Source: Polyangium spumosum
Lineage (GTDB): Bacteria > Myxococcota_A > Polyangia > Polyangiales > Polyangiaceae
NCBI RefSeq assembly: GCF_009649845.1
Contig: NZ_WJIE01000030.1
Span: forward strand, 1-46,241
Length of the DNA: 46,241 nt
Reading direction: 5' to 3'
In this document: in pieces, positions 1 through 46,241 of the stretch
Layout of the letters: each line of letters begins with the position of its first letter
Position numbering within the stretch: the stretch's first letter is position 1
Position numbers and translations under genes: made by a program
The notes under the pieces: model-generated
Seen by the model: the letters and a program-made list of their open reading frames with translations, nothing else
Database searches by the model: none
Told to the model about the DNA's origin: nothing

Positions 1-198
1 GCTCGAAGGTGGCCTCGGAGGGTGGGTTGCGGCTCCGCGCGGAGCTCGAAGGTGGCCTCGGGGGGTGGGTTGCGGCTCCGCGCGGAGCTCGAAGGTGGCC
101 TCGGAGGGTGGGTTGCGGCTCCGCGCGGAGCTCGAAGGTGGCCTCGGGGGGTGGGTTGCGGCTCCGCGCGGGGCTCGAAGGTGGCCTCGGGGGGTGAT
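1..198. repeat. 43-bp GC-rich tandem array, about 4.6 copies
   Basis: Units begin at 1, 44, 87, 130 and 173 with 'GCTCGAAGGTGGCCTCGG'; the array probably continues off the left edge and decays near 197. The copies are almost identical. Copies 1 and 3 carry GGAGGG and copies 2, 4 and 5 carry GGGGGG at the same place, so an 86-bp dimer may have been the amplified unit. Each of the first three unit borders forms a perfect 14-bp palindrome, GCTCCGCGCGGAGC (first copy at 32-45); the fourth border is broken by one substitution. Because 43 is not a multiple of 3, reading frames rotate and the array is unlikely to be coding. It lies just past the stop of the minus-strand lipoprotein gene. Confidence 0.9.
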
Positions 199-199
199 G

Positions 200-256
200 G
201 GCCGGGCTTCGCCTGGCCAGGAGGGGGCGCTCTGGTCCCCCTCGGGACTAGAGCGC
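200..256 (-). terminator. Two GC-rich stem-loops at the 3' end of the lipoprotein gene
   Basis: Two hairpins follow one another. At 200-218, GGCCGGGC / GCCTGGCC pair over 8 bp (one G-T wobble) around a 3-nt loop. At 227-256, GCGCTCT G GTCCC pairs with GGGAC T AGAGCGC over 13 bp around CCTC; this second stem contains the lipoprotein stop codon (TAG, 250 to 248). Neither is followed by a U-tract on the minus strand, so they may act in mRNA stability or Rho-dependent ending rather than as a classical intrinsic terminator. Confidence 0.45.
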
Positions 257-1825
257 GGTGCACGTCGCGGGCGTCGGGTTCGCCTGGCAGTACGCCGCGT
301 CTTTCGGCGGGCCCACGGTGAGCATCGCGTCTTGCGACACGAGGCGCGGGCGCGGGTTCGGCACGCCCTGGCAGGACTTGCCGTCGGATGATTGCGGCTC
401 GGCGCTCGCGCAGACGCCCGCCTCGTTCGGGAGGCTCCACGCCTGTCCCGTCGGGTAGACGAGGTTCATCGAGTACTGCCCCTCCGGCAGGCAGCCGTAG
501 ACGACGTCGAACGGCCGCCCGAACCGCGCCGCGAGGCCCAGCTTCAGGATCTCCTCGTCGGCGACGATCGGCGTCCCGTCCGCGGCCGTCTTGCGGCTCA
601 GCACGAACACGCCCTTCTTCGACGTGTCGACCGGATCGATGCAGATCGCAGCGGGCCGCACCGCCACCGTCACCTCCGGCTGGAACGACTGGAAGGGCGG
701 CACCGGGTTCATCGGATCCGGCATCGCCGGCGGCATCTGCATGGCCGTGGTCGCGAGGTCGCCGAGCAGCGTGATCCCCTGCATGATCACGCGTGGCCGC
801 GCTTGTGTCTCGATCCGCTTGTCGTTCGCGAGCCTCGACGAGACGATCTTCGAGAACACCGACGTCGGGTAGAGCTGCGGCACGAACGGCGACTCGGTGA
901 TGTGGTCCTGCGTGTCGATCACGCCGTCGCGGTTCACGTCCTCGATCGCCATGTAGATCGCGGCCGGCGGGTCCTTCACCGGCAGGAAAAACGGCGTCTT
1001 CGCGGCGTTGTCGACCTCCTCGGGCGCGACGCCCGCGGCGAGCTTGATCCGGATGAAGGACGCGTCGGTCGGCGGGAACGTGGCGAACTCGAAGTCCGAC
1101 GGCACCGTGACCCTGCGCGGATCCATGTTGCCGGCGACGCTGTCGTCCACGCTCGACGGGTAAAACACGGGCCGCTCGAGCGGCAGCACCTGCCCGAGCG
1201 TCACGCCGACGCCGACCACGCGCGTGCCCGTCGGCGGAACGACGAGCTTGCCCGTCCCATCGGGCTCGCCGACCTCGACCTCCGTGTACTTCGGCGCGGC
1301 GCCCATCAGCACCTCCGCGGCGTTGTCGATCGCGCCGCCGCCCACGTCGCCGGCCGTCGGCAGGTTCGAGATGGAGAAGGCCGGGTTGAAGTCGCCGTCG
1401 CGATCGTAGAAGCCGCGGATCTGGTAGGTCCCTCCGCTCAGCGGCGCGATGGTCCACGTCCCGCTCGCGGTGACGTGGGGCGCCATCGCGTCGGGGCACC
1501 GGAGCGCGCCGTCCTTGTCGAAGACGAGTTTGTCGCGGATGCTCCCGAAGAGCACGTCGCCCGGGATCGCGTCGAGGCTCGCGGGGCCCGTGCCGAGGCC
1601 CGAGGGCGGCGGCAGGAGGCGCTTCTCGAAGGCGAGCACGACGGCCGCGCCGACGACGTGGCCGTTTTGCGTGCAGGGCGGCGGACCCGAGTAGGTCAGG
1701 GTCCCGTCGATGACACCCGCGGGACCGCTGAACCCGGGGATATCCGGGACGAACGTCTCGGGATCACTGCACCCGACGAGCGCGAGGAGCAGGGCAGGGA
1801 AGGGAAGCGCGAGGGAGGGGCGCAT
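248..1825 (-). CDS. Large secreted lipoprotein, function unknown
   Basis: A 525-residue protein with a lipoprotein signal: basic-hydrophobic N-terminus and lipobox LVGC with Cys19. The mature part looks like a beta-rich surface protein. Two Asp-rich loops that could bind calcium are visible, YDRDGDFN in the first half and DVNRDGVIDTQD in the second. Several short stretches mention paired Cys (PPPC, LRCP, ICID, GVCA, CQANP, ATC), which could form disulfides outside the cytoplasm. I recognise no named domain. It is the last gene of a minus-strand run from the DUF192 lipoprotein, 60 bp after the selenoprotein gene. ATG start is immediately followed by the signal peptide, so the start is well supported. 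Confidence 0.85.
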   Translation of the reverse strand: MRPSLALPFPALLLALVGCSDPETFVPDIPGFSGPAGVIDGTLTYSGPPPCTQNGHVVGAAVVLAFEKRLLPPPSGLGTGPASLDAIPGDVLFGSIRDKLVFDKDGALRCPDAMAPHVTASGTWTIAPLSGGTYQIRGFYDRDGDFNPAFSISNLPTAGDVGGGAIDNAAEVLMGAAPKYTEVEVGEPDGTGKLVVPPTGTRVVGVGVTLGQVLPLERPVFYPSSVDDSVAGNMDPRRVTVPSDFEFATFPPTDASFIRIKLAAGVAPEEVDNAAKTPFFLPVKDPPAAIYMAIEDVNRDGVIDTQDHITESPFVPQLYPTSVFSKIVSSRLANDKRIETQARPRVIMQGITLLGDLATTAMQMPPAMPDPMNPVPPFQSFQPEVTVAVRPAAICIDPVDTSKKGVFVLSRKTAADGTPIVADEEILKLGLAARFGRPFDVVYGCLPEGQYSMNLVYPTGQAWSLPNEAGVCASAEPQSSDGKSCQGVPNPRPRLVSQDAMLTVGPPKDAAYCQANPTPATCTAL

Positions 1826-1885
1826 CGAAGATAGGGGACCTCATCGACGCACGGCCGTCAAGCCGCGCCCGGTCCTCCGCGGCGC

Positions 1886-2113
1886 CTAACGCGCGAGCTT
1901 CGACATGGCGTCGAGCACCTCCTGGATCTCCGGAAACCGGCCCTCCGCCTGCTTCGAGAAGATCAGCTTTTGATCGACGAGCACGTCGAACTGACTGGGC
2001 TTGCCGATCTCGAGCTTGGCGTCGACGTCGAACGCTTCCTTGATGGCGGCCGCGAAACTCACGGCCCGGGGCTTGTAGTTTCAGACGTGGCAGTACTTGA
2101 TCACGACGTTCAT
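1886..2113 (-). CDS. SelW-like (Rdx family) selenoprotein with in-frame UGA
   Basis: Reading through one UGA gives 75 residues: MNVVIKYCHV, selenocysteine (U) at 11, NYKPRAVSF and onward to AMSKLAR, then TAG. The redox motif CHVU followed by NYK matches the CxxU/CxxC site of the SelW/SelT/SelH thioredoxin-like (Rdx) family, where the UGA falls exactly at the catalytic Sec. The rest has the family layout: beta1, CxxU, helix (AAAIKEAF), beta (AKLEIG), then 'FDVLVDQKLIFSK' and a C-terminal helix. Length fits SelW-type proteins (about 75-100 residues). A strong Shine-Dalgarno, GAGGAGG, lies 5 nt before the ATG. Flanks: 59 bp after the upstream membrane-protein gene and 60 bp before the lipoprotein gene. 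Standard gene calling misses it because of the UGA. Role inferred: thiol redox protein; the substrate is unknown. Sec machinery genes are not in this window. Confidence 0.85.
2048..2066 (-). promoter_or_regulatory. Candidate bacterial SECIS hairpin
   Basis: In the mRNA of the SelW-like gene a 7-bp stem, GGCCGUG / CGCGGCC (one U-G wobble), closes a 5-nt loop AGUUU. The stem starts 15 nt and the loop 22 nt after the UGA (2083 to 2081), with G as second loop base. Known bacterial SECIS elements lie just 3' of the UGA inside the coding region, with a small apical loop carrying a G near its start at roughly this distance. The fit supports SelB-dependent recoding; it has not been folded by software. 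Confidence 0.65.
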
Positions 2114-2172
2114 GGGCGCCTCCTCGGGAATCCATGGATGCGGGCGCGCGCGGGCGCAAGGGGCGATGAACG

Positions 2173-3564
2173 TCACCGGGCGCGGTGTTCGTCTCGCGCG
2201 AGCCAGAGGGCGAGCGCGACCGCCAGGGCGAACGCCGTCGCCGCCGCCAGGGCTGCGCGGGCTCGCTTCGAGACCAGCCGGCTGCGCCGCGTCTCGCGTG
2301 GGCTCTCGGCAGCGGGGAGGAGATCGGGCTTGGGCGTGGTGACCGAGAGCGTGCCGGGCTCACCGTCCGCGGGCAGAGCTTCGCGCTCGAAGACCACGTC
2401 CTCGGCGAGCGCGCGTCGCACGTCCCGGTCGAGCCAGTGCGAGACCCACAAGCGACGCCCCTCGGGCAACGCCATCACGCGGCGGAGCTCGGGCGTCATG
2501 ACACGCGCCACGTCCTCGGGCGCCGCCTCGAAGTCGTGCAGCAGGCGCGCCGACGCGGGCGGATCACGCCACACGTGGCGCGAGGGCCCGACGAGCACGA
2601 GGTGCGTGCGTCGCGCGGGCGTGCGCGGCGGCGTGAAGGCGAGCTCGGCGGAGAACTTCCAGCCCTCGTCTGCCCGCGGGAATTTTTGTGCGCGCAGGAT
2701 CGCGACCACGCACCTCGCGAGCTCGCGCGACGACTCGTCGCCGTCACGCTCGCCCGGGGAGCGCAACGAAGCCGTGTCGCCCTTCGGCCGGATCGCAGCC
2801 TCGATCGTCACCTTCGTGGCCTCGGGGCGATGTTCGAGGAACCGCTCGTAGCAGCGGAGCATCGGCCCGCTCCGCATGCGGAGCGCACGCTCGATCGCCT
2901 CGATGCTCGGCGCCGCGTCCTTCGGCGCCGCCCGCAGCGACTCCACCACCATCGGGAGCGCCGCGCCTTCCGGCGGATCGTCTGGAGGCGCCTCCGCGCG
3001 CGGCGGCTCGCGACGCGCGACGATCACGCGCGGCGTATCGAACGAGACGTGCGCGGCCGGCGTCATGATCTCGAGGACGTTCCCCGGCGGCGTGACCACG
3101 TCGAGCACGGCGAAGGAAAAGCCCCGATCGACGTAGCTCTTGGTCCACGCCGCGTCGAACGGCTGCTCGCTCGCGGCGGGGGCGACGACGAAGCTCGAGA
3201 GCGTCGAGCGGTCCATCACCCAGGGCGCCGGGCGAGCCGACAGCCTCCCACGCGTGCGCTGCTCGTGAGGCTCGACGAGCGCGAACACGAGGGCCGCGAG
3301 ATCGAGCTTCGGCATCGGCTCGACCGTCGGCGTGCTCGGCGTCGGCAGGCCGACGAGGACACGCGGCGAGGCGGGCGCGAGGCGCGCGGCGAAGAGTACG
3401 TGCTGCCTGCCGCTCGGCTCGTCGTGGCTCACGATCAGGTAGTCCTCGTGCACCACCGGGGAAGGCGTCGCGCCGCCCAGGGCCACCGCGCCCGCGGGCG
3501 AGGTGACCGCGGCGATCGAGAGCACGACGAGCGGGCCGAGCGCCTTCACGAGGCGGGGAACCAT
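2173..3564 (-). CDS. Secreted/membrane protein with AgmX/TonB-C-like domain
   Basis: 463 residues. An N-terminal signal sequence spans about 8-27. Residues about 35-185 (EDYLIVSHDE... LPTPSTPTVEP) weakly resemble DUF2330-type secreted proteins. Residues about 224-310 look like the AgmX/PglI C-terminal (TonB-C-like) domain common in myxobacteria: 'MLRCYERFLEHRPEAT', then 'VTIEAAIRPKGD', then 'ELARCVVAILRAQKFP'. Two cysteines (238, 285) sit at the places usually conserved in that domain. A transmembrane helix at about 437-456 is followed by a short basic tail, so the protein is probably anchored at its C-terminus. The start is the ATG at 3564, which overlaps the acyltransferase stop by 19 bp, indicating translational coupling. 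Function unknown. Confidence 0.75.
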   Translation of the reverse strand: MVPRLVKALGPLVVLSIAAVTSPAGAVALGGATPSPVVHEDYLIVSHDEPSGRQHVLFAARLAPASPRVLVGLPTPSTPTVEPMPKLDLAALVFALVEPHEQRTRGRLSARPAPWVMDRSTLSSFVVAPAASEQPFDAAWTKSYVDRGFSFAVLDVVTPPGNVLEIMTPAAHVSFDTPRVIVARREPPRAEAPPDDPPEGAALPMVVESLRAAPKDAAPSIEAIERALRMRSGPMLRCYERFLEHRPEATKVTIEAAIRPKGDTASLRSPGERDGDESSRELARCVVAILRAQKFPRADEGWKFSAELAFTPPRTPARRTHLVLVGPSRHVWRDPPASARLLHDFEAAPEDVARVMTPELRRVMALPEGRRLWVSHWLDRDVRRALAEDVVFEREALPADGEPGTLSVTTPKPDLLPAAESPRETRRSRLVSKRARAALAAATAFALAVALALWLARDEHRAR

Positions 3565-4451
3565 CCGTGGCGCCCTTGCTGCTTCAGATCGTTCATCGCC
3601 GCCTGCATCGCGCTCCGCACGTGTTCGAAGACCTCCTCCACCGCCTCCGGATCGTCGGCCGCGGAGGGCGGCAGGTTCGGGCGGATCGGCGCGAGGATCC
3701 GGGTGTGGATCTTCACGGGCGGCGGCAGGTGCGGCAGCGGGATGCCGGCGATGATGCCCCAGGGCAGCGCCAGGCCGAGCGGCGCCACGTTCGAGCGCGC
3801 GAGCTGCGGCAGCTTCAGCGCCTCGGCGATGCGCCGCCCGTCGGTCCAGATGTAGAGCGAGTGATGCGCGCCCACGCTCACCACGGGCACGAGGGGCACG
3901 CCGTGGCGCAGCGCCGCGCGCACGAAGCCGCGGCGCTTGCCGAACTCGATCTCGTACCTGCGCGAGAACGGCTTGCACGCGTCGATGTCCCCGCCCGGGA
4001 AGACCAGCACGGCCGCGCCTCGATCGAGCGCGCGCGCCGCGTTCTCGGGGCTCGCCGCGAGCGCGCCCGCGCCGTTCAGCCACGCGCCCGCGCCGGGGAA
4101 GCCGAAGGGCACGTCGTGCATGAGCCCGTACGCGAGGCGCGCGGGCGAGTGGAGCCGCCAGAACGCGAGCATGTGGCAGAACATGTCCGGCGTGCCGGTC
4201 ATCGCGTTGTGGTTGCCGACCACGAGCGCGGGGCCATCGACGAAGGGCGCTTCGAGCTCGGTCTCGGCGCGGAAGTAGTGGTCGTAGAGCGTCCCGAGCA
4301 GCGGCATCACGCGCTCGATGAAGCGCGGATCGCGGGCCTCGAGATCGTTCGGGCGCACCTTCACGCGCGCCTTCTCCGCGAGCGCGCGCACGCCGTCTCT
4401 CAGCGCGTCGACGGGAGGGACTGGTTCATGTGGAACGACGAAAGCAACCAC
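3546..4451 (-). CDS. Lysophospholipid acyltransferase (PlsC/LPLAT family)
   Basis: About 301 residues. It has the LPLAT core: VVGNHNAMTGTPD (block I, H and D, spaced two residues wider than the usual HX4D), VPFGFPGAG, 'ENAARALDRGAAVLVFPGGD' (block III), and 'RRGFVRAALRHGVPLVPVVS' (block IV). This arrangement is typical of the bacterial/TMEM68-like acyltransferase branch that acylates glycerolipids at the inner membrane. The start is uncertain: the frame stays open far upstream through the DUF192 gene, so I chose GTG at 4451, which is downstream of that gene's stop and has GAGGA 5-7 nt before it. GTG codons slightly downstream are alternatives. The stop overlaps the next gene. Substrate specificity cannot be read from the sequence. 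Confidence 0.8.
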   Translation of the reverse strand: MVAFVVPHEPVPPVDALRDGVRALAEKARVKVRPNDLEARDPRFIERVMPLLGTLYDHYFRAETELEAPFVDGPALVVGNHNAMTGTPDMFCHMLAFWRLHSPARLAYGLMHDVPFGFPGAGAWLNGAGALAASPENAARALDRGAAVLVFPGGDIDACKPFSRRYEIEFGKRRGFVRAALRHGVPLVPVVSVGAHHSLYIWTDGRRIAEALKLPQLARSNVAPLGLALPWGIIAGIPLPHLPPPVKIHTRILAPIRPNLPPSAADDPEAVEEVFEHVRSAMQAAMNDLKQQGRHGWFPAS

Positions 4452-4555
4452 GCATTCCTCGTATACCGAAACCAAGAAAAGCGTGCCAAGACCCGCGCTC
4501 CATCGCGGCTCGAAAGGCCGCCGCGCGCGGGGGGGGAAGCGCGCGGGGAAGCGCT

Positions 4556-5188
4556 TCAGATCCCCTCGAGCCGCACCTTCTGCCCCGCGCGCACCCCGTG
4601 TCGACGGGAAAAACCAGCGTTCACCTCGATCACGTAGCGTGACGGACACGGCACCGAGAACGTCGAGTCGTTCATCGTCGGCGTGTTCTCCTCGATGCCC
4701 ACGATCGTCCCGTCGTCGTCCACGAAGAGCATGTCGAGCGGGATGCACGTGTTGTGCATCCAGAACTGGTGCGGCTCGCGCCGATCGAAGACGAAGATCA
4801 TCCCGCGCTCCTCGGGCATGTGCTTGCGGTACATGAGCCCGCGGGCGCGCTCGTGATCCCGCTGCGCGATCTCCACCGTGACCGTCTCGTCCTTCGCGTC
4901 CGTGAACACCACCTTGCCCTCGCGCAGCACCGGCGGCTTCGCCAGATCGTCGGGCGGGCAAGACGGATCGGGGCCCTCGCGCAGGAGCGTCCGCCTGGGT
5001 TTGTCCTCGGTCGGGTGGATGCACCGCGCCCGCGAGGGCTGATTGTCCGCGGGCTCGGCTTCTTGCAGGCCGACGATGGGCGCGGCAGGCCGGTCTCGCG
5101 TGGGCGGGACCGGCTCCTCGACGCGCGGCTCGCAGGCGACGACCAAAAAACCCAGCGTGAGGACAGCGTAACGCTTCGTGACGGGCAT
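4556..5188 (-). CDS. DUF192 domain lipoprotein
   Basis: 210 residues. Lipoprotein signal with lipobox VVAC (Cys19). After a Pro/charged linker, residues about 95-208 form a DUF192 domain: RGLMYRKHMPEERGMIFVF, 'FWMHNTCIPLDMLFVDDDG', then ENTPTMND and 'VIEVNAGFSRRHGVRAGQKV'. Length and order match the family of small secreted beta-barrel-like proteins whose biochemical role is not established. It is the first gene of the minus-strand group and is divergent from the cyclophilin lipoprotein, with 78 bp between start codons that must hold both promoters. Confidence 0.88.
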   Translation of the reverse strand: MPVTKRYAVLTLGFLVVACEPRVEEPVPPTRDRPAAPIVGLQEAEPADNQPSRARCIHPTEDKPRRTLLREGPDPSCPPDDLAKPPVLREGKVVFTDAKDETVTVEIAQRDHERARGLMYRKHMPEERGMIFVFDRREPHQFWMHNTCIPLDMLFVDDDGTIVGIEENTPTMNDSTFSVPCPSRYVIEVNAGFSRRHGVRAGQKVRLEGI

Positions 5189-5266
5189 CGGCTCCGGCCC
5201 CTTCGTAGCACGATGCGAGCCCGCGCTTGACCTTCGCCGCGCCTCGCCGCAAGGGAAAGACCTCCT

Positions 5267-6091
5267 ATGAAACTTCCCTCGATCCAGAGTCGTCCCTTCG
5301 CCGCCTTCGCGGCGGCTTCTGCCCTGGTCGTCACCGCCTTCGCGAGCGGCTGCGAGTCGAGCCCACCCGAGCCGACGGCGGACCCCGATCGCAAGCCCGC
5401 GGCCCAGACGCAGGCCAATAACGGCACGCCCGCGCCCGTCCAGACCTCGCGGCCGCGTATCGAGAGGCCCAAGCCGACGAAGAAGAAGGTCACGGCCAAG
5501 CCCGTCGCCGAGGTCAAGCCGAGCGCGGACGACCCGGTCAAGGGCAAGTGGACCCTCGACGACGCCACGAAGGGCCTGCCGGAGGGCAAGACGCTCGTGG
5601 CCACCATCGAGACGGACCTCGGCAACCTCGAGTGCACGCTCTTCCACGACAAGGCGCCCATCACCGTCGCCAACTTTGTCGGCCTCGCGCGCGGCGTTCG
5701 CCCGTGGAAGACGCCCGAGGGCAAGTGGGAGAAGAAGCCCGCCTACGACGGCACGATCTTCCACCGCATCATCAAGGGCTTCATGATCCAGGGCGGAGAC
5801 GCCAAGAAAAATGGCAGCGGCGAGGCCGGGTACGTCATCCCGGACGAGGTCTGGGAGGACGCGAACCACGATCGTCCCGGCCTGCTCTGCATGGCGAACC
5901 GCGGGCCGAACACCAACAGCGCCCAGTTCTTCATCACGGACGAGGCGGCCTTCCACCTCGACGGCGGCTACACGATCTTCGGCGAGTGCGCGCCCGTCGA
6001 CACCGTCCACAAGATCGCCTCCGTTCCCGTGGTCCGCGAGAAGCCGGAGAGCCCGCCGGTCATCAAGAAGGTCACCATCACCCGCAAGTGA
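5267..6091 (+). CDS. Cyclophilin-type peptidyl-prolyl isomerase, lipoprotein
   Basis: 274 residues. Signal peptide with lipobox ASGC (Cys29), a Pro/Thr/Lys-rich linker to about residue 100, then a cyclophilin domain to the end: 'ETDLGNLECTLFHDKAPITV', 'YDGTIFHRIIKGFMIQGGD', 'LCMANRGPNTNSAQFFIT' and 'LDGGYTIFGECA'. The catalytic-site residues FHRII, IQGGD and AQFFI are all present, so it should be an active prolyl isomerase. As a lipoprotein it would assist folding of exported proteins in the periplasm. The gene stands alone between a divergent DUF192 gene and, 63 bp downstream, the Cys-rich lipoprotein. Confidence 0.93.
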   Translation: MKLPSIQSRPFAAFAAASALVVTAFASGCESSPPEPTADPDRKPAAQTQANNGTPAPVQTSRPRIERPKPTKKKVTAKPVAEVKPSADDPVKGKWTLDDATKGLPEGKTLVATIETDLGNLECTLFHDKAPITVANFVGLARGVRPWKTPEGKWEKKPAYDGTIFHRIIKGFMIQGGDAKKNGSGEAGYVIPDEVWEDANHDRPGLLCMANRGPNTNSAQFFITDEAAFHLDGGYTIFGECAPVDTVHKIASVPVVREKPESPPVIKKVTITRK

Positions 6092-6154
6092 TCTTTTCTG
6101 CGCCGCGCCCTCGTCCCCACGGCGCGCGCGAAAAAATTCGGTTACCCTTCCGGC

Positions 6155-6706
6155 ATGCAGAAGCGGCTTATCTTGGTGGCCGCCGCGCTCGGCCTCGTCG
6201 TCCCGGCCGCGGGCCTCGGCGGCTGCGGCAGCACGATCGTGCGGGAGACGGAGGGCCAGGGCGGGGGCGGCGGCGAGGGCGGAGGTTTGCCGAACAGCTC
6301 CGCGACGGGCCCCATCTGGGACGCGGGCAAGGACGCGTTCGACGAGTACGTCGATCCCGGTTGTCCCTCCACGCCTCCGCCGATCGAGGACTTCCAGTGT
6401 GATCCCTTCGATCAACTGAACAGCGGCTGCTTCCCCGGCGAGGGGTGCTTCATCTTCGTCTCGTACCCGGACGAACCCTGCGGCCAGGAGGTCTACGGCG
6501 CGTTCTGCGCGCCCGCGGGCACCGGCGTGCAGGGCGATCCGTGCGGCTCGGGCTCGGGCCTCTGGTGCGCGGCGGGGTTCGCTTGCGTCGTGACCGGCTC
6601 GGGCACGCAGTGCGTGAAGCTCTGTCCGCTCGATGGCAATGATGATTGTCCGTCGGGGCTCGTGTGCGAGCCCATCGACGTCGAAGGGTTCGGCGGATGC
6701 CTGTGA
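6155..6706 (+). CDS. Small cysteine-rich lipoprotein
   Basis: 183 residues. N-terminal signal with lipobox LGGC (Cys24), a Gly-rich linker, then a Cys-rich domain: 'DPGCPSTPPPIEDFQCDPF', SGCFPGEGCF, EPCGQEVYG, FCAPAGTGVQGDPC, LWCAAGFACV, TQCVKLCPLDGNDDCPSGLVC. This spacing of C-x-p-G-x-x-C pairs is frequent in myxobacterial secreted proteins annotated as hypothetical. Its last 10 bp overlap the next gene (start ATG at 6697), which is also a Cys-rich lipoprotein; the two are probably co-translated. Function unknown; extracellular location is inferred from the lipobox and cysteines. Confidence 0.87.
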   Translation: MQKRLILVAAALGLVVPAAGLGGCGSTIVRETEGQGGGGGEGGGLPNSSATGPIWDAGKDAFDEYVDPGCPSTPPPIEDFQCDPFDQLNSGCFPGEGCFIFVSYPDEPCGQEVYGAFCAPAGTGVQGDPCGSGSGLWCAAGFACVVTGSGTQCVKLCPLDGNDDCPSGLVCEPIDVEGFGGCL

Positions 6707-8325
6707 AGCGTACGCGGAAGGCGCGCGGCGGACGGAGCCTGGTCGGGGCCTCGCTCGCCGCGCTCTCGGGCGCCTTCGTGGTCTCGGTGATGGCCGCTGG
6801 CGGATGTGGCGCGCGCACGCCGCTCGACGTCGGCCCGCCGCAGCCGCCTTGTTTCGTCGACTCGGACTGCCCGGGGTACAAGAACCTCTGCGAGCCCGTG
6901 TATTGCGACCTCGCGGCGGGCGCCGACGCGGGCGCGCCGCGGAACGGCGGGCTCTGCGTCGATCTGCCGCCCGTCGCGTGTGACGACAACGATCCCTGCA
7001 CCGACGACGCGTGCGTCCCGAAGACCGGGCAATGCACGTACGAGATCGCCACGCGTGACAACGACGGCGACGGCTTCCGCGGCCCGCGGCCCGGCACGCT
7101 CCCCGGCGATCCCAACGCGTGCGGCGACGACTGCGACGACAAGAGCGAGCTCGCGTATCCGGGCGGCACCGAGGTCTGCGACGGCGTCGACAACGACTGC
7201 AACGGCGTCGTCGACGACGGCGCCACGTACATCCCGCTGCTGAACGATCCCATCCGCCTCTCCGCGGAGGGAGCGTCGCCGTCGGGCCCTGGCGGCCTCG
7301 CGTGGAGCGGCACCTCGTACGCGGCGGCATACACCTCGTCGATCTCCGGCTTCTCGATGCGCCTGAGCATGCTCGCCCCGGAGGGCATCCCGCTCGGCCC
7401 CGAGGCGCCGATCGTCTTCCAGAACGGCGACAACGCCGGCGGCCCGCTCGTGTGGATCGGCGATCGTTACGGCATCGCGTGGCAAGATCGTCGCAGCGGC
7501 GACTACGAGGTCTACTTCACGCTGCTCGACGAGGCCGGCGCGAAGGTCCTGCCCGACACGCGCCTCTCCTTCGCCGAGGGTTTTTCGATCAACGTCTCGC
7601 TCGGCTGGACCGGCGCCGAGTTCATCGTCGCCTGGCAGGACGAGCGCGAGGGCCTCTTCGATCTCTACGCCCAGCGCCTCACCATCGACGGCGCGCCGAT
7701 CGGCGGCAACGTCAAGCTCACGCAGGCCATCAACGTGGGCAACGAAGCGCCGCAGATGGCACCCGGCCTCGCCTCGATCGGCGTCGCCTGGGCGCCTGGC
7801 GACGCGACCCAGCACTTCATCCAGTTCCAGGTCTTCAACCAGGATCTCTCACCGCGCTCGCAGGCCGTCTCGCTCACGGACGGCACGAGCGACTCGGTGT
7901 ACCCGACGGTCGTGTGGAACCAGGATCGGTACGTCATCGCCTGGTACGACAAGACCAAGAACCCGAAGGCGATCTACGGCGCGGTCGTCGACGAGGACGG
8001 TAACGTCCTCGTGCAGCCGAAGGCCCTCACGAACCCCGGCTCGTTCCGCTCGCGTTACCCGACCCTGAAGGCCCTCGGCGATCGTGTCCTGCTCGTCTAC
8101 GCCGACGATCGAGATCAGAACGACGGCTACGAGCTCTACGCCCTCATGCTCAACCAGGACCTGAGCCCCTCCGGCTCCGAGCAACGCGTCACGTTCGCCA
8201 AGCGCGACAGCATCTATCCGATCGCCACCTTCGGCCCCGACGGCAACGTCGGCATCCTCTTCCGCGACGATCGCGAGGGCCAGCAGCACGTCTTCTTCAC
8301 GCGCCTCGGCTGCATCGTGCCCTGA
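6697..8325 (+). CDS. MopE-like, beta-propeller-like lipoprotein
   Basis: 542 residues from the ATG at 6697. Signal segment with Cys37 (AGGC) as likely lipidation site. Residues about 50-135 are Cys-rich (CFVDSDCPGYKNLC, CDDNDPCTDDACVPKTGQC). A MopE-type putative metal-binding repeat follows at about 135-175: DNDGDGFRG, DDCDDKSELAYPGGTEVC and DGVDNDCNGVVDDG. The C-terminal 350 residues contain repeated blades of the type 'GDRYGIAWQDRRSGDYEVYF' and 'GAEFIVAWQDEREGLFDLYA', suggesting a beta-propeller. Likely an outer-surface protein. Earlier in-frame starts exist but lie deep in the preceding gene. It ends 9 bp before the convergent HMG-CoA lyase stop. Confidence 0.87.
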   Translation: MPVKRTRKARGGRSLVGASLAALSGAFVVSVMAAGGCGARTPLDVGPPQPPCFVDSDCPGYKNLCEPVYCDLAAGADAGAPRNGGLCVDLPPVACDDNDPCTDDACVPKTGQCTYEIATRDNDGDGFRGPRPGTLPGDPNACGDDCDDKSELAYPGGTEVCDGVDNDCNGVVDDGATYIPLLNDPIRLSAEGASPSGPGGLAWSGTSYAAAYTSSISGFSMRLSMLAPEGIPLGPEAPIVFQNGDNAGGPLVWIGDRYGIAWQDRRSGDYEVYFTLLDEAGAKVLPDTRLSFAEGFSINVSLGWTGAEFIVAWQDEREGLFDLYAQRLTIDGAPIGGNVKLTQAINVGNEAPQMAPGLASIGVAWAPGDATQHFIQFQVFNQDLSPRSQAVSLTDGTSDSVYPTVVWNQDRYVIAWYDKTKNPKAIYGAVVDEDGNVLVQPKALTNPGSFRSRYPTLKALGDRVLLVYADDRDQNDGYELYALMLNQDLSPSGSEQRVTFAKRDSIYPIATFGPDGNVGILFRDDREGQQHVFFTRLGCIVP

Positions 8326-8334
8326 AACGAGCGC

Positions 8335-9294
8335 TCAGCTCGGACGACGCCGGAACGCGCCCGCCTTGTGCACCTTGCCCGGCAGCGGACGACCGAGCAC
8401 GCGCTCGGCGACGTTGCCGGCCTCGATGAGTTTGTCGAGGTCGATCCCCGTCTCGATCCCCATCCCGTGCAGCATGTACACGAGGTCCTCCGTCGCCACG
8501 TTCCCTGCGGCGCCGGGCGCGTATGGACAACCTCCGAGCCCTCCCACCGACGCGTCGAAGTCGCGCACCCCGAGCTCGAGCCCCACCAGGATGTTCGCCA
8601 GCGCCGTCCCGCGCGTGTCGTGCAGGTGCAACGCGAACTGATCCACCCGCATCGCGTCGAGGCATCGGAGCACGATGTCCCGCGTCTGCTTCGGCGTGCC
8701 CACGCCGATCGTGTCGCCCAGGGACACCTGGTAGCAGCCGAGCGAGAGGAGCTTCTTCGTGATCTCGACGCTCCGCTCGGCGGAGACCGGGCCCTCGTAC
8801 GGGCACCCCCACACGCATGACACGTACCCGCGCACGCGCAGGCCTGCTTCGATCGCCGGCGGCACGATCTCCGAGAACACGCTGAGCGTCCGGTCGATCG
8901 ACTTGTTGATGTTCTTCTGGTTGTGCGTCTCGCTCGCGCTCATGAAGACCGCGATCTCGCTGAGCCCCGTGGCGAGCGCGCGCTCGAGGCCCTTGGCGTT
9001 CGGGCAGAGCGCGCTGAAGGTCACGCCCTCGGGCGGACGCATCTCGCGCGCCAGCTCCTCCGCGTCCGCGAGCTGCGGCACCCACTTCGGCGAGACGAAG
9101 CTCGTGATCTCCAGCCGCTTCACGCCCGCCGCGACGAGCGCCTCCACGAGCTGCCTCTTCTGCGCCAGCGGGACCACGTTCTGCTCGTTCTGCAGACCGT
9201 CACGCGGGCTCACCTCGTAGATCGACACCCGATCGGGCGCGTGGGCGAACAGATCGTGCGGGGCGACGCTCGAGCTCGAGGGGCGATCCGTCAT
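8335..9294 (-). CDS. Hydroxymethylglutaryl-CoA lyase
   Basis: 319 residues. It cleaves HMG-CoA to acetoacetate and acetyl-CoA, the last step of leucine breakdown. The DRE-TIM-like barrel motifs are complete: SPRDGLQNE near the N-terminus (Arg31, Asp32), 'ITSFVSPKWVPQLAD', LHLHDTRGTALAN (metal-binding His pair), and the signature 'FDASVGGLGGCPYAPGAAGN' with the catalytic Cys, followed by VATEDLVYMLHGMG. Length fits the family (about 300). I use the ATG at 9294; a TTG seven codons upstream is possible. The gene follows purF by 58 bp on the same strand, but no functional link between them is evident. Confidence 0.93.
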   Translation of the reverse strand: MTDRPSSSSVAPHDLFAHAPDRVSIYEVSPRDGLQNEQNVVPLAQKRQLVEALVAAGVKRLEITSFVSPKWVPQLADAEELAREMRPPEGVTFSALCPNAKGLERALATGLSEIAVFMSASETHNQKNINKSIDRTLSVFSEIVPPAIEAGLRVRGYVSCVWGCPYEGPVSAERSVEITKKLLSLGCYQVSLGDTIGVGTPKQTRDIVLRCLDAMRVDQFALHLHDTRGTALANILVGLELGVRDFDASVGGLGGCPYAPGAAGNVATEDLVYMLHGMGIETGIDLDKLIEAGNVAERVLGRPLPGKVHKAGAFRRRPS

Positions 9295-9352
9295 GGGGTG
9301 ACCATTGTTCGGCAAGCGCGGGCGTCGTCAACGCCCGCCCGCGCACCCGAGG

Positions 9353-10816
9353 TTAACCATGAACGAGGCGGAGATGCCGCGATTTCGGGCTCGGTGAGAA
9401 CGGCACCGGGTAGGCGCCCGAGAAGCAGGCGGAGCAGTATCCGTCCTCGGAGGCCTCGCCGCTGCGCGGGGACGCCGGCGCGTCCGGGGAGGCCCTCCGC
9501 TCGATCGTCCGCACCGATGTGACGAGGCCTTCGAGCGACAGGTAACCGAGCGAGTCGGCCGTCACGTACTTGCAGATTTCTTCGAGGTTGTGCGTCGCCG
9601 CGATGAGCTCGGCGCGCGTGGGCGTGTCGATCCCGTAGAAGCAGGGCCAGCGTGTCGGCGGGCTCGAGATCCGGAGGTGCACCTCGCGGGCGCCGGCGTC
9701 GCGCACCATCTTCACGATCTTCCGGCTCGTCGTGCCCCGGACGATCGAGTCGTCCACGATCACCACGCGCTTGTTCGCCAGCGCCGCGCGGTTCGGCGAG
9801 AGCTTCAGGCGCACGCCGAAGTGCCGGATCGACTGCTGCGGCTCGATGAACGTCCGGCCGACGTAGTGGCTCCGGATGAGCCCCATCTCGAAGGGCGCGC
9901 CGGCGCGCTCGGCGAAGCCCACCGCCGCGGGCACGCCCGAGTCGGGCACGGGCACCACGACGACGTCACCCGCGTCGCTCCCGCCCGGAACGGGGGACTC
10001 TTCGGCGAGCTTGCGGCCGAGCGCCTTGCGCACCTCGTAGACGCTCGCGCCTTCGATGAGCGAGTCGGGCCGCGCGAAGTACACGTGCTCGAAGATGCAG
10101 AGCTTGCGCGCGCGCGGCGCGAAGGGCCGGAGCGAGCGGGTGCCGTTCGCGTCGACGATCAGCATCTCGCCCGGCTCGATGTCGCGAACGTACGTCGCGC
10201 CGATCAGATCAAACGCCGTGGGCTCGCTGGCGACCACGATCGCCTCGGCCTCGCCGTGCGTCAGGCGTCCCATGCAAAGCGGGCGGAAGCCCATCGGATC
10301 TCGCACGGCGATGAGCTCGCGCTCCGTGAGGAACAGGATCGAGTAGGCCCCTTCGACCTGCCCGAGCGCCTCGGCCGCGCGGCTCTCCACGCTCGCCTGC
10401 GTGCTCGCGGCGATGAGGTGCACGATCACCTCCGTGTCGCTCGCGCTCTGGAAGATGCTGCCGCGCGCCTCCAGTCGATCGCGGAGCGCCTCGTAGTTCG
10501 TCAGGTTGCCGTTGTGCCCGACGGCGATCGAGCCACGCGCGTAGTCCACGGCGAACGGCTGCGCGTTGCGGATGTGGGAGCCGCCGGCGGTCGAGTACCG
10601 CACGTGGCCGATCGCCCGGTCACCCCGCAGCGCCGCGAGGTCCTTCGGGGAGAAGCCGGCCTGCACGAGGCCCATCGACCTGTGCGGCGTGAGCCGCTCC
10701 CCGTCGCTCGTGACGATCCCCGCCGCCTCCTGACCTCGGTGCTGCAGCGCGTGCAAGCCGAGGTAGGTGATGTTGGCGGCCTCCGGGTGGCCATAGATGC
10801 CGAACACACCGCACAT
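9353..10816 (-). CDS. purF: Amidophosphoribosyltransferase
   Basis: 487 residues. It makes 5-phosphoribosylamine from PRPP and glutamine, the committed step of purine synthesis. N-terminal glutaminase (Ntn) domain begins MCGVFG, with Cys2 the nucleophile, then [12 protein letters not shown], '[10 protein letters not shown]' and '[10 protein letters not shown]'. The C-terminal phosphoribosyltransferase domain has the PRPP loop [14 protein letters not shown]. Four cysteines match the Fe-S ligands of Bacillus-type Pur[18 protein letters not shown] and CSAC near the C-terminus, so an oxygen-sensitive [4Fe-4S] form is likely. Unlike Bacillus PurF, there is no propeptide before the Cys; only Met removal is needed. 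A 114-bp gap to the cytochrome gene should hold the promoter. Confidence 0.96.
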
Positions 10817-10930
10817 GCGGCGTCTCTTTAGTACGAAAGCGAGAGCCGGCCACGGGAGGTGGGCCTTGGGGGAGGGTGAGGGACGGAGAGGGCGGAAACC
10901 GCGGGAGAAAACCGCACTTCCGGGCGAGCG

Positions 10931-11647
10931 CTACTTCTTCGCGATGCCCCAGACCTTCGTGATGATGTCGCCCTCGAACGGATCACCGTGGCAGGTGCCG
11001 CACTCCATGTCCTTCTTGTCGGCGCGCGAGAGTTTGTCCTCGTACTGCTCGTCCATGAACTTTTCGAGCGCCTCCTTGTTGGAGTGATCGAGGTTGTGCT
11101 CGTTGCCGTCGTGGCACGTGTCGCAGAAGACGGCGCCGCCCTTCTCGTCGCGGAGCGCGACGACGAAGTTCTTCCACATGCCGCGCGTGATCTTGATCTT
11201 GCGCGTCTCGGCCTTGTAGTCGCCCTCGACGTGGCAGCCGTTGCAGTCCTTGTAGCCGAGCGCCTTCTGGAAGAGCGGCATCAGCTTCTTCTTCTGCGCG
11301 AGGGGGATCTTCGGCAGGTCCGCGAGTTTGTCCGGGGCGAGGCCGATCTTCTTGATGTCCTCGAGCATCTGGCTCTGCTTGATGTTCGTCGAGCCCTTGC
11401 CCGCCGGGGGCGTCGCCGCCGTCCCGCCCGCGCCCGGGTCCGCGGGCTTCGTGTCGCCGCCGGGCTGCGCGTCGCCCGTGGGCTTCGCGTCGGTGGCGCC
11501 GGGATCGGCGGGCTTGTCGGTCTGGGTCCCGTCCGTCTTCTGATCGTTCGCGGTGTCGGGCGGAGGCGTCGAACCGCCGCCGCAGGCCGCAGCGACGCCC
11601 GAGAGGGCAAGGATGAAGGCGAGAGCGAGGTGTTTCTTGGCAGCCAT
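10931..11647 (-). CDS. Triheme cytochrome c lipoprotein
   Basis: 238 residues. Signal peptide with lipid-site Cys22 (AAAC), then a Gly/Pro/Asp/Thr-rich linker (about 23-88). Three c-type heme motifs follow: CNGCH at 135-139, CDTCH at 175-179 and CGTCH at 216-220. Extra histidines (for example EHNLDH at 183-188) could be sixth ligands. Predicted as a periplasm-facing, membrane-tethered electron carrier; the redox partner is not in the window. It is a single gene between the cNMP-binding protein and purF, all on the minus strand. ATG at 11647 is right for the signal peptide. Confidence 0.92.
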   Translation of the reverse strand: MAAKKHLALAFILALSGVAAACGGGSTPPPDTANDQKTDGTQTDKPADPGATDAKPTGDAQPGGDTKPADPGAGGTAATPPAGKGSTNIKQSQMLEDIKKIGLAPDKLADLPKIPLAQKKKLMPLFQKALGYKDCNGCHVEGDYKAETRKIKITRGMWKNFVVALRDEKGGAVFCDTCHDGNEHNLDHSNKEALEKFMDEQYEDKLSRADKKDMECGTCHGDPFEGDIITKVWGIAKK

Positions 11648-11720
11648 GTTGTCTAGGGGAGACAGTACACGACTGGGCCGCGAGGACGGAAGTCCCCGGC
11701 GCGAAACGCGCGCACGTCCT

Positions 11721-12191
11721 TCAGAATTTGCCCGTCACCGTGAGGAACGTGAGCTTGTCGTTCGTCTCGCGGAGCCTCTGCGTCAGCATCCGGACGAAGC
11801 TCCAGAGCACCTCGTAGGCGAGGTCCTTGTGCAAGAAGAGCAGGTCCTCGAAGGCGTCCTTGGGCACGGTGAGCAGGCGGCAGCGCTCGTGGACGCGGGC
11901 GTCGGCGGATCGGGGCGCTTCGTCGAGCAGGCTCATCTCGCCGAAGACCGAGCCCGGCCCGAGCACCGCGAGCGCCTCCTCGCCCATGCCGGGCACCTCG
12001 CGGCTGATGCGCACCTTGCCTTCGAGGATGATGTAGAGCTTGTCGCCCGGATCTCCGTGCTGGAAGATCTTCGTCCCGAGCGCGTGGGACTCTTCGTTGG
12101 CGACGCGCGAGATCAGCTCGAGCGCCTGGGTGGTGAGCCCCTCGAAGAGGGGCACCTTGCTGAGCTTCTCGATGCGTTCGGCGACGTCCAC
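11721..12191 (-). CDS. Cyclic-nucleotide-binding domain protein
   Basis: 156 residues, almost all one cNMP-binding (Crp/PKA-type) fold: 'LFEGLTTQALELISRVANEE', IFQHGDPGDKLYIILEGKVRI, the phosphate-binding cassette GSVFGEMSLLDEAPRSADARV, and a C-terminal helix (VLWSFVRMLTQRLRETNDKL). The cassette keeps the Gly-Glu and Arg-Ser-Ala residues that bind the cyclic phosphate, so ligand binding is plausible. No helix-turn-helix follows, so it is not a Crp-type transcription factor; it probably acts as a stand-alone sensor or regulatory subunit. It lies 73 bp downstream of the TonB gene and may belong to that transcript. Confidence 0.9.
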   Translation of the reverse strand: MDVAERIEKLSKVPLFEGLTTQALELISRVANEESHALGTKIFQHGDPGDKLYIILEGKVRISREVPGMGEEALAVLGPGSVFGEMSLLDEAPRSADARVHERCRLLTVPKDAFEDLLFLHKDLAYEVLWSFVRMLTQRLRETNDKLTFLTVTGKF

Positions 12192-12264
12192 GGGTGCGCC
12201 GAGGATAATGAGCCGGCGCGCGGAAAGGAAGAAGCGTGGTGACTCGGCCCCGCGTCGATGAGGT

Positions 12265-13194
12265 TCAGCGCGTGAAGCGCACGCGGATCGGCGGCGTCGC
12301 GGCCACCATCGGCGTCCCGGTGCGGTCGAGCGCGGGCGTGTAGCGTCGCGACAAGGCGCAGAGGCGCGCGGCGCGGCCGAAGCCGTAGCCCGGATCGTTC
12401 ACGACCTTCACGGCCTGCGGGCTTCCATCCGCCCGCACCGTTACGATGATCGAGACGACGGCTTGATCGATCTGCTCGGCGTCGGCCTCGGGCGGGAAGG
12501 GACAATCCCACGCCGAGCTGCCGACGAGGCCCGGGGCCTTCGACAGATCCGGCCCCGCGGGCGCGGGCGGCGGACCGCCTTTGCCCGTGCCGTTGCTGCC
12601 TTCTTTTCCGTCGAGCGCGGCGGCCTTGTTGTACGTCGGGGTCTTCGCGGTCCCCTGCGCGCTCACCATCCCGTAGCCCGGGCCGCTCCCGTCGCCGCTC
12701 ACGAAGCCTTGCCCGGTCATGTCGACGGGCTCCTCTTCGTCCGGCTCCTGCGTGAGCACCTTCGCGGCCTGCGAGGGCGGCGGAGGAGGCTCCGGATCCT
12801 TGTCGGGGACCTCTTCTTCCGGCGCCGCCTCGGCCTTCGGCGCGGGCACGGGCGGCGGCGCCTCCGGCTCCGGCTCGGGCTCCGGGGGCTTCTCTTCGGG
12901 CTTTGGTTTGTCCTCGTCCTTGGGCGTCAGGTCGATGTCGTACTCGGTCCAGAAGTACTCGTGCAGGCCCTGGCGCATCTCCCCGATCGCGCGCCGCATG
13001 TCGAAGAGCGCGGTCATCGCCTGCGCGGAGGCGTATCCGTGCGAGAGCAGCGCGAGCACGAGCCCGATCGCCGTGCCCGTCTTCGCCGCGCGGTCCCCGA
13101 GCGCGACGACGGGCGCGAGCGGATCACGGTCGCGCTCGGCGGTGTGGTGGAACTGGCTTTCCCCCATCACGACTCTGTTCGCCGCCGAGCTCAT
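12265..13194 (-). CDS. TonB-like energy transducer
   Basis: 309 residues. A hydrophobic segment at about 38-57 (TGTAIGLVLALLSHGYASAQ) should be the inner-membrane anchor. A long Pro/Glu-rich spacer (about 90-150, 'EKPPEPEPEPEAPPPVPAPK') would span the periplasm. Residues about 225-309 look like a TonB/AgmX C-terminal domain: 'VVSIIVTVRADGSPQAVKVV', DPGYGFGRAARLC, ending 'TPPIRVRFTR'. Third gene of an exbB-exbD-tonB operon on the minus strand, 63 bp after exbD with a stem-loop between. Expected to couple the proton-motive force to outer-membrane receptors or another trans-envelope process; receptors are not in the window. Confidence 0.82.
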   Translation of the reverse strand: MSSAANRVVMGESQFHHTAERDRDPLAPVVALGDRAAKTGTAIGLVLALLSHGYASAQAMTALFDMRRAIGEMRQGLHEYFWTEYDIDLTPKDEDKPKPEEKPPEPEPEPEAPPPVPAPKAEAAPEEEVPDKDPEPPPPPSQAAKVLTQEPDEEEPVDMTGQGFVSGDGSGPGYGMVSAQGTAKTPTYNKAAALDGKEGSNGTGKGGPPPAPAGPDLSKAPGLVGSSAWDCPFPPEADAEQIDQAVVSIIVTVRADGSPQAVKVVNDPGYGFGRAARLCALSRRYTPALDRTGTPMVAATPPIRVRFTR

Positions 13195-13222
13195 GATCGT
13201 CTTATCTCCAAGGTTCGGTCGT

Positions 13223-13250
13223 GGAGCTCCGCGAGGTCTCTCGGAGCTCC
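13223..13250 (-). other. Perfect stem-loop between exbD and tonB genes
   Basis: GGAGCTCCG at 13223-13231 and CGGAGCTCC at 13242-13250 form a 9-bp perfect inverted repeat with a 10-nt loop, inside the 63-bp gap. There is no U-tract. It could lower tonB expression relative to exbBD by partial termination, or protect the 3' end of the exbBD message; each arm is also itself the palindrome GGAGCTCC. Confidence 0.55.
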
Positions 13251-13257
13251 GAAGCTA

Positions 13258-13718
13258 TCACGGCGTCACGGGCGTGGGCGGCGGGGCAGGGGCTGCCTTG
13301 CCGTCCTCCGCGGGCACGGGCGTCACGCCGAAGGCGATCTTCGTGATCCCGGCCCGCTTCAACAGATCGAGCGCGTGCAGCACGCGGCCGTGCTGGACCG
13401 TCTGCTCGGCGCGGATGACGGCGCGCAGATCGGGCGTCTTCGCCTGCGCCTCCTTCGCGAGCGGGAGCGCGGCGTCGTCGTTCGGCAGCTTCTTGCCGTC
13501 GATGACCATGTCCCCGTTCGCGCGGAGCTCCACGCTGAAGACCATCTGCACCTCCTGCCCCGACGCGGCCTTCGGCAGGTCGAGCGGCAGGGCCTGCGAC
13601 ACGATGATCTTCGCCGTCACCATGAAGATGATGAGGAGCACGAGCGTGATGTCGACGAGGGGCGTGACGTTGATCCCCTCGACCATGTTCTCGTCGTTGT
13701 TCGAGCTCGACGCGGCCA

Positions 13719-13719
<1 letters not shown>
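13258..13719 (-). CDS. ExbD/TolR-family protein
   Basis: 153 residues. Short cytoplasmic start, then one transmembrane helix at about 18-41 (NVTPLVDITLVLLIIFMVTA) carrying the conserved Asp23 needed for proton use in ExbD/TolR. The periplasmic domain has the family pattern LDLPKAAS, VELRANGDMVIDGKKLP, 'AVIRAEQTVQHGRVLHALDL' and AGITKIAFGV. The C-terminus is Pro/Ala-rich. Its ATG overlaps the exbB stop as TGATG, so the two are translationally coupled. Pairs with the ExbB-like channel subunit and the TonB-like protein. Confidence 0.93.
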
Positions 13720-14522
<803 letters not shown>

Positions 14523-14613
14523 CTTCCGGTTGTGCCTTTCACTCGTGGGCCGTTGCAGCCCGAGCTTTTCATCTGGTTTGCGCGCCCCCCGACGAGGCGG
14601 GCGCGAAGTGGCG

Positions 14614-15723
14614 CTAAGCGGGATCGGAAGGTTCGGAGGGGGACTCTTCGCCTTCTTCGCCCTCGGCGGCTTCGCCTCCGCGTAAGGTGGCGTCGGCGAT
14701 CTGGCAAGCCGTGGCGAGGACCGTTGTGGCGTAGCCCCCCTTCGGTAGCACAAAAGAAACGGTGAGCCCGCCGGATGCGTCGATCGGTCGCACCGACATG
14801 TCCGCGACCATCAGGCGCAAGGGACGCCGGGTGCCCTCGCCGAGGGCGCGGAAGGCCTCCAGCCGGCTCGCGTCCGGCAGCGCCGTTGCGAGCACCTCAC
14901 GCTCGAGCTCTCGCGGCGCGCCCTCGGGCCAGCGCATCTTCGCGCCGAACATCGGCCCCGTCGCCGAGATCGCCCCGGCCTCGGCTCGCGCCTGCGCGTC
15001 CTCGAGCTCCCGCCCCTCGGCGGGCACCGCGAAGATCCCGCCCGAATCGTGCTTCTTCGCGAGGTCCCCCGGCAGGATCGAGGCCCAGCTCCCGGCCGCG
15101 ACCCGCCGCGCGAGCACCTCGTTGAAGAGCATCGACTGCAGGGCCGAGAACAGCAGCCGCTGCTCGCGCCGATCCCGCGGCCCCCGCGCCTCGCCGCGCA
15201 GCCAGGCGAGCGCGCGCGTCGGGTTCTTGCCGTCACGCCCGAACCGTTGGGGCCCAAACGAGTTCGGCACCCCGACGCGGCCCGTCTCGAGGAGCTTCTC
15301 CCCCACGCGGGCGGCGTCCTCGGGCGCGAGACCTCGCAGCGTGATCGTGAACCGGTTGCCCACGAGGTGCCCCGGCTTGAGCTTGTTCCCGTGCCGGCTC
15401 GCCTCGAGGATCTCGACCCCCTGCAGCGAGGCTTCCATGATCCTCGCCTCGGCGTCCTCGATGTCGCCCAGCGGCACCTGGATCGAGATCGTCTGCGTCG
15501 TGATCGCGTGCCGATCCTTCATCCCGGCCCAGCCCGTGCCGCGCGGATCGGCGCCCAGGTAATGCGCGAGGTCCCGCGCCACGTCGGGCGTGTTTCTCCC
15601 GGTCTTGCGCAGGGTGACGTAGAGGTGCTCGCCCTTGCCGCTCGGCGCGTAGGCGGGGATCTCCTCGACGACGAAGTCCTCGGGGCTCGTGCGGATCGTG
15701 GCGATCGGCAGGGGGGCGGACAT
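14614..15723 (-). CDS. truD: tRNA pseudouridine(13) synthase TruD
   Basis: 369 residues. It isomerises U13 of tRNAs. The catalytic Asp is Asp70 in GWAGMKDRHAIT. Other family motifs are SPEDFVVEEIP at the N-terminus, 'LKPGHLVGNRFTITLRG', and PNSFGPQRFGRDGKNP. Residues about 180-300 form the TRUD insertion domain, and the core resumes at GGYATTVLATACQI. The C-terminal Glu/Gly/Ser tail is unstructured. The start ATG at 15723 is clear. It is upstream of the exbB operon on the same strand and divergent from the SUMF1-like gene (start 15840); the 116 bp between hold the promoters. Confidence 0.95.
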   Translation of the reverse strand: MSAPLPIATIRTSPEDFVVEEIPAYAPSGKGEHLYVTLRKTGRNTPDVARDLAHYLGADPRGTGWAGMKDRHAITTQTISIQVPLGDIEDAEARIMEASLQGVEILEASRHGNKLKPGHLVGNRFTITLRGLAPEDAARVGEKLLETGRVGVPNSFGPQRFGRDGKNPTRALAWLRGEARGPRDRREQRLLFSALQSMLFNEVLARRVAAGSWASILPGDLAKKHDSGGIFAVPAEGRELEDAQARAEAGAISATGPMFGAKMRWPEGAPRELEREVLATALPDASRLEAFRALGEGTRRPLRLMVADMSVRPIDASGGLTVSFVLPKGGYATTVLATACQIADATLRGGEAAEGEEGEESPSEPSDPA

Positions 15724-15839
15724 GGGCGGCAGAGGTTGACCGAAAACCGAGGCCCGTCCAAGCGGCCACGGCGTATTTGCTCCCCGCCTTTGTCTTGGGT
15801 ATGAGTCGAAGAGGCGGCTCGTTCGTCCTTCGGCTCGCC

Positions 15840-16595
15840 ATGAAGTCCTTCGCCTTTTTCCGCTCTCCTCGGTTCTGGGGCCTCGCGGCCGTCACGCTGC
15901 TCGTGGCGACCTTGCCTGCGCCTTCCGAGGCGGAGGCCAAGGGCAAGAAGTGCCCGGGCGGCATGGTGAGCGTCGCTGGCAGGTTCTGCATCGACGTGTA
16001 CGAGGCGCACGTCGTCGAGATCGTCGGCAAGAACAAGACGAAGCCGCACTCGCCGTACCTGTCCGTCGACGGCCTGCGCGTGAAGGCCGTGAGCAAGAAG
16101 GGCAAGGTCCCGCAGGCGTACATCAGCCGCAACCAGGCCGAGGAGGCCTGCAAGAACGCGGGCAAACGGCTCTGCGCCGACGACGAGTGGATCACGGCGT
16201 GCAAGGGCAAGAGGCCCACGACGTACCCGTACGGCAAAGAGCACAAGTCCGGCGCTTGCAACGACGGCGGCTTCTCTTCGTTCAACGCGCTCTACGGGGT
16301 CGCCGGCGCCCCGCCGCCGCAGGAGGCGTACACGTTCGCGAACATGAACGACGAGCGCCTCAACAAGATGAAGGGCACGGTCGCGAAGAGCGGCGCCTAC
16401 AGGAAGTGCAGGTCGAGCTACGGCGTCTTCGACATGGTCGGCAACCTGCACGAGTGGACCGGGTCGAAGAACGGCACGTTCCGCGGCGGCTACTACCTCG
16501 ACACGCACCAGAACGGCGACGGCTGCGACTACAAGACCACCTCGCACAACGCGAAGTACCACGACTACTCGACGGGCTTTCGCTGCTGCAAGTGA
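15840..16595 (+). CDS. Secreted SUMF1/FGE-like protein
   Basis: 251 residues from the ATG at 15840, which gives a good signal peptide ending near PSEAEA; ATG at 15801 is a longer option with a poor n-region. The mature part is a compact formylglycine-generating-enzyme-like (SUMF1/PvdO) domain: GGMVSVAGRFCIDVYEAH, 'QAYISRNQAEEACKNAGKRL', CADDEWITACKGK, 'GVFDMVGNLHEWTGSKNG', RGGYYLD, and the terminal STGFRCCK. Cysteines are conserved as in secreted members, but the paired catalytic cysteines of true FGE are not obvious, so binding or a different chemistry is more likely than sulfatase activation. A second protein of this kind is at 40832. Confidence 0.85.
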   Translation: MKSFAFFRSPRFWGLAAVTLLVATLPAPSEAEAKGKKCPGGMVSVAGRFCIDVYEAHVVEIVGKNKTKPHSPYLSVDGLRVKAVSKKGKVPQAYISRNQAEEACKNAGKRLCADDEWITACKGKRPTTYPYGKEHKSGACNDGGFSSFNALYGVAGAPPPQEAYTFANMNDERLNKMKGTVAKSGAYRKCRSSYGVFDMVGNLHEWTGSKNGTFRGGYYLDTHQNGDGCDYKTTSHNAKYHDYSTGFRCCK

Positions 16596-16613
16596 CGCCG
16601 CCCGGCGCCGCGA

Positions 16614-18143
16614 TCAGAGCTCGTGCGGCATGAGATCGCGCGGGCTCCGCCAGTACTGCAGCGGCGAGTACGCCAGCATGTTCGACACGCGCGACGTGTA
16701 GATGCAGGCGAACTCCTCGACCTGATCGCCGAAGCTGCTCGGCTCGATCGACTCCTTCAGCAGCGACCCCCAGTAGGGGTGGAAGCGCTGATCGATCTCC
16801 CGCTCGAGCTTCGTCGCCTCCGCGTCCACCGCGCGCAGCATCCCGCGGATGCGCTCCACGGCGCGCTTGGCCCGGCCTCGCTCCGCCTCGTACGAGATGC
16901 CGATCCCGTTGCCGTTCCCGTGCCCGTTTTTCGCGGCCTGCGCCGCGTCCTCGATCTTCCGCGTCAGGTCCTTGTACCGCTGCTGGTAGTACCGGAGCTG
17001 ATCTTCGAGCTCGTCCCTGCGCTGCTCGAGCTCCGCGCTCTTCTGGTGCTCCTCGCGGCACATCTCGTGCGCGATCACCTCGGCCTCCATCTCCTGGATG
17101 ATCATCGCCGTGCGCCAGGCCGACTCTTTCTTGGACCTCAAAATATCGCCGTAGATGTGATCACCCACGTAGAGGATCCGATCCCCTCCGACGCCGAGCG
17201 CGGCCTCGAGATCGTGGAGGTTGCCGCCCTCGTAGATCACGCCTCGCTCGAGCGGGTACGTCGCGGGGCGGAGGTTCTCCCCGTCGCGCTCGAGCAGCGG
17301 CCTGCGCTCCTGGAAAAACGCCGGCTTCTGCGCCGCCACGATGACCAGATCGAAGTAGTGACGGAAGCTCGGGTACTCCGGCATCGCGTCGCCGAGCAGG
17401 TACGTCATCATCCGCTCGGTGTACGGCCAGCGCGAGTTCGTCAGCAGAAACAGCCGCTTGCCCGCCGAACGTAGCTTGTGCAGCGTCGGCGCCAGCAAGG
17501 GATCACGCTCGATGAACCGCGGCAGATCCCCGAGCACCACGTCCAGGATGGATCCGTCGCGGTGCGCCTCGTCGATGCACTCGCGGATGTCCGTGAACAA
17601 CGCCGTGAAGTCGAGCTCGAGCCGCCTCGCCTCGAACGCCTCCACGATCCCCGTGTAGAGCGCGACCTCGCTCAGCGCGTAGAGCGTGTCGATGAAGTGG
17701 TAGCGGCCGGTGTTCGGCTTGACCCGCTTCTGGTGGTAGAGCGAGCGGAGCTCCTCTTTCGTGAGCTCCCGCAGGCCGTGGAAGCCTTTGTGGACCACCT
17801 TGAAGCGGTCCATCTTGAGGACGTTGCCCGCCTTCTTGTCGATGAGCAGGCCGCGGATCGGGAAGTCGATCGGCCAGTCGATCGCGCGGAGGATGTCCTC
17901 GTCGTAGCCGCGCCTGGCGAGCTTGGGGATCACGGCCTCGATGGACAGTTTGTCCATCTCGACCTGGTTGTAGATCGCCAGGGTGTAGTCCATGTCGAAC
18001 CCCACCCAGTCGATCCCCGCCATCTTGAGGTTGCGGTTCACGAAAACCCGACGCGTGCGCGGGATTCGCGCCGGCGCGGTCGGGGTGAGGTGCCCCTCGA
18101 ACGGTAGAGAGAGCTGTTCGAACGCCACGGGACCCACAGCCAT
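16614..18143 (-). CDS. HAD-superfamily 5'-nucleotidase (NT5DC/cN-II type)
   Basis: 509 residues. HAD motif I is GFDMDYTLA (nucleophile Asp and the second Asp), motif II is LFLLTNSRWPYT, and motif IV is 'RILYVGDHIYGDILRSKK' with the metal-binding Asp residues. This arrangement, with the cap containing 'FPIRGLLIDKKAGNVLKMDRFKVVHKGFHG' split here as FPIRGLLIDKKAG and NVLKMDRFKVVHKG, is that of the HAD-IG cytosolic purine 5'-nucleotidase family. Residues about 380-440 form a likely coiled coil (EEHQKSAELEQRRDELEDQ...). Probably hydrolyses purine nucleoside monophosphates in the cytoplasm. It is a single gene, convergent with the SUMF1-like gene and divergent from the ferritin-like operon. Confidence 0.92.
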   Translation of the reverse strand: MAVGPVAFEQLSLPFEGHLTPTAPARIPRTRRVFVNRNLKMAGIDWVGFDMDYTLAIYNQVEMDKLSIEAVIPKLARRGYDEDILRAIDWPIDFPIRGLLIDKKAGNVLKMDRFKVVHKGFHGLRELTKEELRSLYHQKRVKPNTGRYHFIDTLYALSEVALYTGIVEAFEARRLELDFTALFTDIRECIDEAHRDGSILDVVLGDLPRFIERDPLLAPTLHKLRSAGKRLFLLTNSRWPYTERMMTYLLGDAMPEYPSFRHYFDLVIVAAQKPAFFQERRPLLERDGENLRPATYPLERGVIYEGGNLHDLEAALGVGGDRILYVGDHIYGDILRSKKESAWRTAMIIQEMEAEVIAHEMCREEHQKSAELEQRRDELEDQLRYYQQRYKDLTRKIEDAAQAAKNGHGNGNGIGISYEAERGRAKRAVERIRGMLRAVDAEATKLEREIDQRFHPYWGSLLKESIEPSSFGDQVEEFACIYTSRVSNMLAYSPLQYWRSPRDLMPHEL

Positions 18144-18304
18144 CCTACCTCATCCGCATCACGGAAGCGCGCCGTCCACGTTGCATGCGTGCGTTCTTGT
18201 TCCAGCCCGCTCGTCTTCGCTCGCTCGTCCGCCTTCTCCGTGAGGCCGTGCCCGTCCGGGCTGCGTGCGCTATCGTCCGCCAGCACCTTCCGTCCCAGGC
18301 ATCC

Positions 18305-19195
18305 ATGACGAAGAACAGGGAGAGTGGCCCTCTGCGGCGTCCCACCTCGTGGTGGCTCGGCATGCTGCGGAGGCGGGCCGAACGGATGTACGAGGAGAAG
18401 CTCGATCTCGGCGAGCCCATCGTCTGGGCGTCCGAGGCCGAGCGGCAAGCGGCCATCGCCTTCTTCAACGCGGCCTTCCGCGCCGAAGAGTCGGGCCTGC
18501 GCCAGGCCCACGAGCTCGCCGACGAGATCGCCTCGTGGGATCCCGAGCTCGCCGAGTGCTTGCGCCTCTACGGCGACGAGGAGGGCTGGCATCGCGAGCT
18601 GCTCACCGAGTTCCTCGCCTACCTCGGCGGCGAGGTCCGCCCGATGGGCCGCGTCACCGGCACGTTCTACCGGCTCTACGGCAAGGCCAAGCGCATCGAG
18701 ACGATCGTGCTCACGAACCTCATGTTCGAGACCATCGGCTCGACGACCTACCGCCTCGCCTTGCGCCGCGCGCGTCACCCGGCCGTGCGCCACATGCTCA
18801 CGATCCTCACGCGCGACGAGTCCTTCCACGTCCCGCTCAACGTGCACTTCCTCCGCGAGACGCTGGCGCGAAACCCGGGCACCTCGCGCCTGCGGATGCA
18901 GGTGATCCACGACGTGCTCTACGTGGCCCTGCTGCTCTCCTCCTACGCCAGCCGTCGCCGGGCCGAGGCCTTCGATCACATCCCGTTCCGCGTCCTCTGC
19001 CGCGCCTACGCCGAGCACCTCGCGCGCCTCTTCGTGAAGGAGGACGACTTGCAACTGCGGCCGCCGCGGCTCCTGCTCTGGATCTTCGGCCTCACGGACG
19101 AGGCGCTCCGCGAGGGCGAGGACACGTCGGCCGTGAGCGTGCGCGCCGCCGAAGCCGCCGTCGATCGCGAGCGCGTCGCGGTCAGCGCGTTGTGA
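18305..19195 (+). CDS. Ferritin-like diiron protein
   Basis: 296 residues from ATG 18305. Helical throughout with a complete four-helix diiron ligand set: Glu61/62 in FFNAAFRAEESG, E93-x-x-H96 in YGDEEGWHRE, Glu142 in FETIGSTTYR, and E172-x-x-H175 in RDESFHVP. This is the E, ExxH, E, ExxH pattern of ferritin-like oxygenases/oxidases. The exact reaction cannot be read. It is the first gene of an operon whose GTGA overlap joins it to an ABC ATPase, then a permease, which suggests its product, or the metal, is moved by that transporter. The start is chosen because the upstream extension (from 18185) is Arg-rich and lacks a clear RBS. Confidence 0.83.
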   Translation: MTKNRESGPLRRPTSWWLGMLRRRAERMYEEKLDLGEPIVWASEAERQAAIAFFNAAFRAEESGLRQAHELADEIASWDPELAECLRLYGDEEGWHRELLTEFLAYLGGEVRPMGRVTGTFYRLYGKAKRIETIVLTNLMFETIGSTTYRLALRRARHPAVRHMLTILTRDESFHVPLNVHFLRETLARNPGTSRLRMQVIHDVLYVALLLSSYASRRRAEAFDHIPFRVLCRAYAEHLARLFVKEDDLQLRPPRLLLWIFGLTDEALREGEDTSAVSVRAAEAAVDRERVAVSAL

Positions 19196-19881
19196 TTGCC
19201 ATCCGCACCCGCGCTCTCACGCGCGTGCACGACGGCGGGCGCGACACGCGCCGCGCGCTCGCGGACGTGGACCTCGTCGTCGAGGAGGGCGAGTTCGTCT
19301 GCGTCCTCGGCCCGAGTGGTTCGGGCAAGAGCACGTTGCTCGCCGTGATCGGCGGGCTCGATCGTGGCTACGAGGGGCAGGTCGAGCTCTTCGGCGAGGA
19401 CCTCGGCCGCATGAGCGACGCCGCGCTCGCGCGCCTCCGCGGCGAGCGCATCGGGTTCGTCTTTCAGCACTTCCACCTCCTGCATCACCTCACCGTGATC
19501 GAGAACGTCACGACGCCCGCGCTCTTCGATCCACGCGCAGACGAGGAGGCGAGCCGCTCGCGCGCGACAAAACTGCTCGAGCGGCTCGGCCTCGCCGATC
19601 GCGCCTTCGACACGCCTGCGGAGCTCTCGGGTGGGCAGCGGCAACGCGTGGCGATCGCGCGCGCGCTCCTGCGCGAGCCGAGGCTTTTGCTCTGCGACGA
19701 GCCCACGGGCAACCTCGACGCCGAGACGGGCGCGCGCATCATCGAGCTCTTCGAAGAGCTCCACCGCGAAGAGCGCCTGACCATCGTGGCCGTCACGCAC
19801 GAAGAGCGCCTCGCGCGCGCCGCGACCCGCATCCTCCGGCTGCACGAGGGACGCGTCGACACGAAGGAGCACGCTCCATGA
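19192..19881 (+). CDS. ABC transporter ATP-binding protein (MacB/LolD type)
   Basis: 229 residues from GTG 19192, which overlaps the upstream stop as GTGA. Walker A GPSGSGKST (40-48), Q-loop in VFQHFHLLHHLTVIENV, signature LSGGQRQR, Walker B LLLCDEPT with catalytic Glu, D-loop GNLD, and switch His in AVTHEER. The FQHFHLLHHLTV stretch and the small size are typical of the LolD/MacB/FtsE class. It energises the permease encoded next, whose ATG overlaps its stop by 4 bp (ATGA). Such MacB-type pairs act on periplasmic substrates or lipoproteins rather than importing solutes; the substrate here is unknown. Confidence 0.95.
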   Translation: MIAIRTRALTRVHDGGRDTRRALADVDLVVEEGEFVCVLGPSGSGKSTLLAVIGGLDRGYEGQVELFGEDLGRMSDAALARLRGERIGFVFQHFHLLHHLTVIENVTTPALFDPRADEEASRSRATKLLERLGLADRAFDTPAELSGGQRQRVAIARALLREPRLLLCDEPTGNLDAETGARIIELFEELHREERLTIVAVTHEERLARAATRILRLHEGRVDTKEHAP

Positions 19882-21269
19882 AGCTCGCCGCGCTCGTCCG
19901 CCTCGTGCGCCGTGATCTCGCCCGCGCTCGCCGCGCCCTCGCCGGCAGCGCCTTCGGCATCGCCGCGGGCACGGCCACGCTCGTGTTTTTCCTCGCGCTT
20001 GGCCTCGGCGTTCGCGCCGTCCTGCTCGGCGAGGTGTTCCCCATCGATCGGATCGAGCTCGAGCCGCCGAAGGCCAAGGATCCGGGCCTGCTCGGCTTGC
20101 TCCTCGGCGGCGGCGGCGAGCCTGCGGGCATCACGGCCGGCGACGTCGAGAAGCTCGAGCGTCTCCCGGGCGCCTCGCGGGTCCTGCCCAAGCTCTCGTT
20201 CGCCTTCCCCGCGAGCGCGCGTGGCGGCCGCGAGATCCTCGGCCACGACGTCGGCGCGAGCGAGCTGCCCGGCGACGGCATCGATCCTGCGCTCGCCGCG
20301 AGCGACGTGAAGCCCGGCCTCTTCGTCGACCCGCTCGACGCGCCCGGGGCCGCGTGTGTCGACGACGACGGCTGCACGGGCAGCGACTACTGCGAGCGCC
20401 CGACCGGCGCCGCCGAGGGGCGCTGCTCGGCGCCCGTGCCCGCGATCGTCAGCCGTTACCTCGTGGAGATCTTCGACAAGACCATCGCCCCGGCGCACGG
20501 CTTCCCGGCCGTCGGGGAGACGCTCCTCGGCCGCGCGCAGGGCATCACCTTCACGATCCGCCTCGGCGAGAGCCTGCTCGGCCGCGCCAAGCAGGGCAGC
20601 CCTCGCACCGTCAAGGCCCGCATCGTGGGCATCTCGGGCAGCGCCACGGACCTCGGGCTCACGCTCCCGCTCGGCGTCGTGCGCCGCTGGAACCGCGAGT
20701 TCGGCGGCGAGCGCGCGGCCGAGCGATACTCGAGCGCCGTCGTCCTTTCGCGCTCGGGCGCCGAGGTCGCGTCGGTGATCGACGCCGGCGCGCGGATGGG
20801 TTTGTCCCCGAAGGACACCCGCGCGCGGGACGTCAGCGTCCTCGTCTCGGGCGTGATGGCCTTGCTCTCGCTCGTCGCGGGCGTGGTCCTCGTCGTCAGC
20901 GCGTCGAGCATCACGCAGACCTTCCGCGCGCTCGTGCTCGAGCGTCGCGGGGAGATCGCCCTGTACCGCGCGGTCGGGGCCACGGCGGGCGAGATTGGCG
21001 CGTGGACGGTCTCGCTCGCGGCCGTCGTGGGCTTCTTCGCGGGTGCCGTGGGCCTCTTCGTCGCGCGGATCCTCGCGCTCGTCGCGGACGTTCTCGCGGC
21101 CGAGAAGCTCCCGGACTTCCCGTTCAAGCCCGACACGTTCTTCGCGTTCCCCTTCTGGCTCTGGCTCCTCGGGATGGGCTTCTCCGTCCTGTTTTCGGTC
21201 CTCGGCGCGATCGGCCCTGCGCGGGCCGCGGCGAAGGTGGATCCGGCGCGGGCGCTCGCCGGGAGCTAG
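19878..21269 (+). CDS. MacB/FtsX-type ABC permease with Cys-rich insert
   Basis: 463 residues. Membrane helix 1 is at about 22-50; three more follow at about 315-345 (DVSVLVSGVMALLSLVAGVVLVV), about 375-400 (AWTVSLAAVVGFFAGAVGLFVA) and about 430-455 (FWLWLLGMGFSVLFSVLGAI). The large region between helix 1 and 2 is periplasmic, as in MacB-type permeases, and the C-terminal FtsX domain carries RGEIALYRAVGAT. Unusual: the periplasmic domain contains a Cys-rich stretch, CVDDDGCTGSDYC then GRC (about 158-182), of the kind seen in myxobacterial surface proteins. It completes the ferritin-like/ATPase/permease operon. Confidence 0.9.
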   Translation: MKLAALVRLVRRDLARARRALAGSAFGIAAGTATLVFFLALGLGVRAVLLGEVFPIDRIELEPPKAKDPGLLGLLLGGGGEPAGITAGDVEKLERLPGASRVLPKLSFAFPASARGGREILGHDVGASELPGDGIDPALAASDVKPGLFVDPLDAPGAACVDDDGCTGSDYCERPTGAAEGRCSAPVPAIVSRYLVEIFDKTIAPAHGFPAVGETLLGRAQGITFTIRLGESLLGRAKQGSPRTVKARIVGISGSATDLGLTLPLGVVRRWNREFGGERAAERYSSAVVLSRSGAEVASVIDAGARMGLSPKDTRARDVSVLVSGVMALLSLVAGVVLVVSASSITQTFRALVLERRGEIALYRAVGATAGEIGAWTVSLAAVVGFFAGAVGLFVARILALVADVLAAEKLPDFPFKPDTFFAFPFWLWLLGMGFSVLFSVLGAIGPARAAAKVDPARALAGS

Positions 21270-21323
21270 CGCGCCGCGATCTCGTCACACTTCGCCCCGC
21301 TCCGCCGATGGAGGGACAGCGCC

Positions 21324-22130
21324 ATGCTTCGACCCCTTCCATTCCTCCTCGTCCTCGTCGCGACCCTCCTCGCCGCCACCTCGGCCCTCGCCGCCGAGCC
21401 GCTCGTCGTCCACGTCATCGTCCCCCTTTGCTCGAATGCCCAGATCGATTGCGGCAGCAACGTCGCCGGTGATCCCGACCGCCTCGACACGAACCTCTAC
21501 TGGGGCGCGGCCTTTGGCCATCGCCGCTTCTTCGACCGCAAAAAGAGCGGCTTTTCCCGCCTCGACGTGATGGGCGCCGAGGGCCCGCGCCTCGAACGTG
21601 TCGTCTATCGCCGCCGCGTCTCCGCCGCGCCATTCGGTGGCACGTCCGACGAGACCGTCGAGCAGCTCGTCGTGCTCGACGCCTACCACGGCGACTCCAT
21701 CGACCGCGCCGTCGAGGCCTTCCATCACCTCGCGACCCGCGGCGGGCGGGTCCGTTTCCACGACGGCGGCGGATCACGCGAGGTGCGTGTCACGGTCGCC
21801 GGGTACGCGGGTCACAATCGCCTCATGGACGGCGTCCGCCTCCCTCCGCCGCCCGGCCCCGAGGAGCGCGGCCGCGCCATTCCCTCCTTCGTCCTCGCCT
21901 GCGACTCCGAGCCGTATTTCGGCCCCGCATTACGCGCCGCCGGCTCCGAGACCTGGCTCATGACGCGCTCGCTCATGGCCCCCGAGGGATACGTCCTCGA
22001 CGCCGTCGTCACCGCGATCGGCGAGAATGCGACGCCTACCGTCATCCGCGACCGCGCCGTCGCCGCTTATGCCAGATGGCAAAAGCTCTCCCGCGGCGCC
22101 GCGGGATCCATCTTCGCCAAACCCGGCTGA
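21324..22130 (+). CDS. Secreted protein of unknown function
   Basis: 268 residues. Signal peptide at about 1-24 with cleavage near ALAAEP. The mature protein begins LVVHVIVPLCSNAQIDCG and has two close cysteines (about 36 and 43) that could be disulfide-bonded. Other visible stretches: DTNLYWGAAFGHRRFFDRKK, 'VVLDAYHGDSIDRAVEAFHH' and a C-terminal helical region. The pattern suggests an alpha/beta enzyme-like fold, but I recognise no family. It starts 54 bp after the permease gene on the same strand, so it may be read through, and converges with the DTW gene with 1 bp between the two stop codons. Confidence 0.75.
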   Translation: MLRPLPFLLVLVATLLAATSALAAEPLVVHVIVPLCSNAQIDCGSNVAGDPDRLDTNLYWGAAFGHRRFFDRKKSGFSRLDVMGAEGPRLERVVYRRRVSAAPFGGTSDETVEQLVVLDAYHGDSIDRAVEAFHHLATRGGRVRFHDGGGSREVRVTVAGYAGHNRLMDGVRLPPPPGPEERGRAIPSFVLACDSEPYFGPALRAAGSETWLMTRSLMAPEGYVLDAVVTAIGENATPTVIRDRAVAAYARWQKLSRGAAGSIFAKPG

Positions 22131-22131
22131 T

Positions 22132-22794
22132 TCAGCGCCCGCCCCGCGGGTTCTCCATCGCCACGCGCGCCGCGTTCGTCCGGACGTACATCGTTCGCTC
22201 CACGAACGTCTCGAACGCCCGCGACATTCGCTCGAAGGCCTCGCGCCCCTCCAGGATCCCGAGCGCCTGCGCCACGGCTTCCATCGTCGACGTCGTCCCC
22301 GCGCGATCACTCTGTCGGAGCGCGCCGAACCGCGTGGTTTGTCCCTCTGGAAGTTTCACGGCGAGGGCTCTTTGCGCGTCCGGATCCCGCCGGGCCATCC
22401 GCCGCGCTTGCCCCCACGTCCCGTCGGGCACCATGAGCACGGCGCGCCCTCCTTCCGCGAGATCGGCGGTGAGCACGCGCGCCTCGGGATCCGGGAACAG
22501 CAAGAACACGCGCCCTTCCGGCAGCGGCGCCGCGGGCTCGCGGCTCGGATCGCCGTGCACGCGTACGATTGTCTCGGGGATCATCCTTGCGACGAGCCGA
22601 CCCGTATTCGAGCTCTTGAACCGCTCGAGGTGGTGCACGAGCAAGACGACCTGCGTGCGCACGGACATCGGCGCGAGCTCCGCGCACATGCAGACCGACG
22701 GCGGCAGCCAGCACGCCTCGCAACGCAGGATTCGCTGCGTCCGTATCGGCTCTTTGCCCGGCGGGGACAGCGGGGGCGGGACGTACGCGCTCAT
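22132..22794 (-). CDS. DTW-domain tRNA-uridine aminocarboxypropyltransferase
   Basis: 220 residues. Cysteines near the N-terminus, RCEACWLPPSVCMC, form the zinc-knuckle seen in this family. The DTW motif is 'VLMVPDGTWGQARRM', the SAM/uridine catalytic region. 'LLFPDPEARVL', 'TTRFGALRQ' and 'GTTSTMEAVAQALGILEG' also match TapT/TuaA-type proteins, which add 3-amino-3-carboxypropyl to tRNA uridines. Its ATG overlaps the aldehyde oxidoreductase stop by 4 bp (ATGA), so it is translationally coupled as the third gene of that operon, an unexpected pairing of a tRNA modifier with a tungsten enzyme. Confidence 0.9.
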   Translation of the reverse strand: MSAYVPPPLSPPGKEPIRTQRILRCEACWLPPSVCMCAELAPMSVRTQVVLLVHHLERFKSSNTGRLVARMIPETIVRVHGDPSREPAAPLPEGRVFLLFPDPEARVLTADLAEGGRAVLMVPDGTWGQARRMARRDPDAQRALAVKLPEGQTTRFGALRQSDRAGTTSTMEAVAQALGILEGREAFERMSRAFETFVERTMYVRTNAARVAMENPRGGR

Positions 22795-24632
22795 CGGTAT
22801 TTCCCGCCCATCCAGGCCATCATCTCCCGCGCGACCTCCGCCGGGACGAACCCGCGTTCGTCGAGGCCGCGCCGCGCGTGATACGCGTCAATCGACCGGG
22901 CGAACCGCGCGCGATCGATCCCGGCGCCCTTCGCGGCGCCCCCCGGCAATTTCTCCTCGAAGAACCGCGCGGGCAGGGTGTCCTCCGCCGGCGTCCACCC
23001 CTCGCGCTCGTTGAAGAGCCGACGCACGAGCGTGATCCGCCCTGCCGCCTCCACGAGATCCTTCGCTTCGAAGGGCAATCCCGTCACGGCCCGGAGCATC
23101 TCCGCCGACTCCCCGTAAAAATCATCCATCGCCCGGCGCAAGAATTTGCACAGAATGAGTGAATCCATCACCGCCGCGCGATCCTCCGCGGCCACCGCGT
23201 GTTCTGCCGCCTCCGCCGCGTCCGGCTCGAATCGATTCACCTTCCCGGAGAAATCAGCCTCGTAGGCCCCGCTCCGGTTGTGGTCCGCGCCCCGCGTCCC
23301 CACGGCGAACCCGAGCGCCATCGTTTGCAGGGCTCGCGGCTCGTAGCCGGGGATCTCCAGCCCCTTCACGTGCGGCGCGAACGACGGCGCCTCCCCGCCC
23401 ACGATCTCCGCCGCGCGCCGGCTCCCCTCCGCCAGCAGATCCCCGAGCGGCGTGCGCCGCCGCGCGATGTCCTCGAGCATCGAGAGCAGCCGCTCGCCCG
23501 CGCCGAATACGAGATCCCGCGCCTCCTCCGCGAGCGGGCCCGCCGGGAAGAGGCCCTTCTCGGCGCACTCCATGGCGAACGCAATCGTCCCGCCCGCCGA
23601 GATCGTGTCGATCCCGAGCTCGTCACAGGCCGAGGACGCCCGCAATACCACCTCCGGATCGCCGATCCCGCAGAGCGGTCCCAGCGCGAAGAGGTTCTCG
23701 TATTCCATCTTGACGGGCCGCTGCCCCGGACGAACCTCGAAGAAATGCTCGCAGCCGATCGTGCAGCTCTTGCACGACCCTCTCCCTCGCTCGCGTGTCT
23801 CGTGCAGCGCCTCGCCCTCGATGCGCCGCGCATCCTCGAACGTGCTCGCCTGGAAATTGCGCGTCGGCAGGGCCGCGAGCCGATTGAACGTCGACAGGTT
23901 CGCCACGGTCCCGAGCGACCGGTATTTCTCCGTCGCGGGCCCCAGCGAGCGCCGCGCCAGGTCCTTCGCGATCCGCAACGTCGCCTCCGCGTCCGCGAGC
24001 GGCACGGGCCGGATCCCGCGCACGCCGATCGCCTTCACGCGCTTCGCCCCGAGCACCGCGCCGAGCCCGCCCCTGCCTGCGTGGCGCCCGTCGTTCGCGA
24101 TCCCGGCATAACGCACGAGCCGCTCGCCCGCGACGCCGATCACCGCGAAGCGATGGTCCGGATATGCCTGCCCGAGCCGCTCGCTCGCCTCCGAAATCGC
24201 GAAATCGCGCCCCCAGAGCTCGGGGCAAGGCACGAGCGTGGCCCCCGCTTCGTCGACGAGCACGATCGACGGCTCCTCGGCCGCGCCCACGAGCACGATC
24301 GCGTCGACGCCTGCGCGTTTGCCGGCGATCGCGAACGCCGACGACGAGAGCCCGTCCGAGATCCTCCCTGTGAGCGGCGATTTCGCCACGAAGGCGAGCT
24401 TCGCCGAGGTCGTGAGGGGCGTGCCCACGAGCGGGCCGAACGCGAGCACGAGCGCCGCCTCGGGGCCGAGCGGATCGAAGCCGGGCGGCGTCTCGCGACC
24501 GAGCAGGAGCGCGCCGAGCCCGACCCCGCCCACGACCGCTCGTAGCGTCGCCTCGTCGAGCGGCACGTGCTCGGCGCGCTTCTGGCCGAGGTCGACGCGC
24601 AGGTATCGCCCGAAGAAGCCGCCGCGCCCCAT
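22791..24632 (-). CDS. Tungsten aldehyde ferredoxin oxidoreductase
   Basis: 613 residues, the normal AOR-family length. Oxidises aldehydes to acids using a tungsten bis-pterin cofactor and one [4Fe-4S] cluster. The cluster ligands are visible: CKSCTIGC (C-x2-C-x3-C) near the middle and Cys in DSLILCKFL about 200 residues later. The N-terminal pterin-binding half has 'GPLVGTPLTTSAKLAFVAKS', 'PLTGRISDGLSSSAFAIAGK' and 'GRHAGRGGLGAVLGAKRVKA'. It lies 7 bp after the MoaD-like gene and overlaps the DTW gene, so all three are probably one message. Cytoplasmic. The presence of this oxygen-sensitive family in a likely aerobic myxobacterium is notable. Confidence 0.93.
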   Translation of the reverse strand: MGRGGFFGRYLRVDLGQKRAEHVPLDEATLRAVVGGVGLGALLLGRETPPGFDPLGPEAALVLAFGPLVGTPLTTSAKLAFVAKSPLTGRISDGLSSSAFAIAGKRAGVDAIVLVGAAEEPSIVLVDEAGATLVPCPELWGRDFAISEASERLGQAYPDHRFAVIGVAGERLVRYAGIANDGRHAGRGGLGAVLGAKRVKAIGVRGIRPVPLADAEATLRIAKDLARRSLGPATEKYRSLGTVANLSTFNRLAALPTRNFQASTFEDARRIEGEALHETRERGRGSCKSCTIGCEHFFEVRPGQRPVKMEYENLFALGPLCGIGDPEVVLRASSACDELGIDTISAGGTIAFAMECAEKGLFPAGPLAEEARDLVFGAGERLLSMLEDIARRRTPLGDLLAEGSRRAAEIVGGEAPSFAPHVKGLEIPGYEPRALQTMALGFAVGTRGADHNRSGAYEADFSGKVNRFEPDAAEAAEHAVAAEDRAAVMDSLILCKFLRRAMDDFYGESAEMLRAVTGLPFEAKDLVEAAGRITLVRRLFNEREGWTPAEDTLPARFFEEKLPGGAAKGAGIDRARFARSIDAYHARRGLDERGFVPAEVAREMMAWMGGKYR

Positions 24633-24641
24633 GGGCGTTTT

Positions 24642-24902
24642 CTAACCGCCCGCGTCCGCGGACACCAGCACCACGACGTCCCCGTCACCGAGCGGCGTCT
24701 CCGGATCGGCCGTGATTTGCGCCCCGTTGAGGGCCACGAGCCAGCCCGGCGCGAGCCGTCCGCCCGCGACGATCGAGGGCTCGAGCACCGGGCACGTGGC
24801 GCCGAGGCCGAGGAGCGCCTCGCCGAGCGAGCGCGCGTCGAGCTCGATCACCTCGCGACCGGCGCGCAGTCGAGCCACGCCGTAAAGTTCGATGGTCACC
24901 AT
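24642..24902 (-). CDS. MoaD/ThiS-family sulfur-carrier protein
   Basis: 86 residues, a beta-grasp ubiquitin-like protein ending in the expected di-glycine (SADAGG), which is thiocarboxylated in MoaD/ThiS proteins to give sulfur to molybdopterin or thiazole. The pattern 'ALNGAQITADPETPLGDGDVVVLV' is the family's C-terminal half. Its placement 9 bp before the tungsten aldehyde oxidoreductase on the same strand suggests it serves pterin-cofactor supply for that enzyme. Start ATG at 24902 is followed by GTG; no other choice is sensible. A palindrome lies just upstream. Confidence 0.9.
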   Translation of the reverse strand: MVTIELYGVARLRAGREVIELDARSLGEALLGLGATCPVLEPSIVAGGRLAPGWLVALNGAQITADPETPLGDGDVVVLVSADAGG

Positions 24903-24906
24903 GCTT

Positions 24907-24920
24907 CAAACCGTGGTTTG
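24907..24920 (-). promoter_or_regulatory. 14-bp palindrome next to the MoaD-like start
   Basis: CAAACC GT GGTTTG, an almost perfect inverted repeat, lies 4 bp before the MoaD-like ATG. It could be an operator covering the promoter or RBS of the moaD-aor-dtw operon, or a small RNA hairpin with too short a loop to be stable. Seen in one place only, so its role is inference. Confidence 0.3.
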
Positions 24921-25106
24921 CCCTCGGCGAAACCTTTGACGCGATCCGTCACGAAGGTCCCTGGAAATTCGTCGCTTGACGTTGCGTGGCTTCTCATGGT
25001 TTCTCGTCGAACGAAGGCCGTGGGTCATTCCGGCAGCCCGCGCACGCGTTTGCGGGCCGGGGCGGTTCTCCCCCAGCCACCACCCCCATCGGCGGAGGTC
25101 AGCGCG

Positions 25107-25643
25107 ATGCAACTTCGAAGGCGACAGCTTCCCCTCTTCCTCTCGGTCCTCGCAGCGCTTTTCATGCTCGGCACCGGCGCGTTCGCCGAGGAGTGGAAAC
25201 TCACCGGCAGCGGGACCCGCGTCAAGACCGTGGTCTTTGTCGACGTGAACGTCTACTCGATCTCCCACTTCGTCAAGGGCGCGGTGGAGAAGTCGAAGCG
25301 GGCCGTGATCGACGCCGACATCGACAAGAAGTTCGTGTGGACGATGAAGCGCGACGTGGACCACGAGAAGGTCGTGACCACGCTGCGTGACGCGTTCGCG
25401 ATGAACGGCTACACGGACAAGGGCAAGATCGACAAGTTCGTCCGCGCCTTCTCGGCCGAGCTCAAGGAGAACGCCAAGATCTCGATCGTGTACGACTCCA
25501 CGAAGAAGGCCACGACGGTCTCCGTGGGCGGCGGCGGCAGCGCGACGGTCGAAGGCGTCGACTTCATGAAGGGCGTCTGGAGCATCTGGTTCGGCAAGAT
25601 CGACCAGCCGAAGCTCGGCGACGCGCTCATCAGCAAGCTGTAA
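25107..25643 (+). CDS. Chalcone-isomerase-like secreted protein
   Basis: 178 residues from ATG 25107, with GGAGG 8 nt upstream. Signal peptide at about 1-27 (cleavage after GAFA). The mature protein is a single domain matching the chalcone isomerase-like (Chalcone_3) pattern: KLTGSGTRVKTVVFVDVNVYSI, 'KKFVWTMKRDVDHEKVVTTL', then FVRAFSAELKENAKISIVYD and 'EGVDFMKGVWSIWFGKIDQP'. Bacterial members are not chalcone isomerases; related folds bind fatty acids, so a lipid-related periplasmic role is possible. It stands alone, followed by a strong terminator. Confidence 0.85.
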   Translation: MQLRRRQLPLFLSVLAALFMLGTGAFAEEWKLTGSGTRVKTVVFVDVNVYSISHFVKGAVEKSKRAVIDADIDKKFVWTMKRDVDHEKVVTTLRDAFAMNGYTDKGKIDKFVRAFSAELKENAKISIVYDSTKKATTVSVGGGGSATVEGVDFMKGVWSIWFGKIDQPKLGDALISKL

Positions 25644-25661
25644 ACGCAGCGTTTTTCGCAC

Positions 25662-25710
25662 AAGGCCGGCTGCTCGTCTCCCGGGAGACGAGGCCGGCCT
25701 TCGTGTTTTC
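25662..25710 (+). terminator. Intrinsic terminator after the chalcone-isomerase-like gene
   Basis: A long hairpin, AAGGCCGGC (25662-25670) with GCCGGCCTT (25693-25701), encloses the palindrome CTCGTCTC / GAGACGAG around CCGG, with a TG bulge on one side. It is followed by CGTGTTTTC. It is 18 bp past the stop and 55 bp before the aminotransferase start, so it separates the two units. Confidence 0.85.
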
Positions 25711-25755
25711 GTCTCCTTGCCCCGAGCTCCCCCGGGCGACAAGCTGCGCGCCCGC

Positions 25756-26958
25756 ATGGCCCGTGTCCCCTTCACCCGGCGAACCGACTGGGATCGCACC
25801 GAAAACCCGCTGACGACCCTGCTCGCCGACGCCGCGCGTTCGGGCCGCGCCCTCGTCGACCTGACGGAGTCGAACCCCACCCGCGCCGGGCTCGTCGACG
25901 CCGCGCCCCTCGTCGCCCTGCTCGGCGATGCCCGCGGCACGACGTACGCGCCGCTGCCCCTCGGCCACCCCAGGGCCCGCGCCGCCGTCGCCGCCTCCTT
26001 CCACGAGCGCGGCTTGCCCGCCCGCGAGGACCGCGTCGTGCTCAGCGCGAGCACCAGCGAGGCGTATGCCTGGCTCTTCAAGCTGCTCTGCGAGCGAGGC
26101 GACCGGGTCCTCGTCCCGGCGCCTTCGTATCCGCTCTTCGAGTTCCTCGCGCGGCTCGAAGACGTGGAGCTCCAGACGTACCCGCTCGTGCGCGAGGAGG
26201 GGTTCCGTATCGATCTCGGCGCGCTCGAGCGCGCCGCGGAGGAGGCGAAGGGCCACGCGCGTGCGATCGTGCTCGTGCACCCGAACAACCCCACGGGCAC
26301 CTACGTGCGGCGCGACGAGGCCGCCCTGGTCGATGCGATCGCCGCGCGCCACGGCATGGCCCTCATCGTGGACGAGGTCTTCGCCGAGTATCCACACGGG
26401 GTCTTGCCGGCCGATCGGCTCCCGAGCTTCGCGGGGGAGCACGAGGCCCTCACGTTCGTGCTCGGCGGCCTCTCGAAGAGCCTGCTCTTGCCGCAATGCA
26501 AGCTCGGCTGGACGCTCGTCTACGGCCCGGATGTGTTTTGCCACGAGGCCCTCGCGCGGCTCGAGCTCGTGGCGGACACCTACCTCTCGGCATCCACGCC
26601 CGTGCAGCTCGCGCTGCCGGAGCTGCTCGCCGCGCGCGCCTCGGTGCAGGGACCCGTCCGGGCGCGGGCGGCGGAGAACCTCGCGGCGCTCGATCGTGCG
26701 ATCGCGGCCGCGGGCGAGGACGCGGCGGTCCGGCGCCTGCCCACGGATGGCGGCTGGTACGCGATCCTGGAGGTGCCGCGGACGCGGGACGAGGACGCCT
26801 GGGTCGAGTCGCTCGTGCGGGAGCACGGGATCGTCGTGCATCCGGGGTATTTCTTCGACATGGAGCGCGAAGGGTTTCTCGTGATCAGCCTGCTGCCGCG
26901 CCCGGAGGTCTTCTCGCGCGCGATCACGAGCGTCGTCGCTTCGGTCGCAAAGGGTTGA
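25756..26958 (+). CDS. PLP-dependent aminotransferase, class I/II
   Basis: 400 residues from ATG 25756. Fold-type I aminotransferase: 'SASTSEAYAWLFKLLCERGD', 'VPAPSYPLFEFLARLEDVEL', 'VHPNNPTGTYVRRDEAALVD' (NPTG), 'ALIVDEVFAEYPHGVLPA' (Asp/Tyr cofactor contacts), and the PLP lysine in GGLSKSLLLPQCKLGW. The C-terminal Arg in 'VISLLPRPEV' would bind the substrate carboxylate. Amino acid specificity cannot be fixed from the sequence. A monooxygenase gene starts 34 bp later on the same strand and may share the transcript. Confidence 0.93.
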   Translation: MARVPFTRRTDWDRTENPLTTLLADAARSGRALVDLTESNPTRAGLVDAAPLVALLGDARGTTYAPLPLGHPRARAAVAASFHERGLPAREDRVVLSASTSEAYAWLFKLLCERGDRVLVPAPSYPLFEFLARLEDVELQTYPLVREEGFRIDLGALERAAEEAKGHARAIVLVHPNNPTGTYVRRDEAALVDAIAARHGMALIVDEVFAEYPHGVLPADRLPSFAGEHEALTFVLGGLSKSLLLPQCKLGWTLVYGPDVFCHEALARLELVADTYLSASTPVQLALPELLAARASVQGPVRARAAENLAALDRAIAAAGEDAAVRRLPTDGGWYAILEVPRTRDEDAWVESLVREHGIVVHPGYFFDMEREGFLVISLLPRPEVFSRAITSVVASVAKG

Positions 26959-26992
26959 GCGCGAGCGCGCCGGATCGCCTAGGATGCGCCGC

Positions 26993-28126
26993 ATGCACGA
27001 AGAGGCCGAGGTCATCGTCGTCGGCGCCGGTCCGTCGGGGCTCTCCGTCGGGGCGTGCTTGCGGTCCCGCGGTGTCTCTTTCGAGATCCTCGAACGGTCG
27101 AGCGACGTGGGAGCGTCGTGGCGGAACCATTACGAGCGGCTGCACCTGCACACGGTGCAGCGGTTCTCTGCATTGCCGGGCATGCCCTGGCCCGCCGGCA
27201 CGCCGACCTACCCGTCCCGCGCGCAGATGGTCGCTTATCTCGAAGCCTACGCGCGTGGCTTCGACCTGAACCCCCGCTTCGGCGAGGACGTCCGCGCGGC
27301 GCGGCGCGTGGATTCGGGGTTCGTCCTGCGCACCGAGGCGAACGAGTATCGGTCGCGCGCGCTCGTGGTGGCCACGGGATACAACCGCGTGCCCAACATC
27401 CCGGCCTGGCCGGGCGAGGAGTCGTTCGGCGGCCCGATCCTGCACAGCTCCCGCTACAAGAATGGCGAGCCCTACCGGGGCAAGCGTGTCCTCGTCGTGG
27501 GCGCGGGCAACTCGGGCGCGGAGATCGCGCTCGATCTCTGGGAGCACGGCGCGAGGCCCGCTCTCTCGGTGCGGGGCCCGGTGCACGTCATCCCGCGCGA
27601 TTTGACGGGCGTCCCGTCGCAGATGAGCTCGCTCTTCCTCTTCTCGCGCCTGCCGTCGAAGGTCGCCGACGCGGTGTCGCTCTTCGTCCTCGATCGGGCG
27701 CTCGGCGACCTCCGCCCCTATGGATTCACGCGGCCCGAGATCGGCCCGATTTCGCAGGTTGTCCTGAAAAAACGTGTCCCCCTCATCGACGTGGGGACGC
27801 TCGAGCTCGTCAAGCAAGGGCAGATCGACGTGATGAAGGACGTGCGCTCGTTCAGCCCCGGCGAAGTGCATTTCGCGGACGGGGCGACGCGGCCGTTCGA
27901 CGCGGTGGTGCTGGCGACGGGGTATCGGACGGGGATCGCGGAGTATTTCGAGGACGCGGAGGGTTGGCTCGACGAACGGGGGTATCCGCGTTATTTCGGC
28001 GAGCCGGTGCCGGGGGCGCCGGGGCTCTTTTTCGTCGGCTACCGGAACCCGCTCACGGGGGCGCTGCACGACATCGCCATCGAGGCCCAGCGGATCGCCG
28101 AGCACCTCGCCGGAGAGAAGCGCTGA
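26993..28126 (+). CDS. Flavin-containing monooxygenase (FMO/YUCCA-like)
   Basis: 377 residues from ATG 26993, with AGGA 8-9 nt upstream; ATG 26984 is also possible. FAD-binding VVGAGPSG at the N-terminus, second Rossmann motif VLVVGAGNSGAE for NADPH, and the FMO fingerprint FxGxxxHxxxY as FGGPILHSSRY. 'ALVVATGYNRVPNIPAWPG' and 'VVLATGYRTGI' are typical family stretches. Predicted to add oxygen to a soft nucleophile or oxidatively decarboxylate a small acid; substrate unknown. It follows the aminotransferase on the same strand. In plants the aminotransferase/YUCCA pair makes auxin, but here no evidence supports that. Confidence 0.92.
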   Translation: MHEEAEVIVVGAGPSGLSVGACLRSRGVSFEILERSSDVGASWRNHYERLHLHTVQRFSALPGMPWPAGTPTYPSRAQMVAYLEAYARGFDLNPRFGEDVRAARRVDSGFVLRTEANEYRSRALVVATGYNRVPNIPAWPGEESFGGPILHSSRYKNGEPYRGKRVLVVGAGNSGAEIALDLWEHGARPALSVRGPVHVIPRDLTGVPSQMSSLFLFSRLPSKVADAVSLFVLDRALGDLRPYGFTRPEIGPISQVVLKKRVPLIDVGTLELVKQGQIDVMKDVRSFSPGEVHFADGATRPFDAVVLATGYRTGIAEYFEDAEGWLDERGYPRYFGEPVPGAPGLFFVGYRNPLTGALHDIAIEAQRIAEHLAGEKR

Positions 28127-28145
28127 GGTGGTACCGCGCCCGAAG

Positions 28146-28994
28146 TCAGCTCGCCCGGTGCGCGCGCCGCACCTCGTCGGCTGCTTCGAGCGCAGCCTCC
28201 ATCTCCTGCACGAGCTCGTCGGCGGCCTCCTGCTCCTTCGCCGCCTGCGCCTCGCGCATCGAGGCATCGAGCCGCGTCTCCGCGCGCCGCAGCGCCTCAG
28301 CGACCCGCTTCCCCTCCACCGAGGCCGGGTCCACGCGCCGCGCGCGTAACGACCGGATCGCCGCGTCCACGGCGGGCGCGAGCGGGGCCGCGAGCACCGG
28401 ATCGGCGCGCCGGAGCCGCTCCTTCACGCCCCGCGCGAGCGCGAGCATCTGCCCCGCGGGCGAGGCGTCCCGCTTCTTTTTCCACGTCCACGCGGCGAAC
28501 CCGATCACCGCGGCGATGGCGACCCCTGCGCCCGCCTGCAAATAGGGCATGGCCCCGGGCGCGACCTCCACGACGGGCGGCGGCGGGACGACCGCCTCGA
28601 TCCCCTCGCCGGCGAGCGAGCTCTTGAATTCCTCCCAGCCCATGAGCCGCTTTTTCAAAGCGACCCCCTTGTTCACCACGAGGCACGGCGCCTCGACGCC
28701 CGCCGCCGCGCACGCCTCCGCGCCCGAGCCCGTCGCCACGAGCTCGACCTCGTGTTTGTCCACGTCCCGCTTCGACAGGTGAAACCCGCCCGACTCGACC
28801 GCGATGAGCCCCACGGGGTCCACCGACGCGCCGCCCGGCGCCTCCTTCGGCCAGGTCGTCGTGGCCGCGTCGAGGATCGAGCCGTCGTGCTTCGACGTGT
28901 AGAACCCGCGCAAGGTGATGGTCTTGCCCGCCGCGACGTCCACGTGCACGGCGGGTTTGTCCAGGGGGACCTCGATGACGATCGGAGCGGACAT
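28146..28994 (-). CDS. Membrane protein with coiled-coil tail, unknown function
   Basis: 282 residues. An N-terminal beta-rich region (about 1-135), a Pro-rich spacer, one transmembrane helix at about 152-172 (AGAGVAIAAVIGFAAWTWKKK), and a basic, helical C-terminal half rich in Ala/Arg/Glu ending with a likely coiled coil ('AQAAKEQEAADELVQEMEAA'). No signal peptide is visible, so the N-domain may be exposed by an internal anchor. It is 11 bp downstream of the VWA lipoprotein gene on the same strand, probably one operon. I recognise no family. Confidence 0.75.
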   Translation of the reverse strand: MSAPIVIEVPLDKPAVHVDVAAGKTITLRGFYTSKHDGSILDAATTTWPKEAPGGASVDPVGLIAVESGGFHLSKRDVDKHEVELVATGSGAEACAAAGVEAPCLVVNKGVALKKRLMGWEEFKSSLAGEGIEAVVPPPPVVEVAPGAMPYLQAGAGVAIAAVIGFAAWTWKKKRDASPAGQMLALARGVKERLRRADPVLAAPLAPAVDAAIRSLRARRVDPASVEGKRVAEALRRAETRLDASMREAQAAKEQEAADELVQEMEAALEAADEVRRAHRAS

Positions 28995-29005
28995 GGGCGT
29001 TCAGC

Positions 29006-30847
29006 CTAGCGCAGGTGCGAGCGGCTCGCGGTCTCGAGCAGCATGGCGAAGAGCAGCGGATCGCCCATGCCCGTGCTCTGCCCCGCGTGCTCGCGCATGC
29101 GGGCGAGGCGATCGGCGTCCTTCAGGAAGAGCGGCTCGTCGAGGGTCTTCGCCGCCTCGCGCAGGATCGTCTCGCGCTCGGTGAGGAGCTGGATCGCGCT
29201 CGGCCGATCGTTCTCCGCGACCTTGCGGGCCGCGAGCGCGAGCGCCTCGCCCGCCGCGAAACCTTGCATCGTGCGGGCCACGGAGGGATCGATCGTCGCC
29301 CCGCTCGCCGCGTCGGAGTCGGCCCACGCGACCTCGATCGGGAACTCCTCGGTCACGTTTTTCTTGGAAATGCGGTCCTTGTACTTGAGCTCGACCAGCG
29401 CGAGCTGCGCCTTGCCCACGCCGGCGCCCGCGCGGAGCTGAAAGAGCAGCGCGTGGCTGTCGCCCGCGGCGAAGGCCGGGATGAAGAAGCGCATGCCGCC
29501 CTCCTCGTCGTCCTTGCGATCCTGCTTGATGCCGTCGCGCTTCTCCGCCTGCTGATCCGCCGCGACCTCCTGCGCGCGCACGCGCTGGGCCTCGGCCTCC
29601 GAGAGCCTGCGCGAGCCATAAACCTTGAGCAGATCGAAGCCCTTCTTCAGGCGCACGCGGACCTCGACCGCCGTCGCCGCCGGGTCGAGGCGTTTGTCGA
29701 GCTCGGTGCCGAGCGCCGGCGCGATCTGCGCCGCGTCGCGCAGGTAGTAATAACCGCCCGCGCCGTCCTCGGCGATCGCGCTCATGAGCGCGCCGTCGTA
29801 GTCGGCGCCGAGGCCGAAGGTGCTCGTCTGAATGCCCTTCTGGAAGGCGTCGAGCGCGAGCTTGGAGACGCCGCCCACCGATTTGATGCCGGCGTTCGCG
29901 CGGCCGTCGGAGAGCAGGAGGACGACCTTCACCGCGTCGTTGGGGATGCTCTTCGTCTCGGCCTGCGCGTAACCGAGCTCGAGGCCGCTCGAGATGTTGG
30001 TGCCGCCGCCCTCTTTGATCTCGGCGATGACCCTCTTGATGGCCTCGCGGCGCGCGCCCACGGGGCCGTCGGGGATCTTCACCTCGGCGTCGCTCGAAAA
30101 GGTCACGAGGGAGAAGTCGTCGCTCGGCGCGAGCTTGTCGACGAGGGCGCTCGCGGCCTCGCGGGCCTGCTTGATCGACTCGCCCTGCATCGAGCCGCTC
30201 ACGTCGAGGACGAGGTGCACCGAGAGGTGCGGGCGCTCGGCGGGTTTGTCGGGGCTCGATTTCAAGGTGAGCCGGAGGTGGAAGGGGCTGCCCGAGGGCG
30301 GGAGCGTTCCGCGCTCGAGGCCGGCCTGGATGCCGAGGGCCTTGCCCTTGGGGACCTCGAAACCCGTGACGTACCGCGCGCCGATGTCCGAGACGAGCTC
30401 GCGCTCGGCCGTGGGGATGATGCCGCGCGCGACCGCGGACTCGAACGCGGCGAGGTGACCGCCGCCGGGACGGTACGTCGTGGCAAACCGGCCGTTCGGG
30501 TCGATCCTGGGCGCGTCCTTCGCGGAGGGCGGAGGTGCGAGCGCCGCTTCGTTCGCCGCCGCCGCGCCGCCCCCGGCCTTCTTGTCCTTCTCGCCCGGCC
30601 CGCGGGTCGCGCCGGTGTCGCCGCGGACGCTCAATCGGGGGGCCTCGGGCGCCGCCGCCTTGGGATCGTCGGCCAGGAAGCCTTGCTCGCCCTTGGCCCG
30701 GGTGTTCGTCCCGGGGGGAGGTGCCATCGCGGTCGCTTCCTCGTTCGGCGCCGACTTGCTGCAACCGCCACCGGCGAGGGCGCTCGCGAGGCAGAGGCTT
30801 CCGAGGATCATCGAGGTACCGCTCTTCGACATGCGCGACATGGTCAT
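29006..30847 (-). CDS. VWA-domain lipoprotein
   Basis: 613 residues. Signal sequence to Cys29 (AGGGC, a poor lipobox at -3), then a low-complexity spacer (about 30-115). A region 'DPNGRFATTYRPGGGHLAAF' precedes a VWA domain starting 'RPHLSVHLVLDVSGSMQGES' (MIDAS DxSxS), 'GGTNISSGLELGY' (the MIDAS Thr) and 'VVLLLSDGRAN' (the MIDAS Asp). The layout is that of the YfbK/Ca-activated chloride-channel-like VWA family. A further 200 residues form a C-terminal domain. Expected on the cell envelope, binding protein ligands through a metal ion. The ATG at 30841, with GAGGG at good spacing, is an alternative start. The upstream 155 bp hold the promoter. Confidence 0.9.
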   Translation of the reverse strand: MTMSRMSKSGTSMILGSLCLASALAGGGCSKSAPNEEATAMAPPPGTNTRAKGEQGFLADDPKAAAPEAPRLSVRGDTGATRGPGEKDKKAGGGAAAANEAALAPPPSAKDAPRIDPNGRFATTYRPGGGHLAAFESAVARGIIPTAERELVSDIGARYVTGFEVPKGKALGIQAGLERGTLPPSGSPFHLRLTLKSSPDKPAERPHLSVHLVLDVSGSMQGESIKQAREAASALVDKLAPSDDFSLVTFSSDAEVKIPDGPVGARREAIKRVIAEIKEGGGTNISSGLELGYAQAETKSIPNDAVKVVLLLSDGRANAGIKSVGGVSKLALDAFQKGIQTSTFGLGADYDGALMSAIAEDGAGGYYYLRDAAQIAPALGTELDKRLDPAATAVEVRVRLKKGFDLLKVYGSRRLSEAEAQRVRAQEVAADQQAEKRDGIKQDRKDDEEGGMRFFIPAFAAGDSHALLFQLRAGAGVGKAQLALVELKYKDRISKKNVTEEFPIEVAWADSDAASGATIDPSVARTMQGFAAGEALALAARKVAENDRPSAIQLLTERETILREAAKTLDEPLFLKDADRLARMREHAGQSTGMGDPLLFAMLLETASRSHLR

Positions 30848-31002
30848 TTCCCTCAGGCTCGAGACGTCGTGTCCGGTGCGGTCTGACGAAGCAGGGCCGC
30901 GGTCGATCTACGGCGGCGCCGCAAATCATCGCCGATCTTCGAGGACATGGGGAGCGGGAACTCGCGGCGAAGCGTGTTGTCCGTGCGGTGTCGCGGGGCG
31001 TG

Positions 31003-31563
31003 TCAGCGGGCGCCGAGGCCCATGGCCGCGTCGAAGGCGAAGAGGAAGCTGCCCTGCAGGGCGACGCCCGCGCCGGCGCCGCGGACCCAGTCGTTCTTGC
31101 CAAACCCCACCATCAAGGCCCCGGCCGTCACGTAAAGGACGTCGAGGCCCGCATTGACGAGGAAGATCGTCTTCATCTTGCGATCCTCGGCTCGCCAGTA
31201 GGAAACGGGTTTGTCGAGATCGCGCATTTTGACGATGCCCCGGTACCCGAACCCGGCGATGACGCCGTCCACCGCGCCCCAGGCGACGTTCTGGATGCCG
31301 ATCGAGCGGGTGTAATCGTCGCCGCTCGTGGCCCAGAGGGCGGCGCCCGTCGCGATGCTGGCGAGGGCCCAGCTCGTGAGCACGGTCATCGCCCGCGTCT
31401 GCGTCTCGATGTGGGCCTCACGCGCGGCGATGGCCGCGGGATCGGGAGGCTTCGGCGCAGGCACGGCCGTGGGCGCGATCGCGGGCGCGGGCGGCTCGGC
31501 GCGCGCGAGGGCAGGGGCGAGGAGAAGGGCGAGGGCGTGGATCCCGAGGGCGCGCCGTGGCAT
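31003..31563 (-). CDS. Polytopic membrane protein, unknown
   Basis: 186 residues with a signal-like first hydrophobic segment (about 8-22, ending near ALARA) and three or four further hydrophobic segments ('VLTSWALASIATGAALWATS', 'VAWGAVDGVIAGFGYRGIV', 'FLVNAGLDVLYVTAGALMVG', 'GVALQGSFLFAFDAAMGLG'). The spacing resembles the small DUF-type membrane proteins of Bacteroidetes and myxobacteria. Start ATG at 31563 is 11 bp from the divergent hydrolase start, so any promoter lies inside one of the two genes. Function unknown. Confidence 0.78.
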   Translation of the reverse strand: MPRRALGIHALALLLAPALARAEPPAPAIAPTAVPAPKPPDPAAIAAREAHIETQTRAMTVLTSWALASIATGAALWATSGDDYTRSIGIQNVAWGAVDGVIAGFGYRGIVKMRDLDKPVSYWRAEDRKMKTIFLVNAGLDVLYVTAGALMVGFGKNDWVRGAGAGVALQGSFLFAFDAAMGLGAR

Positions 31564-31574
31564 CGTTCCTCGGA

Positions 31575-32867
31575 ATGTACCAGGACGAAGCGCTCCCCCG
31601 AAGACCCTTCCTCGGCCTCGAGCTCAGGGCCCGTCCCGTCGAAGGAGCCTCCGAGGGCCTCGAGGTCGTGCGGGTGGCCGAAGGTGGGGCGGCCGCGCTC
31701 GCGGGGGTGCGGCCGGGTGATCGGCTCGTTTCTCTCGGGGACGCGACCGTGTCCGAGCCACGCGCGCTCGTCGCGCTGGTGCGGGGCCTCGTGCCCGGCG
31801 CGCCGCTGCACTTCGAGGTCCTGCGCGGCGGCGCGCGCGTGACGCTCCCCGGCAAGGCCACGCCGCTGCCGGTCGAGCGAATCGCGGGCGCGGAGGTTCG
31901 TCTGGGACACGTGACCGTGGATGAATCGTGGAGGCAACGGACCTTGCTGGCGATCCCGACGTCCGGAGAGCCGCCCTTCCCGGTGCTGCTTTTTCTTTCG
32001 GGCCTGGGGACGGGGTCCTGTGAGCTCTCTCGAGATCCGGAAGATCCGATGCGACGGCTGCTGGAGGGCCTCGCCGCCGCGGGGATCGCCACGATGCGCG
32101 TCGAGCGGAGCGGCGTGGGGGACAGCGAGGGGCCGCCCTGCCAAACCACGAGCTTTTTTGATGAGGTGGCAGGGTATCGGGCGGCGCTCCTCGCCCTCTC
32201 GAGCGACCCGCTCGTGGGCCGGATCGTGCTCTTCGGCCATAGCCTCGGGGGGATGATCGCGCCCCTCCTCGCGGGCGAGGGCACGCAGGCGCGCGGCGTC
32301 GCCGTCTTCGGCACGTCCTCGCTGAAGTGGGTCGATTGCCTGGTCCGGGCGACGCGGCGGCAGCGTATCCTCGCCGGGATGGAAGGCGAGGCGCTGGAAG
32401 AATACGTCGCCGCGTGGAGCGAGATGCACACGAGCGTTTGTCGGGAAGGCATGTTCCCGCGAGACGTCTTCGCGGCGCGCCCCCACCTCGCGTGGCTCGA
32501 AGGGACCTCGTGCCACGGCGAGACGATGTTCGGCCGGCATGCCTCGTTGTTCCAGGAGATCGAGCGCCTCGATCTGCCCGCGCTCTGGAGGACGACGACC
32601 GTGCCCGTGCTCGTGCTGCACGGGGGTTACGATCATGCCGCGGCGCCCGAGGAGGGGCGGATGATCGCGGACGAGATAGCGGCGGCGTCGCCGGGGCGGG
32701 CGCGCTTCGTGCTGCTCGAAGGGATCGGGCACGACATGCGCCGGCACGAGAGTCTCGCGCAGAGCTACGAGAATCCACGCGCCGGCGCGTGGGATGAAGG
32801 GCTGCTCCGGGCGACCCTCGAATGGCTCGCGCACGAGGGGCTGATCAGCGAAGATCCTCGTCGATGA
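31575..32867 (+). CDS. PDZ domain fused to alpha/beta hydrolase
   Basis: 430 residues from ATG 31575 (GTG 31557 is a longer option). Residues about 10-90 form a PDZ domain (FLGLELRARP, 'VAEGGAAALAGVRPGDRLVS', GDATVSEP). The rest is an alpha/beta hydrolase: 'PFPVLLFLSGLGTGSCELS', nucleophile elbow GHSLGG, acidic residue in 'VLHGGYDHAAAPEEG', and catalytic His in EGIGHDMRRHE. No signal peptide in this start, so a cytoplasmic location is likely. PDZ usually sits on proteases, so this fusion is uncommon; the PDZ may bind a C-terminal tail of a partner. Its stop overlaps the convergent radical SAM gene by 23 bp. Confidence 0.85.
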   Translation: MYQDEALPRRPFLGLELRARPVEGASEGLEVVRVAEGGAAALAGVRPGDRLVSLGDATVSEPRALVALVRGLVPGAPLHFEVLRGGARVTLPGKATPLPVERIAGAEVRLGHVTVDESWRQRTLLAIPTSGEPPFPVLLFLSGLGTGSCELSRDPEDPMRRLLEGLAAAGIATMRVERSGVGDSEGPPCQTTSFFDEVAGYRAALLALSSDPLVGRIVLFGHSLGGMIAPLLAGEGTQARGVAVFGTSSLKWVDCLVRATRRQRILAGMEGEALEEYVAAWSEMHTSVCREGMFPRDVFAARPHLAWLEGTSCHGETMFGRHASLFQEIERLDLPALWRTTTVPVLVLHGGYDHAAAPEEGRMIADEIAAASPGRARFVLLEGIGHDMRRHESLAQSYENPRAGAWDEGLLRATLEWLAHEGLISEDPRR

Positions 32868-34146
32868 GGGCCCACGAGGCGCGGTCGAAGGGCAGCCCCT
32901 CGGCCGGCGCGACCCGGACGACACGCTCGCGTTTGCCCTGGCGTTGCATTTCGAGGGCGCGGTGGTGGCAATAAGGGTTGTTCCCCGGCTTGCCGAAGAG
33001 GGCCGTGGCCATCCAGGTGCAGCCGCCGCGGCACACGTCGCCGTAATAACACGCGCGGCAATACCCCCAGCGCTCCTCGTCCGTGCGATCGCGCATGTGG
33101 CGGAGCGCGGACGACCGCTCCCAGATGTCACGTAAAGGAGCGGCGCGCACGTTGCCGCCGACCCAGGACTCCGTGGGGAGCGAGGGGCAGCCCTTGATGT
33201 CGCCGTTCGACTCGATGCCCAGCGTGGATCGGCCGGCGCTGCACGAGTCGGCGTGTTTCTCCGTGGTGTAGCTCCGCAAGACGTGCTCGAAGGGCCCGTA
33301 ATAGCCGATGTTGTTGCCCGCGAGCATCTTGACGCGCGCGGCGCCGGCGCGCTCCGCGAGCGAGGCGAGGAGCGGGAAGAGCTCCAGCAGATCGTACGGC
33401 TGCAAGAGGACGTCCGGCTCGTCGGCGGCGCGGCCGACCGGGACCGTGAGCTGCACCTGCCAGCCGTGGGCCCCGACGTCGAGGATCAAATCGAAGATCG
33501 CAGGGAGCTCGCCGAGGTTCAATCGATTGATCTGGGTGTTGATCGCGATCGGGATCCCCGCGGCGCGGCAATTGCGGAGCGCCTGCACGGCGGCGGCGTG
33601 GGAGCCCGAGAGGCCGCGCAGCCGGTCGTGCGTGGGCTCGGTCCCGTCGATCGAGACCGCGATGCTCTGCACGCCGGCCTCCTTGGCCGCCTGCGCGCGC
33701 TCGGCGGTCATGCCGCGTCCCCCCGTGACGAGCGTGCTCTGCATGCCCGCGCGGCGTATTTCCCGGACAACCTCGGTCCAGCCGTCGTGCAGGTAGACCT
33801 CGCCGCCGATGAGGGCGACCTCGCGCACGCCGAGCGCGGCCATCTGCCGGACGAGATTCCTGGCCTCCCCGGTGGTGAGCTCGTCCGGGCGCGGCGCGCC
33901 GGCGCGCGAGCCGCAATGGCGGCAAGCGAGGTCACAGGCGAGCGTCAGCTCCCAGACCGCGTAAATGGGCCGGCATTCGCGATCGACCTCGCGGACCTCG
34001 CTCGCGAGCGGGAGGTGCTTGCCGCGCGCCTCGCTCGCCATCTGGCCGGCGCGCGGCAAGAGGGGCAGGCTGCGGGGCCGCGACGCCTGCATGACGGCGC
34101 GGCGCGCCTCGGGATCGAGGGGACCGGTCGGCGTTTTGTCGTCCAC
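32845..34146 (-). CDS. Radical SAM/SPASM-domain protein
   Basis: 433 residues from GTG 34146 (TTG 34152 overlapping the upstream stop as TTGA is possible). The SAM cluster motif is CDLACRHC (C71, C75, C78). 'ALIGGEVYLHDGWTEVV', 'VSIDGTEPTHDRLRGLSGSH' and 'INTQINRLNLGELPAIFDL' follow the family barrel. The C-terminal SPASM domain holds seven or more cysteines: DSCSAGRS, IKGCPS, YCRACYYGDVCRGGC and YCHH, for two more [4Fe-4S] clusters. SPASM proteins modify ribosomal peptides or enzymes. It starts at the end of the small Cys-rich gene at 34149, so they are translationally coupled. Confidence 0.92.
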   Translation of the reverse strand: MDDKTPTGPLDPEARRAVMQASRPRSLPLLPRAGQMASEARGKHLPLASEVREVDRECRPIYAVWELTLACDLACRHCGSRAGAPRPDELTTGEARNLVRQMAALGVREVALIGGEVYLHDGWTEVVREIRRAGMQSTLVTGGRGMTAERAQAAKEAGVQSIAVSIDGTEPTHDRLRGLSGSHAAAVQALRNCRAAGIPIAINTQINRLNLGELPAIFDLILDVGAHGWQVQLTVPVGRAADEPDVLLQPYDLLELFPLLASLAERAGAARVKMLAGNNIGYYGPFEHVLRSYTTEKHADSCSAGRSTLGIESNGDIKGCPSLPTESWVGGNVRAAPLRDIWERSSALRHMRDRTDEERWGYCRACYYGDVCRGGCTWMATALFGKPGNNPYCHHRALEMQRQGKRERVVRVAPAEGLPFDRASWALIDEDLR

Positions 34147-34148
34147 GG

Positions 34149-34508
34149 TCAAACGCGCACGATGTCGCACGCCTCGTCGGGGAAGACGCAGCCGTAAGGC
34201 GGACACGTGGGGTTGCACGGGGGCCGATCGCGACGCCAGTCGGGCTCGTCGTTGTTGCCGTGCTCCTGCTTCTGGACGTCGTTCGGGTCGCGCGCAGGTT
34301 TCGAGTTGCACCCCGCGACGGCGACGGTCGCGGCGATCGCGGCGCCGACGAGGTAACGCTGGGCGCGCGACATCTCCTGCGTGGCGGAGGCGCGGGCGGC
34401 GCCCGGCTCGGTCGAGATGGCCGAAATGGCGAGGCCGCAGAAGGGGCACGAGGCTTCTCGCGCGAAGACGTGCCGCTTGCACGACGGGCAGAGGACCATG
34501 GAAGGCAT
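34149..34508 (-). CDS. Small zinc-ribbon membrane protein with Cys-rich tail
   Basis: 119 residues from ATG 34508, with AGAGGAG 8 nt upstream. Two CxxC pairs, CPSC (7-10) and CPFC (21-24), make a zinc-ribbon at the cytoplasmic end. A hydrophobic segment (about 53-66) is followed by VAGC (Cys67, lipobox-like), then a charged linker and a Cys-rich C-terminus, PPCNPTCPPYGCVFPDEAC (Cys 98, 102, 107, 114). The stop sits 2 bp before the radical SAM start. The arrangement of small peptide directly before a SPASM maturase raises the possibility that its tail is the substrate. Function is inference. Confidence 0.72.
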   Translation of the reverse strand: MPSMVLCPSCKRHVFAREASCPFCGLAISAISTEPGAARASATQEMSRAQRYLVGAAIAATVAVAGCNSKPARDPNDVQKQEHGNNDEPDWRRDRPPCNPTCPPYGCVFPDEACDIVRV

Positions 34509-34599
34509 CGGCGGTTCTCCTCTCCGGGAGAGACAAGGACACCGCAGCGGGCGGCCCTTGTCAATCCGCCGGACACCCCGGACGAGGAGAAGCCGTCGT

Positions 34600-35238
34600 T
34601 CACTCGGCGCCGGCGCACATCCCCGCGCTGCACACCTGGCCGCTCGGGCAATCACAGTCGACCTGGCAGGGGATCTGCGGCGCCGGCGGAGCCTCGCAAT
34701 ACCCGCCGACGCAGCTCTGGCCGGTGGGGCATTCACACGAGGCCGCGCAGGCGATCTTGCACGCGCCGCCGACGCAGGAGGCGCCGCTCGAGCAGTCACA
34801 ATCGGCCTGGCAAGAGCCGCCGGCCGGTGAACCCCCCGCGCCGCTGCTGCTGCCACCGCTGCCGCCGCTGCCGCCGCCGGGCTCCGGAGGAGCGGGCGGC
34901 TGCGGCGGCAGCGGCGCGCCCGGGCATTCGTAGGCGCCGAGATCCGCGCACCCCGCGTCGATCACGCAGAGGCAACCCGTCTCCACCAGATACGGCGTCG
35001 ACACGTGCTTCGCATTGCAACCCTCGATGCACGCGTCGAGCGTCGCTCCGTCGATGGCCCCGCAGCCGGCGAGGTGGTCGCACATGTCGAAGCAGACGCC
35101 GGCGGGCCCGAATTCGCCGGATCCCTCGGACCAGTCATCGTCCCACCCGTCGTGCTCGATGTAGCACCCGCTCGCCACCGTCACCATGGACAGAAACAAC
35201 CCGAGGGCCCAGGCGTGGGCCGCGCGACGCGTCTTCAT
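34600..35238 (-). CDS. Cysteine-repeat lipoprotein
   Basis: 212 residues. Signal peptide with lipobox ASGC (Cys25). An acidic spacer and a region with C-x3-C pairs (about 48-105) precede a Gly/Ser linker (GSGGSGGSSSGAGG). Three imperfect copies of a 19-22-residue cysteine module follow: CQADCDCSSGASCVGGAC, CAASCECPTGQSCVGGYC and CQVDCDCPSGQVCSAGMC. The module resembles small disulfide-bonded growth-factor-like units. Likely exposed on the outer surface. Divergent from the ECF sigma gene; a degenerate copy of the sigma-associated motif lies about 74 bp before its start. Confidence 0.85.
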   Translation of the reverse strand: MKTRRAAHAWALGLFLSMVTVASGCYIEHDGWDDDWSEGSGEFGPAGVCFDMCDHLAGCGAIDGATLDACIEGCNAKHVSTPYLVETGCLCVIDAGCADLGAYECPGAPLPPQPPAPPEPGGGSGGSGGSSSGAGGSPAGGSCQADCDCSSGASCVGGACKIACAASCECPTGQSCVGGYCEAPPAPQIPCQVDCDCPSGQVCSAGMCAGAE

Positions 35239-35311
35239 TCGTCACCTCGAACGTGAATTGGTTTTTCCCGACGAAGGCTCGCCACCGCGCGCCTCACCGT
35301 CGATTCGTCCG

Positions 35312-35339
35312 TGGGTGCCCCGTGCCGCGTCGTTCGTTC
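35312..35339 (-). promoter_or_regulatory. Degenerate copy of the ECF-associated motif
   Basis: On the minus strand: GAACGAA (35339 to 35333), 10 bp, then CGGGGCACCCA (35322 to 35312). The second box matches 8 of 11 bases of CCGGGCACGAA found upstream of the sigma factor and of the surface-repeat gene, with identical spacing. It points at the Cys-repeat lipoprotein gene. Weaker evidence than the other two copies. Confidence 0.4.
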
Positions 35340-35417
35340 AATTTTTTTCCGTTTGTGGCGAAGAACACGGACGGTGAGGCCCGTTCGACGGGCGGAACAA
35401 AAACGACATCAGGGCTT

Positions 35418-35445
35418 GAACGAAGGGCGTCCTTCCGGGCACGAA
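35418..35445 (+). promoter_or_regulatory. Candidate ECF promoter upstream of the sigma gene
   Basis: GAACGAA (35418-35424), 10 bp, then CCGGGCACGAA (35435-35445), ending 8 bp before the sigma-factor ATG at 35454. GAAC is a common -35 core for ECF sigma factors. If the second box is the -10, transcription starts at or next to the ATG (leaderless or nearly so). The same arrangement precedes the gene at 36951, supporting autoregulation. Confidence 0.6.
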
Positions 35446-35453
35446 GAGGGGCG

Positions 35454-36056
35454 ATGAGGGCCCTCGATCTGCTTGCACCCCTCTTCTTCTCGCGCCCCAC
35501 GGCCAGCGCCGCCGGGCACGAGGAGGAGCTCGTGGAGCGGCTGCGTCGCGGCGAGAGCGCCGCGATCGCCGAGGTCTACGACGAGCACTACGCCACGGTG
35601 CGCGCCTTCGCGCGCCGCCTCACGGGCGACGACGCGGCGGCCGAGGATCTCGTCCACGACGTGTTCGTCAGCTTGCCCAGCGCGGCGCTGCGGTTCCGCG
35701 GTGATTCGTCGCTCAAGACCTTCCTCGTCTCGATCGCCGTCAACCACGCGCGCCATCACCTGCGCGCCGCCGCGCGCCGCCGCGCGGCTCTCGAGAAGCT
35801 CGGCCACGAGCCGCTCCCGGACGCGCCGAACCCGGAGCGTGACGTGAGCCGCGCCGCGCTGGCCCGCGCGCTCGACCGCGCGCTCGATCAGCTCCCCATG
35901 CCGCAACGGGTGGCGTTCGTGCTCTGCGAGGTCGAGGAGCGCAGCGCGCGCGAGGCGGCCGAGATCATGGGCGTGCCCGAGGCCACGGCGCGCACACGCG
36001 TCTTCCACGCGAAGCAGAAGCTCAGGGCCCTTCTCGACGAGGAGATGAGCCGATGA
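35454..36056 (+). CDS. ECF-type sigma-70 family RNA polymerase sigma factor
   Basis: 200 residues from ATG 35454, with GAGGGG 5-6 nt upstream. Region 2: 'IAEVYDEHYATVRAFARRLT', 'DDAAAEDLVHDVFVSLPSAA' (the DAEDLVHDVFV core) and 'FRGDSSLKTFLVSIAVNHAR' for -10 recognition. Region 4: 'LDQLPMPQRVAFVLCEVEER', 'SAREAAEIMGVPEATARTRV' helix-turn-helix for the -35 box, then FHAKQKLRALLDEE. Regions 1 and 3 are absent, as in ECF factors. It overlaps the next gene by 4 bp (ATGA), which encodes its probable membrane-bound partner. Its own candidate promoter is described separately. Confidence 0.95.
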   Translation: MRALDLLAPLFFSRPTASAAGHEEELVERLRRGESAAIAEVYDEHYATVRAFARRLTGDDAAAEDLVHDVFVSLPSAALRFRGDSSLKTFLVSIAVNHARHHLRAAARRRAALEKLGHEPLPDAPNPERDVSRAALARALDRALDQLPMPQRVAFVLCEVEERSAREAAEIMGVPEATARTRVFHAKQKLRALLDEEMSR

Positions 36057-36889
36057 AGGACGACATGCTCCGCGCCGCAACCCGCGTGCTCCGCGAAGAG
36101 GCCGACGCATCGAAGGGCCGCGAAGTCGAGACGCGCGCTCGTGTCCTCGCCACGCTGAAGGCGCGCCGCGCGCGCAAGCTCGCGGCGATCCGCGTGTTCG
36201 TCCCGATCGCGGCCGTGCTCGTGGGTTCGGTCGCCTGGGCCTCGGCGACGCACCGCCTGCCGAGCGTCTGGTACGAGCTGAAGCACGATCTCGGGCTCGA
36301 ACGAGGCGAGGAGGAGGCCGCGGAGCTGTCCTCGAGCCCGCCGCCCGCGGCGGCCCCGGCCCCGAAAAACGGGCCACCCGCGGAGGCTCCGGCCCCGGAG
36401 GAGGCGCCCGTCGCCGAGGCGGACGAGCCCGAAGCCGAGCCGCCGAGCGAGCCCCGAGCAGCAGCGCCTCCGCAGGACGTTGGAGCTCCAAAGGTTGCAG
36501 CTCAAACGGTTGTAGCTCCCACGATCACGGAGGCGCCGTCTGCGAAGACGGACGAGAGGGCCGCCGAACCCGAGGCCCCCGCCGTGGCGGCGGCGCAGGC
36601 GCCCCGGGTCGACCCGGACGACGCGCTCTACCGGGCGGCGCACCAGGCGCATTTCGTCACGCGGGACCCGGCCGCGGCGCTCTCGGCCTGGGACGCCTAC
36701 CTGCGGGCCGCGCCGCGCGGCCGCTTCGCGCCCGAGGCCCATTACAACCGCGCGCTTTGCCTGGTGCGGCTCGGGCGAACGGCCGAGGCCGAGCGGACGC
36801 TCGAGCTCTTCGCCACGGGCTCCTTCGGTGGTTATCGCAAGGCCGAGGCGAAGGCGCTGCTCGACGCGATGCGCGGCCCGAAGCCGTGA
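36053..36889 (+). CDS. Probable membrane anti-sigma/TPR partner of the ECF factor
   Basis: 278 residues. Short cytoplasmic N-terminus (about 1-45, charged helix), one membrane helix at about 46-66 (IRVFVPIAAVLVGSVAWASA), a long Pro/Ala/Glu-rich periplasmic stretch (about 95-190), and a C-terminal domain about 200-275 with TPR-like helices: 'ALSAWDAYLRAAPRGRFAPE', 'AHYNRALCLVRLGRTAEAER'. Translation is coupled to the sigma factor through an ATGA overlap. Such sigma/one-TM pairs in myxobacteria usually act as regulator and anti-sigma; the N-terminal part would hold the sigma factor. No ZAS-type zinc motif (HxxxCxxC) is seen, so the anti-sigma role is inferred from context. Confidence 0.8.
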   Translation: MKDDMLRAATRVLREEADASKGREVETRARVLATLKARRARKLAAIRVFVPIAAVLVGSVAWASATHRLPSVWYELKHDLGLERGEEEAAELSSSPPPAAAPAPKNGPPAEAPAPEEAPVAEADEPEAEPPSEPRAAAPPQDVGAPKVAAQTVVAPTITEAPSAKTDERAAEPEAPAVAAAQAPRVDPDDALYRAAHQAHFVTRDPAAALSAWDAYLRAAPRGRFAPEAHYNRALCLVRLGRTAEAERTLELFATGSFGGYRKAEAKALLDAMRGPKP

Positions 36890-36915
36890 GCCGCGTCGAA
36901 TCGTCCGCGCGGCGA

Positions 36916-36943
36916 GAACGAAATCGCCCCTCCCGGGCACGAA
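36916..36943 (+). promoter_or_regulatory. Candidate ECF promoter before the surface-repeat gene
   Basis: GAACGAA (36916-36922), 10 bp, then CCGGGCACGAA (36933-36943), ending 7 bp before the ATG at 36951. Both boxes and the spacing are identical to those before the sigma gene. The boxes fall in the 61-bp gap after the anti-sigma gene, so the surface-repeat gene has its own start site. Confidence 0.6.
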
Positions 36944-36950
36944 CCCCCCG

Positions 36951-38585
36951 ATGAACCGAAACGACGCCGCCACGAGGGCCTCGCGCGCTATTCTCCTCGC
37001 GCTCCGCGTCTCCCTGCTCGCAATGGGCCCGCTCGCCGTGTCCACGTTCGCCGGGGCGGCGCTCGCCGAGGAGCCTTCGGGCAGCGCGGTGGTCCTGGTC
37101 GTGGACGGGCTGCCGTGGGATGTCGATCCGGAGGCCGTGCGCGCGGCGATCGGGCGCGAGATTGGCAAGACGGTCGCCCTCTCGGGCGCGGCGCCCCCGG
37201 GGAGAGCGGCTTTTGTGCTCCGCGGCGAGGGAGAGCGGCGCGTGACCTTGACGTACAGCGCCGAGGGCGAGGGATCGAGCGTCGGCCGCACGATCGATCT
37301 CCCGGACGACCCCGAGCGCGCGGCGGAGACGCTCGCCCTCCTGGCGGGGAACCTCGCGCGCGACGAGGCCGCGGAGCTCGCCGCATTGCTGGGCAAACGA
37401 CCCGAGGAGAAACCTGCGGCCGCGGATGTCGCGCCAAACCCTCCGCCCGCCGCGCCGGAGCCTCCCGCCGCGAAGGAAGAGGAAACTCGCCCCGAGGAGG
37501 CCCCCGCGCCGCCGGCCCCGAAAAAGAGCGCACCGGCGCCACGAAGGGCCGCGCCTGCGCCTGCGCCGCCGACCATCCCCGCGCGTACGCCCTCGCTCGA
37601 GGAGCTCGCGCCTTGCTGGCGCCCCGACGGCACGCAGGTCTTTGCGAGCGCCAGTGTCCTTCCCGGGATCAGCACGTCGACGAGCCGGGGCACGAACGTC
37701 GTTCCCCACCTCTCGGCGAACCTGCTCGCCGGTCTTGCCACGGGCCTCGACGGCCTGGAGATCGGCCTCGGCCTGAACATCGAGCGCGCGTTCGCCTGCG
37801 GCGTGCAGATATCGACCGCCGCCAATATCGTGGCCGGCCCGGTGCGAGGCGTTCAGGCGGCGATCGGATTGAATTTCGCCACCTCCCTGCGTGGCGTGCA
37901 GATGGGCGGCGTCGACATCGTCGCGGGCCCGGTCTTCGGCGTGCAGGCAGGGGCCATCGACATCGCCGGCGACGTCGTCGGCGCGCAGGTCGGCGCCTTG
38001 AACATCGGAGGCGCCGTGTCGGGCGTGCAGCTCGGCGCCGTGAACGTGGCCGCGGGGCCCGTGAGAGGCGCGCAGATCGGGGTCGTGAACTACGCGGAGC
38101 GCTCGTCCTTTTCGTTTGGCCTGCTCAACATCGTCCGCCGCGGTCGCCTGCACATCGATCTCTGGGGTCAGGAGACGGGCCTCGTGATGGCGGGTATCGA
38201 GCACGGCAGCGATTACATGCACAACATCTACGGCGTCGGCACGCGCCTCGTGGGCGCCGAGCGGCGCCTCGCTTTCAGCCTGGGCCTCGGCGGACACGTG
38301 CAGGTCTCGAAGCGGTTCTCCGTCGACCTCGACCTCCTCGGTTATTCCCTCCACGAAATGCCGAGCTTCGAGCCCACCGCGTTCCTCGGGCAGGTGCGCC
38401 TCGTCGCCGCCGTCGAGATCGGCGCGCGCCTCGGCGTCTTCGGGGGGCCGAGTTATTCCGTCGTGTACGCGCGTTCGATCGAGGACGCGTTGCTCGCGCC
38501 CTACGACAGCTCGGGCCTCGATCTCCAGGATCCGTACCCCGTCCTCGGCTGGCCCGGCGTCACGATCGGCTTGCGGACATTTTAA
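36951..38585 (+). CDS. Surface protein with G-x-Q repeats (LA_2272-like)
   Basis: 544 residues from ATG 36951. Signal peptide at about 1-38 (cleavage near ALAEEP). A folded N-terminal domain (about 40-150), then a Pro/Ala-rich linker to about 215. The C-terminal half has seven consecutive ~15-residue repeats with the pattern G-V/A-Q-x-x-x-x-N/D, for example GVQAAIGLNFATSLR, GVQMGGVDIVAGPVF, GVQAGAIDIAGDVV, GAQVGALNIGGAVS and GVQLGAVNVAAGPVR. This matches the repeat class of LA_2272-type surface proteins and suggests a beta-solenoid or barrel-like fold. The last 150 residues look like an outer-membrane beta-barrel (alternating strands, ends GLRTF with terminal Phe). It overlaps the convergent kinase stop by 4 bp (TTAA). 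Confidence 0.85.
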   Translation: MNRNDAATRASRAILLALRVSLLAMGPLAVSTFAGAALAEEPSGSAVVLVVDGLPWDVDPEAVRAAIGREIGKTVALSGAAPPGRAAFVLRGEGERRVTLTYSAEGEGSSVGRTIDLPDDPERAAETLALLAGNLARDEAAELAALLGKRPEEKPAAADVAPNPPPAAPEPPAAKEEETRPEEAPAPPAPKKSAPAPRRAAPAPAPPTIPARTPSLEELAPCWRPDGTQVFASASVLPGISTSTSRGTNVVPHLSANLLAGLATGLDGLEIGLGLNIERAFACGVQISTAANIVAGPVRGVQAAIGLNFATSLRGVQMGGVDIVAGPVFGVQAGAIDIAGDVVGAQVGALNIGGAVSGVQLGAVNVAAGPVRGAQIGVVNYAERSSFSFGLLNIVRRGRLHIDLWGQETGLVMAGIEHGSDYMHNIYGVGTRLVGAERRLAFSLGLGGHVQVSKRFSVDLDLLGYSLHEMPSFEPTAFLGQVRLVAAVEIGARLGVFGGPSYSVVYARSIEDALLAPYDSSGLDLQDPYPVLGWPGVTIGLRTF

Positions 38586-40633
38586 GCGCGGGCCGAGACC
38601 GAGGACAAAACACGCTCGAGCTCGGTGGGATCGATCGGCTTCGTCATGTGCAAATCGAAGCCCGCCTCCCTCGCGCGGCGGCGATCCTCCGCGTGGCCAT
38701 ACCCCGTCTGCGCGATGAGGTACGCCCGCGCCGTGGCCGGATCGGCCCGCAGCGCCCGCGCGAGGGCATACCCGTCCATCCCGGGCAAACCGAGGTCGCA
38801 GAGCACCACGTCCGGCGCGAGCGCGCGCCCCACGGCGAGCCCCGAAGGACCCGTGTACGCGACCTCGGCGCGATATCCGAGCAGGACGAGCAATTGCTTC
38901 AAGATGTCCGCCGTATCGCGGTTGTCCTCGACCACGAGCACGCGGAGCGCCTCCTCCCGCGCGGGGCTCACGGGCCGGACGGGCGGAGGTTGTCCCATGG
39001 AACACGCGGGCACCGACGAGAGCGGGATCCGCACGCGGAACGTCGAGCCGAGCCCCGGGCCCTCGCTATGGGCCTCGACGGACCCTCCGTGCAGCGTGAT
39101 CAAGCTCCGCACCAGCGAGAGCCCGAGGCCGAGGCCGCCCCGCCTCCGATCGAGGCTGCTATCGGCCTGGCTGAACGTCTCGAAGACGCGCGGCACCATC
39201 GCGGGCTCCATACCGATCCCCGAGTCCTGCACCACGATCACCGCGGTGTTCGTGGCCGCGTCCGTCTCCAGGCAGGCGAGCACCTGCCCCCCCGCGTCCG
39301 TGAACTTGAGCGCGTTGTGCAGGAGGTTGCCGATGACCTGCGCGAGCCGCGTGTGATCCCCGTGCGCCCAGACAGGCTCGTCGGGCAGCGAGATCAAGAG
39401 CTCGATGTCGTTGCCCCGGAAGGCCGGACCATAATCGTCTGCGACCTGACGGACGATCCTCGCGAGGTCACAAGGCTCTTTTCGTAGCTCGATCTTGCCG
39501 CGGGCGACACGCGAGACGTCGAGCAGGTCGTCGATCATCCGGGCCATGTGCGCCACCTGGCGCTCGATCATGTCGCGCGTGCGGGCGGCGTCCGGCGCGT
39601 CGCCGCCGGTGATGTCGAGGACCTGAATGGCCGTACGAATGGGGGCGAGCGGGTTGCGTAATTCGTGGGCGAGCATCACGAGGAACTCGTCCTTGCGACG
39701 ATCGGCCTCCCGGAGGGCCTGCTCGCTCTCGCGGAGCGCTTGTTCGGCCCGCTTTCGTTCGGTCACCTCCTGCACCACCGCGTTGATGCCGAGCAGCGCG
39801 GTCGTCTCGTCGCGCACGGGGTGAATGCTGACCAGCCAGTGTCGATCCCCCTCGGGCCTCGCATGGCGGAGCTCGCAATTCGTGACCGCCTCGCCCGTCT
39901 CGAGGACACGCTTGCAGAGCTCCTTGAACGGCGTGGCCTCGGGGATGAATTCGCCGAGCGTGCGCCCGATGTGCTCGGAGATGGGCCGACCGGTGATACG
40001 CGCGAACGTCTCGTTGACCTTCACGTACCGGAGATCCCGCCCGAGGAAGCAGAGGCCCACGGGGGCGGTCGAATAGACGTTTTGCAGGAGCGCGAGGTTT
40101 TGCTGCGCGGCCTCTTCGCTCGCGCGCAGGCTCCGGCAGAGCCGACTCCGTTCGAGCACGGCCGCGACCTGATCACTCAGCGTCTGCAGGAGCGAGAGCT
40201 CGTCGGCGCGCAGGCGCGGCCGCTTGCTGGTGGCGAAGGCCAGGGTCCCGAGCAGGCGCCCGTGCGACAGGAGGGGATAACCCGCACAGGCTTGCACGCC
40301 CGACGTCTCGAGGGGCCTCCGGGTCGCGGCCACCGTCTCGCAGATGTACTGGCCGAACGCGAGCTGGCGGGCTCGATGCTCGCCCTCCGCGGAGAGCCCC
40401 GCGACGGACTCGAGGACGAGCGCGTCCGGACCGTCCCCGACCATGTAATTGAAGAAAAGCTCGACGCCGAGGTCGGTCGCCAGCTCCTCGAAGAGCAACC
40501 CGAGGAGATCCGCCGGATCCTGGCAAAGGACCAGTCGACTCGCGGCTTTCGCCAGGATTCGCAGGTGCGCGTGCTCGACCCCCGACTGCCCGGGCGTCTC
40601 GGTTGCAAGGGCGAATTTCCGGTTGGGCGGCAC
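38582..40633 (-). CDS. Hybrid sensor histidine kinase (GAF-PAS-HK-REC)
   Basis: 683 residues from GTG 40633. Domains in order: GAF (about 20-180), PAS (about 185-300, 'STAPVGLCFLGRDLRYVKVN'), dimerisation/phosphoacceptor with His in LAHELRNPLAP, ATPase (N-box 'VIGNLLHNALKF', DSGIGM, GGLGLGLSLVRSLI), and a C-terminal receiver (VLVVEDNRDTADILK, Asp in 'DVVLCDLGLPGMDGYALAR', Lys in HMTKPID). No membrane helix or signal is visible, so it is a soluble cytoplasmic sensor. The GAF and PAS inputs have no obvious cofactor motif. No cognate regulator is adjacent. The GTG start has no good RBS; the 198 bp before it likely hold the promoter. Confidence 0.94.
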   Translation of the reverse strand: MPPNRKFALATETPGQSGVEHAHLRILAKAASRLVLCQDPADLLGLLFEELATDLGVELFFNYMVGDGPDALVLESVAGLSAEGEHRARQLAFGQYICETVAATRRPLETSGVQACAGYPLLSHGRLLGTLAFATSKRPRLRADELSLLQTLSDQVAAVLERSRLCRSLRASEEAAQQNLALLQNVYSTAPVGLCFLGRDLRYVKVNETFARITGRPISEHIGRTLGEFIPEATPFKELCKRVLETGEAVTNCELRHARPEGDRHWLVSIHPVRDETTALLGINAVVQEVTERKRAEQALRESEQALREADRRKDEFLVMLAHELRNPLAPIRTAIQVLDITGGDAPDAARTRDMIERQVAHMARMIDDLLDVSRVARGKIELRKEPCDLARIVRQVADDYGPAFRGNDIELLISLPDEPVWAHGDHTRLAQVIGNLLHNALKFTDAGGQVLACLETDAATNTAVIVVQDSGIGMEPAMVPRVFETFSQADSSLDRRRGGLGLGLSLVRSLITLHGGSVEAHSEGPGLGSTFRVRIPLSSVPACSMGQPPPVRPVSPAREEALRVLVVEDNRDTADILKQLLVLLGYRAEVAYTGPSGLAVGRALAPDVVLCDLGLPGMDGYALARALRADPATARAYLIAQTGYGHAEDRRRAREAGFDLHMTKPIDPTELERVLSSVSARA

Positions 40634-40831
40634 TTGTACCGAACAGACGGCGCCGAGGGCTCTCCCTCGGGACGGTCCCGTTGCCTTTGCCGTCGATTGT
40701 ACTGCGGAGCAGGCGCAGCGCCACGTCGACGCGCGGGCAGCTCCGAGGCGAGGCCGGAGGCTTTCGCCGCGATTCGCGAGCTCCTCTCTTGGGAGGTTTC
40801 TCCAGCGATCGGGAGCGCGCCGGCGATGCGC

Positions 40832-42019
40832 TCAGAGATCTTTGCAGCAGCGGAAGCCGAGGTGGTAATTCCAATGGCTACTCTCGCTCGTGAGGCGCGT
40901 CTCGTGCCAGCTCGGCGCGCGCCAGCGGCAATCGTCCTCGTGGGCCTCGATCGTGGAGAACACGAACCAGCTCCCCTTCATTTCGGTAAAACCGAGGCCT
41001 CCGCGCGCGGCCAGCTCTCCGGGGAGCGTGGGCATGTTCATGTGCTCGGCGGCGTTGCCGTGCAGATCGAAGACGCCGAGCGGGCTCACGCATGCGGGGA
41101 AGGCGCCCGCGGGATAGGTATTCGATCCGCAGTGGTCGTAGCCGCCGCCCGGACAACCCGGGGTGCGGCTGCTCGCCGTGCCGCAGAGGGCGTGGTTCTT
41201 CACGGCGCCGTAGGCCCAGACCTTCTCGCGCTCGAGGTTGTGGTACCAGGTCGCCTCGTCGCGCGGCCGCCCCCATTCGTACTCGACCTCCGGCGCCCGG
41301 ACCGCGCCCGCGCAGGCGCCCTCCCATTCGTGCGTGTCGCAAATACGCTTGCCGACGGCGCGGCAGAGCGCCGCCGCCTCGCTCGCGCGCACGTGCACGA
41401 CGGGGTATTCACACGGCACGTTCGGGAACTCGAGCTGATCCATGCAGACCCGCGCGTCCGCCGCTGTTTGTCCAGACGAAGGGTCGTAGAGCGGCACCAT
41501 GGAAGGGCCGCCGCAGGCGGGCACGTTCGCCTCCGTGATCCCGGCCTCGATGCGGAGACGCCGGCACTCCGAGCGCGACATCGGGTGGCGCGAGATCGCA
41601 GGGTTGCCCTGGCCGAGCACGGGGGATGCGTCGAAGACGGCCCGGACGGCGTCTATCTGCATTTCGGACAAACCTAGGTCCTCGCGCATACGCTCGAAGA
41701 GGCGCGCGCGTTGCTCGGCGAGCGTCCCGGGCTCCTCATCCTCGTCGTCCGGGGCGAGCGTGCGGGGAGGCGGCGGCGCGGGGACGAGCGCCGCGAGCCG
41801 CCGCGCTTCGAGGCGCCGCTCGGGAGGGATCGTGACGGAGAGGACGAGCGTCGCGGCGGTCGCGAGCGCGGAGATCACGAGCGCCGCCTCGCCCATGACT
41901 CGCCGCCCGGGACGCGGCGCACTCGGAGCCTCGACGAGCGTCGAGGCCAGCGGCGGAACGGAGTCGGGGCGGGGAGGATCGAGGGGCATCGGCGGATCGT
42001 GGAGCTCGTCCGCCTTCAT
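40832..42019 (-). CDS. Membrane-anchored SUMF1/FGE-like protein
   Basis: 395 residues from ATG 42019 (GTG 42028 is possible). A transmembrane helix at about 43-62 (VMGEAALVISALATAATLVLSV), a Pro/Glu spacer, then a SUMF1-like extracytoplasmic domain: 'SRHPMSRSECRRLRIEAGIT', 'EYPVVHVRASEAAALCRAVG', 'KRICDTHEWEGACAGAVR', 'ASSRTPGCPGGGYDHCGS', 'GVFDLHGNAAEHMNMPTLPG', MKGSWFVF, ending 'WNYHLGFRCCKDL'. The end matches the GFRCC tail of the gene at 15840. Many cysteines suggest disulfides. As with that protein, the FGE catalytic pair is not evident. Single gene; downstream of it lies the histidine-kinase gene. Confidence 0.85.
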   Translation of the reverse strand: MKADELHDPPMPLDPPRPDSVPPLASTLVEAPSAPRPGRRVMGEAALVISALATAATLVLSVTIPPERRLEARRLAALVPAPPPPRTLAPDDEDEEPGTLAEQRARLFERMREDLGLSEMQIDAVRAVFDASPVLGQGNPAISRHPMSRSECRRLRIEAGITEANVPACGGPSMVPLYDPSSGQTAADARVCMDQLEFPNVPCEYPVVHVRASEAAALCRAVGKRICDTHEWEGACAGAVRAPEVEYEWGRPRDEATWYHNLEREKVWAYGAVKNHALCGTASSRTPGCPGGGYDHCGSNTYPAGAFPACVSPLGVFDLHGNAAEHMNMPTLPGELAARGGLGFTEMKGSWFVFSTIEAHEDDCRWRAPSWHETRLTSESSHWNYHLGFRCCKDL

Positions 42020-42058
42020 TGTGGCCACGCCGGCCGCGCGTGGCCAAGAAGAGAGCGG

Positions 42059-42826
42059 CTAGCCGCGCGGGCGGACGGGGCTTCGCAGCGCCCCCACGCC
42101 CTCGACGTCGACCTCCACGAGGTCGCCGGCCGCGAGTGGCCCCACGCCGTGCGGCGTCCCCGTCGCGATCAGGTCCCCGGGCTCGAGCGTCATCACGCCG
42201 CTGATGTAGGCGATGAGCCGCGCGATCGAGAAGATCATGTCGCGCGTGTTTCCATCCTGCCGTGCCTCCCCGTTCACGCGGCAACGCACCGCGAGCGCGC
42301 TCGGATCGATCCCGGTGACGAGGAAGGGGCCCGCGGGGCAGAAGGTGTCGAACCCCTTCGCCCGCGTCCACTGGCCGTCCTTCTTCTGCAGATCACGCGC
42401 CGTGACGTCGTTCACGCACGTGTACCCGAAGACGAAGTCGAGCGCTCGATCCTCGGAGACGCGACGGCAACGCGCGCCGATCACCACGCCGAGCTCGGCC
42501 TCGTGATCGACGCGGCTGCTCTCCTCGGGCAGCTCGATCGCCTCGCCCGGTCCCACGAGCGACGAGGGCGGCTTGAAGAAGAGGAGCGGCTCGGCGGGGA
42601 CATCGTTGCCGAGCTCGGCGGCGTGCGCGCGGTAGTTCCGGCCCACGCACACGATCTTCGTGGGCGTGACCGGCGCGAGCAGTCGCGCGCCTTCGAGCGG
42701 CACCTCGTCCCCTGTCGGGGTCGGCCCGTCCCAGGGAGCGCCCGCGAGCAAGAGGAGCCTCTCTCCTTCGAGACGCGCGAAAGCCGCGCGCCTCTCGCCC
42801 CGATCGATGCGTGCAAACGTGGTCAT
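42059..42826 (-). CDS. Fumarylacetoacetate hydrolase family protein
   Basis: 255 residues from the ATG at 42826 (an upstream ATG at 42850 is possible). FAH-type C-C bond hydrolase fold: '[20 protein letters not shown]', [18 protein letters not shown], metal/acid site EAELGVVIG, '[20 protein letters not shown]', [11 protein letters not shown], and '[21 protein letters not shown]'. The Glu/Asp metal ligands typical of the family are in place. Members degrade 3-oxo acids, catechol products or oxaloacetate; the substrate is not determinable. Divergent from the beta-helix gene, with 32 bp between start codons, so promoters overlap the genes. Confidence 0.9.
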
Positions 42827-42858
42827 CGCTGTAGGCCCCGAGGCTACCATGCGCGGCC

Positions 42859-44415
42859 ATGCGCAAGCTCCCCGCTTCTCTCGCCTTCTTCTCCCTCTTC
42901 ATGATCACCGCCGCGGCGAGCGCCGCCGACATCGACGCGAACCCGTCGAACTACCGCGACCTCCTCGGCACGCTCGAGCCTGGCGATACGCTCGTCCTCG
43001 CCGCGGGCACGTACACGGAGGGCCTTCCGATCTCGAACCTCGACGGCACCGACGCCGCGTGGATCACCATCCGCGGCCCGGCCTCCGGCGCGCCCGCGAT
43101 CTTCGAGGGCAACGCCTGCTGCAACACCGTCGAGCTCGTGAACTCGTCGTACATCGCGGTCGAGAACATCACGGTCGACGGCAAAGGCATCCCCGGCGTC
43201 TTCGGCGTCAGCGCCAAGGGCAGCACGAACAACGTCGTGCACCACGTCCGCATCGAGGGCTGCACCTTCGTCGGCCAGGACGGCTCGCAGCAGACGGTCG
43301 GCATCTCCACGAAGACCCCGACCTACGGCTGGATCGTGCGCCGCAACGTGATCGACGGCGCCGGCACGGGCATGTACTTCGGCAACTCGAACTTCGCCGA
43401 TCCCTTCGTCGGCGCGGTGATCGAGTACAACCTCGTCAAGCGCACGATCGGCTACGGCATGCAGATCAAGAACCAGAACGCCTGGCCCTCGCACGCCGCG
43501 TTGCCGAACGAAGACGCGCCACGCACGATCATCCGGCACAACGTCTTCGTGAAGGACGACCAGCCGAGCCCGGACGGCGCGCGGCCGAACTTGCTCGTCG
43601 GCGGCCCGCCTCCGAGTGGCCCCGGCGCGGGCGCGCTCGTCGAGGTCTACGGAAACGTCTTCGTGCACAACACGAGCGAGTCGCTCCTGCAGGCCACGGG
43701 CCGCGTCTCCATCCACGACAACCTCTTCGTCGACGCCGCCGACGTCGCGCTTCGCCTCACGCAACACGACGGCTTTCCGCTTCTCTCGGCGCGCGTCTAC
43801 GACAACACGTTCTATGCCGCGAAGCGCGCTGTCCTCTTCGGCAGCGCGGCGACCGAGGGAGATCTCGTCGCGGGCAACCTCGTCTTCGCGGACGAGGCCG
43901 TCGCCGGGCCGAGCACGGGCACGGGCTCGAACCTCGTCGACGTCGCGGCGAACGCGGCCGAGTACGTGCAGAAGCCGTCCGTCGTGCTCGGCGAGATGGA
44001 CTTCTACCCGCTCGCCGGCAAGGCCGAGACGAGCCCGCTCGACACGACCGAGCTCGTGGACGATCCCGAGCACACGTGCGACTTCAACGGCAGCCCCCGC
44101 AAGGACTTCACGTTCCGCGGCGCGTACGCAGGCGCGGGCGAAAACCCTGGATGGAAGCCAGCCGAGGCCGTCAAGCCGACGGTCGTCTGCGGAGGCGGGA
44201 GCGGAGGCGCGGGCGGAAGCGGAGGCGCAGGCGCAGGCGGAAGCGGAGGCGCAGGCGAAGGTGGCAGCGGCGGCGCGGACGGCGGCGGCGATGCGGGAGA
44301 CACGAGCGGCTGCGGATGTCGCTTCGGCGCGGACGAGCCTGCGATGCCTGCGAGCTCGGCCTTGCTCGGGCTCCTCGTCGTCCTCTCGCGTCGTCGCCGC
44401 CGCGCTTCGGCCTGA
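42859..44415 (+). CDS. Secreted parallel beta-helix protein with MYXO-CTERM-like anchor
   Basis: 518 residues. Signal peptide to about residue 22 (ASAAD). A right-handed parallel beta-helix (about 25-350) is indicated by regular repeats: '[17 protein letters not shown]', [14 protein letters not shown], '[19 protein letters not shown]', '[12 protein letters not shown]', [12 protein letters not shown] and '[15 protein letters not shown]', as in carbohydrate-active or surface adhesin proteins. A long Gly-rich linker ([16 protein letters not shown] and onward) leads to a MYXO-CTERM-like end: CGCR, then a hydrophobic [12 protein letters not shown] and a basic tail RRRRR. The protein is probably exported, cut and anchored on the cell surface. 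Likely polysaccharide-binding or cleaving; no lyase catalytic set was identified. Confidence 0.88.
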
Positions 44416-44422
44416 TCGGTCG

Positions 44423-45565
44423 TCACATCGCGACGATCTCCACGGCCACCTCGCGCTCCTTTCCTTCTCGGATCACGGAGAGCTTCACCTGATGTCCCGG
44501 GCCGACGTGATCAAACGCGTCGAGGAGCTCCTCGTTCGTCCGCACGCGTTTTCCGTCGACGGCGACGATCACGTCGCCGAGCACCACGCGCTTGTTGCGC
44601 GTGACGCGTACGCCCGCGAGCCCGACCTTCTCTGCGGGTGACCCCTCGATCACGTCGTAGACGACGACGCCTTCGATCCCTGCGCGGCGCGCGGCGCGAT
44701 CCAGGGTCGGGCTCACCTCGAGGCCGATCCCTGCGACCGAGGCGCGGCCCTTCTCGATGAGCTGGGGGACGAGCCGAACCACCGTGTCGACGGGGATCGC
44801 GAAGCCGATGCCGGAGGAGGCGCCGCTCGGGCTGTAGATCGCGGTGTTCACGCCGATGAGCCGACCGCTCGAGTCGAGCAGCGGGCCGCCGGAGTTGCCG
44901 GGGTTGATGGCAGCGTCGGTCTGGATGACGTCGCGGATCTTCCGGCCGATGGGCGAGGTGAGCTCGCGGCCGAGCGCGCTGACGACGCCGACGGTGAGCG
45001 AGTGATCGAGGCCGAAGGGGTTGCCGACGGCGAGGACGCGTTGGCCCACGAGAAGCTCGCGTGATCGACCGACGGGCAGGGGGACGAGCTTTGGCTTGGG
45101 CGCTTCGATCTTGAGGACGGCGAGGTCCTTCTCGGGTGCCGTGCCGACGACCTTCGCGTCCCACTCCGACTGATCGGCGAGCGTCACGGAGAAGCGGTCG
45201 CCTTGCTGGATCACGTGGAAGTTCGTGACCACGTGCCCGGCGTCGTCCCAGACGAAGCCGGTGCCCGTGCCTTGCGGGATCTGCATGACGTCGAAGGAGA
45301 AGAGGTTGCGCTGAACGGCGATGCTCGTGATGAACACGACGGACGAGGAGGCGCGGCGAAAGACGTCGATGTCGCGGCGCTCTTCGGCCGTGAGATCCAG
45401 CGGGATCGGCTGCTGCTGTTGTGGAGGCGTCGGCTCTGCGGGGGGCGCGAGCTCGTACGAACGAGGGGGCGGCGGGCCCTGTCGTGATCGCCCGATGAAG
45501 AACCCGACGGTGAAGACGGCGGCGATGAGGAGCAGGATGCCGAGGACTTTCGATGCGGTTTTCAT
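44423..45565 (-). CDS. HtrA/DegP-like serine protease
   Basis: 380 residues from ATG 45565. An N-terminal membrane anchor (about 6-25, ILLLIAAVFTVGFFIG) leaves the rest outside the cytoplasm. Pro/Gln-rich linker, then a trypsin-like domain with the full triad: His117 in VVTNFHVI, Asp147 in KDLAVLKI, Ser225 in NPGNSGGPLL. A single C-terminal PDZ domain (about 285-380: EGVVVYDVIEGSPAEKVGLA, GDVIVAVDGKRVRTNEEL) completes a DegS-like, one-PDZ layout. It may be a protease for misfolded envelope proteins or a regulated-proteolysis trigger. It converges with the beta-helix gene and diverges from the rRNA promoters. Confidence 0.94.
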   Translation of the reverse strand: MKTASKVLGILLLIAAVFTVGFFIGRSRQGPPPPRSYELAPPAEPTPPQQQQPIPLDLTAEERRDIDVFRRASSSVVFITSIAVQRNLFSFDVMQIPQGTGTGFVWDDAGHVVTNFHVIQQGDRFSVTLADQSEWDAKVVGTAPEKDLAVLKIEAPKPKLVPLPVGRSRELLVGQRVLAVGNPFGLDHSLTVGVVSALGRELTSPIGRKIRDVIQTDAAINPGNSGGPLLDSSGRLIGVNTAIYSPSGASSGIGFAIPVDTVVRLVPQLIEKGRASVAGIGLEVSPTLDRAARRAGIEGVVVYDVIEGSPAEKVGLAGVRVTRNKRVVLGDVIVAVDGKRVRTNEELLDAFDHVGPGHQVKLSVIREGKEREVAVEIVAM

Positions 45566-45661
45566 GCGATGACCGAGGCGAGCAATCGGGCTGGATCCTG
45601 GCTCTGCTCGGTGGGCCGGGCAACCGAGCGAAGCCCAGGGACGAGTGCCCGGACGATTTTC
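45566..45661. promoter_or_regulatory. Intergenic region between HtrA gene and the tandem promoters
   Basis: About 95 bp between the protease start and the first rRNA-type promoter, part of a 676-bp gene-free interval (45566-46241). It should contain the protease promoter on the minus strand; no clear -10/-35 pair is visible. A short T-run (ATTTTCT) sits just before the first -35 box. Confidence 0.4.
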
Positions 45662-45689
45662 TTGACAGGCCGGAGGGGGGGAGTATGTT
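45662..45689 (+). promoter_or_regulatory. Tandem rRNA-type promoter P1
   Basis: -35 TTGACA at 45662-45667, 16-bp spacer, -10 TATGTT at 45684-45689. The start region is GC-rich (TCCGCCTCCCCGACGCGC, 45689-45706), and the same 18 bp follow P2, so P1 and P2 are a duplicated unit. A GC-rich discriminator suggests stringent (ppGpp) control. An ATTTTC stretch directly precedes it. Confidence 0.7.
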
Positions 45690-45819
45690 CCGCCTCCCCG
45701 ACGCGCCCGGGACGACGGATCCAGGGCGAGACGGGGCTGGCCCCCCGGCCCGGCCGTCCCAGCCACCCTCACCTCAAAAAGGAAAGAGAGAGGCGGGACG
45801 AAAAAAAGAGACGGGGTGC

Positions 45820-45847
45820 TTGACAGGCGGAACGCAGTAAGTAAAGT
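45820..45847 (+). promoter_or_regulatory. Tandem rRNA-type promoter P2
   Basis: -35 TTGACA at 45820-45825, 16-bp spacer, -10 TAAAGT at 45842-45847, followed by the identical 18 bp TCCGCCTCCCCGACGCGC (45847-45864). An A-tract (AAAAAAA at 45801-45807) upstream could act as an UP element. The CTTGACAGGC around the -35 is also shared with P1. Confidence 0.7.
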
Positions 45848-45992
45848 CCGCCTCCCCGACGCGCTGGAGGGCAAACCCTGAAGGCGCTGGATCGCGAGGA
45901 AAACGCGAGCTGAACAAGCGAGCGGACCCAAGCGAGAGGGGTTGCAGAAGCGAAACTGGAAGGAAGATCCAGCGTAGCGGAAGCAAAAAAGG

Positions 45993-46021
45993 TTGACAGG
46001 GCGAACGAGACGCTCTAAAAC
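45993..46021 (+). promoter_or_regulatory. Tandem rRNA-type promoter P3
   Basis: -35 TTGACA at 45993-45998, optimal 17-bp spacer, -10 TAAAAC at 46016-46021, with AAAAAA just before the -35. It does not share the P1/P2 start region. It is nearest to the leader and may be the strongest under steady growth. Confidence 0.7.
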
Positions 46022-46241
46022 AACCGACCTCGCCGCAAGGAATGGTGCCGCGCAAGCGGCCCGGACGGACGGCGAGACGACAGAACGAAGGAATGGCAGG
46101 AGTACCTGCTGGAGACCTTCGGCTCGGTCCTTGAAAACTGGATTGTACGCAACACGCAAACGTGTGGTGACGTGGCCCTCGCTCGAGCCTGCGCAAGCAC
46201 GGCCGAGCAATCACGTCATGCCTAGAGCATGAGCCGTCACC
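46022..46241 (+). other. Leader of a probable rRNA operon, with boxA-like element
   Basis: Downstream of the promoters no open reading frame of merit remains. 'GGTCCTTGAAAACTGGATTG' (46126-46145) resembles the boxA/CTTTGAAAACT antitermination element near bacterial rRNA genes. GGTGACG (46167-46173) and CGTCACC (46235-46241) can pair as a processing stem, and CATGC CTAGA GCATG (46218-46232) forms a small hairpin. The mature 16S start is not present, so the gene lies just past the right edge. Confidence 0.6.

Follow-up and report, generated by a model that had tools for sequence, protein, structure and literature searches.

The question raised by this locus was whether a short interval in the window, i.e., the whole 46,241-nucleotide stretch of Polyangium DNA that was analysed, encodes a small protein of the SelW type whose frame is interrupted by a UGA read as selenocysteine (Sec). 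An earlier note had placed such a gene at 1886–2113 with no strand given; the coordinates were shown to hold, and the gene was found to lie on the minus strand (Table 1), the plus-strand translation of the interval being without any Rdx protein. Read from window position 2113 to 1886, the frame comprises an ATG and 9 further codons, the TGA, 64 codons and a TAG (228 bases), and its 75-residue product begins MNVVIKYCHVUNYKPRAVSF, with UGA given as U. A complete Rdx-family protein read through one UGA, the UGA at the Sec position of C-H-V-U followed by NYK, the 64 coding codons behind it and a GAGGAGG ribosome-binding site ahead of the ATG had all been described in the earlier note, and all were recovered in the minus-strand frame.

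Table 1. Features of the SelW-like locus (window coordinates) and TGA-containing AhpC-TSA-profile genes elsewhere in the genome (genome:contig:positions)
Feature	Position	Strand	Basis
SelW-like (Rdx family) selenoprotein gene	1886..2113	-	translation, PF10262, TIGR02174; 75 codons + TAG
UGA at codon 11, in frame; predicted Sec residue of C-H-V-U	2081..2083	-	sequence, relatives
Ribosome-binding site GAGGAGG	2119..2125	-	direct sequence reading; five bases 5′ of ATG
SECIS-like hairpin within the coding sequence	2048..2066	-	8 pairs, loop GUU; pairing, covariation
AhpC-TSA-profile gene with in-frame TGA (L100)	G000:C5:326600-327700		
AhpC-TSA-profile gene with in-frame TGA (L101)	G000:C14:141400-142600		
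AhpC-TSA-profile gene with in-frame TGA (L102)	G000:C39:15500-16700		

The openness of the frame is by itself weak evidence, 64 codons without a stop having a chance of about 0.12 as estimated from base composition. With UGA read as Cys, the product matched Pfam PF10262 (Rdx) at 5.4e-17 (62.2 bits; cut-off 22.6) and TIGR02174, the SelT/SelW/SelH model, at 7.7e-13 (48.5 bits; cut-off 34.2), so the proposed search against Rdx/SelW proteins gave matches above both cut-offs. It scored 75.4 bits with NF041051, the Campylobacter-type SelTWH model, which is below the cut-off of 88. A six-frame search of the 10.76 Mb genome with stops read through (E ≤ 0.001) returned this gene as the sole Rdx match (1.8e-13, one TGA). 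Judged from these profile scores, the Rdx match is not due to chance. A predicted model (pLDDT 87.9; four closely related sequences, C in place of U) showed the order strand, helix, three strands, helix, with the CxxU motif (C8-H-V-U11) between strand 3–7 and helix 14–28. The nearest PDB entries were bacterial proteins related or similar to SelW, namely 2fa8, 2obk, 2ojl, 2p0g, 3dex and 2oka (TM 0.85–0.90 by query length), followed by MIEN1 and mouse SelW, and the predicted fold is the thioredoxin-like one of SelW. The solved SelW-related structures 2fa8, 2obk, 2p0g, 2oka and 3dex share this fold with the model at 21–28% identity; in the two alignments compared, 2ljk and 2fa8 have Cys at the place of the UGA.

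The genes needed for Sec decoding, whose absence from the genome was to have spoken against the proposal, were each found. A tRNA-Sec scored 69.7 bits (cut-off 47) and was called tRNA-SeC with anticodon tca by ARAGORN. SelA matched with 490 bits, SelB with 287.9 bits (315.2 including a second piece; cut-off 242) and SelD with 390 bits. On contig C2, the matches for selB and tRNA-Sec lie next to each other in divergent orientation, 58 bases apart. The stretch GCAAK at the catalytic site of SelD, assigned after E. coli SelD, makes this enzyme the Cys type and not the Sec type.

The UGA and the part downstream of it, the loss of which in close relatives would likewise have counted against the proposal, were found to be kept in all five other searched genomes of the genus. 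When 84,980 species genomes were scanned, the close relatives obtained were four Polyangium contigs with 86–88% identity over residues 1–72 or 1–74, and the UGA was present in 4/4. Five comparisons with the window copy within the genus gave 4–6 synonymous and 8–10 non-synonymous changes in the codons past the UGA, substitutions too few to demonstrate strong purifying selection on their own. An Rdx match was present in 66 of the 183 searched genomes of the order: 43 genomes carried the UGA type (45 matches, two each in G050 and G051), every one scored with one TGA and the remaining domain intact, and 23 carried no-stop matches exclusively. A tRNA-Sec was detected in 57/183 genomes, always over the cut-off, this count having been made at E ≤ 1e-8 with stricter filters by which weak matches were possibly lost. 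It was found in 37/43 genomes with a UGA-type Rdx vs. 20/140 others (Fisher p = 4e-18, a value that treats genomes as independent and is uncorrected for kinship), and in 2 of the 23 genomes whose Rdx matches are all no-stop. SelB was over the cut-off in three of the six UGA-Rdx genomes without a tRNA-Sec match; for the other three (G048, G082 and G175, 86–93% complete) neither tRNA-Sec nor SelB exceeded its cut-off.

In a tree of 66 short Rdx rows, which has few columns and leaves 29/63 inner branches open, the 21 CxxC rows formed one side of a 100/100 branch; all 43 UGA rows, together with the odd Cys rows of G012 and G109, fell on the opposite side. These two genomes hold a tRNA-Sec and no UGA-type Rdx, and their no-stop Rdx has Cys at the Sec place and no Cys at the place of the CxxC partner. 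The G109 sequence clusters with a UGA-type paralogue pair (99/97), which suggests that Sec may have been changed to Cys. The pair consists of second, longer UGA-type paralogues in G051 (L088) and G050 (L089) reading CRAUGY with an insert, and G109, still with tRNA-Sec, carries a Cys version (SxxC) of this longer type. In a phylum-wide draw, 195/377 genomes had an Rdx match, and among the matches listed, those scoring less than about 71 bits mostly contain a single TGA. In-frame TAG codons were observed in the Rdx matches G470:C28:23204-23428 and G450:C697:9895-10104, the latter also with TGA; they may reflect decay, a sequencing error or another cause. G102 has two tRNA-Sec matches (C448:7732-7825 and C287:24684-24769), and G146, G147, G062 and G176 are among the genomes with weaker, somewhat shorter ones (50–58 bits), possibly unusual forms of tRNA-Sec.

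Bacterial SECIS elements are hairpins located just past the UGA whose small apical loop has a G near its start. The same consensus is given in the accessible part of PMC1088965. The hairpin that the earlier note had placed 15 nt past the UGA was confirmed, with the helix beginning at the 15th base after it (bases 18–25 with 29–36, numbered from the T of TGA). Fifty UGA rows (45 genome matches, the four named contigs and the window) gave 43 distinct stretches (−30 to +75), all of which align gap-free across 45 bases from the UGA. In 43/43 the 3-nt loop opens with G (GUC 30, GUU 6, GGU 3, GGC 2, GUG 1, GGA 1). It may be argued that the hairpin is a mere by-product, without a role, of the peptide Ala-Ala-x-Leu-Ala-Ala written in GC-rich codons. 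Since the typical peptide AAxLAA favours a palindrome, synonymous codons were redrawn as a control, and the peptide does explain much of the pairing, 300 redraws still averaging 5.63 ± 0.14 of 8 pairs. The observed mean of 7.65/8, however, lies beyond all of them (maximum 6.05). The outermost third-position pair, 18/36, is retained in only 74% of the copies, whereas the third-position partners 21/33 and 24/30 form a standard pair in 43/43 although they vary (CG/GC/UA/UG/GU and GC/CG, respectively). Across 35 distinct rows over the 45 columns, 94.6% of cells were paired vs. 30–55% for slid helices, and 24 cells were changed on both sides vs. 6.6 ± 2.1 in shuffles (0/500 as high); counted by pairs, such changes stood out less (4 pairs vs. 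2.9; 20/500 shuffles as high). Pair 22/32 is broken in 3/35 rows, and in L083 and L085 residue-altering changes on both sides leave it paired (U-G), which also speaks against a by-product of the peptide. The 21 Cys-type Rdx genes used as controls, out of 25 no-stop matches (G165, G166, G012 and G109 left out), showed no such helix in the identical columns (3.14 pairs vs. 3.27 in 50 redraws). Taken singly, the hairpin of the window copy stands out only moderately: 2.3% (pairs) and 2.9% (energy) of synonymous redraws reach or exceed it. A search of Rfam over the stretch gave no relevant match, only one weak snoRNA-family match on the opposite strand outside the gene. A hairpin without a role is on this evidence very unlikely, and the covariation is strong enough to define an insertion element in the order.

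The same evidence bears on two other readings of the UGA. The gene could be a decayed Cys-type Rdx in which TGC or TGT has become TGA and which is now a pseudogene: TGA is one base away from the Cys codons, and the 21 no-stop CxxC genes have Cys exactly at the UGA place. Decay of this kind would hardly leave a single TGA and an otherwise intact domain in all 43 UGA-type genomes, a 100/100 branch between them and the CxxC type, and a hairpin conserved through compensatory changes, so that its probability is close to nil. If a suppressor or a reassigned code had UGA decoded as Trp or Cys, the frame would also stay open, as it does under any sense reading. UGA is not used as a general sense codon in this genome, as TGA was found in 0/13 SelB-profile, 0/4 molybdopterin-oxidoreductase and 3/19 AhpC-TSA matches, and the UGA occupies the CxxU place with a conserved hairpin behind it in a genome that has tRNA-Sec with anticodon tca, SelA, SelB and SelD; this reading is extremely unlikely.

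The locus is a real small selenoprotein gene, readable only with one stop codon decoded as selenocysteine. Frame, family, machinery genes, conserved hairpin and distribution are all read from the sequences compared, and SelB-directed insertion of Sec into a small thioredoxin-fold redox protein is, with a probability not far from certainty, their best explanation. Ribosomes would start at the ATG behind GAGGAGG, SelB with Sec-tRNA-Sec would bind the hairpin in the same mRNA, and at codon 11 selenocysteine would be inserted instead of termination. The product would be a thioredoxin-fold protein of 75 residues whose CHVU active site lies close to the N terminus. We infer from this that the UGA is actually decoded, that the protein contains selenium, and that it has redox activity and a partner; CxxU would most likely be a thiol/selenol redox centre working with a small-molecule or protein thiol. 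In the accessible part of PMC1088965, the function of SelW-like proteins is described as unclear, with CxxU suggesting a redox role and the protein found to interact with glutathione.

The gene belongs to a bacterial family that is, from the accessible parts of the literature, already known as common. The view of the earlier note that bacterial examples are few was not borne out, as in marine surveys SelW-like proteins rank first among prokaryotic selenoprotein families, according to the accessible text of PMC2398784 and PMC9402790 (also PMC1088965): 427 were counted in the GOS samples, at the top of the table (PMC2398784), and they are named first with 11.3% of selenoprotein genes in PMC9402790. 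The bacterial SelW-like selenoproteins described in the accessible parts of PMC1088965, PMC1794560 and PMC2398784 resemble the window gene in CxxU, in-frame UGA and Sec-decoding hosts, and also in a SECIS hairpin of the bacterial kind, the small apical loop of which contains a G. The hosts listed there are Geobacter sulfurreducens, Desulfotalea psychrophila, some clostridia and Symbiobacterium, with no member of the order named in the accessible parts of these three papers, whereas the gene described here occurs in Polyangium and is widespread in the order. The Epsilonproteobacterial SelW (PMC4607533, as far as accessible; NCBIfam NF041051) is of the same family in a different phylum. No report of a SelW-like selenoprotein from myxobacteria or Polyangium was found in titles and abstract openings of the open-access literature. 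With this gene, the range of a widespread redox selenoprotein family comes to include Polyangium along with many genomes of its order. A coding gene of this kind would probably be lost or shortened in standard gene calling; for Epsilonproteobacteria, the accessible part of PMC4607533 singles out the SelW genes as having escaped annotation altogether.

Further TGA-containing genes were found in the same genome. Three of its 19 matches to PF00578 (AhpC-TSA) contain one TGA (Table 1), which by eye lies at the redox place (FTSGUT, HWULYC and HPTUSAC). The FTSGUT protein is peroxiredoxin-like and probably a Sec peroxiredoxin; the other two, of the UxxC type and both with a lipoprotein-like start, are probably Sec-containing lipoproteins of the thioredoxin fold, as predicted from sequence. 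Their downstream sequences were folded singly. None of the four matches to PF00384 (molybdopterin oxidoreductase) contains a stop, one partial match presumably being NuoG, and neither does the single match to PF02627. As Sec families were searched incompletely, this selenoproteome is a lower bound. FdhA or SelD was part of every bacterial selenoproteome known in 2006, as stated in the accessible part of PMC1794560; by the incomplete family search made here, the Polyangium genome looks like an exception to this rule. The genes found point to a small selenoproteome of the oxidative-stress type in these soil bacteria. It is conceivable, though rather improbable, that the order keeps the Sec machinery for a purely redox/peroxide-repair selenoproteome, made up of the SelW-like protein, the Sec peroxiredoxin and the Sec thioredoxin-fold lipoproteins and without Sec formate dehydrogenase or Sec SelD, and that SelW serves the envelope, a role hinted at by the OmpA-family gene that precedes it in nine relatives.

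In these nine loci (L056, L062, L063, L070, L079, L083, L085, L086 and L087), one conserved gene was observed directly upstream of the UGA-type Rdx gene on the same strand, ending shortly 5′ of it. The encoded proteins are 55–95% identical to the L087 copy, the one scanned, which was shown to be an OmpA-family protein (PF00691, 1.2e-15) with a lipoprotein-like start. The arrangement, which is absent in Polyangium, suggests an operon and a link to the envelope in the nine loci. Around the window gene, the two nearest ORFs had no Pfam match (E ≤ 0.01) and a further ORF was acyltransferase-like. By blastp at 1e-8 among the compared loci, the flanking ORFs recur inside the genus and the acyltransferase-like one is found in L066 too; matches farther afield were obtained for a single ORF, which overlaps selW in antisense. 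The context of the window gene was thus not informative. At the edge of the window, positions 1–196 are occupied by a GC-rich tandem repeat with a 43-bp unit, present in 4.6 copies with 97% matches.
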